A model generated the notes under the pieces. It saw only the letters and a program-made list of their open reading frames with translations. It was not told the origin of the DNA and did not search any database. The position numbers were made by a program, and so were the translations under genes. DNA of 64,000 nucleotides from Isoetes taiwanensis. Its lineage: Eukaryota; Streptophyta; Lycopodiopsida; Isoetales; Isoetaceae. The stretch covers positions 14,522,902-14,586,901 of the forward strand of contig JAJEKV010000006.1 of the NCBI GenBank assembly GCA_021234155.1. Direction: 5' to 3'. Below, piece by piece: positions 1 through 64,000 of this stretch; the first letter of the stretch is position 1; each line of letters begins with the position of its first letter.

Positions 1-1598
1 TGGGAAGATGAGAATCGGGGTCAGCTTATTATTGTTCATCTCTTGGGCAACAGCTTTGCTGGATTTTCTCAGGTGGATGTTTTCAAGCGCAAGGCAGGTT
101 GACCTCTAATTTCTTCAAGAGCTTGATCTTAGCAGTCAAATGCAACAATGGAGGCTTACAGGTCCAACTCCAAATTCCATAGGCAAGTTCCAGCATTTGA
201 AAAGCATTGATTTGTCTGGAAACAGCCTGAGTTCAAGTATTCCAGTCTCCATCCTCAACTGGTAAATTTCTACCTTGATTATAACCAGCTTACTGGGGGC
301 ATTCCGTCCTCCATGGCTAACCAGAGAAATAACTCATTAACAGGTGGAGTTCCAAATTCATTTGGCAAGTAACTTCTCTAGTGCAACTATTTCTTGAATA
401 TAATCATCTCTCTGGATCTTTGCCCTCAGATCTAAGCAGGGCATCCAAGCTGCAGGATATTAGGTTAAAAGGAAACATGATCAGTGGAAGCATACCACTA
501 TCTTGGGGTAATCTACTCAATCTTCAAGCATTGGATACATCATACAATAAGCTTTCTGGGGGTATTCCTTTTATCGTTTGGGAACATGAGCAAGCTAACC
601 ACTATTTATTTGCAGAATCACCTGTTGACAGGACCTATCCCTGCAACACTGCCTAATGTTTCCCTCAACGATCTTAACTTATCATTCAACCATTTGAAAT
701 TGAAGGGAATTCCTCAATGGTTAGGCAGTTTTATGTTTGGGCTTTCTTTTGCAGGTGTGGCCTTACAGGTCCTACTCCTGAACATCTGTCCTCTATCAGC
801 ATAAACTCCCTTGATCTTTCTAGTAATAAAGTTACAGGCCAAATCCCTGCTCGGATTGGCAACATGACAGTTCTTCAGAAGCTGAATCTGTCTCGTAATG
901 CCCTTGTTTCTACCCTGCCAGATCTCAGTCGCCTAAGACTTTTGAATACTCTAGATTTACACTTGAACAAACTACAGGGGACCACAGACAACATAGGCTT
1001 GATACCATTTCCTTTAGATGGAGATAATTATGTAGATGTATCAGATAATGCATTTACATAATGCATTTACAGGGTCTCTACCAGTCCAGATCCTTGAAAA
1101 TTCAATAGGGTCATTAAATATTTCCAATAAATAGCTATACGGATCACTTCCTGCCCTTTCTCAATTTAAAAGCTTTTTTCCAACGCTGCAAAAACATTGG
1201 ATCTTACAGGAAACAGATTAATGGGATCAATTCCTGCAGGGATAGCAAATCTCAATGGTTCCTTGAAGGTATTAAGATTGGAAACAATTCATTCTCTGGC
1301 GGCTTCCCATTGAGTATAGGCAATTGCACTAGCTTGATTAGTCTGGATCTCAGTCAAATATGCTTTCAGGTTCAATTCCTCTTTCTCTTGTTCTACTGCT
1401 GAAGTTGCAAGGTCTAGACCTTGCTCACAACCATCTATCAGGCAATATTCCAGTTCAAGTTTTGGAGCTGGAGGATCTAACCTTCCTAGACCTTTCATAT
1501 AATGACTTCTCAGGACAAATACTGCCTCCAAATTTGCTGCATCTTCGTTTGTAGGAAATCCAGGCATTTGTGAGGCACCACTTGCCCCTTGCAAATAG
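1..1598 (+). pseudogene. Leucine-rich-repeat receptor ectodomain, broken, runs off left edge
   Basis: All three plus frames in turn give plant extracellular LRRs of about 24 residues (LxxLxLxxNxLSGxIP), for example GSLPSDLSRASKLQDIRLKG near 420, GQIPARIGNMTVLQKLNLS near 840 and GSIPLSLVLLLKLQGLDLAH near 1370. The last repeats are followed by GNPGICEAPLAPCK and a stop at 1596-1598. That resembles the GNPGLCGxPL cap that closes the LRR domain of plant receptor-like kinases and receptor-like proteins. No transmembrane segment or kinase follows, and the reading frame changes many times, so this is a decayed gene. The 5' part lies outside the window. In the family this domain binds peptide or steroid ligands at the cell surface. 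I cannot tell a receptor kinase from a receptor-like protein. Confidence 0.85.
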
Positions 1599-2845
1599 GT
1601 TGCTGTTGTCCTAAGTTTTAAGCTTTGACTTCTAAATATCTTATTAATATACATTGTCTTGCACTTGTTTCAACTTCCTTTGAAAAGGTAGATAGGTAGT
1701 ATTTTTACGTACTCTCCTCTTGGAGTGAGAGCTAAAAATATCTCTTAATGTGTATTTCGTGTTAAAAGGATTTTTAAATCTTGACCACTAGAAATTCCTG
1801 CAGCTTAAGAAGAAACAAAAAAAAATGTATGCTTGAGGTGCTTGAAGTGCAAGAGATGCTGCATGTGGGCAAGATAGCTGTTGCTTTGCATATCATTTTA
1901 AGTGCACAACATTGGGAGCAAATACTTGTGCAAATGCATGTCCTGCAAGAACGAAGGATGTAGAATGTCTCGCACCATGCTCATAGCTGCCCTTCCAAAA
2001 CTAAGAAATACTAGTACCTTAAACTCAGGGGCATCATCTAAACTATCCAAACAGTATATGCTATTTCTAAAGCCTTTATTTTCTAAACTATCCAAACAGT
2101 ATATGCTATTTCTAAAGCCTTTATTTTCTATAGCATCTGGCGTGCCTTTTTGCTAGTTTTTTTTTTTTTTTTTTAAACGTCCACCCCGTGTGACAAAAAT
2201 TTTAGAATTCAAACCAGAAAGAAAACTAGAATTCATTTGAGGCTTTCACCACCTGTAGCTTTTGAATTTGATCACAATAAAACAAATAGAACATAAGCAA
2301 AAGTTACCATAAAGATAGAGCAAATTGATCCCATTATTCTAAAAGTCATAAAGTTTGCAACACCCATACACAAACATTTTTCAACTGGAATTTAACAGCA
2401 GCCTTTGGCCTCCATGGATTCTTGTGGTGAGAAACCAAAGTGGGAAACTTTTCTGCTTGTTAGCACAAGGATCTAGAAGCCTTGGATTTTGCTTAATAAC
2501 TGCCCATTTCTCGAGCAAAAACTCCGTTCAACAGAGCATTTCTCAAGCAAAAAACTGGAACAGGTGATTAAGTAGACAGGAACAGGGGATACAATATGCC
2601 AGAACAGGGGATTCAACAAGGGCGATGGGAGAAATCTCACGGAATGGAAATGTAAGCCTATTGGTCATTATGTTTTGTAATTCCCACCACTTGGGCATAA
2701 CGCCTGAAAAGGCTTGATGATTTGCCGATTCGGCATCATACTCCGCGGCTCCACCACTGCAGACCCTCCCTCATCCGGCGAGTTGCCAAAGGCGTTCTGA
2801 GCGTCATGGCCCTCGTGATGGAAATTACCTAATACACAAGACTTC
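1599..2845. other. No recognisable gene
   Basis: AT-rich sequence without a convincing coding frame. It holds a 47-bp direct duplication (separate entry), a run of T at 2157-2174 and scattered short frames. Nothing else was recognised. Confidence 0.5.
2040..2133. repeat. Tandem duplication of 47 bp
   Basis: Two adjacent, nearly identical copies of a unit that begins CTATCCAAACAGTATATGC and ends TTTATTTTCT. A simple recent duplication in non-coding DNA. Confidence 0.9.
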
Positions 2846-2846
2846 A

Positions 2847-2985
2847 AATAGAATAGAATAGAATAGAATAGAATAGAATAGAATAGAATAGAATAGAATA
2901 GAATAGAATAGAATAGAATAGAATAGAATAGAATAGAATAGAATAGAATAGAATAGTTTTTTTAACGTCCACGGAGACCTTTAAA
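2847..2985 (-). mobile_element. LINE 3' end with (TATTC)n tail
   Basis: A (GAATA)n run of about 22 units ends at 2956 and is followed by TTTTTTTAACGTCCACGGAGACC. Read on the minus strand this is GGTCTCCGTGGACGTTAAAA followed by (TATTC)n, the same 3' terminus seen on the plus strand at 18265-18304. Only the extreme 3' end of the element is recognisable. The microsatellite is therefore a LINE tail rather than an independent repeat. Confidence 0.7.
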
Positions 2986-3433
2986 TACACTTAAGCTTCT
3001 CAAACATGGCAAATATATACGATCTGGCATCCAATACCTTCCAAGAATTATAGTCCCAACCAAGTGAGAAAAACCCTCCCACAATACAAAATGAAATATT
3101 GCAAGTTTAGTGCATGCATTAGCCATTTCATGTAATCTTTTTTAAAGTCTTTATAACTCAAACAATGCATATGCAAAACTCTCAAGAAGCCGTTGGCACA
3201 CATTTAATAGCAATACCATGTTATAGCTTTGATTGCAGTCCTCTTGTGCCGGAATATTATTGGAATCGGATTTGTATGCAACTTTGTGAAATTTATACAG
3301 TGAAGCTATTGCATATGCAAATGACCTATAACAATCTTTTGCTTTGATAATGTGTACGTGCATCAAAAGATCAATAAAGTAAGAAGATTATCTAAGTCTT
3401 TAGTCAATTCACATACAATAATCTTTTATATTA
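2986..3433. other. No recognisable gene
   Basis: AT-rich flank between the LINE tail and the Helitron 3' end. No coding frame or repeat was recognised. Confidence 0.4.
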
Positions 3434-3462
3434 CTAGTAATAGTGCCCAGCGTTGCTGGGCA
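3434..3462 (-). other. Helitron 3' terminus: hairpin plus CTAG
   Basis: Plus-strand CTAG at 3434-3437, a 7-bp spacer, then the stem-loop GCCCAG-CGTTG-CTGGGC at 3445-3461. The same terminus occurs at 9774, 14909 (plus orientation) and 34936. Confidence 0.8.
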
Positions 3463-3814
3463 TAACTGTATCGATCATGCATGTTTTTGAATAGCTTCTT
3501 GTTGTTAAGGTAGAAGTCCACATAATAGTATACGCAATCAGAACAAAATGGCACATTACCTTGTCTCTTCATATGCAAATGCCACAATCATTATTCATCA
3601 ATTATTATGTAATTCCACATCAATTATTAAGTAATTCCACACTTATTTTCAATGAGGAACTGGTGACTCATTTGATGAAACAATGAAACAATATTTGATA
3701 TATCAAAATTTGATATTTGTATTTGGGTTCTAGGTCTCATTTTTTAGTAGGCCAAGTAAATGTAGGCACATGAGAAGCATTCTAAGCAGCTGGGGAAATT
3801 CGATGGTAATCTAT

Positions 3815-4015
3815 GTTAACTAATAATGGTGCCCAATGTTGTTGGGCATAATTTGGGAACTTATAAATGTTTTGGGCATAATTTGGGAACTTATAAATGT
3901 TGTGAACTTATGCATTTGCATATAGTAACTTCTGTGCCATTGGATCATTTTGGAAAGTTGTTGCATTTGTGTAGAGTAACTTCTAGGCCATTGGATCATT
4001 TTGGAAACTGAATAG
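3815..4015. repeat. Degenerate Helitron 3' end and short tandem duplications
   Basis: CTAATAATGGTGCCCAATGT begins a decayed version of the Helitron terminal hairpin (GCCCAATGTTGTTGGGC). It is followed by a 30-bp direct duplication at about 3842-3900 and two related copies of CCATTGGATCATTTTGGAAA. This may be an older Helitron 3' border. Confidence 0.55.
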
Positions 4016-4688
4016 TGACTGGCCATGTGTATGAGTTGTTCTGCATGAAGATATATTCAACTTTAAAAAGTTATGCAACAATATGTATTGTACTTTAGGA
4101 CCTAAGATAATTGTCAATCCCTATTCCACAATCCAGAGTAGTCCCTTTTACATGCATGAACTGTCTCTGGTGTAACCTCCATCCAATTCAATCATATCTC
4201 ACACACTATGACTATCCAATTTGGTTATATCATGAAGGGGGCATGCAGTATATACCCTGCATCTCTATCAATTGCAATAAATAAATTATTTAACGTTTTC
4301 AACATGTCAGTCGAACGGATCATTGAAGGATCATGGTGACATGAAATGAAGAGCAAAATGAATGGCAATTAGAGGAAAAGAAGCTTCCGAGAAGGAAAAG
4401 AAGCTTCTATGGACATCAAGCATGACCTCTTCATGTAGGGGAATAAATCCCACCAACAATCAATCCAGCATCTGTCCAGTTCTCATTTTTCTCACTCGGT
4501 AAAAATCTATATCCAATCTCCAGTAAAAATTCAAGTCTGGTGTCCTATGAACTACCTTGCTTAAGGGGCTTTAAAAATACTGGAGAAGTAAATTGTTTAA
4601 ATACAAATCTCAACAAAACATCATGGTGATCTTATTATATTTGATCAACCGAGGGCATATGAGAGCATACAATTGAATTTCAAAGATA
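4016..4688. other. No recognisable gene
   Basis: Helitron-internal filler. A short duplicated stretch lies around 4370-4410 (GGAAAAGAAGCTTC, twice). Nothing else was recognised. Confidence 0.4.
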
Positions 4689-5446
4689 TCAATGCTTAGA
4701 TTGGAAATCTATCATCAAACGGGCCAGTTTCTCCACTTCAGCCTTAGGCATGACATTGTAAATGGACCTGACTCCATGAACAGATCTATGACCTTTGTGT
4801 TGTACTATACTTCGAGATGCATTTTCTTTGATGAAGGCAGCCTTGAGTTCAGGTGTTGGCATAGTGAAAGGCACATTCATGAGGGATCTCACTGATTTCT
4901 CAGCAGGGCATTTGTAGAAGCCATTGCTGGCATCTATAGCATGATACAACAACTTCGACTTCTCTAAGTTTTCCTTCTTCAATGCTTTCCAAGCCCCCTT
5001 GTTCTAATAGCTCTTCAAAGACCAGACCACATATGTAGTCGGCAAAGCACGGTGGTGTGTTATTGAAAGACTTATTTGCTGCACATATCTTGTAAATTAA
5101 TCAAGCATAACAGGAGTTATGGATTGTGCATGTCCTATAAATCTTTCCTCACTAATGCAATTGTTACTCCATCCAGAAGGCCTTACATAGTTCTGAACAC
5201 CTGCATAAAGGATATCAAACTTTGATTCATCCATATGCCTAGAAGAGAACAGAAATTTGAAGACATATATGCAACCAAAATTGTATCCCTATGGGTAATC
5301 CTTGAACTCAACTCCACGAATAGTTTCACTGGCATAGATGTGCAGATACCTTGCAGCAGCAGAAACCTAGAAATCCGATTCACTTGGAATACTGGTCTAT
5401 TTGTTAGCTTTTCTGCTCCAAATAACCTTTGCCTTAGAATATGTAG
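4689..5446 (-). pseudogene. PSAT: Phosphoserine aminotransferase fragment
   Basis: Read on the minus strand the pieces follow plant PSAT in order: KAKVIWSRKANK, ARYLHIYASETIRGVEFKDY, DESKFDILYAG, SITPVMLD, then the C-terminal block [40 protein letters not shown] and [12 protein letters not shown] with a stop near 4689. PSAT is the plastid PLP enzyme that makes 3-phosphoserine in the phosphorylated serine pathway. Several frameshifts and stops break it. The PLP-lysine region, AQKN in the family, reads VQNY here, so the catalytic lysine is gone. The 5' half is missing and homology stops exactly where the repeat at 5437 begins. No intron is visible in the fragment, as in the intronless Arabidopsis gene. 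It lies inside Helitron A and was probably captured by it. Confidence 0.9.
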
Positions 5447-5580
5447 CATAATAACAGGGGGTTTTCTTTGTGTTTTTGTACGCTTTTCACAAAGGTTTTC
5501 CTAAGATTTTATGGCGTATTCGAATGGATGTACTAATGCGTACATCTAGAGTGCACCATTTCTTAGCCGTTGATTTGGCC
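5437..5580. repeat. Dispersed repeat R2 (copy 1)
   Basis: ATATGTAGCATAATAACAGG and the next 130 bp match 23284-23420 in the same orientation, sharing stretches such as ATAACAGGGGGTT, CTAGAGTGC and TAGCCxTTGATTT. Each copy abuts a gene fragment: truncated PSAT here, and the CDPK 5' region at 23.4 kb. Class unknown; possibly a transposon terminus. Confidence 0.7.
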
Positions 5581-7193
5581 TTTTTTTTTCAATGGTCCAA
5601 CATCCAAGGGCTCACAACAAAAGCCCTCTTTTAATTTTAGAGGCTGAGCATGCATGCGCATTTTAGGGCATTCTTTTTGCCCTAAAGCTTGGCCATGAAC
5701 CACTGTTGGGGTCGGATTTCAATCAGCGGATTTGCAGCATCATATTGAAGCAGCGGATTTCCCAGCAGGGTCAAAAAATTCGCGCCTCAACAAGCATGCC
5801 GTAGCTGGAACGATACTGCTTGTGTGGGCTGCTGCTCTCCAGGTAAATGCTTTGCTAAGAAAAAATACAATTATTCAGATATGACAGGGCGCTCGTTGCC
5901 TACTTCTCAACATTCCATCATCCCTCATTGGCATCAATGGTTCATCATTTGAAAAATTCGTTATTGCTGCTGAAAGCATTGATCTCAAAACAAATTGTGG
6001 TGCTTCCACCACATGTCTTCCATAGACTTCACTTTTAAGTTCAGATTCTTCCCAACGGATTCATATTGTGATATTTCAACCTCTATGCACCGTGATTCGG
6101 ACCGCCTTTAGCTTCTCGATAATATTTTAACTTCTTTCCTTTCTCATTAATAATTGCCCGGGCATCGACCGGGCGCCTTTGTAGTTCGATAAGTTGAGCT
6201 TGATTATCATGTTCGCCTGCATCGGGAATATCAAACCGCTGCAAAATGGATGATTAAATCCAATGAAAACCACGTAAAATGAATCTCTAACGGACTATGC
6301 AATTGCTAAAGCCATCATAAGAATTACCTCTGGTTGAGTTTTGGCAGCAGATCTGGCAGGCTTATTTGCATCTTGTTCGATGTTGTTTATTTCTGCAGAT
6401 ATTTGAGCTATCTTGCCATCTGGCATAAAAGATCGACATTCTGATAACTTTCCAATGTTAGAAATAAGCTTGCACATGAATAGGAACACTCTTCTAAGTT
6501 GGTAGCTTATTTGATTAGTCAAGACTAATTGGGCACATCAGGAACCCATCTCACACCTCTGATGTCATTCATAACCTTGATGTCACTGTGAACGAACCTG
6601 AATAGACGAGAATGCATGAGATCATGGTTTGTAAGAAGATGCTATTCTTCAATGTGTCATTACTGACAATTCAATTGAAAAGCTTAAAGCGCTTATTTTT
6701 GAGGTAAGGCTGAGCCTGGATTGAGTAGAATAATATGTGGCTGTTCCATTGTTACGGCCAAAGATATATCATCTCTAAAAAAAAAAATACATGAACCTCT
6801 TTCTCTGTATATTGTGTTGTTTTGGACCTTCTAATGGTTGAGGATGATTTACTGTGGTTTCATCATGCGAAGGAAACAAAGAAAACTAATGTCCTCTGAA
6901 GAAGAAGTGGCATTCTTGTTTTTTATCAGGGAACTTGCCAGTAATAAAGAAGACTTATTTATTTTGCCATTGATCGATCAATCAGGAGCAACAAGATCCT
7001 CCAAATCTGGCATTGAATGCCAGATTCTTAGGGTGTGATGATCAGACATCTGGCTGAACAACTCCTGTATGTAACTTCTTTTTGAAAGTTCGTGAGGAGT
7101 TAGACTAGTTTCACATATCTGTACTTTTAGCTTTTGATTCCAGATTCATATTTGTAGCTTTACCTTTTGATTCCAGACAACCCAATAAGCTAG
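5581..7193. other. Helitron-internal DNA with unassigned exon-like scraps
   Basis: A GC hairpin GCCCGGGCATCGACCGGGC lies at 6158-6176 and resembles a divergent Helitron 3' hairpin. Short open frames on the minus strand at 6295-6522 (PDGKIAQISAEINNIEQDA) and plus strand at 6838-7038 (LMSSEEEVAFLFFIRELASN) read like protein but match no family I recognise. They could be further captured exons. Confidence 0.35.
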
Positions 7194-7340
<147 letters not shown>

Positions 7341-7570
7341 TTGCTTGTTCAAAAAAATTTGCAAGATGTTGGTATCTCTAGCAATGCTTACGATGGCAAT
7401 TGCACAAACAACTAAGGAAGATCAAGTCAGTGAAGACAATTTGAGCGCATTGTTACAATGTTGTCATTTTGGAGCCTATAAATTTATGCAACTTAAAATA
7501 TATGGTTTGCAATAACACATCAATCATTTTGTACTTTTATTTTATTTTGATTTTTATTTTATTTTTTATT

Positions 7571-8660
7571 TTCTTTTGTGGCCCGAAGGGCCAAAAAATT
7601 TTTGTAATATAACAACCAACATAACTACTATGAACATTAATTAACAAAAACCATTACATTAGACATGTTTAAAATTAAATTCCCCCTTAAACCCCCTTTT
7701 GTTTGGGTGCATATTCACACGGGGGGTGACGTAGGGCAGCGAGAGCCCCAGGGTTGCCCTTAAGGCCAAATTTGTCTAAGCATAATTTAGACGGTCAGGC
7801 GAATAATAGAGTTGCAAGATTAGTTATGCTGGCGAATATTTTCTAGACATGAATTTTTTTTATAGAAATCTAGGCGAATCATGGCCAATATTATTTTGCC
7901 AAGATTTAAGTGTCTTTATTTTCCAAATGCAATTTCTGTGGTGAAATTTTATTCATCGGCATCCATATTTAATCAAGGACACAAACACATTATAACTATA
8001 GTACCACAACTTAACCTTTGCAAATGAGAACATGGCTTATCCTTGTAGATACAATAAATCTATGAAAAGGGAGGTCTGTAAAAAAAATGCTCTCCAGTGC
8101 ATCCTTAGAAGAAGTATTTGAAACACAATAGCTACAAAATTGACTCTTAAAATTATCATATGTATGTGGATGGATATGGAGAATAGATTAGATTATGAAG
8201 AAAGCCTAGATTATTAGGCGGTTCCTTAAGAAATCTTCGAGAAGGAGGGTAGAGGATAAGGCGAATCCATAGTTATGACGCTTAGTGGATGTGGCGAATT
8301 TTCAAGTGGAGTGAGATTTGTTTGTAGAAAAGTTGGCTAATTTAATTTTTTTCATCTATAACGGGTCCTACTAAACCATAGCATCAAAATTTCTCGATAC
8401 CCGTAAAAAATAGCCTTTTGGCGAACTTTCGTCCTTAAGGGCTACCCTGGAGAGCCCCTGTAATTATATTTTGCACGTACAAAATCAACACCATGTAGTA
8501 TATTGCCTGAAATCTTATAGTATTTTGCAAATCTTGTTATACAGTATAACAAATTCTATACATCCATACCCCACAAACGAGGAACTTTATGTACGGTGTA
8601 GATTAAGGAATAAGGGGTGAATAAGGGGCTTCCTTAAAGAACTTATCACCCCAAGATCCG
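7571..8660. repeat. Fold-back repeat R1 (copy 1), interrupted by a hAT MITE
   Basis: GGCCCGAAGGGCC, then TTAAACCCCC and TTTGGGTGCATATTCACACG up to CAGCGAGAGCCCC, match 25966-26150. After the inserted MITE, 8459-8600 (TACAAAATCAACACC, ATACCCCACAAACGAGGA) match 26160-26280. The second inverted arm present at 26326-26417 is missing here. Confidence 0.8.
7749..8449. mobile_element. hAT-type MITE, non-autonomous
   Basis: The ends are CAGGGTTGCCCTTAAGG and, inverted, CAGGGTAGCCCTTAAGG (17 bp, one mismatch). The flanks are an exact 8-bp duplication GAGAGCCC at 7741-7748 and 8450-8457. TIRs starting CAGGG plus 8-bp duplications are diagnostic of hAT elements. The 0.7-kb interior is AT-rich without a transposase frame. 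The R1 copy at 26.1 kb preserves the empty site. Confidence 0.9.
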
Positions 8661-9081
8661 GTAATAACAAACTCTGTGGTATCTTCAGAAGAACAGAGGT
8701 TTAATGGGATAGCACTGTGTTTAAATTTAAATAGCTGCTGTACAAATTTTCAAAGGATCAGCTTCATTCTGCATACTCTGAGCCATACTATTACTTCTTC
8801 CTGTAGCAAAAGAGTGTGTGCATGTTAAATACTACTCTAGGCATTAGATACTACTTTAGGTGTTTAGAATGAAGCACACCTTTTCTTTGTTCTCTTTAAT
8901 CCGACTTTTTGCACAATACAAATTCATTTGACAGTGCACACTATTTCACCTTTGTCAGCATGTATTGACCATCAGCACAGCAAATTAGCAGATAGCTTCA
9001 CCAGTCTAAGTAATAATACGTGCACTATGTCAATGCCTTGTTTTGCCCAGAATGAAAGACAATGTAATGGTCTAAAGCTCA
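8661..9081. other. No recognisable gene
   Basis: AT-rich Helitron-internal DNA with a short near-duplication (ACTACTCTAGGCATTAGATACTACTTTAGG) around 8830-8862. Nothing else seen. Confidence 0.4.
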
Positions 9082-9600
9082 TTACACAAATTGCTTTTCG
9101 AGGTGGTCTTTCGCCCTGTCTTTATCATGTTGATCATTAAAGAACATTTTGTTGGACCATTCATGGCATTCAACTTGAGATGCCCATTTCACTGTTTCTT
9201 GCATAACATTATCAAGTTGTACTTTTTTCTGAAGAAGATGAAGAAGCTTCTGCTTATGCTCATTTTCATTTGAAGATTTGAGAATATCCTCTAGCAGTCG
9301 GTTCATTTTGAGCAATTCTTTTTACATCATCAATAAACTCACCAGGACTTGGTCCAGAGCCTTCGAATGCAGTTGGCCGCAGCATTGAAAATGTTGATGA
9401 GCAAGTTTCAATGCTCTAAGTAGCTGCTCGGCTATAACTTCCATGTGTTTGGGCAACTGTGATGAAATGGCGCTGTGTTTGGTTGTGAAGCTTGCGCCTT
9501 GAAGCAGAGAAATATGATAATCATCTGCCGTAATGTTTGCAACAACCATATCAGACCTAACAGACGCCACTGCAGCCATCTCCAGACCCCATGCCGCCAT
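9082..9600 (-). pseudogene. Unrecognised coiled-coil protein at Helitron A 5' side, one in-frame stop
   Basis: The minus frame from ATG at 9600 reads MAAWGLEMAAVASVRSDMVV and continues through SSQLPKHMEVIAEQLLRALK. One TAA (9322-9324) interrupts it, and the same frame resumes with KMNRLLEDILKSSNENEHKQ and DHLEKQFV. It is rich in Leu, Lys, Glu and Gln, predicting helical coiled coil. I do not recognise a family. GTGAGT lies just before the stop, so an intron boundary is possible. Its first codons are repeated at 12793-12715 in the duplicated 5' terminus. It may be captured host sequence. Confidence 0.5.
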
Positions 9601-9773
9601 AGCTAAAAAGTAGAGCTTCCGATCTAAACAGGGAAAAACTTCAGCCCCTTTTTTTTCTTATTCATTGTCACCGTTCGATAAAAAGTCGACATGGGTCATT
9701 GGATCTAGGGCCAAACAAATTGCAACCGCTGGATCTAGGGCTGGATTGAAAACGGACACACATTAAAACATTA
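9518..9773 (-). repeat. Helitron A 5' terminal segment, copy 1 (split by Helitron B)
   Basis: This 256-bp stretch is nearly identical to 12715-12966. It ends ACATTA at 9773, where Helitron B begins. The continuation TAATATAGG appears directly after Helitron B at 12703-12711. Confidence 0.85.
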
Positions 9774-12702
9774 CTAGTAACGGTGCCCAGCGTTGCTGGG
9801 CATAAGTTGTGGACCTGTAAATGATAAGGCAGCAGTGGTATTGAGGTGTTGGCTCACCACTCATGCATTATCCTTTAATTCAGTGTCTAGCTTGCTTTCC
9901 AATTCATCACTCTCTTAGAAGCTTCCACATTTGTGTCCTTGGCCTAGAACAACTTGATGCATTGGCAAGGCTCCTTAATGTCTTCTATGTGTGTTAGTCG
10001 AAGTATTAGAGGTCAGCGCAAATGCATAATGCATCAGAGGTGCCTTGGATTGAGTCTAGACTTTCTTTGATGGATTTCCTTGTTTTCTTCCTAAAAGCCC
10101 TTCCACTTCTTTAATTTGTTCCCCTTTTTTATGCTTATCTCTTGCATTTACTCATGTTGTTAGATGGTGTTCTCCTCGCATCAATTGATGGCTGTAGGTT
10201 GATGTTTTGATTAGAAGGGAAAAAGGGCATAAATTTGGGCTGTTGACAAAGAGACATGAATTTGGATCCTTCGATCACTATAGCAATAATATAGCAACCA
10301 GAACATTGATACTGTCTTATACAATATGCTCTTTACTCCAGAAGACATGGTCATGACTTAAAATTCCTATCTCGGAAGTCATTAACACATTTTAAAAAGT
10401 TTGAACCTAAATAGCACCTTACTTTGTGCAGGAAGATGAATTGGATAGAATATAACAGTGGATACATTAATATCTTGAATTTAAAAAGCATATCTTTCTT
10501 CTTTTATTGTTATTACTTATCTTTAAAAATAAGTGCATTCACCTTAAAGAAAATATAAATGAAGAGTAAAATAAAGTATGTGGCAGCTCCATGTGGCAGC
10601 TAGAGTCGTCTGCAAAGCATCTATTGATAAGTTACCTTGTGATTATTTTCCATGTGTTTGTGGAATTATTGTTGCATTGTTAGACCACCATATGCATATA
10701 ATATGCATGGCATTTTCTGTATCAATGTGGGTGGATATGTTGCACTGTTTGGATAAGCAAGTGAGAATTCATATTAGACCTTCGAGAAATTGCAGAGCCA
10801 TAGAATATTTAGAAACTCCAATAACTCCAATATCCCAGAATGGGTGTGAACATTCAACCTCAAAAGTGTGGCTTTTTTGTTTCACATCATTCCTCCCTAT
10901 TTCGTTTCTATCTTAGAAGTTTAATACATGGAGAAAATAGCCTACCACATTAAAAAAGAATATAAGACCAAGATTGATAAAGCATTTTCATCTTAGTCAA
11001 CTTCATTTTTTTACAGAGGAAAAAAAGGAATGGTTAAAACAGGTATGCGTGTGAAAGAATAATGTCTTTATACAAAACTCCTGGCACGTTCTATAGGGAA
11101 CCATTCTTCAATTCTTTTACTTGAATATATGCTTTTGAACCTGTGGTTTTGACAATCCTTTTCCTGAAAACCATATTGTCAATACACTCCTACAGAGGTG
11201 TAATCAACATGAAGCAAACACCATGATGCAATATACTTATCAAGGCCAATATTCACAAATCATTATTTCATCTTAGTTTTCTTATCTTTACTGCACAAAT
11301 GTGAGAAGCATGATTTATATCTCACGACCAAGGCCAAAGCATAATGGACATCGTAACAGCAGGTTCTGACAGTATTAGATGTTTGTGTGCAAGGCATGCC
11401 TAAATGGCAGGTCTGACCTTATTCAGTATTAGATGTTTGTGTGCAAGAAGGAATGGTTAAAAAAAGCATTGCCTAAATGGCAGGTCTGACCTTATTCTAT
11501 AGCTGGCAGAGAAGTGAACTTCTAACACGATTCAATTGCCTCATGTTAATGGCAAGGCATCTGCTGCATCCCACAAAATGTATATCAGTTCCTTATCTAA
11601 ATTGATATCATCCAAATTGAAATTATCACAGAGCAATGCAATGCAAAGCTATAGAATTCAACACTTTTTGCCCAAAACCCTACGAAGCTATAGCAAATCA
11701 ACACTTTTTGCTCAAGACCCTGTACAAATTGTTAAGCAAAAAATACAATACCACAAATGCTTGCAACCTATTATGCACCTTCTATAGGGAACCTGCAATT
11801 TTTGAAATGCTTTTCCTGGAAACAACTTGTCAATACACTCTTACAGAGATGTAAATCAACATGCAGAAAACACCACGATGCAATGTACCTATCATCTCTG
11901 ATGAATACTGTTGTTGAAACTCTCAAGCACCTCAAAACACAGCATCAAAACTGTAAATCGAACTGGATGAGCACATGTGCATCAAACTGCAGCTTATTAT
12001 CTAGGATTTCACAGTGTTTTAAAGTTTTACCTGCTAACCTTAGCCCATTTTGGCAATTGCGGCACCCAGACATGCTTGCGTTCTGACGATCAGAGGAATT
12101 TGAAAAGGAAAAGAAGCAGCGCCAGAGAAGCACCAGAGATGGTGCCAGGTCCTATCATTCCTTCTCATTCATCTTCTCTATGCACTTTTTCATTCTTCTG
12201 CTCTATGGCTGTGATAACTTGATGCTTTGCCTGCTAAACTCTGTCTCCGATTGATGAATTCGAATAGAAGGAAAAGGGTAAAAACAACCTAAGACATGAA
12301 CAGAGGAGTAAAAAATCTAAAACATCCAAACCTAAAGAACCGCATCAAGTAGACCTGCATTTCAGAGCGGCAGCTTCCTATTTGCTGCTGCAAATTGCGC
12401 CCACATCATTAATCCGAGCGAAAAGGTCATAGAGGCGACCACATCTTTGTTTCTTAGGTTTTACAACAGAGCTAGGAATTGAACTGAGCCGGTGGTGCAA
12501 ATCCACCATGAATAAAAGGCCATTGCTTATGCTTCGCGCTGCCATAAGACGTCAATAGCAGCTCTGTCGCCCCCTCGTTCCTTTGATAACACAGGAAAAA
12601 ATAGAGTGAGGAAACTCGATGGTCAGATCTAATTCTAGGGTTAAATCTTAGCCGTCGGATCTAGGGCTGGGTCCAACACTTACAGAACTTTATAATATAG
12701 GA
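9774..12702 (-). mobile_element. Helitron B, nested in Helitron A
   Basis: On the minus strand it begins TCCTATATTATAAAG at 12702 and ends hairpin GCCCAGCAACGCTGGGC, spacer, CTAG at 9774. It sits between the A and T of the ACATTA|TAATATAGG 5' end of Helitron A, the expected AT target. It is 2,929 bp, with no Rep/helicase. Short protein-like scraps on both strands (11.5-12.2 kb) are unassigned. The subterminal GGATCTAGGGCTGGGTCCAA on the plus strand is shared with Helitron C (37.69 kb), so these are one family. Confidence 0.85.
11365..11500. repeat. Tandem duplication inside Helitron B
   Basis: CAGTATTAGATGTTTGTGTG and CCTAAATGGCAGGTCTGACC each occur twice about 60-80 bp apart, an imperfect direct duplication. 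Confidence 0.85.
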
Positions 12703-12714
12703 TAATATAGGTTT

Positions 12715-12976
12715 CATCTGCCGTAATGTTTGCAACAACCATATCAGACCTAACAGACGCCACTGCAGCCATCTCCAGACCCCATGCCGCCATAGCTAAA
12801 AAGTAGAGCTTCCGATCTAAACAGGGAAAAACTTCAGCCCCTTTTTTTTCTTATTCATTGTCACCGTTCGATAAAAAGTCGACATGGGTCATTGGATCTA
12901 GGGCCAAACAAATTGCAACCGCTGGATCTAGGGCTGGATTGAAAACGGACACACATTAAAACATTATAATATAGGA
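12715..12976 (-). repeat. Extra Helitron A 5' terminus (tandem copy)
   Basis: A near-exact copy of 9518-9773 plus the intact TCCTATATTATAATG terminus. It lies directly upstream, in element sense, of the other 5' end, so the element has two 5' ends in tandem. Confidence 0.85.
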
Positions 12977-13107
12977 TAATGTTATACCGTAATTCTTGGA
13001 TTGGATCAAGCTCTAATGTGAGTGGATGAGATCATCTAGATGCATCCAAAGGCCAAGATTTCTCGCACAACTTCCTACCACCGTGATTGGTATGTTTTGA
13101 TCTCTTA

Positions 13108-14766
13108 TGGGGAAAAGGTAAAGGAAAAGGGGGAAAAAGGGAAAGGGAGGAGGAAAGAGAGAACGAGAAGGGGCAAAAAGGCATGGGGAAAAGGGAAAAA
13201 AAGTGAAAAAAAAGGGTGGGGATAAGAAAAGAGAAAAATACATGGGAAAAGGGAAAGGGAAAGAAAAAATCAAGAGGGAGGGGGGAAGGGAACTTGAGAA
13301 AAAGGTACGAGGAAAAGGGGAAGAGGTAAAGGGGAAAAAGGAAGGGGAAATGACATAGGAAAAGGGAAAAGAGTGGGGAAAAGGTCAAGAATGGGAAAAG
13401 GAAGGGGAAAAAAAGCATGGGAAAAGAAAAGGGAAAAAGAGCATGGAAAAGAGGAGAAAAAGGGAAAGGGTTAGGAAAGAAGAAAAGGGGAGGAAAAAGT
13501 GGCATGGGAAGAAAAAAAAGAGAGGGAAAGAGAAGGGAAAAAGGGCACCAAGAAAAGAAAAAGAGTGAAAGGTTGGGAAAATGTGGAAAAGGCAGGGAAA
13601 ATGGGGAACAAGAAAAGGATGGGCAGAAGGGAAGGGAAAAAGGGAAAGCGAAGGGGGGAAGGGCACGAGAAAAAAGGGAAAAAGGAAAATGGAGAAGAAA
13701 GGGAAAAAAGGAAGCGAAAAAAAAGACATGGAATAAAGAAAGGGGAAGAGGGAAAGGGTGGGGGAAAAGAGGAAAACGCGCATAGAAAAAAAGGAAAGAG
13801 AAAAAAAAAGTGTGAAGGGCATGGAAAAAAGGAAAGAAAGGGAGAAAGGGTGAAAGAAAAGGGAAAAAGGGTACGGGTAAAAGAGGAAGAGGGAAAGAGA
13901 TCGGGAAAGAATGGAAGGAAAACGGAAAGGAAAAAGTCCAAAAGGAGGAAAAGGGAGGGGAAAAAAGGGAACAGGAGAAGCTTGAGGAGCAAGGAATTGA
14001 AAAAGAGAAAGAGGAAGGGGAAAAGGGCACGGGAAGAAAGGGAAGAGGGAAAGGATGAGGAACGGGAAAAAAGAGCATGTTAAAGGAAAAAGAAAAAATA
14101 AAGAGAGGGAAGGGGAATGTGGAAAAGGGAAAAGAGGGAGAGGGCGAAAAAAGGAGGAAAAGGGGCACATAAAATGGGTAGAGAAAAGGGAATGGAAAGA
14201 GGCATAGGGAAAGAGAAAATGAAAAAGAAGGGGGAAAGGAAAGGGAAAAAGGGCACTGGAAAAAGAGAGGTGGCGGCGAAAAAATGAAAATGGAAGGAAA
14301 AGGGAAAAGGAAGGCAGAAAGGGGCGGGGGGAGGGGGGGGGAGAAGGGAAAATGGATAATGAGAAAAAGGGGAGCGGGAAATGGGAAAAGAGAAGCAGAA
14401 AAGGGCAAGGGATAAAGAGGAAGTGGATGGGGAAAGGGGAAAAGGGGCACATGAAAACGAAAAAAGAGCATGGAAAAAGGGAAAGTGAAAAGGAAAAGGA
14501 GGGGGGGAATGAAAGGGAAAATTGGGAAGGGCGCGAAAAGGATGAAAAATGAAGGAAAAAAGTCCTTCAGAAAAAGGGAAAGGGGAAAGGGAAGAGAAGA
14601 GAAGGGAGAAGGGGGTAAAAAAAGGGAAAAAAAAAAGGAGAAAGGAAAAAGTAGACGTGTACAAAAAATGAGAAAAAAAATGAAAAAGAAAAAGGAAAGT
14701 GTGTAGGGAAACGAGGAAAAAAGAAAACAGGATAGAGCAAAAGGGAAAGGGAAGAGGAAGGGTGCC
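13108..14766 (+). repeat. 1.65-kb polypurine tract (G/A on plus strand)
   Basis: About 1,660 bp made almost only of G and A on the plus strand, mostly GGGAAAAG/AAAGGG words, broken by short GCATGG, GGCAC or GGT interruptions. Long open frames on both strands here (up to 580 residues of F, P, S and L on the minus strand) follow from the lack of stop codons in such sequence and are not genes. There is no strict period. The tract lies between Helitron A and the plus-strand Helitron end at 14909. Confidence 0.95.
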
Positions 14767-14861
14767 AAATGCACAAAAACCCTTAGAGCTCAGCAATGTG
14801 GGGCTTGGTTTCTATTATATTAGATTTATGAAAAGGAATTTGAGCTGAATAGATTTTTGTC

Positions 14862-14909
14862 CACGCAGATTCCCAACTTATGCCGAGCAACGCTGGGCAC
14901 CATTACTAG
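14862..14909 (+). mobile_element. Helitron 3' terminus, plus orientation
   Basis: CCCAACTTATGCCGAGCAACGCTGGGC, spacer, CTAG at 14906-14909, then host T. One stem base differs from the other copies (CCGAG for CCCAG). A matching 5' end on this strand was not found with confidence, so the polypurine tract may or may not be cargo of this element. Confidence 0.7.
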
Positions 14910-15192
14910 TATACAACTAATGGTAACAATATGCATTATTGTAGCATCAAAACCCACTGCGGCAACATAATTACAAACTAAAAAATCACGTAGAAGTTGA
15001 AGGTGAAGCATGGCTTGAATATCAGTGCAGAAAGTTGGCATCCTGCAGAAAGTCATGCTTAATTTTCCTGGTATTAAACCTTTTCCAGTCATATTGTCTT
15101 GTTACATCTATTCGCCATGCTTAGAAACGACTTTATGAACTAAAGTATGGAGTTTCATTAATGTTCTACAATGCAAACTTGCATAAACATCA

Positions 15193-15266
15193 CTCTATTC
15201 TATTCTATTCTATTCTATTCTATTCTATTCTATTCTATTCTATTCTATTCTATTCTATTCTATTCT
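15193..15266 (+). repeat. (TATTC)n microsatellite
   Basis: About 15 units. It has the same unit as the LINE tails at 2.85 and 18.29 kb, but no clear LINE 3' end precedes it. Confidence 0.95.
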
Positions 15267-15562
15267 TCATTTCTTAGAAAATAACATTTTATGTTTAGAG
15301 GATGTCTAGTAGCTACTAACTTTTTCCTTCCACATCAAGTTTCCAAAGCACATTCTAGTACAAGTATGCTCCTAGCTGAGATTTCCTTGCAAATGAGAGG
15401 ATATGCATCAACTCAGCAAATTGTAATCTTGTCATGATAGAAACATAATTCCTAAGACATATTGTAGGAGATCTGTAAGTGTAAACATGTTGTTCTGCAT
15501 TGGCATGGACCCAAGATTAACAGAAATTCATTATATCAGCTCAAGGAGATTTAATCCATAAA

Positions 15563-16009
15563 GGGAAAATTACCAAAACGCCCCTATATTTTGTAAAAAA
15601 TACCAAAATGCCCTTCAGATGAAGGGCAGTTCATGTAATATGGTAATATAGTTTTTGTGACTCATCAAATGCGAAAGTTGCTTTCACGATAATTGTTGAC
15701 ATAATCAGAACTTTCCAATAAGATCAAAATTATCTAAATTGAAATTGAAATTGAAATTCACGAGTTATGCTCCTTTGGGTTGTTTTTTTAAAACCTAAAT
15801 TTAAAGCACCATAACTTGAAGATTCCAACTCTGTTTTAGATGATTCTACTGTTGTTGGACAGATCTCATTGTCATATATAAGTTTTATGAGGCCACTTTC
15901 ATGTTTGATCAGTCACAAAGAAGTTATTACCATTTTAGCCAAACACCCCATTTTTAGGGGAAAATGTTATAATTTTTGCAAAATATAGGGGCATTTCGGT
16001 AATCTTTCC
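15563..16009. mobile_element. Mutator-type MITE
   Basis: Inverted ends GGGAAAATTACCAAAACGCC and, reversed, GGAAAGATTACCGAAATGCC run on through CCTATATTTTG on both sides. They are flanked by 9-bp direct repeats ATCCATAAA (15554-15562) and ATCCTTAAA (16010-16018), one mismatch. Nine-bp duplications fit Mutator-like elements. At 447 bp it has no coding potential. Confidence 0.8.
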
Positions 16010-17170
16010 ATCCTTAAAACCAGATGCAGCTGATCATGAGTTCTATGATGAATGTGAATATTAGGCTTAAAACCCTCATCTCTTCTCGCAATAAAAGCAA
16101 GACTACATGGACCTACAAATAAGACGTGTAGTAGGGCATTGTCTATGCAATCTAGATAAAAAGAGTAAGATAGGCTGAATGAATGAAGAAGTCTTCAATA
16201 TTGTGATAAGAAAGTAGTGCAAGAAAATTCCATGCAGAACGACAATGGCAAGAAGCAAAAAATCTTCTTTATTAAAAAGGGAGGGTCTTGGTTTTTGTGC
16301 GGGAATGCCGCATGTGCAGACGCATGCGGCATTCCCTCTCCCCCCTTTTAAGAACTTTTTTTTTTACGTCGCTTGCATTTACTTTGGTAGCAAATTTGAA
16401 ATTTGAAATCGAGCCCTGCCTCTCAGCTCAATCGTTGCTTCTCTTTTGCTTAAGGTTCGGTCGTCCTTTCCCAGCATCTCTTTTTGGAGAGAAATCAAAA
16501 TTTATTTTGAGTGGTCGATTTGTGCATCTTTTTGCAGTAAAGAAGTCAAACGAGCGATAAACAGTTCAAAAATCTTATACATTTGTTTGATGGGTCGCTT
16601 CTTTTTCAAGAACCTCGCTTTCTTTTCGTGTATTCCAAAGCTCTCGGCTTTTTATTGTCATGTTATGCTAATGTAGCTATTTGAATCCATTTTTCTTTCA
16701 ACTCTAACAAAGATTATTCCTTAATTATAGCATAAGGCTTTGGCTTTCGAACCAGTGTTGCAAAAAATGGATTTGCCAATAGCTTTGGATTGATTATCTT
16801 TGGCCATTTGTATTTGCATGTGCATGCGTTTGCACAATTGCTGTCATTTTTATGTGTGCTTCTTTCAACAAGATTTCACTTTGCATGCTTCATATGACAT
16901 TATGCTTGCTTCATGTGACATTATACCAAGAATTTGCTATGAACTATCAGCCTCCAAAGCTAAATTTTCAGGGATAAAAGAGACTGAGATCATGCAATTG
17001 AATTTGTTTATCTAGAAATTTGGCGGGCTCTACATATGGGTATTTTATCCAAGTAGAATAGCACCTTTGTTGTCAGTATACATTGTTGGTTTCCATCAGT
17101 TCTTACTTTAAGACAAAGCTCATATTTTTTCCTTTGGAAATTTGTTTCAAGATTTTCATTTCCCTCTTGC
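16010..17170. other. No recognisable gene
   Basis: T-rich sequence with only short frames. It includes the hairpin at 16301-16336. Confidence 0.4.
16301..16336. repeat. Perfect 14-bp-stem hairpin
   Basis: GGGAATGCCGCATG, an 8-nt loop, then CATGCGGCATTCCC. The GC content is unusual for the AT-rich surroundings. Function unknown; it could be a transposon terminus. Confidence 0.85.
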
Positions 17171-18105
17171 CATTTTTTTTTAACAGATTGAAGCTGCAAG
17201 CAAAGCTACATTGAATGAAGAGCAATGCCCTAACTATGAGGTCGTCATCATGGGCACAATAGAATCATGCATCGTAGTACTGAACTGAATCATGCAGGCA
17301 GTTGAATCGGAAGCCTCCTTTATGATATAACATATCTTTTATGGATTCTATGGTGCATGAAATTGCACAGATAGAAGTAGACATGTCAGATTTGGAAGAG
17401 ATTGGTTGGTCTTATATGCACAGATGGCTGACTTGGTGAAAGAAATTAGTAGTGATGACATGGATATACAAGGTGTAATACTAATTTTCTGCAGAGTTAA
17501 ATCTTTCCAGAGTGCATCAAGCTTCTAGCAAAACAGAAAAGGAACATAAGGACAAGGGGGCCGGAAGAACTTTATTGCGAAACTGCTATTTGTAAGTCTT
17601 GGGGCTTCTTCCCTTTTGAATTTTGGATATAGTCGCTGCTTCTAGAAGCAGATGTTGCTTCTAGAAGTAGACTTCTGTGATTCTAAAACATTTTTTAGAA
17701 AAGTTAATGAAATATAAGCACTTGTTTGAGGATTTGTTCTGATTCAAATGTTCTTTAGGGGTTGTTTTTGACATTTAGTTCTCTTGCAATAACCATGACC
17801 ATTTTCCTCAACTGGAAATGGTTGGAATAAAGCATGGGTAAGCATGGGCAAGCAAAGCAGTAGCAGAACAATTTGAGGTGCCAGAAATGGGGCATGTGGG
17901 TCATAAACATCCTCTTGGTGCTGTTGCAAAAGAAGAGGAGGAAGAAGTAGACGAGATTGGGTTAAACCCTACTCTAATGCCAGGAGCCTTCTTCAGTCAA
18001 CACCTACCATTCTTATGTGTTCACTCTGGGTAAGGGAACCTTCATTGCTTTGTTTTTGTTTTCATCATTGTTGTTGTTCCTTCTTAGACTTTGCTTTAAC
18101 ATCGA
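17171..18105. other. Intergenic, one exon-like scrap
   Basis: After a pyrimidine run and TTAACAG (acceptor-like) the plus strand reads QIEAASKATLNEEQCPNYEV up to about 17270. It looks like an exon but I do not recognise it. The rest shows nothing. Confidence 0.3.
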
Positions 18106-18304
18106 CAATGTGTATTCTATACACATTGAAAACAATGTGTATAGAATACGATGTGTATTCTATACTGCAAAGGTTTTTCCCTTGAAAACCTTTCGAGGCA
18201 GGGGTTTTTTAATCCTAGTAGTAATGATTGTACTAGCCCATTGTATGGGTCCCATGACCTATTGGTCTCCGTGGACGTTAAAAAATTTATTCTATTCTAT
18301 TCTA
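18106..18304 (+). mobile_element. LINE 3' UTR with hairpin and (TATTC)n tail
   Basis: Interlocking palindromes of AATGTGTATTCTATACACATT (18108-18160) lead into the hairpin block GGTTTTTCCCTTGAAAACC (18170 on) and GGGGTTTTTTAATCC. These are followed by GGGTCCCATGACC, ATTGGTCTCCGTGGACGTTA and a short (TTCTA)n. The same order (hairpin, GGGTCCCAT, GGTCTCC, GGACG, simple repeat) ends the LINE at 43.6 kb. It is a 5'-truncated copy. Confidence 0.8.
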
Positions 18305-19547
18305 TAGGTCTACTCATTTTATAGATCTTCAGAAATTTATTATAGGTCTATATCTGCCATATGTTGAACTTTGTACCAAGGTATGCTAGAAAATGACTTT
18401 AGCATAAGCAAGATTACAATCCCAAATAAAGGTGATTTTATTTTAGTTATCGACGTACTATTTTACAAGTGCTTATCTGTTTTGTTGGTCAAAAGTTGTG
18501 GGGTTCCATGTTGGCAAGATTACAATATGATGTGCTTTATATATCATTAGACATGTTTGTCATGATTTCCAATCCCTATTCTCTATTGTAACGCATATGC
18601 TGTGAATGCAGTTATTCTTTGCAACTTGGTCACTGGAGATTTTTGAATTCTGCTCTTCTTTTGGCTATGGATTTCAGTTCAGATATCCAATTATCCAGAA
18701 TTTTTTGCTTTGGCACAGATAACAGATCCCATTTATATTGCAGGTTACACATAGGGTTTTTGCTAGGCAACTGGATATGATCTCTTTTGGCAATTTTTTT
18801 GATTACACAAGGTAAGATACCGTTCGGAAGTTAATCAAAATGACCTTGATAGTATCGCCCGCAAGCAAAAACCCTGCAACATTTCAGTCATAGTTTGTCC
18901 GCTCAGACTTCCCTTTCGATGTGATTCCATGTCTGTCCGCTTAAAGTTCCCTTCAGAGCCAGTTCTCTTCAGTGATTTTAACTGTCGTCTTTGGACAGAA
19001 AAGTATTTTATGTAGTTCTGTGCATGTTATTTCCAGTTCAAACAATGGCCTGGCATTTCATGTAACTGCATTGGGTCTACACATATTAGTTTTCCATTCC
19101 ATAGAACATCCCATGGAACTTACACTTGCCACTTCCATTCTATCACAATGCCGTAGCATTATAACTCCCTGCACATGCACTTAAAACAGCAACACATTGG
19201 GTTGCTTCAACCACAGATCTAGGAGGAAATGATGATATGGTGGCAGTCTCTAAGAGAGAAAACAGTGGTGTTGACCAGCGTCTCAAAGAGATGCATGACA
19301 TGAAAATATGGGATAAGGCGAATCGTAGGGATGACATGATATGTTTTTTATTCATGTGACTGCAGACTTTTCATTGCATAAAGTGATAAATATCTGACTA
19401 GCATGAGCTTGAATCCATAATTGTGGATGGGAATGGGACTAAGAGAGGTCATATAATTGCAACTACAATTGGCGGTCGTATTGGCCAGCCAAAATAGGTC
19501 TTTTGGCTTACTGCAAATATAATGTTTTCACATTTGAATTAAGCATC
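18305..19547. other. Intergenic, one exon-like scrap
   Basis: Mostly AT-rich without signals. At 19192-19359 the plus strand reads TTDLGGNDDMVAVSKRENSG and DQRLKEMHDMKIWDKANRRD after AAAACAG. It is protein-like but unrecognised, possibly a captured exon. Confidence 0.35.
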
Positions 19548-20690
19548 CTATTCTTGCACTGCGACTCGCATGAAACCAACAAAGCGCCCGTAGATAGGCT
19601 TCTCATTCATCTCAGCAGATTTCTACAATGGTGGACAGTGGATAGCCGCACACATGCGAACTACCCACGAAAAATAAAGGGAAATCCAATTATATCACTT
19701 GGACCCCAAAAACAAATACAATGCTAAAAGATGAGTGGCTGATGTACCTGCCGAAAGCTTAACACCGGGATTAAAAAACCCCGCCCTTTCGGGTTTTCGA
19801 GGAAAAACCCTAGTGATAAGCCTTCGGCAAGGGGCTTAGACAAACGTAAGGCATAGAATCGCTCCCAAAAACCCCCGCATGGAGAAGTCAAAACGGATGG
19901 CGCTCGCCAACCTGCACCTGCACATCACCAACACAACAAACGAGAAACATACCAGAGAATAGCATCACCCAATGGGTGGAAAAAAAGCATCACCCACCGG
20001 GTGGAAAAACATGATAAACAGAACTTGTACAAAATATAAACAAAGAAGGGGGGGAGGGTGGGTTCAAAGAGAATAAGGTACTGCTGAGAGAAGAGGAAGC
20101 GCCGATGAAACGTCGATGAAGAACTCCGCAATAAGTAGCAAACACCCAACCTGAAGAACGGCCTAAAACGCATGCGATGCATGCATGCGACGCATGCAAT
20201 GCATGCATGCTCGTCTTGAGCAAGAATGCCGATTCGCCACGCCGACTTAATTTACACATTCTCCCGCACCGCGACTCGCATGAAACCAACAAAGCGCCCG
20301 AATACCAAAGGACTTCCTTAACAAACTAGGATCGAGGACGAAGGTCACAGGATGAAGGCTAAAGGCCGAAAAGGACAGCAGGAAAGCAACGCCAAATTGG
20401 CCAAACCAGGCAGGAAGAAGCCCCTCCCCTGCCTGGAAACAATTCAAAGAGAATAAGGTACTGCTGAGAGAAGAGGAAGCGCCGATGAAACGTCGATGAA
20501 GAACTCCGCAATAAGTAGCAAATACCCAACCTGAAGAACGGCCTAAAACGCATGCGATGCATGCATGCGACGCATGCAATGCATGCATGCTCGTCTTGAG
20601 CAAGAATGCCGATTCGCTACGCGAATCGATGATATTCTTGCACTGCGACTCGCATGAAATCAACAAAGCGCCCGATAGATAGGCTTGTCA
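19548..20690 (-). mobile_element. Composite non-coding repeat, minus orientation
   Basis: In the minus sense the order is two monomers of roughly 370 bp (20690-20290, the second passing into the body), a short body with GTGATGC mini-hairpins, the hairpin block GAAAGGGCGGGGTTTTTTAA at 19767-19800, GGGGTCCAAGTGATATAATT, and a 3' end reading GAATGAGAAGCCTATCTA. No coding frame is convincing. The same build recurs at 31.3-32.85 kb (plus) and 32.85-33.89 kb (minus). Shared 3' architecture with the LINEs suggests non-autonomous LINE relatives, but that is inference. Confidence 0.6.
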
Positions 20691-21345
20691 TTCATCACAG
20701 CAGCAGTATACAATGTTTGGAGAATAGAGAGGGGTAGCCGACCATAGGAACAATATCGGACTACCCCATAAAAAGAAATGTGCACAGGCAATATAAAAGG
20801 GTAATGGCGACAACTTCTCATCGGGATAAAAAACCCCGCCCTTTCGGGTTTTCGAGGAAAACCCTAATGAGAAATGGTCGCCAACAACCTTGAATGTGTT
20901 GCCTGGAAAACCGAAAGAGATGAGTTGATGGCGAACACAAAATATAGCAGGACCCCGGAAAGAGGGCTAAGCCCGCAAGCAACACAAAAACCCCTAAAAA
21001 TACCCGTGAATGGTTAGAGAAAGAAACCGATGCCCCTCACGCAGCAGGTGGGAAGGGAGGGAAGCAACGAGAATAGAAGAAGAACTCGCTGCGGAGAAGA
21101 CGCCGATAACCGGCATGAAAGAGGAAATAGCCTTATATAGCCTCGCCCTTTCCTCAAATGGCGATCCGATGGCTCGGATCGATGCTATTCTGGAAAAGGA
21201 CTCGCAAGAGACACAAAACCGGCCGACTACCAAAGAACTTCCTTAACTAGAAGCCGAGGGCGTAAAACCTGCAAGCAACACAAAGAACTCGAAAAAACAC
21301 CCGTGAATGGTTAGAGAAGAGTCAACATGTAGCAGAAAAAGAGAG
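20676..21345. repeat. Dispersed segments shared with 30.97-31.29 kb
   Basis: 20680-20783 (CAGCAGCAGTATACAATGTT to AAATGTGCACAGGCA) matches 31175-31283. 21058-21245 (GAAGCAACGAGAATAGAAGA; CGATCCGATGGCTCGGATCG) matches 31002-31165. The order is shuffled between the two places. A further copy of the GCCCTTTCGGG hairpin block lies at 20835-20862. Confidence 0.85.
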
Positions 21346-21855
21346 CATCACCCCAATAGGGTGGAGAACAGCAGCACCCAACGGGTGGAAAACAATTACG
21401 TAGAAAGAAATATGCGTCACCCTCGAGGTGGAAATAAACAGCATCACCCGCAGGTGGAGATAGCATCACCCAACGGGTGGAAAACAATTATGCATCACCC
21501 AACGGGTGGAAAACAATTACGTAAAAAGAAATATGCGTCACCCTGGAGGTAAAAATAAATAGCATCACCCGCAGGTGGAAATAGCATCACCACCATGGTG
21601 GAAAACAATTATGCATCACCCAACGGGTGGAAAACAATTACGTAAAAAGAAATATGCGTCACCCTGGAGGTAAAAATAAACAGCATCACCCGCAGGTGGA
21701 AATAGCATCACCACCATGGTGGAAAAACGCGTCACCCAATGGGTGGATAACAATCACGTAAAAAGAAATATGGATTGCAAAATAATGCTAGACAATGTTA
21801 TTTACAACATCACTAAAGATGATAAATAGACATGAATGTCACCATCACGGTGGAA
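21345..21855. repeat. Array of GCATCACCC...GGGTGG mini-hairpins
   Basis: About 15 copies of GC(A/G)TCACC-x-GGTGGA, with loop and stem variants CACCC-AAC-GGGTG, CACCC-GCA-GGTG, CACCAC-CATGGTGG, CACCC-TCGA-GGTG and CACCC-AAT-GGGTG. They form a loose 110-125 bp higher-order unit with ACAATTACGTAAAAAGAAAT spacers. The changes mostly preserve pairing. Further single copies occur at 19965, 27535, 32480 and 33215. Confidence 0.85.
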
Positions 21856-23283
21856 AAAACAGCACCACCCAACAAAAAACGTTCCATAAAAAAACGCGAC
21901 ATCTAGAGAAAGATAAGCATCAATGTAAAACCATAAAAAAGAACATCAAGAACACGAAACAAACTAAAAGTGGCCATTAAAATGTGCCCAATATAACAGC
22001 TTGTATATAACAACGTAAGACACGCAATGTCTAGATAAAGAGAAGCATAAAAAGGAAAAAATGATCCAATAGAAACCCATGTCGCAAAATCTCAATGTGG
22101 TGCCAAATGCAATATGCATCATATCTAGATAAAGTTAAATCGCAACCCATGCACAAATTAGAATGTGCCCAATACAATACCTTGTGGACAACAACGTAGG
22201 ACACCCTATATCTAAATAAAGAGAAGCATAAAAATGAAAGATAATCCAATATAAACCCCTGTCGGAAAATCTCAATGCAGTGCCAAACGCAATATGCATC
22301 CTATCTAGATAAAGCCAAATAGCAAATATGCCAAAGATATGTAATGAGCATACCAAATAGAAAAAGATCCGCTACAAGCAATCGGATAGGATAAGGACCT
22401 AGAGAGGAAGGAGAGGAGCGAAAAAGAGGGCCGCCGGAGGCGCTGAAGGATAGTGAGGGGCCAGGCATGCGAACGAAGGCAAGCGAGCTAAAGAAATCAT
22501 ATGAGCACGGGCAAGTGGGTCTCGTTTGGAGTGGCAGGGGGAGAAAGGGAACCAGGGTCCGAAGAGTCTGGTTCAAGCGCGAGGGAAGCTTCTCGTTGAC
22601 GACGAGAACCAGCAGGGCGAGCAAGCCGTGGAGAGAAAAGCGAAGTTGAAGAAGAAGAGCCGAAAATGCCTGCTATGGACGGCATCAGCTCAATGACCTG
22701 AAAAAGGGAGGAACATTAGAGAACAAAAACAATGAAAAGAAAAAGACGCCGCCACGATGATGAATCGAAGGAAGGGCCCAGCATAGTTGACTGATTTGAA
22801 TACAAATGCCGGACCGAAGTCCGTGAATGGGGCTATGGACCGAAGTCCAAAAATGTGGCTATTATCCCTTCCGAACCTGTGGCCAATATCTAGAGGGAGA
22901 TAAGTCAACAAAGGAACCCTTCATCATGGATCCCCAAAAAGAATAAACAATAACGATAAATAAGAAGGAAGAATAACAAGTAACCGAGATAATAAAGCAA
23001 AGAGGAAAAACTTACGCATAGGAATGCAAAAATGCATAGACATAAAGATCGAACGAGAAACATGGAGATGTTGAGTAGAGTCGCACACCACGTAGCGAGC
23101 GCGAGAGGACGAGGACCGCCAGCAACCGTGAGTACGAACCTCAACATGTGGACCCTGCATATCGAGCAAAAAAACGGAGGAAACGGGAAAGAATGATAAA
23201 AACTAGGGGCTAAAAGAACATGAAAAGTCAACCATGTCTAATAAAGCAACGTTTCGAAACTTACACAATGAGTATGTAATATG
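21856..23283. other. Non-coding, contains a diverged tandem duplication
   Basis: Units of about 130 bp at 22012-22144 and 22192-22323 (TAAAGAGAAGCATAAAAA, CAATATGCATC, ATCTAGATAAAG) are diverged copies about 180 bp apart. The rest, including a GC-richer patch at 22.4-22.7 kb, shows no gene. Confidence 0.5.
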
Positions 23284-23420
23284 TAGCAAAATAACAGGGG
23301 GTTACTTTTAGATTTTTATACATTTTTTTACATGGTTTTTCTATGATTTCGTCGCCGTATTCATTTGCATATACTAAATAGTATTTCTAGAGTGCGCTCA
23401 ATTTTTAGCCATTGATTTTA
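23284..23420. repeat. Dispersed repeat R2 (copy 2)
   Basis: Counterpart of 5437-5580, in the same orientation. Here it lies about 240 bp upstream of the CDPK start codon. Confidence 0.7.
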
Positions 23421-23661
23421 GAGAAAGGGAAAATCTGTGGCAGAGCCCCTTTTTTTTCTTTGCATATTTCTTATTTGTTTATCCTTAATCCGGCAACACA
23501 AACCCTCCACGATTTAGGGCAGAGCTTAGCGAACTTGCAGAGCTTCCAGAAGCAGACGCCGGTAATGGAGTAGCCAGCTCCGGCATGAGCAAAAAAACCC
23601 ACCTGCTCGATTTAATCCTGCGCGTCCAATTCTTCAGCACATCCATTCTGCAAAAGTAGCC

Positions 23662-24078
23662 ATGGGGAACTATTTTTCCAATGATGATGAGCGCTATGTG
23701 GATTCCAAGCTTGCCCCGTCCCCTCCTTCCTACCCGGCATATAATCCTCCACCAAAACCAGCTGCAAATGGCAGCAGTGTTCCTCATGATTCTAACAAGT
23801 CCGGCGGTAGTAGTATCCCTCTCAAGCATCAGATCAAGCCTAGACCTACTCCACAATCCTTAACTGGTAATGTGTTGGGGAAGCCTTTGGAAGATGTGAA
23901 GTCAATCTATGTCGTAGGAAGGATTGGTCTTTACAATGCAACGGAGCACATCTTCAAGAGCCGCTTGCAAGCCAATCGGACAAAAAGGATCATTTTCACA
24001 GCTTCCTTCTGCTGCAGATCATGGAATGGTAGGCTCAGATTTTGGAGAATATGCTCGAAATGGATCGGGCAGAGGTAA
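23662..24078 (+). pseudogene. CPK: Calcium-dependent protein kinase, N-terminal exon fragment
   Basis: An ATG opens MGNYFSNDDERYVDSKLAPS, a Pro/Ser-rich variable region, then TGNVLGKPLEDVKSIYVVGR at residues 68-87. Plant CDPKs start MGNxxS (Gly2 myristoylation) and enter the kinase domain with VLGKPLEDVKxxYxxGxELGRGQFG. Here homology stops at GR: the following IGLYNATEHIFKSRLQANRT is not kinase. There is no Gly-rich loop, catalytic core or EF hand. A second scrap (SAADHGMVGSDFGEYARNGS, another frame) follows before GAGGTAAG. It therefore looks like a chimera of host gene pieces, as made by Helitron or Pack-type capture. The usual palmitoylated Cys near position 4-5 is absent. Confidence 0.8.
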
Positions 24079-25965
<1,887 letters not shown>

Positions 25966-26425
25966 AGGGCCCGAAGGGCCCAAATTCTTTTTTATTTAAT
26001 ATAACAATTAACACACAACTACCATTAACATTATTAACACAAACCATTGCATTTAACATATTTAAATTAAAATCCCCCTTAAACCCCCTTTGGTTTGGGT
26101 GCATATTCACACGGGGGGTTACGTAGGGCAGCGAGAGCCCCAAAAACATATTTATAATACATGTACAAAATTAACACCATTAAGTATATTCTCTGAAACC
26201 TTATAGTATTTTGCAAACCTTAATATACAGTATCCAAAAATTTGTACATGGATACCCCACAAACGAGGATCGCTATGTACGGTCCAGATCTTGGAATAAA
26301 GGGCAAATATGCCCATCCGACAGCTCTCGTTGCCCGAAGTAACCCCCCGTGTGAATATACACCCAAACCAATCGGGGTTTAAGGGGGATTTTAATTTAAA
26401 TATGTTAATATCATATATAGGGAGC
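25966..26425. repeat. Fold-back repeat R1 (copy 2), intact arms
   Basis: Starts GGGCCCGAAGGGCCC. The left arm at about 26053-26140 (AACATATTTAAATTAAAATC, TTTGGGTGCATATTCACACG, CAGCGAGAGC) is repeated inverted at about 26326-26417. The interior (26145-26310) has ATACCCCACAAACGAGGAT. No frame encodes a transposase. It behaves like a MITE or fold-back element of unknown class. Confidence 0.8.
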
Positions 26426-26799
26426 AAAGCTATGCACGAAAAATCAGCCTACTGCGAAAATGACAAAGTGGAGCTAACGAAAACAAAGAAGCTCCCAAAT
26501 CCATAAAATTGGTACACCGAACAATATCACCCGTCACCCATGTTCAAGAATAGAAAATATAACTTCATGAAGCAACAAATAAGTGCGCTAATAAAGTGAA
26601 CAAAGGAACCAACAAACACTAGAGTTCCCCGATGATCATGCCAAAAAAGAAGAAAAAATCTTAAACACAACCTCCAAATATTCAAAACCCAGTATCGGAC
26701 CAAACCAAATATAAAATATACATATAAGAAATTGAGCCACAAAGGGGAAAACATGTCACAAAATACTTGAATAGAACAGAAGAACGACAAGAGGAAGGA
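26426..26799. other. No recognisable gene
   Basis: A-rich sequence upstream of the microsatellite; nothing recognised. Confidence 0.4.
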
Positions 26800-26962
<163 letters not shown>

Positions 26963-27010
26963 AGGCAGCATCCAACTGGACATGTGACCACACACCACAC
27001 TACATTGCTT

Positions 27011-27534
<524 letters not shown>

Positions 27535-27765
27535 ATCACCCAGGGGGTGGAGAAAAGCATCACCCAGCGGGTGGAAGAAAAAACATGATAAACAGAAATT
27601 TGTGTGCAAATATAGCTAAATATCAAATATGATGTATAGGGGAACACAATGCATAAGGATACCCGGGGGGTGGAGAAAAGCATCACCCAGCGGGTGGAAG
27701 AGAAACATGATAAACAGAAATGTATGTCCAAATATAGCTAAATAGCAAATATGATGTATAATGGT
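27535..27765. repeat. Tandem pair carrying mini-hairpins
   Basis: Two copies, about 130 bp apart, of GTGGAGAAAAGCATCACCCA, GCGGGTGGAAGA, AACATGATAAACAGAAAT and AAATATAGCTAAATA. They share the CACCCagcGGGTG hairpin type with 21.4 kb. The ACATGATAAACAGAA word also occurs at 20008. Confidence 0.85.
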
Positions 27766-29302
27766 AGCACAATGCACAATGATAGCGAGCTAAAAATGAA
27801 GCCCCCGAAAAAGACAACAAAGGTATGCGTTAAACCCACGCAGAAATATGAGAAAGGAAGAATGTAAGCCAATGAACAAATCAATAAGAAAATAACCCCA
27901 GCCAACTGTTGAAGAGTGCGGTGCATCAAACAACAAGATAAACCACAAGTGCAAAAAATAAAACCCAACAACTATGGGAAACCTAGAATGTAGAAGATAA
28001 TACCACCCGAATAACGTATACTAACCTGAGCCGAGTGTAGTGTATCACACATAAGATACAAACACAAGTGCAAAAGATAAAACCCAAACCACCATGGGAA
28101 ATCCTAAACGCAGAAAAGAATGCCACATAACCACATGGAAACCACAATATAAAAAAATAACATACAAAAGAGATACATGTCGGAGAAATAACACGCAATT
28201 GAGGCCATACTGCAACCTACCATGGAAATGGAATGCATCAATGTAAAAAAGACAAATGCAACCCGGAAGATGGTGGCCACAAATCTATGGGCAATAAAAA
28301 GATAATAAACCATGGGACTGCAGCGTAGAATTACGAAGACAAGACAACATCCCAAGTAAACGACCACAAGACAAAAATGAGGCAAAAAATGAGCCAGAAC
28401 ATAAACAAGAGAAAAACAGCACGAGGAGAGCATAGACCCATTTAAATAGGAGCATGGCTATCGGGGACTAAAGGCATGCATATAGACCATATAACAAGTG
28501 GAAGTAGTAAGCCCACCACAAAGAAATGGATGAGCTAAGAAATGCACTGAAAAACTAAAACAAATTTCCGGGCCGATGGAATGGATGGAGGAGGAAAGGA
28601 TCCTGGTGACGAGTGCAAAGGAACCAAAAGGCAAGAAGGAGAAAACCGTCAAAAGTAGGTCCCATTACGCCTAGCAATGTCCAAGCAACTCTAGATGCAT
28701 AAATGAGGCAATTAAACTGATGGCTTTGTGAAAACAAGAAAAGAACCCGTTATAGTACTCGTAAGAACCATCAAAAATCAATAATCGTAAAAGAATACTA
28801 CAAAGGAACTTATCATAGTAAATATGTGAACAACAAGCATCGACATGACCCCAAGCAAAAAACCCCCAACTTATGGAATACTTGGAAGACAAGGCATGTA
28901 GCAAGATTGAAAATAACTGAGATGGCATACACAAGTCAGGGAACAATATTTTAACAACTAGCAGGACATACGGGATGACATACCGATATGGAGCAAGCAT
29001 GGGGAGGGTCCACCCAAATGATGGAAAATATAATGTAAATGTGACTCGTAATGCTTTCCAAGGGTATATGTAAAGGGGGCATAAGATAACCCGGTAAAGA
29101 TAGGTCGAGAAGTGGCTGGCCGAAAAGCAAAAGGAAGCTAAACGGAGGCTAAAGAAAGTCTGGTAGAGATAGAAGAAAAGGCATGTGGTAGGGAATCACA
29201 GAGCCAGAGAGGTGAAAACAATATACATTAAACAAGTGCGATCACCATAAACAATCGCGACCCCCATAGATACTGGAAAACACAGTTAGTCATGTCCTTT
29301 AA
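27766..29302. other. No recognisable gene
   Basis: A-rich on the plus strand. Words such as CACAAGTGCAAAA(G/A)ATAAAACCCAA recur at 27946 and 28070, hinting at an old duplication. The long hydrophobic minus frames reflect base composition. Confidence 0.4.
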
Positions 29303-29660
29303 CCATTTATATCAAAATAACAAGAACATAATAAAAGAGAACGTTTCAATAACCGTTATCTACAAACAAGGAACCCTATAAGGATTACATGCATGCGAGA
29401 AACAATATAATATCATAAAGCTTAAAAGGAAAGGTTTTTAACCATTTATATCAAAATAACAAGAACATAATAAAAGAGAACGTTTCAATACCGTTATCTA
29501 CAAATAAGGAACCCTATAAGGAGTAAATGCATGCGAGAAACATTATAATATCATAAAGCTTAAAAAGAAAGGTGAGGAAAAGTTGAGTTCTAAGCCGGAT
29601 TTGAACTTGGGTCTTTGCTACAATGGATTTAAACCTTAATCAACTAGACTAGTGGATGTC
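29303..29660 (-). mobile_element. tRNA-derived SINE with duplicated body
   Basis: On the minus strand 29660-29590 reads CTAGTCTAGTTGATTAAGG (A-box type) and, 27 nt later, AAGTTCAAATCCGGC (B-box, GTTCAAATCC at 29597-29606). This is the pol III promoter layout of a tRNA head. The body that follows (AAGCTTTATGATATTATAAT, CTCGCATGCATTTACTCCTT, TTATGTTCTTGTTATTTTGA) is present twice in tandem with a period of about 137 bp (29439-29577 and 29303-29438). Confidence 0.7.
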
Positions 29661-30974
29661 TAACAAATGAAAACCAAAGTTTTAATAAGAACTGGAAACA
29701 AATACAAATAAACCTAACAAGAGACTCTGTTTGTGCGAGGACAAGGCCGGAATGGCAAAGCAAGGTCAGAACAGGTCGGGATGGCGAGGAATCATGTCGG
29801 ATTTATAGAAGCAAGATCAGAATGCTGGAATAGGAGTGTGAGAGGCCGTTCTACGGCTTGTTCTATCTGCAAGCTTCTAGGTATGCAATTGTAGAGCTTC
29901 GTAACCCTGTGAAAAAGGAGCCGTGGCAGGAAGGCTTAAAAGAAGAACCAGTAGGGAACAGAAGGAGAAAACGGATGGCCACAAACCACATGCGAGCAGA
30001 ATGAGAAGGAGGCCGGAAGCAACTTGGGAAAAACATGCAATCAAATGAATGGCAGCCCAGATCCAATAAAAGTAGAGAGCCCAAAAACAGGGAGCCGAAA
30101 TGACAGCAGAGGACTGGTAAGCAATGAGCAAAAACATACCAAAGAGAGCAGGGGCCGTCAGATCTGGTCGGTACAGTAGCAGAAGGAAAGAAAAGTCCGA
30201 CCTCAGCATCTGCATGCCAATGGGTGGTGGATCCAAAGACAGCGCCCACCTTCCAATGAAGAGCCGAAAACTGCAGTTCCACCAACGGAGGAGCAATCGG
30301 CGTGAAGGAGGAAGTAGACAAATGGCAACATGGACAAGACAAGCTAAGGAAGGATGGGCAGGCTAAGGTCCAGCCAAGACAAGCGAAGAGCATGGCTAAG
30401 AGAGCGGAAAACGCAGTCGGGCATGAAAACAACCAACCCTGCAGGACTGATAAAACACAAAGCAGTGTATGGGGCAAACGATAGAATGAGAAGCAAAAGC
30501 CAGCATGGCTGAAACCGGGAGCCACCGATAGGCTCAAGCCGCAAATGTGTTATGAGAGGGTAAATCCAAAACATAACAAGACAACCACCAAACAAGAGAG
30601 CAACCAAGAAACCAAAACAGCGAAACCATCATAATTACCAGAACAAATGCGAAATACCCAATTGAAAACTGAAACCGTGGTGAAACACCCAATTGAAAAC
30701 TGAAACCGTGATTACACCGAAAACTGTAGGCCATGTTGCAAACAACGAATAGCCCATGCCAAGGATTCAACATGCAAATGCACAAAGAACCCATGCGAGC
30801 AAGAGAAACAATAGAACAACGAGATCTACAAAACTAAGGATGAGAAATCCCAGACATAAAGAACAGGGGAAGAAGGAAGAAGGAAGCGTACCTTCCCAAA
30901 GAAGGATAAGAAAACTCGCGAGGAAGATGCCGGTGGCGAGAACGGGGAGACAGAAGCCGACAGGGAAGCTTGAG
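29661..30974. other. No recognisable gene
   Basis: Mixed-composition DNA. A 37-bp near-duplication lies at 30657-30712 (CCCAATTGAAAACTGAAACC, twice). A 224-residue open frame on the minus strand (29863-30537) has no family features and is treated as chance. Confidence 0.4.
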
Positions 30975-31310
30975 AGGAAATCCGTTGGTCGAAGAGCCAT
31001 GGAAGCAACGAGAATAGAAGAAGAACTGCTGTGAGAAGACGCCGATAACCGGTACGAAAGAGGAAATAGCCTTATATAGCAGCTCGTCCTTTCCCAGAAT
31101 GGCGATCCGATGGCTCGGATCGATGCTATTCTGGAAAAGGACTCGCAAGAGACACAAAACCGGCCATAGATAGGCTTGTCATTCATCACAGCAGCAGTAT
31201 ACAATGTTTGGAGAATAGAGAGGGGTAGCCGACCATAGGAACAATATCGGACTACCCCATAAAAAGAAATGTGCACAGGCAGGTACACTATCCAACATCT
31301 GTAGCACACA
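30975..31310. repeat. Copy of segments found at 20.7 and 21.1 kb
   Basis: See 20676-21345. Here the two segments are adjacent, joined at CCGGCCATAGATAGGC. Confidence 0.85.
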
Positions 31311-32862
31311 ATTTTATTTGGGGTCCAGGTGTTATAACTGGATATTCCCTATGTTTTTCATTTTTTGGATAGCCTGCGATGTGCAGCTACCCACCCTATA
31401 CCATTGTAGAAAAACTGCTGAGATGAATGAAAAGCCTATCTATCCGCTTTGTTGGTTTCATGCGAGTTGCAGTGCAAGAATGTCGTCGATTCGCGTAGCG
31501 AATCGGCATTCTTGCTCAAGACGAGCATGCATGCATTGCATGCGTCGCATGCATGCATCGCATGCGTTTTAGGCCGTTCTTCAGGTTGGGTGTTTGCTAC
31601 TTATTGCGGAGTTCTTCATCGACGTTTCATCGGCGCTTCCTCTTCTCTCAGCAGTACCTTATTCTCTTTGAATTGTTTCCGTGCGGGGGGGGCTTCTTCC
31701 CGCCTGGTTTGGCCAATTTGACGTTGCTTTCCTCGCTGTCCTTTTCGCCTTTTAGCCTTCATCCTGTGACCTTCGTCCTCGATCCTAGTTTGTTAAGGAA
31801 GTCCTTTGGTATTCGGGCGCTTTGTTGGTTTCATGCGAGTCGCAGTGCAAGAATGTCGTCGATTCGCGTAGCGAATCGGCATTCTTGCTCAAGACGAGCA
31901 TGCATGCATTGCATGCGTCGCATGCATGCATCGCATGCGTTTTAGGCCGTTCTTCAGGTTGGGTGTTTGCTACTTATTGCGGAGTTCTTCATCGACGTTT
32001 CATCGGCGCTTCCTCTTCTCTCAGCAGTACCTTATTCTCTTTGAATTGTTTCCAGGCAGGGGAGGGGCTTCTTCCTGCCTGGTTTGGCCAATTTGGCGTT
32101 GCTTTCCTGCTGTCCTTTTCGGCCTTTAGCCTTCATCCTGTGACCTTCGTCCTCGATCCTAGTTTGTTAAGGAAGTCCTTTGGTATTCGGGCGCTTTGTT
32201 GGTTTCATGCGAGTCGCAGTGCAAGAATGTCGTCGATTCGGCGTGGCGAAATCGGCATTCTTGCTCAAGGCGAGCATGCATGCATTGTATCATCGCATGC
32301 ATGCATCATGCATCGCGTTTAGGCCGTTCTTCAGGTTGGGTGTTTGCTACTTATTGCGGAGTTCTTCATCGACGTTTCATCGGCGCTTCCTCTTCTCTCA
32401 GCAGTACCTTATTCTCTTTGAACCCACCCTCCCCCCCTTCTTTGTTTATATTTTGTACAAGTTCTGTTTATCATGTTTTCCACCCGGTGGGTGATGCTTT
32501 TCCACCCAATTTTGGTGATGCTATTCTCTGGTATGTTTCTCGTTTGTTGTGTTGGTGATGTGCGGGTGCGGGTTGGCGGCGCCATCCGTTTGACTTCTCC
32601 ATGCGGGGTTTTGGGGCGATTCTATGCCTTACGTTTGTCTAAGCCCCTTGCTTGCGAAGGCTTATCACTAGGGTTTTCCTCGAAAACCCCCGAAGGGCGG
32701 GTTTTTTAATCCCGGTGATAAGCTTCGGCGGTACATCAGCCACTCATCTTTTAGCATTGTATTTGTTTTTGGGGTCCAAGTGATATAATTGGATTTCCCT
32801 TTATTTTTTGTGGGTAGTTACGCGTATTATGTGTATCCATGTCCACCATTGTAGTAGATAGG
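31311..32862 (+). mobile_element. Composite non-coding repeat, plus orientation, three tandem monomers
   Basis: Monomers of about 373 bp start near 31440, 31812 and 32184, each at GCTTTGTTGGTTTCATGCGA. Each contains an inverted repeat (AATGTCGTCGATTCGCG / CGAATCGGCATT) and a GCATGC-rich palindromic patch (GAGCATGCATGCATTGCATG). After the third come CCACCCGGTGGGTGATGC, the hairpin block (32672-32712), GGGGTCCAAGTGATATAATT and a 3' end at CCACCATTGTAG. No coding capacity. The layout of repeated 5' monomers plus a unique 3' end recalls 5' UTR monomers of some LINEs. Confidence 0.65.
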
Positions 32863-33893
32863 CTTCTCATTCATCTCAGTGATTTCTACAATGGTGGGCG
32901 ATGGATAGCCGCTTTATGCGAACTATCCACAAAAAATAAAGGGAAAATCCAATTATATCATTTGGACCCCAAAACAAATACAATGCTAATAGATGAGTGG
33001 TTGATGTACCGCCGAAAGCTTATCACCGGATTAAAAAACCTCGCCTTCGGTTTTCGAGGAAAAACCCTAGTGATAAGCCTTCTCAAGGGGCTTAGACAAA
33101 CGTGAAGGCATAGAATCGCCCCAAAACCCGCCGCGATGGAGAAGTCAAAACGGATGGCGCCGCCAACCCGTACTGCGCATCACCAACAACAAACGAAAAC
33201 ATACCAAAGAATAGCATCACCCAAAGGTGGAAAAAAGCATCACCCACCGAAAGTGGAAACATGATAAAACGTAACTCGCATAAAAAAAGAATAAACAAAG
33301 AAGGGGGAGGGTGGGTTCAAAGAGAAAAAGGTACCGCCGAGAGAGAGGAAGCCCGATGAAACGCCGAGGAAGAATTTCGCAATAAGTAGCAAACGCCTAA
33401 CCCGACGAACGCCCAAAACGATGCGATGCATGCATGCATGCGACGCGATGTATGCATGCATGTTGCCTTTGAGCAAGAATGCCGATTCGCTACGCCGAAT
33501 CGACGACATTCTTGCATTGCATCCTCGATGAAACCAACAAAGCGCTGAAAACCAAAGGACTTCCTTAACAAACTAGGATCGAGGACGAAGGTCACAGGAT
33601 GAAGGCTAAAGGCCTAAAAAGACAAAGAGGAAAGCAACGCCAATTATAAACCAGTAAAGAAGCCCCTCCCCGCCTCGAAACAAATTCAAAGAGAAAAAGG
33701 TACTGCTGAGAGAAGAGGAAGCGCCGATGAAACGTCGAGGAAGAATTTCGCAATAAGTAGCAAACGCCCAACCTGACGAACGGCCCAAAACGCATGCAAT
33801 GCATGCATGCGATGCATGCATGCGACGCATGCAATGCATGCATGCTCGTCTTGAGCAAGAATGCCGATTCGCTACGCGAATCGACGACAACAT
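32863..33893 (-). mobile_element. Composite non-coding repeat, minus orientation, tail-to-tail with the previous copy
   Basis: The mirror image of 31.8-32.86 kb: 3' end TAGATAGGCTTCTCATTCAT at 32850, hairpin block at 33027-33065, GTGATGC hairpins at 33215-33255, and two monomers up to 33890. Many small differences from the plus copy show it is not a very recent duplication. Together they form an imperfect palindrome of about 2 kb. Confidence 0.65.
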
Positions 33894-34935
33894 CTTTTTG
33901 CTTTCAGATAGACAGTTATGTTGCAAAGCGTCATGTGGATACTAGATCCTTTGGGGTTGTGAATCAGGCTTCATGCGTTTTTTCTTTTTCTTTTTTTTGT
34001 CGGAACTAAGATCTATTTACTTTGACAATTACAAATTATAATCTATTTGAGCTTGCAAACAACTCTTTATTGCACTATCTGAGCAGATGTAACAATGTAG
34101 CATAAGAACAATGTTACTTAAATTAGTATTTCATGTTTCTGTGTGCGCAAGTGCAACATACCTAGCTATCTATCTATTTATGTATCTTAATGTTATGTTC
34201 TTATTTAAAAGCATCGTCTGTATTTCCCATCCCACTTCAAGTACGATGCACAATGTCCTTCACATATAACCACTCTATTCCATCTTCAGTATCTACAACC
34301 ATCTATTCCACCTTTTCATCTACCCTCCACATGCATTGTCGAATGCACAATTTGGCCTAAGGTAAGAATACTAAAATAGTTGAACCTATGCAATTCAAAC
34401 ATGTTTGATAAATTGCACATTTATGGTTTGGGATGAAGCTATAGGTTTAGGATTTAAGGATTTGAGTCATTCAGGTTCTGAGAATTTATTACATCATGAA
34501 TGCTAATGATCATAGAGTATCTCATACATAAATCATGCAATGCTATCAACCATGCCATCATACCGCAAATTTAGTGTTTAGTGCTTATGTTTAGGGATAG
34601 GATATCATGACTATGTATCACTTAAATTTACAACTTTTAAAGATGGAGTCCAACATGGTGACTTACCAAGTTCTATTTTGTTAAGGGACCCTGACACCCA
34701 TTACATCTACATACACGATTATATCTACAACCCTTTACACTTGGCACTCTATTACATCTATGGGCATAATTACATTTCTAGCTCTTTAGTGCACCTATAA
34801 ACTCTATTACGTCAAGCCATTCCACACATCCAGGACTAATGCCCGGCATCGCCAGGCACACGTTTCTAGTTCATGATTATTTTCAAATGGTCATCCAAAC
34901 AAACATGGTTACAATACAATATTTATAAATTGAAA
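33894..34935. other. No gene; possible decayed Helitron end
   Basis: A short exon-like plus frame after TTGCTTTCAG at 33901-33920 (IDSYVAKRHVDTRSFGVVNQ) is unassigned. ACTAATGCCCGGCATCGCCA at 34843 resembles a diverged Helitron 3' hairpin. The remainder is AT-rich with nothing recognised. Confidence 0.35.
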
Positions 34936-37731
34936 CTAGTAATTGTGCCCAGCGTTGCTGGGCATAAGTTGGGAGCCTAAACACGTTTTGGTCGCAATGA
35001 GAAATGCATGCAGTAATAATCCAACCGTAATAAATTTTTTTCGAAGGTTTAACAATGTTTGTAAGGAACCTAGCTCCTTGATGTTAGATAATGTTGCATC
35101 AGTATCTCTGAGAGCTTTGAGTAGAACAATCTTGTGTTTGTTCATAACAATTTTGAGATCTGCTATTTTTTTCTGTAGGTCCTGTTGGTTGATGTTCTTA
35201 ACTGCTACTATGTTCCTAAATTCCATTGGCATTTACAACAAAAAGGAAAAGATGTGTGTTTTTGTGACTTTTTTTCTTGTTGCACATAGTGTCTACACTT
35301 GGGTTATCAAATGCTACTTGGGTTGTCTGCAATGCACTAAGTGTTTAGTATCTCTAGCACTAACATTGTGAAGGTAACATTGCCAAATACGCAATGCACT
35401 AAGTGTTTTGTATCTCTAGCACTAACATTGTAAAAGTAACATTGCCAATTTATAAGTTGTCACCAACATTGTAAAAGTAACATTGCCAACTTTAACATTG
35501 CCAATTTATAAGTTGTCAGTGTTATTGTGACAGTGATGTAGTGCACGATTCCTTGTGCATAGTTTTCCCAATTCCTTGTGCATGGTTTTCCCAACTGTCG
35601 TAAGTTCCTATTAACATTGTGTACCTTTCAAAGTTTAATATATATTGCAGATATACGTGATTTCACGTTGTGATTGCAACATTCCACACAAAATAAGGGC
35701 AGCATATTTGTTTCCCATTAAGCCAAGTGCTCTCCTTATGATTGCAACATTCCACACAAAATAAGGGCAGCATATTTGTTGCCCATTAAACCAAGTGCTC
35801 TCCTTACTCCGTAAAACCATCTTAAATTATAATTTACTATTGTGCTTCTGAAGAAGTTGGACTTGGCAAGTCACTCAAGAACAGAGAGCTAGTGGTATAA
35901 TTCTTAAAAGGGGCCCGGATGGCGGAAAGAGATAAATTATGCATGAGATTTATAGCTGGTAGTCATTAACTGCCGGATAGAGGCTAGAGGCTCTGCTAAA
36001 CAGATGCAGAATTTCCAAAATAGTCAAAAGGAGGCATTCCAGGAGGCGTTAAAGGTTCGTGTATTGGAGTTAGAACAGGATGATTGCAACATATTTACAT
36101 GAGAAGTAGTATTTTCCACCCTTTATACTCAGATTTTCTCTAGCACCAGATAGCAAATGAGCATTTCCTGTGAAACCACATTTTCCACCATTGAAGTCTA
36201 GTTCTAGACAAAAACCCAATTGTTAGAAACGATAAATACAAAATGTGAAAAGAACTTACCTACTTTATTAAGCTCCACAGGATAATTTTGTTCTCTGTTT
36301 CGTAAGGCCTAATTATTAAAATCCATGAATATATAACTTAGGTTGCTTGCTCAAAGTTACCGCTTTTGCATTTCTTCGCCTACCAGCTCCGGGATCCTTC
36401 TTTTCAAAGCACTCCTTTAGAAGGCAATATGCTATGTTCCTAGATATTGATGTCCCTTTGCTTTTCCATGATCTCAACAACTTGAAGTCCTTTTGCTTTA
36501 GTTCTATTCTATTCTATTCTCAATGAATTCCCCAAAGATTTTCTACACATGCTAAGGATCCCGCCATCCCGGCGGATAAGAGAAGTGTCAAGGATTAATT
36601 AGCCTCAAAATCATGGAGAATGAGGCAAGAATAATACCTCGCATACCATGTTTGCCAAGATCCGGGATGGCCTTTCGACAATAAAAGGAGCCCATATGGT
36701 CAGCTAGAAGTATGACAATAGATTGTTAAACAATAAGTTGCAGAACTAAAAACAGAAGACCTCATTTGAAAGTGTTTAGAAATGCCTATATACATGTCAA
36801 AAGGCAGCAGAGACAGACAAATAATGCTGGATCTACCAAAACATTTTGTTTCAATAGAAGGCAAAAGTAACCATGGAGAGGTAATTTGTTGTTGATGCTA
36901 GCTCCAAAGCAAGATCCTACTCTAAATCAAGTTCAATAATCAACCACCCTGGTCAGATTGGACACTTATATCAATCTTTGTCTGCCTCTGCACAATTGTC
37001 ATGGTTGTAAATGAACTCTAGCAATTTTATCTTGTCATAGATCCAAATGATAATAACGTTCAGCAAACATACAGAAGTTAAACTCATGCCTAATGAAGAT
37101 TAAACCCTAGGCTAACAGAGAATGCACCTTAGAAGCCAACGCAGCAACTCGTCGCCTTACAGTTGTGAGAGACATCTGCTAGAAAGCCATTCAGGCATGA
37201 AATCGGCCCTGTGGATTTAGATATGAATCATCAAGAGTGTGTGCCATCCCAAGCTCCATTCGAATCCTGTGGAGCCGAACTTGAAGAAGCGAAAGGTGCT
37301 TTAGAGAGGATAGTGACGCCGAGCTTTGCCGCGATGGGTGTTGCAGACCTTGGCCTGCTCTTCCATCACTAAAGAACCCCTAAATCACTAAAGCAAGAAG
37401 AAAAGGGCTATCTGGACTGTCCAAAATTTCAACCAAATCTTGAAACAGAGAGACGAAGACCATCCCAGCATAAAATCTGAACACAGATCTTCTACATCAG
37501 AGCATAAATCTACTGAAGAAGCTGTCGAACCTAGCAGTGCCGTTCCACCTGTGGCGTGCATGTGGATACCACTGGAGGAATGCAGCAGGCGCCATAGGCC
37601 CCCTCGCGAACCCTAAAAAAAACTCAAAACTTTGTGACGTGGCATCATCATCGCCATTGGTTTGGTCGAATCTGGGCCGTTAAAATTAGGGCTGGGTCCA
37701 ACACTTACACAATAACATTATAATATAAGAT
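34936..37731 (-). mobile_element. Helitron C, complete ends, non-autonomous
   Basis: The minus-strand 5' end is TCTTATATTATAATG at 37731 (host T at 37732). The 3' end is hairpin GCCCAGCAACGCTGGGC, spacer, CTAG at 34936 (host A at 34935). It is 2,796 bp. The subterminal AATTAGGGCTGGGTCCAACA (plus strand) matches Helitron B. No Rep/helicase. Near the 3' end the minus strand reads NINQQDLQKKIADLKIVMNK and HKIVLLKALRDTDATLSNIK (35232-35050), coiled-coil-like and possibly captured. The stretch at 37.1-37.6 kb is more GC-rich and exon-like but unassigned. Confidence 0.85.
35325..35800. repeat. Tandem duplications inside Helitron C
   Basis: AATGCACTAAGTGTTT with TATCTCTAGCACTAACATTG occurs twice. 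GTAACATTGCCAA recurs three times nearby. A 68-bp unit with CATTCCACACAAAATAAGGG is repeated at about 35678 and 35742. Confidence 0.9.
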
Positions 37732-37805
37732 ATTGAACTTACAATAGAAATTTACCTTATTTCCTCTAAGTCTGATAAAAATTTCAGGATCTAGACTATC
37801 GTCAC

Positions 37806-38187
37806 TTCTTTGCGTACCCACTTGCCCATGAAAAGGTGCAGACTCATTGCCTCCATTCGCACAGGGGCACATCATCTTTGAATTGAGACGGGCAAATGGA
37901 TTGGTGAACCACGCCAGGACAGGCTCTGTCAATGCTGCCAAATGGGAGTCATTGAGGATGAATCTCATACCCTTCAAAGTTGCCCAACATATGATCAAAT
38001 CCGAATGCACTATGATGAGTTGGTCAGGCCTGGCAAGCCGCTACAGGTGACATTGAGCACGGCGTCCGTACGGGTGCTGGGATCATACCTTCAAGAGGTT
38101 ATGGACATGCGAGATTAGCTATGTCCTCGGCACACATATTGGTCTCAGTGGACGATAAAAATCATTCTTATTCTTATTCTTCAAGCA
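37806..38187 (+). mobile_element. 5'-truncated LINE, 3' end
   Basis: CTCATTGCCTCCATTCGCAC up to CCCAACATATGATCAAATCC aligns with 43157-43300 of the large LINE. It then ends CACACATATTGGTCTCAGTG, GACGATAAAAAT and a short (TTCTTA)n. A frame of about 67 residues (LRRANGLVNHARTGSVNAAK) is a remnant of the C-terminal region. Confidence 0.8.
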
Positions 38188-38945
38188 AGAACTAATATGT
38201 AATGATAGTGAAGTTCATCTCTTACAGAAGCAACATAGTTGGAATCAAAAGGAAAGAAAAATTTCAACATATTGAAGATTATTCTATAATAGCACATGCA
38301 TAACACCACCTGAGAAAATATCCAATATAGAAGGGAAAAATTGCATCAACGAATCATGACAATTATGAAAGAACATGGAGACCCATAGTATGACATTACC
38401 TGTTAGTACTATGACATTTGAACAAACAATTATTATAGCACCATCATTTTGGCGTAGCCATTACACTGAACTGGAGGACCAGACATGTTCATGCATTAAG
38501 AAAATACATCAAGAAATGCATTACATATTCAAGCCTAACTTACTAACCTTGGCATGATGCCATTAGAGAATCATATGTTTAAATTTGGATGCCAATGGAT
38601 TGTGTTCTCCTTTATATTTCAACTACTGAGATCAAACCCCCCATTCTTTCGATCCCTAATATAAACAATCTATAGATGTGAATATAGTTAGACTTTAAAT
38701 AAAATCACATATAAATTGCATTGAATTGAATTGTTTTTTGTAGTTAGCAACCTTGAGCAAAAAGGGCTCAAAATGTTCTAAATGTTAAGCAGAGACCTTA
38801 CAAAATTAAGAAAAGATAGTCAGGACAAAGCTTCGACCAAATCAATAAGAAATATATTTATTATAGGAATATAACACCGACCATAGATGAATATTAGCGA
38901 TTTCTGATCCTTATGGAATTTGACGAACAAAACATCAATGCCTCA
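38188..38945. other. No recognisable gene
   Basis: AT-rich with nothing recognised. Confidence 0.4.
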
Positions 38946-40080
38946 ATTTTTTATTTTTTTATTTTTTTGAAGGACGTCAATCTGTATTCAATATCCCAAG
39001 AAAGTACATGTATAATTGTAGAGATAGGAATAAAATCTCAGCAGATAAAGGTAATCCACTGAGTGGAGCAACCCACTTATGCATGAGATGATATACCCAA
39101 AAATTCCTCAAGAACCAAGTGTTTTTTCTCAGGAGCAAGCTGCGAATATAAGTACGCTTTTATCAATCTATCTTATGCCTCATAAAGAACTTGGTCAGCA
39201 TAAATTGTTAAGCCCTTGAAGATACACCGCCGCCGCCTTTTACAGATAGACCACACCAACCAACCTGATGTTAAATGAAAAGCTTGCAGCTGCACCCTGT
39301 TCTAAGTGGAGGGATAGGGGGGATAGATAGCACGAAGCACCTACTGGCTAGTCAAGACCACATGAAAAAGAGACTACAACCACGACCAAACTGGCTAAAC
39401 TTGGTTGCAGAGAAAAAAACAATGCTTGAGAGTCTCAGGTTGCCGCTTACACAATGGGCAAAAGTTCTGAAATATTGGAGCAAACTTATGGACCAGCACA
39501 TGAACCCACAGACATCTATAAAGGATCTGCCACCACAAGGTAGAAACTTTGGTATGTAGCAATTTATCCCAAGCCTAAGACCATATTCGCTTCCTCTGAG
39601 GAGGGGGAAGATGGGGCTGCCAACAAGGGGGACAATGTCAACGTCCACCAGCTTCTGATATAAAGAATGCACAAGACATTGTGCATTAACAATTTGGGGA
39701 CCAATCCAAATAGGCATATCAGCTGGTTGGAAGGGAGTGGCTGGCAGAATATTAGCCACATGTTGCTAAATAGGTCTGTCCCATCGAGGTAGCATGAACT
39801 TAGTCTGAAAAGCATCTCACGGCAACATACCAAAGCATCAACTGTGAAAATGTCATCAAGCCTCCAACACCGCTGAGTCAATGGATGTACCATAAGCAGG
39901 CAGAGGCATATGATTATTGAGAGGAATAAACCAGCATGGATTGATTTGAAACAAGGATTGATTTGAAACAAGGCTCGAACTATCTTCCAAGAATCAAATA
40001 GGCCCTTTATGAAGGGGGGAGCATTAGGATATGGGCGAAACTGAAAAAAGAGACACCAAGGAAGCAACGTCATTGGCTCA
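38946..40080 (-). mobile_element. L1-type LINE 3' fragment (post-RT region)
   Basis: A second LINE lineage. On the minus strand, fragments in changing frames include IWIGPQIVNAQCLVHSLYQK, GGRSFIDVCGFMCWSISLLQ and CPLCKRQPETLKHCFFSATK. The last is the CxxC...ET..H...C pattern of the zf-RVT domain found after the reverse transcriptase in plant L1 elements. The element ends in an A-rich tail (CGTCCTTCAAAAAAATAAAA on the minus strand, 38974-38950). It is 5'-truncated and decayed. Confidence 0.7.
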
Positions 40081-40454
40081 ATTTATTTGTGAGGAAAGAA
40101 ATAACAGCTGACATTATCATTCCGGAAGTATAATAATAAAAACAATCAAACTCTAAATCCTTCGTGCTGCTATAGAATGACGTTGTATGTGTTGGTATGC
40201 ATAACTCTTCAGATAGTTCATTTCTAGCGCAATCCTCTAGCGGAACATGCTTTTCTGATAGTCCACAAAAAAGGTACCTCTCCTTATGTGACAGTGAAAA
40301 CAATGTTAGCTTCTTCCCTCAAATGGAAATGCATGAATAATATAAAGACAATTTATATACTTCAGCATATTCTTGCAGCAAAGTCACTATCTTAGATCTT
40401 TCAATATCATAATCTACAGACTGTCCTTTTTCTTCTTCTTCCTTCCAGAAGACA
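40081..40454 (-). other. Exon-like minus-strand scraps
   Basis: The minus strand reads QSVDYDIERSKIVTLLQEYA (near 40380-40420) and, further on, LSEKHVPLEDCARNELSEEL (40200-40270). They are protein-like and could be two exons of a host gene interrupted by the LINE at 40455. Family not recognised. Confidence 0.35.
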
Positions 40455-43400
40455 GACAGACACAACCGGTACTTGTGGGTTCGTGTGCATAATACCAGTG
40501 GCAACCCTCTTTTTCTGGCCGCCTGTTATTTCCCTCACGCAGAGAGCACCTTCTATCGCAGCCACCCCGATGCGGACATGATGGACCCTTATGTCGATCT
40601 ATATGATGACATACAGCAGCACAAGCAGTTGGGTAGGGACGTCCTTCTTGGGGATTTCAATGCACAGACAGGAGTAGAGCAACCCATGAGACTTGACCCC
40701 CTCGCTGACGATGTCCTGCAGCTACGTCCCGCAGAAGCAACATGGCCACGAGGATCCGATGACAGCCAGGTCACTCGCTTTGTCAGACAGTTGCTCCTGC
40801 TATGTGGTATTTTTGACTTGATAATTTGCAATGGCCTGTCACAAAGGGCCCGCTTCGCAAGTGCACATGCGCATGGGATAATCGTGGGGAGGGTCTAGTG
40901 TGGTGGACTATGTGCTCGTAGTTGCGCAAGATATGCATCTCATCAGTCGTTTCCACCGATAGTCGGGATGAGGAGGTCGACTCAGATCACCTCCCACTTT
41001 ATTTGGACATGGTTTGGCAAGCCGCCAGAACCCCCACTATGCCAGCACCTCGCCATCCTCAGTTGCAACTAGATTATGAGCGGGCGAGGGACTACGCCGA
41101 GATGCTCATGGATGCCCTCGCCGCAATTCTCGCGGACCCCACACTAGAGCAAATGAACGCATGGTTGACTTCGCTATTACGGGATGCGCCAGACAGTGCT
41201 TTGGCAGATCCCCAAGTCGCCGCCAGGGGTCAGCAACATTTCCGCAGAACCGATGGTTTGATGCGAGTGTAAAGAACATAGCGCCCGGCTCCGCCATATT
41301 CGGATCCGTGTACCCGCTTGCGGGCCACCACCGCGTGTCGCGCCCATCCGAAGGAGACAAAGGCGCGGTACCTTACCGTGCATCGGGGGAGATGTTCGCC
41401 TGGGCGGATACTCATCCTCGAACCTTTTGGCGCAGAGTGCTTCAAGGCCAGCCCGGCCTACAGGGGACATCACACCCGGGCGGTGGGAACAAGATTTGCA
41501 AAGCAGCTCTATGACCCACCAGGGACGCGTACGCCCATACCCCCACAGATGGCCCCCCCATTGGTTCTCGCGGAGGAGGATGTTGTGGAGGGCCCGCAAC
41601 GGGTGGCTAATGGGAAGGCAAAATGACCTCGATGGTATGCGTGCCGAAGTTACTCAAATGGGCGGGGCAAATGGCCGGGTGCCGATCCTCACTACCCCGC
41701 TCAACGAGCATTGCAGAAGGTTTCCCCGACAATGGACCACAAGCGAGGGTTGTCCCCATTCACAAGGCGGGCGACCCACACTATCCGGCCCGATTCTTTC
41801 GGACGATCATGGTCGGCCAAGATTTGCCAAACCGGGTGGCATTCTCGAATAGCGCTTGACCCGCCGGGCGTAGGCAGAGATGTCGCGAGCCCTCACACAA
41901 GCAGGCTTTAGACCCCGCCACTCAACGATTGACCATATCTTTACATCGGGCGGGCACCGATTGAAGACAACCGGAACCATAGGCGGGACTTGTATTGCCG
42001 CTTTGTGGACTTCGCTGGCGCTTTTGATACGGTCCCCGAAAAAAGCTATGGGCTAGACAACAAACTTGGGCTGCCGCCGTCAGCGTAATGCCATATACAG
42101 TATGTATGAGAGTTGTTTTGGCAGGGGATGCACCGACGGGCCAAGCATTCACCAGTAGTATCGGGTCCCAAGCAAGGGCTGCCCCTCTCACCAACACTTT
42201 TGGCCTCTACATTGATCGGTTAGAACCCCGGCTTACCGAGCATGGGGATGGCATACGCCTTTTGCACCAAGTCATCCACCACTCATCTATCGCGACGATG
42301 TTGACCTTCCGCCCACACCCCGAAGCTATGCAATCTCATCTAGATGCCCCGACACACATCTCCGCTGCGCACATGTCGTGAATCGCCAAGACCGTGGTGG
42401 TCCTCATATCCTCTTCACGCCACCCCACGCCTCTTGCACTCACATATCGAGGGACAACCAGAGGTCACGCCCACCTACAAGTACCTAGGGGTGGAGTTCC
42501 CCTCCTCGCCTGCTGGGAGGCGCCCATCCACTTGCGGGTGACAAAGAAGGCTAGAAAGCCGCTTTATGCCATGCAGACATCAAATACCGTGCGAGCTCTA
42601 TGATTGGGGCCATCAACACATCCTTTTGCACCGGTCGAGCCCGCGGCTTCAGACGGGTCGAGGTTTGGGGCCCTGGCCGCCTCTTTGGCGACCGGAATGA
42701 CTTAGAGCAGTGCGTATACATTTTGGCATGGGCACTTGGGGTGAAACCTTCACCCCCTATCGATTCTCGCCGCAGAAAATCGATTCTTTACCGCCTGGCA
42801 GCCCTTGATAGACACATCGCCTATTTTCGAGAAAGTGGTTAATGTGGGTGATGCTCGGCCGCGACCGGCTTTACGCCAGGGGCAATGGGCCCGCAGCCGC
42901 CTTCGGGGCCTTGTTGGAGGGATAAGAGAGATCAGTGGTTTGCCGATGGAACGTCGCAGAGCACAGTGCATGCGTGGACACAGAGGCCGATCGTGATACT
43001 GCGGGGAGTACCGGGCGCTTTGCTTCCTTGGCAAGGTCTGGGACCCCGGCGCTCTAGTTCAGGTCAAAACGGCCCATTACAAGGAGCACATCAACCCGTG
43101 TTAGCCTGGGCCCGCAGCTCTACCTGCGTTCCCAGTACCCTCGAAAAGCGCACTCATTGCCTCCATTCGCACAGGTGCCTACCATCTTCGCATCGAGAGG
43201 GGCAGGTGGATTGGGGAGCCCCGCCAGGAGAGGCTTTGTCAGTGCTGTCAAACGGGTGTCATTGAGGATGAGTCTCACACTTTCCAGAGTTGCCTAGCAT
43301 TCAGTCAGATCCGGGCCAGATACGCTCCCTTACTATGGCCGGACTTGCCCCTACATTTGCTGATGAACACACCGTCACTACGTGCTCTGGGGTCATACAT

Positions 43401-43691
43401 TCAGGAGGTACTAGATCTGCGAGCTCACCTTTGCCCCTGCCTGGCTGCCCGCTGATCAGGCACTACGGGTGCAGTGCATGAGTGTATATATTTCGGTGTT
43501 TTTGCATTCTGTATATTAGAACAGTTTGTCAGCAGGCTGATTGCTGCCACGGTTTTTCCCTCGAAAACCCTTCGGGGCGGGGGTTTTTTAATCCGGGCAG
43601 TAATCTGCTTGCTGCGCTTTTGTATTGGGTCCCATAGACCGATTGGTCTCCTTGGACGATAAAAATACCTTCCTTCCTTCCTTCCTTCCTT
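40455..43691 (+). mobile_element. APE-type LINE: endonuclease plus reverse transcriptase, decayed
   Basis: The longest LINE copy. The endonuclease part has LLGDFNAQTG (about 40650), VVDYVLVAQDMHLISRF (40897 on) and DSDHLPLYLD (about 40978), the usual GDFN and SDH signatures. The RT part has HKAGDPHYPARFFRTIMVGQ (41760 on), a CCFVDFAGAFDTVP-like motif A (about 42000) and GCPSHQHFWPLH-like text for the KQGCPLSP block (42175). The YADD motif is not readable. It lacks the 5' third (no ORF1, first endonuclease motifs absent) and has many frameshifts. The 3' UTR carries the conserved hairpin block (43549-43593), GGGTCCCATAGACC, ATTGGTCTCCTTGGACGATA and a (CCTT)n tail at 43671-43691. It is more GC-rich than its surroundings. 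Confidence 0.85.
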
Positions 43692-44560
43692 AGAAGGATA
43701 CCGTATTGAAAAATAACGAACTTGTCAAAACCCATAGTATAACAATCAAAACTTTACTAATACATGTAGGGCAACCACAGACCTCTTCGATTCTGAAGAA
43801 TACAAGCTTTTCAAAAATAACCACAAATTATGTTGAAGAAATAATCCCACAAATGTAGATCTTACAACTTCCAGATAGTGAAAAATAATTGCACTATCCT
43901 ATGCTTCTGCATTTATTTGTATCGCCTCATCTTAACATCCCATGCTTCCGGCATGCAATGGACACAACATTCCAAAAAGGACCTGTATGTTTAGTGCATT
44001 GTTTTTGAGACATCTTAAGTACGATATTGCAAGGACCAAATCTGAAACCTGCAACACAATGATTCGTAAATTAGATATATGGAAGACACATTCTCTAACA
44101 ACACAAATTAGAGCATAATATCTTCCGATATGAAGCTACATATTCTAAACGAGATGCAACCTGGACTACCTTGGTCGTTGGATCCGTCGATCCTACGGCC
44201 CAAAATGTATGTTGGGGCCACTTCGTTTCGATTATGGTCATTCCTAATTGGGGGTGTCTATGACTTTGGAATACGGAATACAAGTTCGACTAAGATTTTC
44301 AAATATGGAATAGAGGGACTCGAACCTCTATACGACTTTGCCTAAGGTTTTAGAATATGATATACGAGGCCTCGAACCTCTACCAAGCAAGAAAGAAATA
44401 ACAATCTTGTAAAGTTATTTATGTTTAATATGAAAATGGCATATTTCTTGTTTCCTTTAGAAAAATCTAGATAAAAACTCTAAAGCACCTTTATGTTTTG
44501 CTAAAATTGCCAAAATACCCCTAGTTTTTAGGGTATATCAGTAGAAATGACCATAAGTTG
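43692..44560. other. No gene; two tRNA-like B boxes
   Basis: AT-rich. GAGGGACTCGAACCTCTA at 44309 and GAGGCCTCGAACCTCTACC at 44366 read on the minus strand as B-box-like GGTTCGAG motifs, but no tRNA fold or A box was found. Confidence 0.4.
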
Positions 44561-44569
44561 CACTTGTTC

Positions 44570-45525
44570 AGGATCTTGGTGGAGGCCATTCTTCTATACA
44601 GGGCTGAGGTCTGGGTCAGTGATATCCCTTACCATCATGAATGACTTGCAGATGGTGTAGACTGGCTTGCTAGCATGAGCACTTGGGGTAAAATTCACGG
44701 TCCCATATCAGATCCTTCTACAGAAGACAAGTCTCTTGCCTCTCATCTACTTTCAGAAGATGGTCAGTATGGCCAATGCTCGTCTTTTCAACATTGATTA
44801 CACCATGGCAATGGGTCCGCAATGCTTGAAAGTTTACTGGAAGGAAAAATGAGCCAAATGGTTGTCTCCATGGAATGTGCAGGAGCATAGGTGCATATAT
44901 GTACAAACTGAAGAAGGTCATCATGGCTTAAGGCAATACCTCAACCTTTGCTTCCCTAGCAAGCTTTGGGATGTTGATACCTTGGAACAAGTCAAGATAA
45001 TACACTACCAGCCAAATAAATCCCAGGTCCACAATGCCACCTGTGTACACATTTGCCTATAAAGAAGTGCAAACAGATAGCTCCATTCGCACATCTATGT
45101 GTATCGCCTCAGAATTGAGATATGCATATGGATCCGGAAGGCAACATTCTTTGTCAATATTGCTAGTTGGGAGTTATTGGGGATAAGTGCCATACTCTTC
45201 AGAACTGCCTGGCATTTGACCATATTCGAGCATGCTATACTGAGTGATCCCATCTAACCAACTGCTCCACTTGATATTGGACATGATTTTTGTGGGATTA
45301 TTGGGATTGTCTCTTCAAGAAGTGATGGATATGCATACTCAACTATGTCCTCAGACACAATTTTGAAATGTACCATTATATAGTTTATCAATATGCTTAT
45401 TACTATCAAGGTTTTTCCCCTGAAATCCCTTTGACGCAGGGGTTTTTTAATCCTGATAGTAAGATGTTTTTGTGCTCTTTGATTGGGCCCATCGGTCTTC
45501 ATAAACCATAAAAACTATGTTGGTT
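44570..45525 (+). mobile_element. 5'-truncated LINE of the same family
   Basis: 44590-45240 follows 42650-43320 of the large copy at low identity (GAGCACTTGGGGT; GCTTTGGGATGTTGATACC; CTCCATTCGCACAT). The hairpin block CCTGAAATCCCTTTGACGCAG follows at 45418. The end is GGGCCCATCGGTCTTCATAA, ACCATAAAAAC and a T run. Confidence 0.8.
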
Positions 45526-46220
45526 TTTTTTTTACCTAACTTTCCACTGGATTCGAATGGCACAACATTTTTTTCAATTGCTAACGGACTTGGGCGTGTC
45601 ACTCTATTATGAATGATTCATGTGTCTATGCCAATAGGTCAAAGGGTTAGCATTAAACCTGCTACAAACACAATCAAAACTAAAACAGAAAACTTGTTTG
45701 TAGGCCGTCCAACTTCTAGGCCAAATCCCCAATTTAGGGTGCAATGCATTACTTACTTACACCAAAACCTTATAATATAAGATAGAAGGATGACTTTGAG
45801 AAGTGATAGTTTCCTGATCACTACACAACTTTGAATTGGACGATCTTTATCTTGTTGGAAAGCACTTGAAGCCTAGTATCCAGATTGGGTTTGTTTGTTC
45901 ATAAATTCCCTATGGTCTAAGAGGTTTAAGATCTTTAGCCATATCAATTGGTATAAGAGATGAGTTTCTTTCTTTGGAGCTTGTGGGCAATGGTTCCATA
46001 TCTTACTCCGAGGAAATACTTTTCGAAGCATTTTTTAACTTTTATAGATGCGAGGAGCAACCTAAGGATTTAGGTATTGTGGCTTATAAGGTAAATAATA
46101 TTTTACACGATTTTGATTTGAATGAAAGTGTTTTAAAATGGTTTTTTTTTTAGGAGATATATTAGGAGGTTATTATGACTGCAACACAATAACCAGATCC
46201 TAAATATACTTTTTAGAGAT
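45526..46220. other. No gene; Helitron-type 5' terminus
   Basis: On the minus strand TCTTATATTATAAGG starts at 45782, followed by TAAGTAATGCATTGCACCC. This matches the 5' ends of Helitrons B and C. Its 3' partner was not identified. The rest is AT-rich and unassigned. Confidence 0.5.
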
Positions 46221-46430
46221 GTCTCTAGACTGTCATCCCAGGACCTTCTGGCGAAGAGTGCTTAGAAGGCCAGTGCCGCCTACAGGAAACATCACCTCCG
46301 GGCAGTGGAGGCAATATCTGCACCAGCTCTATAATCCCGAGGGTGCACATGCAACACTACCTTATAGCAGGGCCCAGAGCTGGAAATCACAGAGGTAGAG
46401 GTAGCGCAGGGGTTGCAACGAGTCCTTGTA
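46221..46430 (+). mobile_element. Internal LINE fragment
   Basis: GACTGTCATCCCAGGACCTT to AGCAGGGCCCAGAGC aligns with 41408-41560 of the large LINE (ACCTTTTGGCGCAGAGTGCT). It lacks both a 3' tail and a 5' end. Confidence 0.7.
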
Positions 46431-47056
46431 TAGAGGGGATTGGAAACCATTGCAAATCATAGGGTATTTGATTACAAATACAGTGCAACCAATCATTTCT
46501 AAGCGTATTTGCACTGGTCTCGCGCTGGATATACGGGAGCCGTAGGATTGGCAAATTCGACGGCTGCATTGGGTGTTGGGCGCGACGAGTGCGAATAAGC
46601 GAATAAGCATAAAAATGATTTTTTTTTTTTTTTGGGGAGGGAGGAGAGGGAAGATGAATATGGTGGGATAGACCATAGTCCAAAATATTTGATGGTTTCC
46701 AGTCGGAGAATGTATCCAACTTCAAGATGAAGGCCTCCACCTCTGTTTTTGCATCAAAATCTGTCGTTGATCATGTGGCCACCCCTAATCTCTTTGTAGA
46801 GACCCATTGCAGGAGTGCGCACACCCCTGAAATGAGCTGACATGTGTACTTCCAGATCAGCAAACAAATTAGAGCCCTACAAGTATTATATGCCTGCTTC
46901 TTGAAATGTGGCATCCTTGCTATGGAGTAGTTGTTAAATTCCATTAGTATATTAGATATGCACGAGGGCACCAATCCACATGGCCATCTATATTATTAAA
47001 ATTTCAAGCATTTCGTAAGAAATTATTCAGGAACTTTGCATATCGGGTCCCAAAAA
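46431..47056. other. No gene; possible Helitron 5' end
   Basis: A|TCTATATTATTAAAATTTCA at 46987 has the look of an Arabidopsis-type Helitron 5' end in plus orientation, but no 3' hairpin/CTRR was found downstream. A T run is at 46619-46634. Confidence 0.3.
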
Positions 47057-47445
47057 ATTTTAACTCAGCTTTGGCGGAATTGGACAGATGTTGTTCTATA
47101 GTTTTTTTCTGAGGGTTCTAGGGTTGCAGACAAAGCTAACCACCTATGCAGACTCCTGGATAAGGTCCATCAACATCCGCTTATATCCGACAAAGGCCTT
47201 ATTTGGTCCAAGCATCTAGGTTATTGAAAGATGGAGCAACCTATTGTTTCATTTTCGCCTTGAACCTGTTTAATTTTATCTATGCATTGCTGCTTTGAGT
47301 CAGTACATTTTAATTTGCAAGCTCGAAACTCAACATACACGCCGTGTGAATTTGCAAAGATGTATCAAGCGCACCGCTTAGAAAAGAGGTACATTCTACT
47401 GCACCAAGAAGCGCCACATATTCATCATGATGCTATGGTAAGGAA
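47057..47445 (+). repeat. Segment A, copy 1
   Basis: Runs from AACTCAGCTTTGGCGGAATT to TTCATCATGATGCTATGGTA. It contains a protein-like frame, QLEKRYILLHQEAPHIHHDA in the later copies (HRLEKRY here), that ends at GGTAAGGA, a good splice-donor context. Family unknown. Other copies: 49209-49377 plus 61264-61480, and 63391-63860. Confidence 0.8.
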
Positions 47446-48414
47446 TCCAACTGGCAAAAAATCAGAATTTATTTTCGTACAATGCATTAATTACTTAATT
47501 TGTGAACGCCTTTGCCATCGCAAAAGCGCCCCGACTTCTAATTGCCACATCGGAACGCAAACCTTTCTAGAACCCGGCAACCTGCACGGGTTTACGTTTT
47601 TTGAGGCCCTCTCCTTGTCGATTCGGCTTCTGACCTTGCCGTGATCTTATCGTGGGAGTGGGGGTGTTGAGGTCGAGCGGGGACCCTAAAATCCCCCCGC
47701 AAGCTGCTTGCCCCGAATTTCCTCTCCCCAAGGCACTGGGGACCGACGGGCGACCTCCCCTCTCCAAAACTGCGATTTGGTTCTATCAATGGACTCAGAA
47801 CGTCGACATTGCCCTGGGGACCAAGTTCCGTGGCCAGAAGACCACCCGACCTCCCCACACTCGTAGTCAATTGGCCTAGGATGTGGATGCCGGATACTGT
47901 TGTGGAGGGCGTGAGTGTTTCCTACTTTTGCAAAACTGAACTTGTAACTTGCTCCCTAGGGTAATTTCGCCATTCCGGACGACTTGGCGAGGTCCCGAAC
48001 GACAAAACACTGCGGTTTCTACAAGGCCGACCTCAGAACGCTTCGCGGTTTGACAAGTTCTCCCGGACCGATCTGGAATCTTTTGGGCCTTCCCGAAGAG
48101 GGGCCCCTGAACAGAGGATCCAACGGTCAGATAAGGGAACCGGGCTCCGGGAGGGTTGTTGTTAGTGTGCGGCCCCCCGGGGGAGCGCTGCCAGGAAGGG
48201 CTGTCTCGGGAACTTTTTTGGATCCAGTCTCCTGGGGTCCGGACTCTCCCCTCTTGTGAGGGAGCCCTGCAAGCTCCTGGCCTCGTTTGACTTGGGGAAG
48301 GGTGCCAGCTCGGTTGCCCCGCAACGGGCTGGCCCGACCATTCTAATGCTAACCCTTTGACCTAGACCTTCTCCGAAAATTCCGAAAATTGGGCTGTGTG
48401 CTGGAGATGAATTA
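47446..48414 (+). repeat. GC-rich unit B, long form, copy 1
   Basis: Begins AATCCAACTGGCAAAAAATC and ends CTGGAGATGAATTAGG. It contains CCCTGGGGACCAAGTTCCGT and GGTCAGATAAGGGA. It has lost about 100 bp after CCACATCGG relative to the other copies. It has no recognisable protein or rRNA similarity. Confidence 0.8.
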
Positions 48415-49208
48415 GGAATCCAGCTGGCAAAAAATCAGAATTTATTTTCGTACAATGCATTAATTACGAATTTGTGAATGTCTTGCCACTGCAAAAGCGC
48501 TCCCCGACTTCTAATTGCCACATCGGGAGGAGGACAGGCCCAAACTCCATTCCGTCAGTTCCCCTTGCTCCGCGTTCTCGGCCGCAGCTTCTCAGCCATG
48601 TCCCAACTGCAAGAGACCAAAACTCGGCCCCCAAAACGCAAACCCTTCTAGAACCTGGCAACCCACAGGGTTTACGTTTCGGAGGCCCTCTCCTTGTCAG
48701 ATTCGTCGGGGACCTTGCGCCGTATCTTATCGTGGAGTGGGGGTGTTGAGGTCAGAGCGGGGACCCTAAAATCCCCCCGCAAGCTGCTTGCCCCGAATTT
48801 CCTCTCCCCAAGGCACTGGGGACCGACGGGCGACCTCCCCTCTCCAAAACTGCGATTTGGTTCTATCAATGGACTCAGAACGTCGACATTGCCCTGGGGA
48901 CCAAGTTCCGTGGCCAGAAGACCACCCGACCTCCCCACACTCGTAGTCAATTGGCCTAGGATGTGGATGCCGGATACTGTTGTGGAGGGCGTGAGTGTTT
49001 CCTACTTTTGCAAAACTGAACTTGTAACTTGCTCCCTAGGGTAATTTCGCCATTCCGGACGACTTGGCGAGGTCGATTTGCCATTCCGGAGCCTCTCCAG
49101 TGCCCGAACGACAAAACACTGCGGTTTCTAAAAGGCCGACCTCAGGACGCTCCGCGGTTCCGATGATATGGCAAACTCGGTTTCTGTATAATGGGGATGC
49201 ACCCTAAC
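48415..49208 (+). repeat. GC-rich unit B, short form, copy 2
   Basis: The same start as copy 1, nearly identical over CAAGCTGCTTGCCCCGAATT to GGTAATTTCGCCATTCCGGA. It ends early at CTCCGCGGTTCCGATGATAT and passes into segment A. Confidence 0.85.
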
Positions 49209-49377
49209 TCAGCTTTGGCGGAATTGGACAGATGCTGTTCTATAGTTTTTTTCTGAGGGTTCTAGGGGTTGCAGACAAAGCTAACCACCTATGCAGGACT
49301 CCGGATAAGGTCCACTGAACATCTGTTTATATCTGACAGTGCCTTATTTGGTCCAAGCATCTAGGTTATTGAAAGAT
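49209..49377 (+). repeat. Segment A, copy 2, left half
   Basis: Ends TAGGTTATTGAAAGAT at 49377, where the large transposon is inserted; it continues at 61264 (GGAGCAACCTATTG). Copy 3 shows the uninterrupted junction. Confidence 0.9.
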
Positions 49378-49409
49378 AACCATCATTCAATTAAATTGGG
49401 ATTATGTCT
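49378..49409 (+). repeat. Left terminal inverted repeat
   Basis: 32 bp, perfect inverse of 61228-61259. The first CpG half-site (AAATCGCGCC, 49416-49425) lies just inside it. Confidence 0.95.
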
Positions 49410-49706
49410 ATTCCAAAATCGCGCCGTATAAGCATTTTATTGACCATTATATTGAATTAACCACACTTTTGCACTGTGTTCATTTTCGGGCTAGGAAGAT
49501 GCATTTTACGTTAAAATGCAAAGGCATTCAAATATCCGATGCAAATGACCCATATTATGACAGAATGTTGGCAATAGAAAAAGCAGGAAATTGCTTATTA
49601 ATTCGCACATTCACGGACGACAACGAAATCTAAACATTGAAATTGTAATGCTTTACGAATAAATAACAGCAAGCAAGTAGCTACAAAACAGAGATTTTCG
49701 TGGTTC

Positions 49707-49727
49707 AAATCGCGCGTGGCGCGATTT
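49707..49727. repeat. CpG palindrome copy
   Basis: AAATCGCGCG-T-GGCGCGATTT, a near-perfect inverted repeat, just downstream of the minus-strand stop at 49773. Confidence 0.9.
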
Positions 49728-49772
49728 GCTTGGCATAAATAACGCATTATAATAGAACATAAACTTAAAAAA

Positions 49773-50069
49773 CTAATCCGATTCATCATCGTCAGGCGCT
49801 GCAGGCGGTCCTGAGATCCTGTCGATCATGAACAAACCATGCTCTGGATTCCATATAAGATGGATTACAACATCAAAGGGATCAGGATAGAAGCGGACGG
49901 GATTCATAGCAACGACATCAAGCCAGTCCTGAAGTTCTATTTCTAGCTCGCGGCACCTGCAGAGGTCCGCATGGTTCATCTTGCAGGTAATAGAAGAAGA
50001 TCTTATAGAGGGGTCAGAATGGTGTGTGGAGATATTCAAAACTGGTGGGAAGACAGACTTCATATTCAT
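49773..50069 (-). CDS. Unknown acidic-tailed C-terminal exon
   Basis: The minus frame reads CRELEIELQDWLDVVAMNPV, then RFYPDPFDVVIHLIWNPEHG and an acidic end PDDDESD with a stop at 49773. An acceptor-like AG (CTATTACCTGCAAG) precedes MNHADLCRC at about 49980, so the true exon may be 49773-49980. Its upstream part would overlap the ParB gene on the other strand. Not recognised. The composition (paired aromatic and acidic residues, charged tail) looks like real protein. Confidence 0.45.
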   Translation of the reverse strand: MNMKSVFPPVLNISTHHSDPSIRSSSITCKMNHADLCRCRELEIELQDWLDVVAMNPVRFYPDPFDVVIHLIWNPEHGLFMIDRISGPPAAPDDDESD

Positions 50070-50939
50070 GTCAAGGTTAAGAGAGACTGATCAAATGAAG
50101 AAGCAGGGAATTCTTATTACATGCGAAGTAGAGGACGATTCTTTCTGTTCTGTGCTAGTTGAAGTGGGCCAAAAACATAAGAAGAGCCTAAAGAAGATCA
50201 ATCGATGCAGTGCGAGCTCTTTTAAAGAGACTGCTTTAAGATCAGACGACATGGCCGATAACCTCTTCAAATTTGGCTGGACAGTTGGCGAGCCATTGAC
50301 TCCTAGAAGAATATGCGAGGGGCTTACAGCTGTTCGACGAGCCATTAGCACGAGGCCCTGGGCAAAGTCTACTTACAGGCAAAGAAGGATAAGGAAGAAG
50401 CTAGCTCTAAAGGCGGGGAAACTACGTATGACAAAGAGGCCTTACAAGTGACGATGACAAGGCCAGGCAGTTGGAGGCAATGAGCAAACTGAAGAAATAT
50501 GCCGATAAGTATCCACTGGGCCTTAGCTTCACCCATCCAGTCAACGTGGACAGGCTTTTCAGGTCCACTAAAGCAATTTATATTAGTAGAAGGTAGACAA
50601 GCAGCACTCTTTGGAGATATTGAACAGCATGATCGAAAATCCAGGGCAGGTGCGATGTAGTGCCATACGATACCAGAACAAAAAAGGTAATCATTTGGAG
50701 CAAGCTGGAGGACTTCATCGAGAACCCAGACATACATTTTATGATAATAGATGGCCAAAGATTCAATAGAGGCCCGAAAGATTCTCATCAAGAAGGCACG
50801 TAATCATCGGGAATCGGTTGTTCTATAAGCTTTATTCTCGCCGAAACCGCGGTTCTCGAAATGGCTCAACAACACCTGCCGAACTAGCCGAAATAAGCGC
50901 ACTCCTAAATGACATGGGAAAAACTTTCTTATACAAAAG

Positions 50940-51421
50940 GTAATTCTCTTCCTACATTTTTATTTTTTCAGATTTATTTCAAATCGCGCCAAAAGCCGAT
51001 TTCATAGTAGAAGGCAAATCGCGCCAGGCGCTATTTGCCTTCTCTAAATAGCAAAGGGTTCCTGAGATGGTAGACGTTTCTCGTCAAATAAGCAAATCGG
51101 CGCTGGATTTTCATATTAGAATACAAATGGCGCCACGATTTGCCTAGCCTGAGGAGACATGGCTGTCCTTGAAGATAGCCGTTTCTCCTCAAAGTAGGCA
51201 AATCGCGCGTGGCGCAAGTTGTATTCTAATATGAAATCGCGCCAGGCGCGATTTGCGTATAGGACGTGCGTCTACCATTCCAAAAACCCTTTGCTATTTA
51301 GAGAAGGCAATTCGCGCCTGGCGCGATTTGCCTTCTAATATGAAATCGCGCGTGGCGCGATTTTAAACTTCAAGGATTGTTTGAATTCACGATTATGAAG
51401 CTAACGAAGTTATTCCTTGCA
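50940..51421 (+). other. Intron made of a long palindrome-rich hairpin
   Basis: Bounded by GTAATT and TTATTCCTTGCAG. 51011-51170 and 51172-51332 are inverted copies of each other (GCCTTCTCTAAATAGCAAAG against CTTTGCTATTTAGAGAAGGC; TGGTAGACG against CGTCTACCA; TTCATATTAGAATACAA against TTGTATTCTAATATGAA). Eight CpG palindromes sit within the intron. The transcript would fold into an arm of roughly 160 bp. Confidence 0.85.
50981..51363. repeat. Cluster of eight CpG palindromes
   Basis: Copies at 50981, 51016, 51094, 51125, 51200, 51234, 51309 and 51343. The consensus half-site AAATCGCGCC is mirrored around one central base; 51234-51254 is perfect apart from the centre. Variants swap CC for CG near the centre (GCGCGTGGCGC). 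Confidence 0.9.
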
Positions 51422-53522
51422 GTCCCTATATAGAGCAACTTCGGCATGCTCGGAACCAGTGGATTGAATATGGGAAGCCAATGCCGGGCCATGGCCAAAT
51501 CCAAAAGCGGCCCAATTCAAGTTGCTGGAAAGGACACTTAGTCAGACTATAATACAGGACAAGACCAAGAGCACCAGAACAAAGAAAAAAAAAGGAGATG
51601 TCGCGGGTGACGCTGCCGAAGAACCAACTGTACCCAAGGATGCATGCAAGATAGTTTTTGCTTCAGATTCGGTTTGGGAGAAATGGAATGAATTCTGGGA
51701 CGCCTACGTGGAGAAGAAGTTGCCAGATTCACAAGGAAGATTTCCTCCTGTTGACACATCAATTTTTGATATCCATATAACGTAGATGAGGAAGGCCCGT
51801 GGATTGGAAGATCAAGAACTCATCTCATCCGGATAGGTTAATCGAAAGGAAATCCTTTACAAGAAAACCTCGGCAAAGAAAGGCTATGGAATCATTCAAG
51901 ATGCATGCAACGAGCTGAAAAATATTAAAGTGCTCAAGAAGGCAGTTGGTGAGGAATTACAAAGGCTTACATCAGAGTGGTCGTTGTCGGAGTTAGGACT
52001 CATGCAAAAGTATAACGTCTCCAACAACGACCTAAAGAAGTATGTATTTTGGTCCAAGGACTTTGTCAAGCGGCCAGGTTGAAGAATGTTGCAAAGATCG
52101 CGGGGATTCACACAAAAGTTGCATCCGACTTGAAACGAAAAGTCGCTAAGGTGAAGCAGACCCGGAGACGGAATCCACGTTTTTTTATCAAGTCTCCACT
52201 GGTTTCAAGTGTGCCTTGCCAGAAGTGGGTGAAGGTCCCCATGATATCACACTCTTCGTGCTTGATAGCCGAGGCACCAGATGGTCGCTTGAAGACTATA
52301 ATACGTTCTTCAACATATGCGGGGTTGCACCCACGTAAAATGAATTACACAATCGTCACTATATGTCCCTCCGACATGTCCTATGCATATGCTCTAAGTG
52401 CTGCAAATGACTTAGAATGCGTGAAAGTCATACGACAGGCGATCCTTATAGATGAAAACAAGGACAGTGACTTCAGCACAGCAAGTAAAATTTCTCATGT
52501 GCTTATTATTATGATAGCCATGATGGATGATAAGGAATATGAAAGGCTTAAGGGAAAAACAGATGGAGAAAAATTAGCATGGCAGTGCTATCAGTTAGAT
52601 GAACGCATAATGCGAAACGTCTTCTATCTGGAACAAGAAAACAAGGGGAAAGCTGTCAAGGTCGTGGAAGAGTTAGAGGAAGAAGAGGAAGAAGAGGATG
52701 AAAACGAGGACGACCCAATTCTTGTGGGCCACATTAAGTATGAGCTCTTAACTTCACATAAGGGGAAGCTAAACAAGAACGGGTTCTCTATGGACCTTTC
52801 CCAGTACCTCATTGAAGCATTTTGTCCATTGGGAACAACTTGCTGGGAACTTCACGTTGGAGGTTACATCGGTAGAGAAGCTTTGAAGTTAGCAAGGAAA
52901 TGTCAGAGCGTCGTCTCCGATGATCTCGCCAGGAATTTCTTAGACCTCTTCTTTGAGAAAGTACTAGAGGAAGCACCTAGGGGACCAATCGGCAGTGCAA
53001 AAAACAAAGCTTCTAGCTCTAAGGCCGAAATACCGCAGATTTGCTTAAGGAACGGAGAATTTGAGAAAGCTATTTGTTGGCCAAAACATGATGGATGAAA
53101 TCGAGGAGCAGCCGATCAACTCAGTACATATCGACATGCCTGTGAACATCTATGACACTGAAAATATAGATCAGGATGAAGCTAACAAGGATGATGATAA
53201 TAACAATATTGATGATGAAGCGGACTCCAAATCTGAAAACACTAGCCAAAGTTAGCGTAAAAGAGTAATGAACTATCAAGCATAGTTCAGCTGTCATGAT
53301 CTCAACCGATGTGGTTGGTGCTTCTATCGACCGAGACAACTCGAAATAAGGACGAAAATCGGAAGAATACACCGCTGGGAATGAAGAAGAAGAAAGGTAT
53401 CGTAACAATCTTCCTTTTTGATATCCATGCATTTTTCAAACTACAAGCATATAGAAATCGCTACCGCCGATTTAGAGTTACCTAGAGATCATATTTTTAA
53501 ATTATGTTGACATGCATCATTC

Positions 53523-53927
53523 TTGAAATCGCTACCGGCCTGCTTTCCATTTCCATTTCTTTTATCTCATACGCTATTGTTCTCCTTACGTAAAATGATT
53601 TGGCTTCCCCAAAAGTACTGGGTCTTTGATTTGAATGGTGTGCTATGTAGAACGTTACCTAAAGCAACGCTTGAAAAGTCATGGTATGCGCAACAACCAT
53701 TTGAGACACGCACCAAATATGTTTACCCGCCACTTTTATCCGAAGGAGATGTTGGACCAGCCTTCACCGCTTTCACAGTAATTTGGTCATCTATGGAGCA
53801 TAGAAATATACAGGATGTTTTGAAAGTAGTGCCTGAACTAAATAGAAATTGGGCGTCCGAGGTTCTACCTGAGCCTTTATTATTCCAGATGTATCTTCTA
53901 ACGTCAATACATGCTGCAGGTCTGTAA
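53523..53927 (+). pseudogene. FCP1/HAD-like phosphatase N-terminal fragment
   Basis: The plus frame reads PQKYWVFDLNGVLCRTLPKA (residues 29-48) and FTAFTVIWSSMEHRNIQDVL (residues 82-101). HAD phosphatases of the FCP1/NIF (RNA polymerase II CTD phosphatase-like) family have hhhDxxGhL and then a VWSS/IWSS motif after about 50 residues, followed by N-V-hydrophobic. Plant members often read FDLNG. The downstream Lys and DD motifs are missing: the frame passes into sequence that also encodes the minus-strand gene at 53.8-54.0 kb and stops at 53927. ATG at 53523 gives a hydrophobic lead that may be intronic; an acceptor could lie nearer 53610. Possibly a cargo gene captured by the transposon. Confidence 0.65.
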
Positions 53928-54734
53928 CAGTAACATCTTCATCTGTCCTTTGCTTTTTCTGGGCTGTAGAGGTCTCGCCTTGCTTGGTCCTCCCTCTTTT
54001 GATTGTCTTTTGTGATCCTGTGAAATTACAGCACATGGGTTAATCTTTTAATGCTCAAATATATGCTGTCGACACATATGCAACAAAAACGCGCTTGGCG
54101 CGATTTGAAAATGAATACACAGCAAGTTCATTTAGTTTATTGGGATCAGGGGAGCATTTCGTCCCAGCCAAAATGCAACAAATACGCGCTTGGCGCGCTT
54201 TAGAAGTGACCTGAAAGATAAAGAAACTAACGTAATGCCTAATTAAATCAAGGCGCCCGGCGCTTTGTCCGAATCAAAATGCTCAGGACACAACTAACTA
54301 TAAAAAATGCAACTTAAAGAGTTGAATCTTCATCAGAGGACACAACTAACTATAAAAAACACAACTAGCTACTGAATACTGTTCAGCTAAGTATACAAGC
54401 TTCAAACAGCACATACAGCATTAAAAGAGAAACTAACATGTACACATTAAGCATTTGTTTCCATACATTTTTGGGACATATGAACTCAAACATAAGAGGA
54501 CACATGCTTCTTATTGGATAATAACTATATTATTACAGAAAAACATCCTAAAAACCTAACAAAAAAAGGGACACAGAAATAAATTACAGAACAAAAATAG
54601 ATCAATTACCTGAGGCGCTTGTTGGATTTGTGCTTTCTGCTTGTTCAGCAGCCTCCAGGCTTGGGATTTGTGCTTTGGGCGCCGCCCTCCTCTACCAAAT
54701 ACCGTTCTGCCAAGGCCGATCCTCTAGACGCCAT
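53791..54734 (-). CDS. Unknown two-exon gene with a basic NLS-like stretch
   Basis: On the minus strand ATG at 54734 starts MASRGSALAERYLVEEGGAQ. The exon runs to CTCAG|GTAATT (about 54612). After TGTAATTTCACAG (about 54020) the next exon reads GSQKTIKRGRTKQGETSTAQ and KKQRTDEDVTVTDLQHVLTL. The intron of about 590 bp holds three CpG palindromes. Frame is not kept throughout exon 1 (a stop near its end), so it may be decayed. No family recognised. The basic KRGRTK/KKQR stretch suggests a nuclear or DNA-binding protein. Confidence 0.45.
54086..54266. repeat. Three CpG palindromes
   Basis: At 54086, 54180 and 54248, with GCGCTTGGCGC and GGCGCCCGGCGC centres, inside the intron of the minus-strand gene. 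Confidence 0.85.
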
Positions 54735-54869
54735 AGAACCGCAAGTGCGGATAATATGAGACTCGATTTTGGTTTAAACTTATATGTATGCGCTCATAAT
54801 CTAGGCCGCCGATTTACAAAATCAGAATTCATAATTCGCGTCCTTTTAAATTTATACCGCTTTAATTAA

Positions 54870-55690
54870 CCGCCCCGGTTCCGCTCATTTACAAATTTAA
54901 ATTTTGTTTTTCTTTTTAGTGCAATTTCAAGATAACAATTAATTATTAATTTCAAGAAACGATATGTGGCAATCTACTACCACCTAATCGGCCACCTACT
55001 ATCGAGCCAAGATCATTCCTACTATCGAGCCCAAGAACAATCGACTATCGAGCGCCCAAGATCCGCTTTACAACGCCTTCAATCCCATTCGATCGAGCCG
55101 CCTTCAATCCCATTCGATGTCTCTGAACTATGGTGAGTGTGATTCCATTCAATGCATTCTCTTGTTCTCTATTTTTCGCCCTCTATTTTTTCCAATGCAT
55201 TCTCGGTTCTTTATCGATTAATGAGAAGAATGCTATCTTTTAACAAAGAAATTTGAAGCCGAGTAGGCTTATGTAAAATCAAGATCCGAATCCAAGTTCT
55301 ATGTGTCATGGTGTTCCTCTTGGAAACAGTTTTACAAAGATTTCCATTATAAACCGCAATTATGAAGATGAGGCTCTTCCAAGAAGACATCCCTAAGTGG
55401 CGCGTCTATTTGGTGAAAGTGTGGGCACATTTGTAGCATGGCCAAAAGAACGTCTGAAAAAGGTATTTATATTTGGATATTCAAAAAAAATGAATATATC
55501 ATAACATCTGCGTGATGTTGTGAATTTTGAATTCTTTGATGTTCTTTAGCCAGTCATATCAACCCCATGAAACTACACATTAATGAAAATATGTAGTTTC
55601 TTGGGGTTGGTAATACTGGCTAGAGGGCATCAAAGGATTCAATGTTTTCGACATTGCATATAAAAAAACATAATAAACTAATGACATAAA
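54870..55690. other. Spacer, no clear gene
   Basis: Short direct repeats (CTACTATCGAGCC, CTTCAATCCCATTCGAT). A short inverted pair ACCCCATGAAACTACA / TGTAGTTTCTTGGGGT lies at 55562 and 55595. Confidence 0.4.
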
Positions 55691-55701
55691 AGTATAGTGC
55701 A

Positions 55702-55788
55702 AAATTGCGCCAGGCGCGAGTTTGTATTCATATTCCAAAAAAGTGTATGTACATTTCTTCTTCTACAAAAATGCGCCAGGCGCGAATT
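55702..55788. repeat. Two CpG palindromes
   Basis: At 55702 and 55768 (TTGCGCCAGGCGCGAG; ATGCGCCAGGCGCGAA), overlapping the 3' end of the next minus-strand gene. Confidence 0.85.
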
Positions 55789-55796
55789 CTTTCTAT

Positions 55797-56212
55797 CTCT
55801 ACAATCTGTCACATAGGCCCACTTCATCGGCCCAATACCGCAAAAAGTCCCACCTGAACCACTGTGATATGACAGGATCCTCATCTTCCCTGCGAATGTC
55901 GAGTCTCCAAACCAGAGTGTTGTAACGATCCTTGATACTATAAATCAAATCCTCGTACTTATTTGTTGGCATGAGCCTAACTAAGAGCATGAGGAGCCGC
56001 ATATGTCCAGAGATGCGATGGAAGTGTTCCCATGGCCCCGATACGATCGCCTAATGGAATCTCCAACTCTCTTTGAACGTTTTGAACAAAGACAATCAAG
56101 TAATATCTTGTACGTGGTCCGTGAGTTGATGGTCGTCCAGGGGAAGTGTATTTGAACTAGAACCATCCAGTGTAGGATCAGCCAGTGTCCATGCATAAGG
56201 AAAATCCATGGC
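55797..56212 (-). CDS. Unknown short gene, interrupted
   Basis: Minus strand, ATG at 56212: MDFPYAWTLADPTLDGSSSN, then in other frames SLFKTFKESW and finally LMPTNKYEDLIYSIKDRYNT and WFRWDFLRYWADEVGLCDRL with a stop near 55799. The Trp-rich C-terminus and consistent codon character argue for real protein. Not recognised. Confidence 0.45.
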
Positions 56213-56290
56213 ACTAGAACGAGAGAAATTAAGTAATTAGCAAATGATATATTACTCTCCCCATAAAACGATTCTGAACATACATAATTC

Positions 56291-56468
56291 AGAACGCACC
56301 AGGCGCGTTTGCTTTGTTTTTTTCACAGATCTATTTCACACGCGCCTGGCGCGATTTGTATAGAACCGTATGAAATAGATGATGCCAAACTAAAAACGCG
56401 CCTGGCGCGCTTTGATTAACCTAGTGGAAAATCGGAAACCAAAAATAGAAATGCGCCAAGCGCGATTT
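56291..56468. repeat. Four CpG palindromes
   Basis: At 56291, 56337, 56393 and 56448, spaced 46-56 bp apart, just upstream of the minus-strand gene's start codon. These are the last copies before the transposase side. Confidence 0.9.
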
Positions 56469-58026
56469 CTCCCATTCTAACATATTATTCTAACAGAATG
56501 CATAATGCAGAATAAATTATTTTAGTTCAATATTTAGTTCATTGTTTTAGTTCATTATTTAGAGCAGACAGAGGAAGAGCTAGTGAAATAGAATAAGAGC
56601 AGATACAGCAAAATCATATAAGCAAGATCATAGAGCAGATAGATCATAGATCATAGATCATAGATCATAGATCATAGAGCAGATAGATCATAGATCATTA
56701 TTTACTTCATTATTTTAGATCATTAATTAGAACAGATAGAGGAAGAGCTAGTGAAATAGAATAAGAGCAGATCATATAGGCAAGAATACAGAACAAGATC
56801 ATAGAGCAGGATCTATATATGATCACAGAACAAGATCATAGAACAAGATCGTAGAGCAGGATCTATATAGAGCAGTTTAGGACTGATGCATGTAAAAGTA
56901 AATAACATGCTTTATGTAAAATAACTACTTTATGTAAATAACAGGAAATACTAACCCGAGAATTAAGCCTTTGCCTTCGAGCCGAAACCAAAAGAAGCCT
57001 TAAGAAGCCTTAAGAAGCCTTATTGATTCGAGAAGCCTTAAGAAGCCGAGAAAAAGCAATAGCAGCTAATTTGGAGAAAAAGCAATAGCAGAAGCTTTAA
57101 CACAAAAAACCAAAGTTATTCAAAGTCAGAGAGATTGTAGAGAGCCGAAAAGCCAAAAAAGCCAGAGACATTGTATAGAGCCTACAAACCTTTGAGCCGA
57201 AAACACCTTTGAGCCGAAAACCCTAAAGCAGATGATTGTAGAAGCCGAAAAGCTCGAAAAGCCGAGTTTAAAGCAGATAGAAGTCGAGATTGATGCAGAT
57301 AGAAGCCGAGAAGCAGATAGAAGTCGAGATTGAAGCAGATTGAAGCGCCTAGATTGCATGCAGAGATTGAAGCGCCAGAAATTGTGGAGCCGAAAAGCTC
57401 GAAAGCGCCAGAAAGCCGATTGCAGATAGGTCGAAAGCGCCAGAAGAGAAGATCGAAAAGAAAAGCGCCAGAAAATAGGTTCGAAAAGCACCAGAAGAGA
57501 GGATCGAAAGAGAGACAGAAAAGCTGGAAAAGTTGGAAAGGGATTGTAAACTGGAAATAATAACTGCTTTAAAAAATTCGTACCGCGCCATAATAACTGC
57601 CGCGAACATTTATTACAAGGGTTATAAGTTATAAGATTTAAGGTTAATAGTTTTAAGGTTTATAAGTTAAGGTTATTAGTTAAGGTTAATATTTTTAAGT
57701 TCATAAATAAGGTTATAAGTTTAAAAGTTTATGAATTTGAATTTTGAAGTTTTAAGTTTTAGAAGTTTTAAGGTTATATTTATTGAAGGTTAGAAGTTTT
57801 AACCTTAAAACTTCTAATCTTAAAAGTGCTAACCTATAATAAGCTTTAAAGTTGTTTCTAAGGTTACAACATTTAAGGTTATTATAAGTTAATATATTAT
57901 AGGTTAACTTATTATTATTATAGATTAAGTTATTATAGGTTATTAAGGTTATTATTAAGGTTAACTTTCATTTAAGAACATGTTAGGGAGATGTTATTTG
58001 GATATGCTAACTTACTATAGGTTTTT
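56469..58026. repeat. Low-complexity spacer of the transposon
   Basis: Contains (ATCATAG)n at about 56640-56700, (AAGAAGCCTT)n at 56990-57050, and a degenerate AGCCGAAA/AGCGCC-rich stretch (57130-57540) whose plus frame is Lys/Glu-rich (RLHAEIEAPEIVEPKSSKAP). An AGGTTATAAGTT-type AT repeat follows at 57605-57965. No gene was recognised, though the Lys/Glu-rich part might be a leader exon of the transposase. Confidence 0.7.
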
Positions 58027-61009
58027 ATGCATTTTAGGTCAATGGCATGCAAAATGCTAAATCCCCCAAGGCCCCCAATGATGGTGATCAAGGCAAGGAA
58101 AAATCCCCAACTAATGAAGATGACAAAGATGATGGGAAAAGAAAGGAAAAGACCAGAAATGAAAAGGATGAAGATGACAAAGATGATGGCAAAGGAAAGG
58201 AAAAGACCTCAAATGAAAAGGATGATGCCAAAGGAAAGGAAATTGTACTTTATACTCGGGTCGATTGGAAAAACAAAAGGTCAAGATCCCGCATGCATGC
58301 AAATGTAAAAGGCAGGGAGAAGGGATTATTGTTCTAGCAGATCCTATCAATGCAAAGTGAATGATGAAAGATTAGGGGAGGATAGGTTAGGTGTGGCAAT
58401 CTCAAAATTATATGACAATTGGAAGGAAAAGGGTTCGTGCAAACAAGAATGCCTAGCTTGTGTGAAGCAACTAGAGGTTCCAACTATTGTTGCATGGCCT
58501 AGGGACAGATTCAACCGGAGGGGAACTACATGTTTCCTATAGATGTAGAACCATTGTCAACAATGTTCACACAAGCTGTAGCAAGAGGCCACTTCCAACT
58601 TTCAAACATTATCCCACCAAAAGATGCAAGTCGATTATGATTGTTCTCCTCCGGCTATGATGAAGGTTAGAGGAGGTGAATGTTGTTGGGCTTCTTGTGT
58701 TAGAATGTTCACAATAGAGGAGTTGGTGGGAGCAAGAGCTACATATCGAACATAAGTGTGATACCGTGAGGAATTTCATGTACACCATATTTGGCTATGC
58801 AATTCGTGATGAAAGATCAAAGAAGAAAAGATTCCCATTGAATGGAAAGTGGATATGTTCAAAAGCATGGATGGCTATACATGGAATTCCAACCTCTTCT
58901 TGGCAATAACCGCAAAAAGAGACATGAAAATGGTAGTAAAATTGCATTGCACGGGAACACCGGCCCCGGTAAGGCCTACCTCAAGAACTATAGCCGCAAA
59001 GGAAATATTTGAAAGATATGTGGATTTCAATGCGTAAAAACATGCCACATAAGAGTAAGAAGGATGAACAGGTAGAGTTATTGTTGAAAAGAGATTGCCA
59101 TCCCATTGTACCCGTAAGAACATATTAGAGGAAATAAATGCATTGCTTCGAACTTGGAGTGGCCTCTATATCCCAAAAAAGTTTTAGTAGGCTATGGAAT
59201 AAGCATTTCAAGCATGTGACCATAGCAACTTCAAACAACTTTGCCAAGTGCAATTTATGTGCTAAGTTGAAGGAGACACTAGATAAGACCAGCAACCAAG
59301 TCTAAGGGCAAAGATAAGGGAACATATGAAGGACCATATGACGATCAACTATCATGTAGATCAACTTATTGGATGTGGAGGACCTTATCCGCAATGGAAC
59401 CTAATAACTATCTATGTATTATACATGATAAAATGGACCAACAGAAGACTTGTCTTCCACAATTCAAGTACATTCCTATTGCATGTGGAAGATCATACCC
59501 TTTGCAGATTTCAATGATCTGGGGCAATATTGCATGGACAAATTCTCGCACCTATTATGGCCATTTCAGTTTAGAGTTGTGGAGTGATGGTCCGATTTTC
59601 ACATTGGGAGTATCATGAGGTGTTTAAGAAACTATGAGAAGGGTTACAATGGTCACCTACGTGATCCTACAACTAGCCGTGCACTACATAGTGCATTGTT
59701 GGATGGAACCCCTAATAGTATTGAAAAGTTTAGCAAGGCAAGATTTAGGAGGAATGGACCTAATGAACATGTTGGAGCTTCAACATCTCGTGCTAAACCC
59801 TCGAGATCTGCCCAAAGCTCCTCTTGCAACTAGATAATTGTGCTTTGGTCAAAATAAGAACAGTGGATGTTTTCTTTCCTATCCTACTTAATGTACCGTG
59901 GGTATTTTTGAAAGAGTCAATTTGGGGTTCCTAATGCCCTGGACATACTCATGAGGATGTGGATGCATTGTTTGGAAAATATAGTCATGTATTGAGACAA
60001 AGCAGACAGCTTACCAACTTTCCTGTGCTATTGGAAATATTTCATGGATGTACAAATCCATCTCCTATAGGATCTATCATAGAAGAAGTGCCTGATTGGA
60101 AGAGTTTTGTGGATGGTTATGCTCTCGACATGGAAGGTCATTCTAGACCTCTTCAATTCACTTTTGGGTGAGAGAAGGGATTCCAATCATGCAATGGAAA
60201 ATGAGACCTTCGTGAGGAGAAGTGGAGAGGTGGGGCAGAAATTTGGCACGAGGGGATGCAAATGGCAAGCCTATGATACCTCCCCGTCAACCAAAAGCTC
60301 TAAAACCAACCAAGAAGTCAAGCAATTGGGATTGACTAAGGATGGCATCAATGACTACATCAAGCATGGCAAACTAATTCAAATGAGACTAATCGTGCAT
60401 TGATAGATTATTGGAAGAAGGTGATCAACTTGTTGGATGAGGTAGACACATCCTCAGAAGAGCTGAAAGAAGGGTGGTTCCCTAAAAGTAAGTGGAAAAC
60501 ATTAGCCGGTGTCGACGAAGATGATGGTACCATTAGTAGCATTGTGAAGGCATATGCTCCTCCTCAACTGATAAACACTATGTTGGTCCTAAGAAGGATA
60601 GGCCAAAATATCTAGGCATGGATTGTTATGAACCTTCTAATCGACGTGGAGTGCCACCAATTTGTAGTAGTAAAACCAAAGCAGATCTAGAGACCTATCC
60701 AAAGGTGGTTGGGATGGACTATCTCGATATTTGCAAAGAAGATGGTGATGTGAACTTCAATAAGGTGCTAGGAATGGTGGTGTCCAAAGACATCGGTTGA
60801 GTAATGTCACCGATAAAGAAAGATATTCAGATTGTTGGACAAAGAGGTGGAGGAGAAATCCTAGTGATCCTGATCTTTGGCTAGACATTGAAACCGTATT
60901 GTACTCGTGGACTCCAAAAACTATTCCTAGTAAAACAGCGAGAGTTACAATACCTCAGGATGTAAAGAATAAGGTTCTCATATCCTTGGGGATGTTGGTG
61001 GAAAAATGA
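58027..61009 (+). pseudogene. DDE-type transposase with GHTHED-like motif (DUF7869-like), interrupted
   Basis: Pieces in family order: Lys/Asp-rich N-terminus (58050-58230), ERLGEDRLGVAISKLYDN, ICSKAWMAIHGIPTS (about 58855), FKHVTIATSNNFAKCNLCAK (59205 on, CxxC), a block with MDQQKTCLPQFKYIPIACGR (59430 on), GHFSLELWSDGP, MRCLRNYEKGYNGHL, LPKAPLATR then a decayed LDNC-like block, and the MPGHTHED-type region ending DALFGKYSHVLRQSRQLTNF (59960 on). C-terminal pieces continue to VLYSWTPKTIPSKTARVTIP near 60960 and a stop at 61007-61009. The D...DN...HTHED layout is that of a large family of plant, algal and animal proteins thought to be RNase-H-fold transposases. Several frame breaks make it non-functional here. 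The right TIR begins about 220 bp downstream. Confidence 0.75.
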
Positions 61010-61227
61010 TAAACAGTTACTATGTATCAATCACTTTTAATAAAAGTTGTGTACTACTTGAGTTTCATGATATATGATTTTGTAATTTGAAGTTAAGGTG
61101 TGAATTTATATTCCCATGTGTGATTATATGTTAACGTCTATTCTAGTCTAAGGGCAACAAAGTTACTAAAAAAGTGAATTTAACAAAGTTACTAAAAAAG
61201 TGCAATATAAAATTTATCCCAAAATTA

Positions 61228-61259
61228 AGACATAATCCCAATTTAATTGAATGATGGTT
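61228..61259 (-). repeat. Right terminal inverted repeat
   Basis: Perfect 32-bp inverse of 49378-49409, followed by target duplication AGAT. Confidence 0.95.
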
Positions 61260-61263
61260 AGAT

Positions 61264-61498
61264 GGAGCAACCTATTGTTTCATTTTCGCCTTGAACCTGT
61301 TTAATTTTATCTATGCATTGCTGCTTTGAGCTGTACATTTTTAATTTGCAAGCTCGAAACTCAACATACACGTTGTGTGAATTTGCAGCGTGTATCAAGC
61401 AGACCAGTTAGAAAAGAGGTACATTCTACTGCACCAAGAAGCGCCACATATTCATCATGATGCTATGGTAAGGATGTCGATATTAACAGTCACAGGTT
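61264..61498 (+). repeat. Segment A, copy 2, right half
   Basis: GGAGCAACCTATTGTTTCAT to TTAACAGTCACAGGTTATGC. Here the protein-like frame continues past GGTAAGG (MSILTVTG) before passing into unit B. Confidence 0.9.
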
Positions 61499-62575
61499 AT
61501 GCAGGTCTTGCCACTGCAAAAGCGCCCCCCGACTTCTAATTGCTACGTCGGGAGGAGGACAGGCCCAAACTCCGTTCCGTCAGTTCCCCTTGCTCTGCGT
61601 TCTCGGCCGCAGCTTCTCGGCCATGTCCCAATTGCAACAGACCAAAACTCTGCCCCCAAAACGCAAACCCTTCTAGAACCTGGCAACCCACAGGGTTTAC
61701 GTTTCGGAGGCCCTCTCCTTGTCGATTCGCTCTGGGGGACCTTTTGCGCTTTCTTGACGGGAGTGGGGGTGTTGACGCTTGAGCGGGGACCCTAAAATCC
61801 CCCTAAGCCGCTTTGCCCGCACTTCCTCTCCCAAGGCCCTGGGGACCGACGGGCGACCTCCCCTCTCTGGAACCGCGATTTGGCTCTGCCAAGGACTCAG
61901 AACATCGGCATTGCCCTGGGGACCAAGTTCCATGGCCAGAAGACCACCCGACCTCCAAGAAGCGCCAAAGTAGCTCATGTCCACCACACTCGTAGTCAAT
62001 TGGTCTAGGATGTGGATGCCGGATACTGTCGTGGAGGGCGTGAGTGTTTCTTTCTTTTGCAAAACCGACCTTGTAACTTGCTCCCTAGGGTAATTTCGCC
62101 ATTCCAGACGACTTGACGAGGTCGATTTGCCATTCCAGGACCTCCCGGTGCCCGAACGACAAAACACTGCGGTTTCTACAAGGCCGACCTCAGGACGCTC
62201 CGCGGTTTGACAAGTTCTCCCAGACCGATCTGGAATCTTTTGGGCCTTCCCGAAGAAGGGCCCCTGAACAGAGGATCCAACGGTCAGATAAGGGAGCCGG
62301 GCTCCGGGAGGGTTGTCGTTAGTGTGCGGCCCCCCGGGGGAGCGCTGCCAGGAAGGGCTGCCTCGGGAACTTTTTTGGATCCAGCCTCCTGGGGTCCGGA
62401 CTCTCCCCTCTTGTGAGGGAGCCCTGCAAGCTCCTGGCCTCGTTTGACTTGGGGAAGGGTGCCAGCTCGGTTGCCCCGCAATGGGCTGGCCCGACCATTC
62501 TAATGCTAACCGTTTGACCTAGACCTTCTCCGAAAATTTCAAAAATTGGGTTGTGTGCTGGAGATGAATTAGGAA
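61499..62575 (+). repeat. GC-rich unit B, long form, copy 3
   Basis: Begins at GGTCTTGCCACTGCAAAAGC. It retains the GGAGGAGGACAGGCCCAAAC part missing from copy 1. It has an extra AGAAGCGCCAAAGTAGCTCA stretch shared with copy 4. Confidence 0.85.
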
Positions 62576-63390
62576 TCCAGCTGGCAAAAAATCAGAATTT
62601 ATTTTCGTACAATGCATTAATTACGAATTTGTGAATGTCTTGCCACTGCAAAAGCGCTCCCCGACTTCTAATTGCCACATCGGGAGGAGGACAGGCCCAA
62701 ACTCCGTTCCGTCAGTTCCCCTTGCTCCGCGTTCTCGGCTGCAGCTTCTCGGCCATGTCCCAACTGCAAGAGACCAAAACTCGGCCCCCAAAACGCAAAC
62801 CCTTCTAGAACCTGGCAACCCACAGGGCTTACGTTTCGGAGGCTCTCTCCTTGTCAGATTCGTCGGGGACCTTGCGCCGTGTCTTGACGTGGAGTGGGGG
62901 TGTTGACGCCAGAGCGGGGACTCTAAAATCCCCCCGGAAGCTTCTTGCACCGAATTTCCTCTTCCCAAGCCCTGGGGACCGATGGGCGACCTCCCCTCTC
63001 CGGAACCGTGATTTGGCTCTGCCAATGGACTCAGAACGTTGACATTGCCGTGGGGACCAAGTTCTGTGGCCAGAAGACCACCCGACCTCCAAGAAGCGCC
63101 AAAGTAGCTCATGTCCACCACACTCGTAGTCAATTGGCCTAGGATGTGGATGCTGGATACTGTCGTGGAGGGCGTGAGTGTTTCTTTCTTTTGCAAAACC
63201 GACCTTGTAACTTGCTCCCTAGGGTAATTTCGCCATTCCGGACGACTTGGCGAGGTCGATTTGCCATTCCGGAGCCTCTCCGGTGCCCGAACGACAAAAC
63301 ACTGCGGTTTCTAAAAGGCCGACCTCAGGACGCTCCGTGGTTCCGATGATATGGCAAACTCAGTTTCTGTATAATGGGGATGCACCCTAA
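62576..63390 (+). repeat. GC-rich unit B, short form, copy 4
   Basis: The same short end as copy 2 (CTCCGTGGTTCCGATGATAT). It includes a 191-residue minus-strand open frame without family features, also present as shorter frames in the other copies; it is probably compositional. Confidence 0.85.
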
Positions 63391-63870
63391 CTCAGCTTTG
63401 GCGGAATTAGACAGATGCTGTTCTATAGTTTTTTTCTGAGGGTTCTAGGGGTTGCAGACAAAGCTAACCACCTATGCAGGACTAAGGTCCACTGAACATC
63501 TGTTTATATCTGACAGTGCCTTATTTGGTCCAAGCATCTAGGTTATTGAAAGATGGAGCAACCTATTGTTTCATTTTCTCCCATCTAGGTTATTGAAAGA
63601 TGGAGCAACCTATTGTTTCATTTTCTCCTTGAACCTGTTTAATTTTATCTATGCATTGCTGCTTTGAGCTGTACATTTTTAATTTGCAAGCTCGAAACTC
63701 AACATACACGTCGTGTGATACAAGCTCGAAACTCAACATACACGTCGTGTGAATTTGCAGCGTGTATCAAGCAGACCAGTTAGAAAAGAGGTACATTCTA
63801 CTGCACCAAGAAGCGCCACATATTCATCATGATGCTATGGTAAGGATGTCGATATTAACAGTCACAGGTT
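63391..63870 (+). repeat. Segment A, copy 3, with two internal duplications
   Basis: Uninterrupted A. TAGGTTATTGAAAGATGGAG and the following bases are present twice (63539 and 63586), as is AAGCTCGAAACTCAACATAC (63688 and 63723). The protein-like frame extends furthest here (GYAETFYGHVAHFGSEVSRL) before a stop at 63963-63965. Confidence 0.85.
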
Positions 63871-64000
63871 ATGCAGAGACGTTTTATGGTCACGTAGCAC
63901 ATTTTGGTTCAGAAGTTAGCAGACTGGATTTAGTAATACCCTTGTTCTTCTTTGAAAGAAAATAAACACTTAGGTTTGCTCTAATACGGTTGTCAAACTG
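63871..64000 (+). other. Continuation of segment A to window edge
   Basis: Carries the last codons of the unassigned A frame (DLVIPLFFFERK) and a short AT-rich flank. Confidence 0.4.

What the first reader, a model, noticed from the sequence alone, without database searches (positions are those of the whole stretch)
49378..61259. An 11.9-kb DNA transposon that carries a ParB-like/DNA-methyltransferase fusion
Seen: perfect 32-bp TIRs, an AGAT target duplication, an empty site preserved in neighbouring tandem copies, a DUF7869-like transposase on the right, and on the left a spliced gene with a ParB-type IIDGQ motif followed by methyltransferase-like blocks. Known: ParB-domain/N6-N4-methylase fusions are common in bacteria and phages, and some retroelements carry methylases. 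Inference: a eukaryotic cut-and-paste element that took up a prokaryotic-type modification enzyme and may mark its own DNA. I know of no described plant element with this set.
Basis: partly seen in the sequence, partly recalled or inferred. Interest (0 to 1): 0.96.

Follow-up and report, generated by a model that had tools for sequence, protein, structure and literature searches.

The report
Quillwort jumping gene with DNA-binding passenger
A quillwort genome carries many copies of a large cut-and-paste mobile DNA element that brings along a gene for a bacterial-looking DNA-binding protein joined to a methylation-enzyme-like part; such pairings were known from algae, and this one looks kept by selection but has probably lost the enzyme's active site.

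Summary
The 11.9-kb element is real: 49378-61259, perfect 32-bp TIRs, AGAT duplication, three empty sites. It belongs to a high-copy DNA transposon family in an assembly matching Isoetes taiwanensis. Of ten further copies read, five showed both TIRs (12.3-13.9 kb), all with 4-bp duplications and both genes. The right gene is DUF7869. The window copy is a wreck: both genes are frame-broken, and an internal inversion flipped and cut the left gene, which points the other way in all 17 other copies holding it. ParB/methylase support is indirect: no curated profile reaches its cut-off; the links run through a second, homologous gene in the same genome (0 of 500 shuffles per link). The catalytic [DNS]PPY motif is absent from the six in-frame copies covering its site. 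dN/dS near 0.1 between subfamilies shows past selection. Fourteen CG-rich palindromes inside the element, none elsewhere in the window, are candidate binding sites. ParB/methylase genes on transposons are published for algae, so this is a new variant (vascular plant, DUF7869, NIF domain, no catalytic motif), not a new category.

The parts
49374..49377 (.). AGAT target-site duplication, left
   Evidence: three empty sites in neighbouring tandem copies
49378..49409 (+). left 32-bp TIR
   Evidence: first 120 bp of the element found at 40 listed places in the genome, 32 of them (the window's own included) 100% identical
49710..56465 (.). 14 copies of a 15-bp CG-rich near-palindrome around TCGCGCCWGGCGCGA (starts 49710, 51019, 51203, 51237, 51312, 51346, 54089, 54184, 55705, 55771, 56294, 56340, 56396, 56451); candidate binding sites, inferred
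   Evidence: 14 in the element at up to 3 mismatches, 0 in the other 52 kb of the window, mean 0.0 in 20 shuffles
49994..53858 (+). segment inverted relative to the 17 other copies that hold all or part of it
   Evidence: blastn of the element against 10 copies and 8 more loci, 7 of which hold it
49993..50758 (+). left gene, N-terminal and ParB-like part, broken frames; IIDGQ ends at 50758
   Evidence: tblastn with the natural frame L056:2738-3844:-
51537..53507 (+). left gene, methyltransferase-like part, broken frames
   Evidence: tblastn with natural 670-aa frame L034:1901-3910:-, best E 3.6e-159
52258..52284 (+). VLDSRGTRW, at the place where a catalytic [DNS]PPY motif would be expected
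   Evidence: same or nearly the same in natural in-frame copies
52841..52903 (+). CWELHVGGYIGREALKLARKC, motif-I-like block
   Evidence: aligned in register with methylase motif I through a second gene
53526..53858 (+). NIF phosphatase-like part, cut by the inversion
   Evidence: tblastn E 4.3e-35 with L056:3-485:-, which is PF03031 at 6.7e-11; the window piece alone gave no Pfam hit
53851..54021 (-). about 58 residues of the left gene's N-terminal region, left in the original orientation outside the inversion
   Evidence: tblastn on the minus strand, E 4e-16
58038..60165 (+). transposase-like DUF7869 gene, many frame breaks
59935..60168 (+). single open frame matching DUF7869
   Evidence: E 7.5e-13
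61228..61259 (-). right 32-bp TIR
61260..61263 (.). AGAT target-site duplication, right

Best explanation
A degraded copy of a high-copy family of 12-14 kb cut-and-paste DNA transposons of Isoetes taiwanensis. The DUF7869 protein is most likely the transposase (inferred; no assay). On the opposite strand the family carries an accessory gene for a ParB-like / methyltransferase-like / NIF phosphatase-like protein. Shown: TIRs, 4-bp duplications, gene order and orientation in other copies, past purifying selection on the accessory protein, and no catalytic PPY motif in the in-frame copies read. Inferred: the protein binds the element's own DNA, perhaps the repeated CG-rich palindrome, through its ParB-like domain, and acts as a DNA-bound scaffold (against silencing, or as a partner in transposition) rather than as an active methylase. 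The window copy was inverted and broken inside and can move, if at all, only in trans.
For: TIRs, duplication and empty sites; 5 of 10 further copies closed within 15 kb, with GACA, CTTT, AAAG, TTAT and ATCC duplications and both genes; left-gene segment reversed against the window in all 17 of 18 further copies that hold it, and on the strand opposite the DUF7869 gene in the 8 where that gene was read too; N-terminal piece stranded in the old orientation; in-frame [IV]IDGQHS in the 3 natural N-terminal frames scanned; ParB-like part against a second gene's ParB-like part, blastp E 3.6e-9 to 5e-7 (one-sequence database) and 0 of 500 shuffles for the one frame so tested; second methylase against PHROG 3008 DNA methyltransferase 3.5e-4 and against an 11-protein methylase profile, 0 of 500 shuffles; this family against the second methylase, 0 of 500; NIF 6.7e-11; dN/dS 0.08-0.11 between subfamilies; 14 palindromes against 0 in the rest of the window.
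Against: Direct comparison of this family with the methylase profile is not significant (33 of 300 shuffles as good for the window copy; P 0.29 and 0.14 for natural copies). No Pfam hit reaches its cut-off for ParB or methylase in any frame scanned, the second gene's included; DndB appears at 0.005-0.006 for two frames and not for two others; NCBIfam gives nothing relevant. Neither ParB-like part matches the ParB domain of a phage fusion (P 0.17 and 0.15). Both structure models failed (pLDDT 34.8 and 33.4). One of 6 complete elements, c1100, has none of the palindromes even in decayed form, and 2 lie in the 2.6 kb beside copy c1071. dS between subfamilies is near saturation, and that count left out poorly aligned windows. 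No expression or binding data.
Confidence: 0.55

Rival explanations
1. The accessory protein is an active N4C/N6A DNA methylase that marks the element, as the first reader and the Ectocarpus authors suggest for their own protein.
For: Same architecture described in Sola1-1_Ec32 (passage of PMC12477816); ParB-like and methylase-like parts here.
Against: All 6 in-frame copies covering the site read VLDSRGTRW, VLDSCGTRW or ALDSRGTGW there, and none of the 11 frames of this family scanned has a [DNS]PP[YFWLIMH] motif; motif I is ELHVGGYIG or the like rather than DPFAGSGTT.
Confidence: 0.17
2. The accessory gene is a passive passenger, carried along by chance capture.
For: 16 of 18 copies show stops in their best-scoring frames; within-subfamily dN/dS of 0.33-0.77 looks relaxed.
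Against: dN/dS 0.08-0.11 between subfamilies; ten of 76 listed matches cover 600 or more residues with no stop; a homologous second gene with the same order of parts.
Confidence: 0.12
3. The block called methylase-like is another fold, and only the ParB-like and NIF-like parts are correctly named.
For: No significant direct profile match, no hallmark motifs, failed models.
Against: In-register match to the second gene (0 of 500 column shuffles), whose own block matches DNA methyltransferase profiles, though not Pfam or NCBIfam.
Confidence: 0.16

Closest known systems
Sola1-1_Ec32 of Ectocarpus (PMC12477816; passages seen)
   Same: Large DNA transposon with an opposite-strand gene for a ParB-like plus N4/N6 methylase protein (1104 aa there).
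   Different: 21.5 kb and a brown alga. Whether its Sola1 transposase is DUF7869 could not be tested. A NIF domain is not mentioned in the passages I saw. Here the catalytic motif is missing and the host is a vascular plant.
Red and green algal transposon ParB/methylase proteins (refs 50 and 51 of PMC12477816: Iyer 2011; Petroll 2025)
   Same: Cited there as similar proteins.
   Different: Neither work is held; nothing of them was seen.
Sola2 elements with captured Fanzor genes (PMC3627910; passages seen)
   Same: TIR elements with 4-bp duplications and captured prokaryotic-type genes.
   Different: Different cargo; TIRs of 12-21 bp; AT-rich targets (AWWT, ATAT, AAAT, ATTT), whereas here the targets include GACA and ATCC.
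Phage ParB_N plus N6_N4_Mtase proteins such as PhiCh1 ORF94
   Same: Order of parts: ParB, then methylase.
   Different: 419 aa; its ParB part shows no significant direct similarity to either ParB-like part here.
Bdelloid N4CMT (PMC8885841; passages seen)
   Same: Bacterial-type amino-methylase used by a eukaryote.
   Different: Described there as a captured host enzyme with a chromodomain and the catalytic SPPY motif, not as a transposon gene.

Membership tests
Cut-and-paste DNA transposon with TIRs | inverted termini plus fixed-length target duplication, with an empty site | tested here: met
   empty sites seen for the window copy only
DUF7869 (PF25273) proteins | profile match over the curated cut-off | tested here: met
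   62 bits against 26 for the read-through; 48.9 bits for one unbroken frame; 150 scored matches in the genome, all over the cut-off
Sola superfamily | 4-bp target duplication | tested here: met
   6 of 6 elements with both ends found
Sola superfamily | Sola-type transposase | not testable with these tools
   no Repbase sequences; DUF7869 is named in 0 held papers
ParB superfamily | ParB-type [IV][DN]G[QN]H motif and profile match | tested here: inconclusive
   motif in the 3 natural N-terminal frames of this family scanned, frame-broken in copy c1076; profiles only DndB 0.0057 and 0.0049 for L056 and L057, none for L051, and PHROG 10488, unknown function, 3.5e-4 for L057. That DndB is a ParB relative is recalled.
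N6_N4_Mtase (PF01555) | profile match | tested here: not met
   (max E 10)
N6_N4_Mtase (PF01555) | catalytic [DNS]PP[YFW] motif | tested here: not met
   six in-frame copies cover the site, none has it
ParB/methylase accessory proteins of algal transposons | ParB-like plus methylase-like parts in one transposon gene, opposite the transposase | tested here: inconclusive
   order and orientation met; homology to the algal proteins not testable, no sequences at hand
NIF phosphatases (PF03031) | profile match over the cut-off | tested here: met
   42.6 and 33.3 against 21.8 bits in two natural copies; no hit for the window's own piece

The most novel reading that the evidence does not exclude
A self-marking transposon with its own parS-like sites: the ParB-like protein recognises the 9-14 dispersed CG-rich palindromes that five of the six complete copies carry, loads onto the element, and uses a dead methylase fold plus a NIF phosphatase-like domain to change chromatin or polymerase state over it. 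That would be an element-encoded partition- or anti-silencing-like system in a vascular plant.
Probability: 0.25. Interest if true: 0.88.

Novelty: new variant of a known kind. Interest (0 to 1): 0.66.

Why it matters
[quoted passage not shown] this family (methylase-like, probably inactive) bears on that gap. It gives a high-copy element whose accessory protein was under selection, with candidate binding sites inside the element, so the proposal that such proteins bind their own transposon becomes directly testable. It also warns that 'methylase' labels on such genes need a check of the catalytic motif.

Tried and rejected
Three searches of the large protein database with the left gene found nothing; the first missed full-length relatives through its length limit. 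tblastn of the left gene in phages gave three hits at E 8-9, taken as chance. An IMG/VR hit for the DUF7869 piece (L017) was read and rejected as chance. IMG/VR scans for the methylase blocks found no relatives. PDB sequence searches gave noise; for the NIF part UBLCP1 at 0.044. Two structure models were too poor to use, and no fold search was run. A Pfam DUF6551 hit (0.016) was dropped because it appeared only after I had added one residue to the query; without it the hit vanished. ThiF, S-antigen, RFC1, Mut7-C and similar weak hits were rejected as noise.

Whole-genome searches for the second gene and for PF01555 did not complete, so its copy number and element are unknown.
Full report
Observation. 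The window holds an element of 11,882 bp at 49378-61259 with identical 32-bp ends, AGAT on both sides, and three identical unoccupied sites in neighbouring tandem repeat copies. A 32-bp perfect inverted repeat at the exact edges of a duplication with empty sites is far beyond chance.

Host and copy number. The window lies in an assembly of 1,658,258,908 bases in 1110 contigs. Isoetes taiwanensis was published at 1658.30 Mb in 204 scaffolds plus 909 contigs (PMC8566536, passages), so I take the host to be that lycophyte (inference from size and counts). The first 120 bp of the element matched 40 listed places (40 of 912 candidates were scored), 32 of the 40, the window's own included, at 100%. 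I fetched ten further copies: within 15 kb, 5 of 10 had a recognisable second TIR (12.3-13.9 kb), all five with a perfect 4-bp duplication (GACA, CTTT, AAAG, TTAT, ATCC), and all five with both genes. The other five had no closing TIR in the stretch read. So the family is cut-and-paste-like, with 4-bp duplications and no obvious target preference in six cases.

Right gene. DUF7869 is clear and abundant: 150 scored matches, of 9902 candidates, all over the cut-off, in the genome, and none in 14 control genomes. That it is the transposase is inferred from its place in the element; no held paper names it. In the window copy it is broken by many frame changes and stops.

The window copy is rearranged. 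Against the window, the segment 49994-53858 is inverted, in whole or part, in 10 of 10 copies and in 7 of 8 further loci, the eighth (L048) not holding it. In the eight copies where a part of the DUF7869 gene was read as well (c1031, c1034, c1036, c1040, c1071, c1076 and c1100, L046) the two genes lie on opposite strands; in the others that gene was not in the stretch. A 627-bp piece found in all ten copies is missing from the window element. The N-terminal region of the left gene lies outside the inversion on the minus strand (53851-54021) and the NIF part is cut at the other edge. The normal layout is therefore: accessory gene on the strand opposite the DUF7869 gene, as reported for Sola1-1_Ec32 of Ectocarpus (PMC12477816, passage).

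What the left gene encodes. From the window copy alone nothing is significant: 33 of 300 shuffles scored as well as the real sequence against a profile of 11 bacterial and phage methylases. Natural copies helped. One copy has an open frame of 670 aa (L034:1901-3910:-); a second subfamily, about 70% identical, has frames of 683 and 722 aa. The three natural N-terminal frames scanned read IIDGQHSVEA, VIDGQHSEEA and IIDGQHSIEA; in copy c1076 this stretch is frame-broken. Beside one copy, outside its TIR, lies a second gene with IINGNHSVAA and, further on, VLDFFSGGAFSRASLHVGR. The ParB-like parts match by blastp at 3.6e-9, 3.3e-8 and 5e-7 (one-sequence database), and by hhalign with 0 of 500 shuffles as good for L057, the one so tested; the second gene's block matches the methylase profile (0 of 500) and PHROG 3008 DNA methyltransferase (3.5e-4); this family's block matches the second gene's (0 of 500 column shuffles), in register at motif I.

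So ParB-like plus methylase-like is supported through a bridge, not directly. Pfam, NCBIfam and PHROGs give this family's methylase block nothing relevant; the second gene's block has no Pfam or NCBIfam hit either. The direct profile comparison is not significant (P 0.29; 0.14, printed before that script stopped on an error). The ParB-like part reaches only DndB at 0.005-0.006 for two frames, not for L051 or the second gene, and PHROG 10488, unknown function, at 3.5e-4 for L057; it does not match the ParB part of phage PhiCh1. A NIF phosphatase-like domain follows (6.7e-11 and 4.8e-8), with DLNG at the first motif; that this departs from the usual DxDx of active enzymes is recalled. Two AlphaFold runs failed (pLDDT 34.8 and 33.4).

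Activity. Six in-frame copies cover the expected catalytic site: four read VLDSRGTRW, one VLDSCGTRW, one ALDSRGTGW. No [DNS]PP[YFWLIMH] occurs in any of the 11 frames of this family that I scanned, nor in three of the second gene. I therefore doubt methylation activity. The second gene may itself be damaged (a stop lies between two of its frames).

Selection. Between subfamilies, over 436-561 codons in windows of at least 40% identity (the rest left out), dN/dS is 0.08-0.11 with dS 1.7-2.1, near saturation. A looser count without that filter gave 0.15 and 0.20 for the two diverged copies c1034 and L053, and 0.33-0.77 for the others; within the second subfamily 0.34-0.62. The gene was under purifying selection while subfamilies diverged, and recent copies look relaxed. 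In one search, 16 of 18 copies had stops in their best-scoring frames; in the genome, ten of 76 listed matches (66 of 6086 candidates scored) cover at least 600 residues without a stop.

Candidate sites. A 15-bp near-palindrome around TCGCGCCWGGCGCGA (up to 3 mismatches) occurs 14 times in the window element and not in the other 52 kb; 13, 13, 10 and 9 times in four other complete copies, and 0 times in c1100, also when decay of CG to TG/CA is allowed. Shuffles (by 2-base blocks) gave 0-0.1. Against a strict link: two hits lie in the 2.6 kb outside c1071, and a looser decay pattern hits the rest of the window 4 times. The second-gene region has none. ParB proteins bind palindromic parS sites (recalled); a link here is inference.

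Known and new. PMC12477816 (passages and part of its reference list) already describes a ParB-like plus methylase gene on a DNA transposon and cites green and red algae; refs 50 and 51 were not held. PMC6338049 (passages) says transposons encoding methylases are not present in land plants. I saw no paper on such an element in a vascular plant in the listings of searches (20 of 54 listed; none found; 10 of 18; 12 of 131; 3 of 3); those listings are partial and the library lacks most subscription papers. New are the host, the pairing with DUF7869 (unless Sola1 turns out to be DUF7869), the NIF part, the missing catalytic motif and the repeated palindrome. Verdict: new variant of a known kind.

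Noticed in passing
L039:3424-4881 and L054:1064-1384 (G000:C1040, outside the right TIR of copy c1040): A second, divergent ParB/methylase-like gene in the same genome, with a clearer methylase motif I; its own element was not found.
   Followed up: partly
L056:3-485 (-), window 53526-53858: NIF (FCP1/SCP-type) phosphatase-like domain on the accessory gene, with DLNG at the first motif.
   Followed up: partly
window 49710-56465: 14 copies of a CG-rich near-palindrome found only inside the element within this window.
   Followed up: partly
window 50997-51348: Foldback of 80-90-bp inverted arms inside the left gene, between the ParB-like and methylase-like parts; similar repeats lie in the same place in several other copies; intron or nested foldback element not decided.
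   Followed up: no
window 47161-49377 and 61260-63876: Tandem repeat array (units of about 1.1 kb) into which the element inserted.
   Followed up: partly
window 23566-24075: First exon resembling a plant calcium-dependent protein kinase (recalled resemblance).
   Followed up: no
L048:3-3490 (+): One copy shows no left-gene match in the stretch read but four open frames of 156-281 aa, apparently of another element.
   Followed up: no
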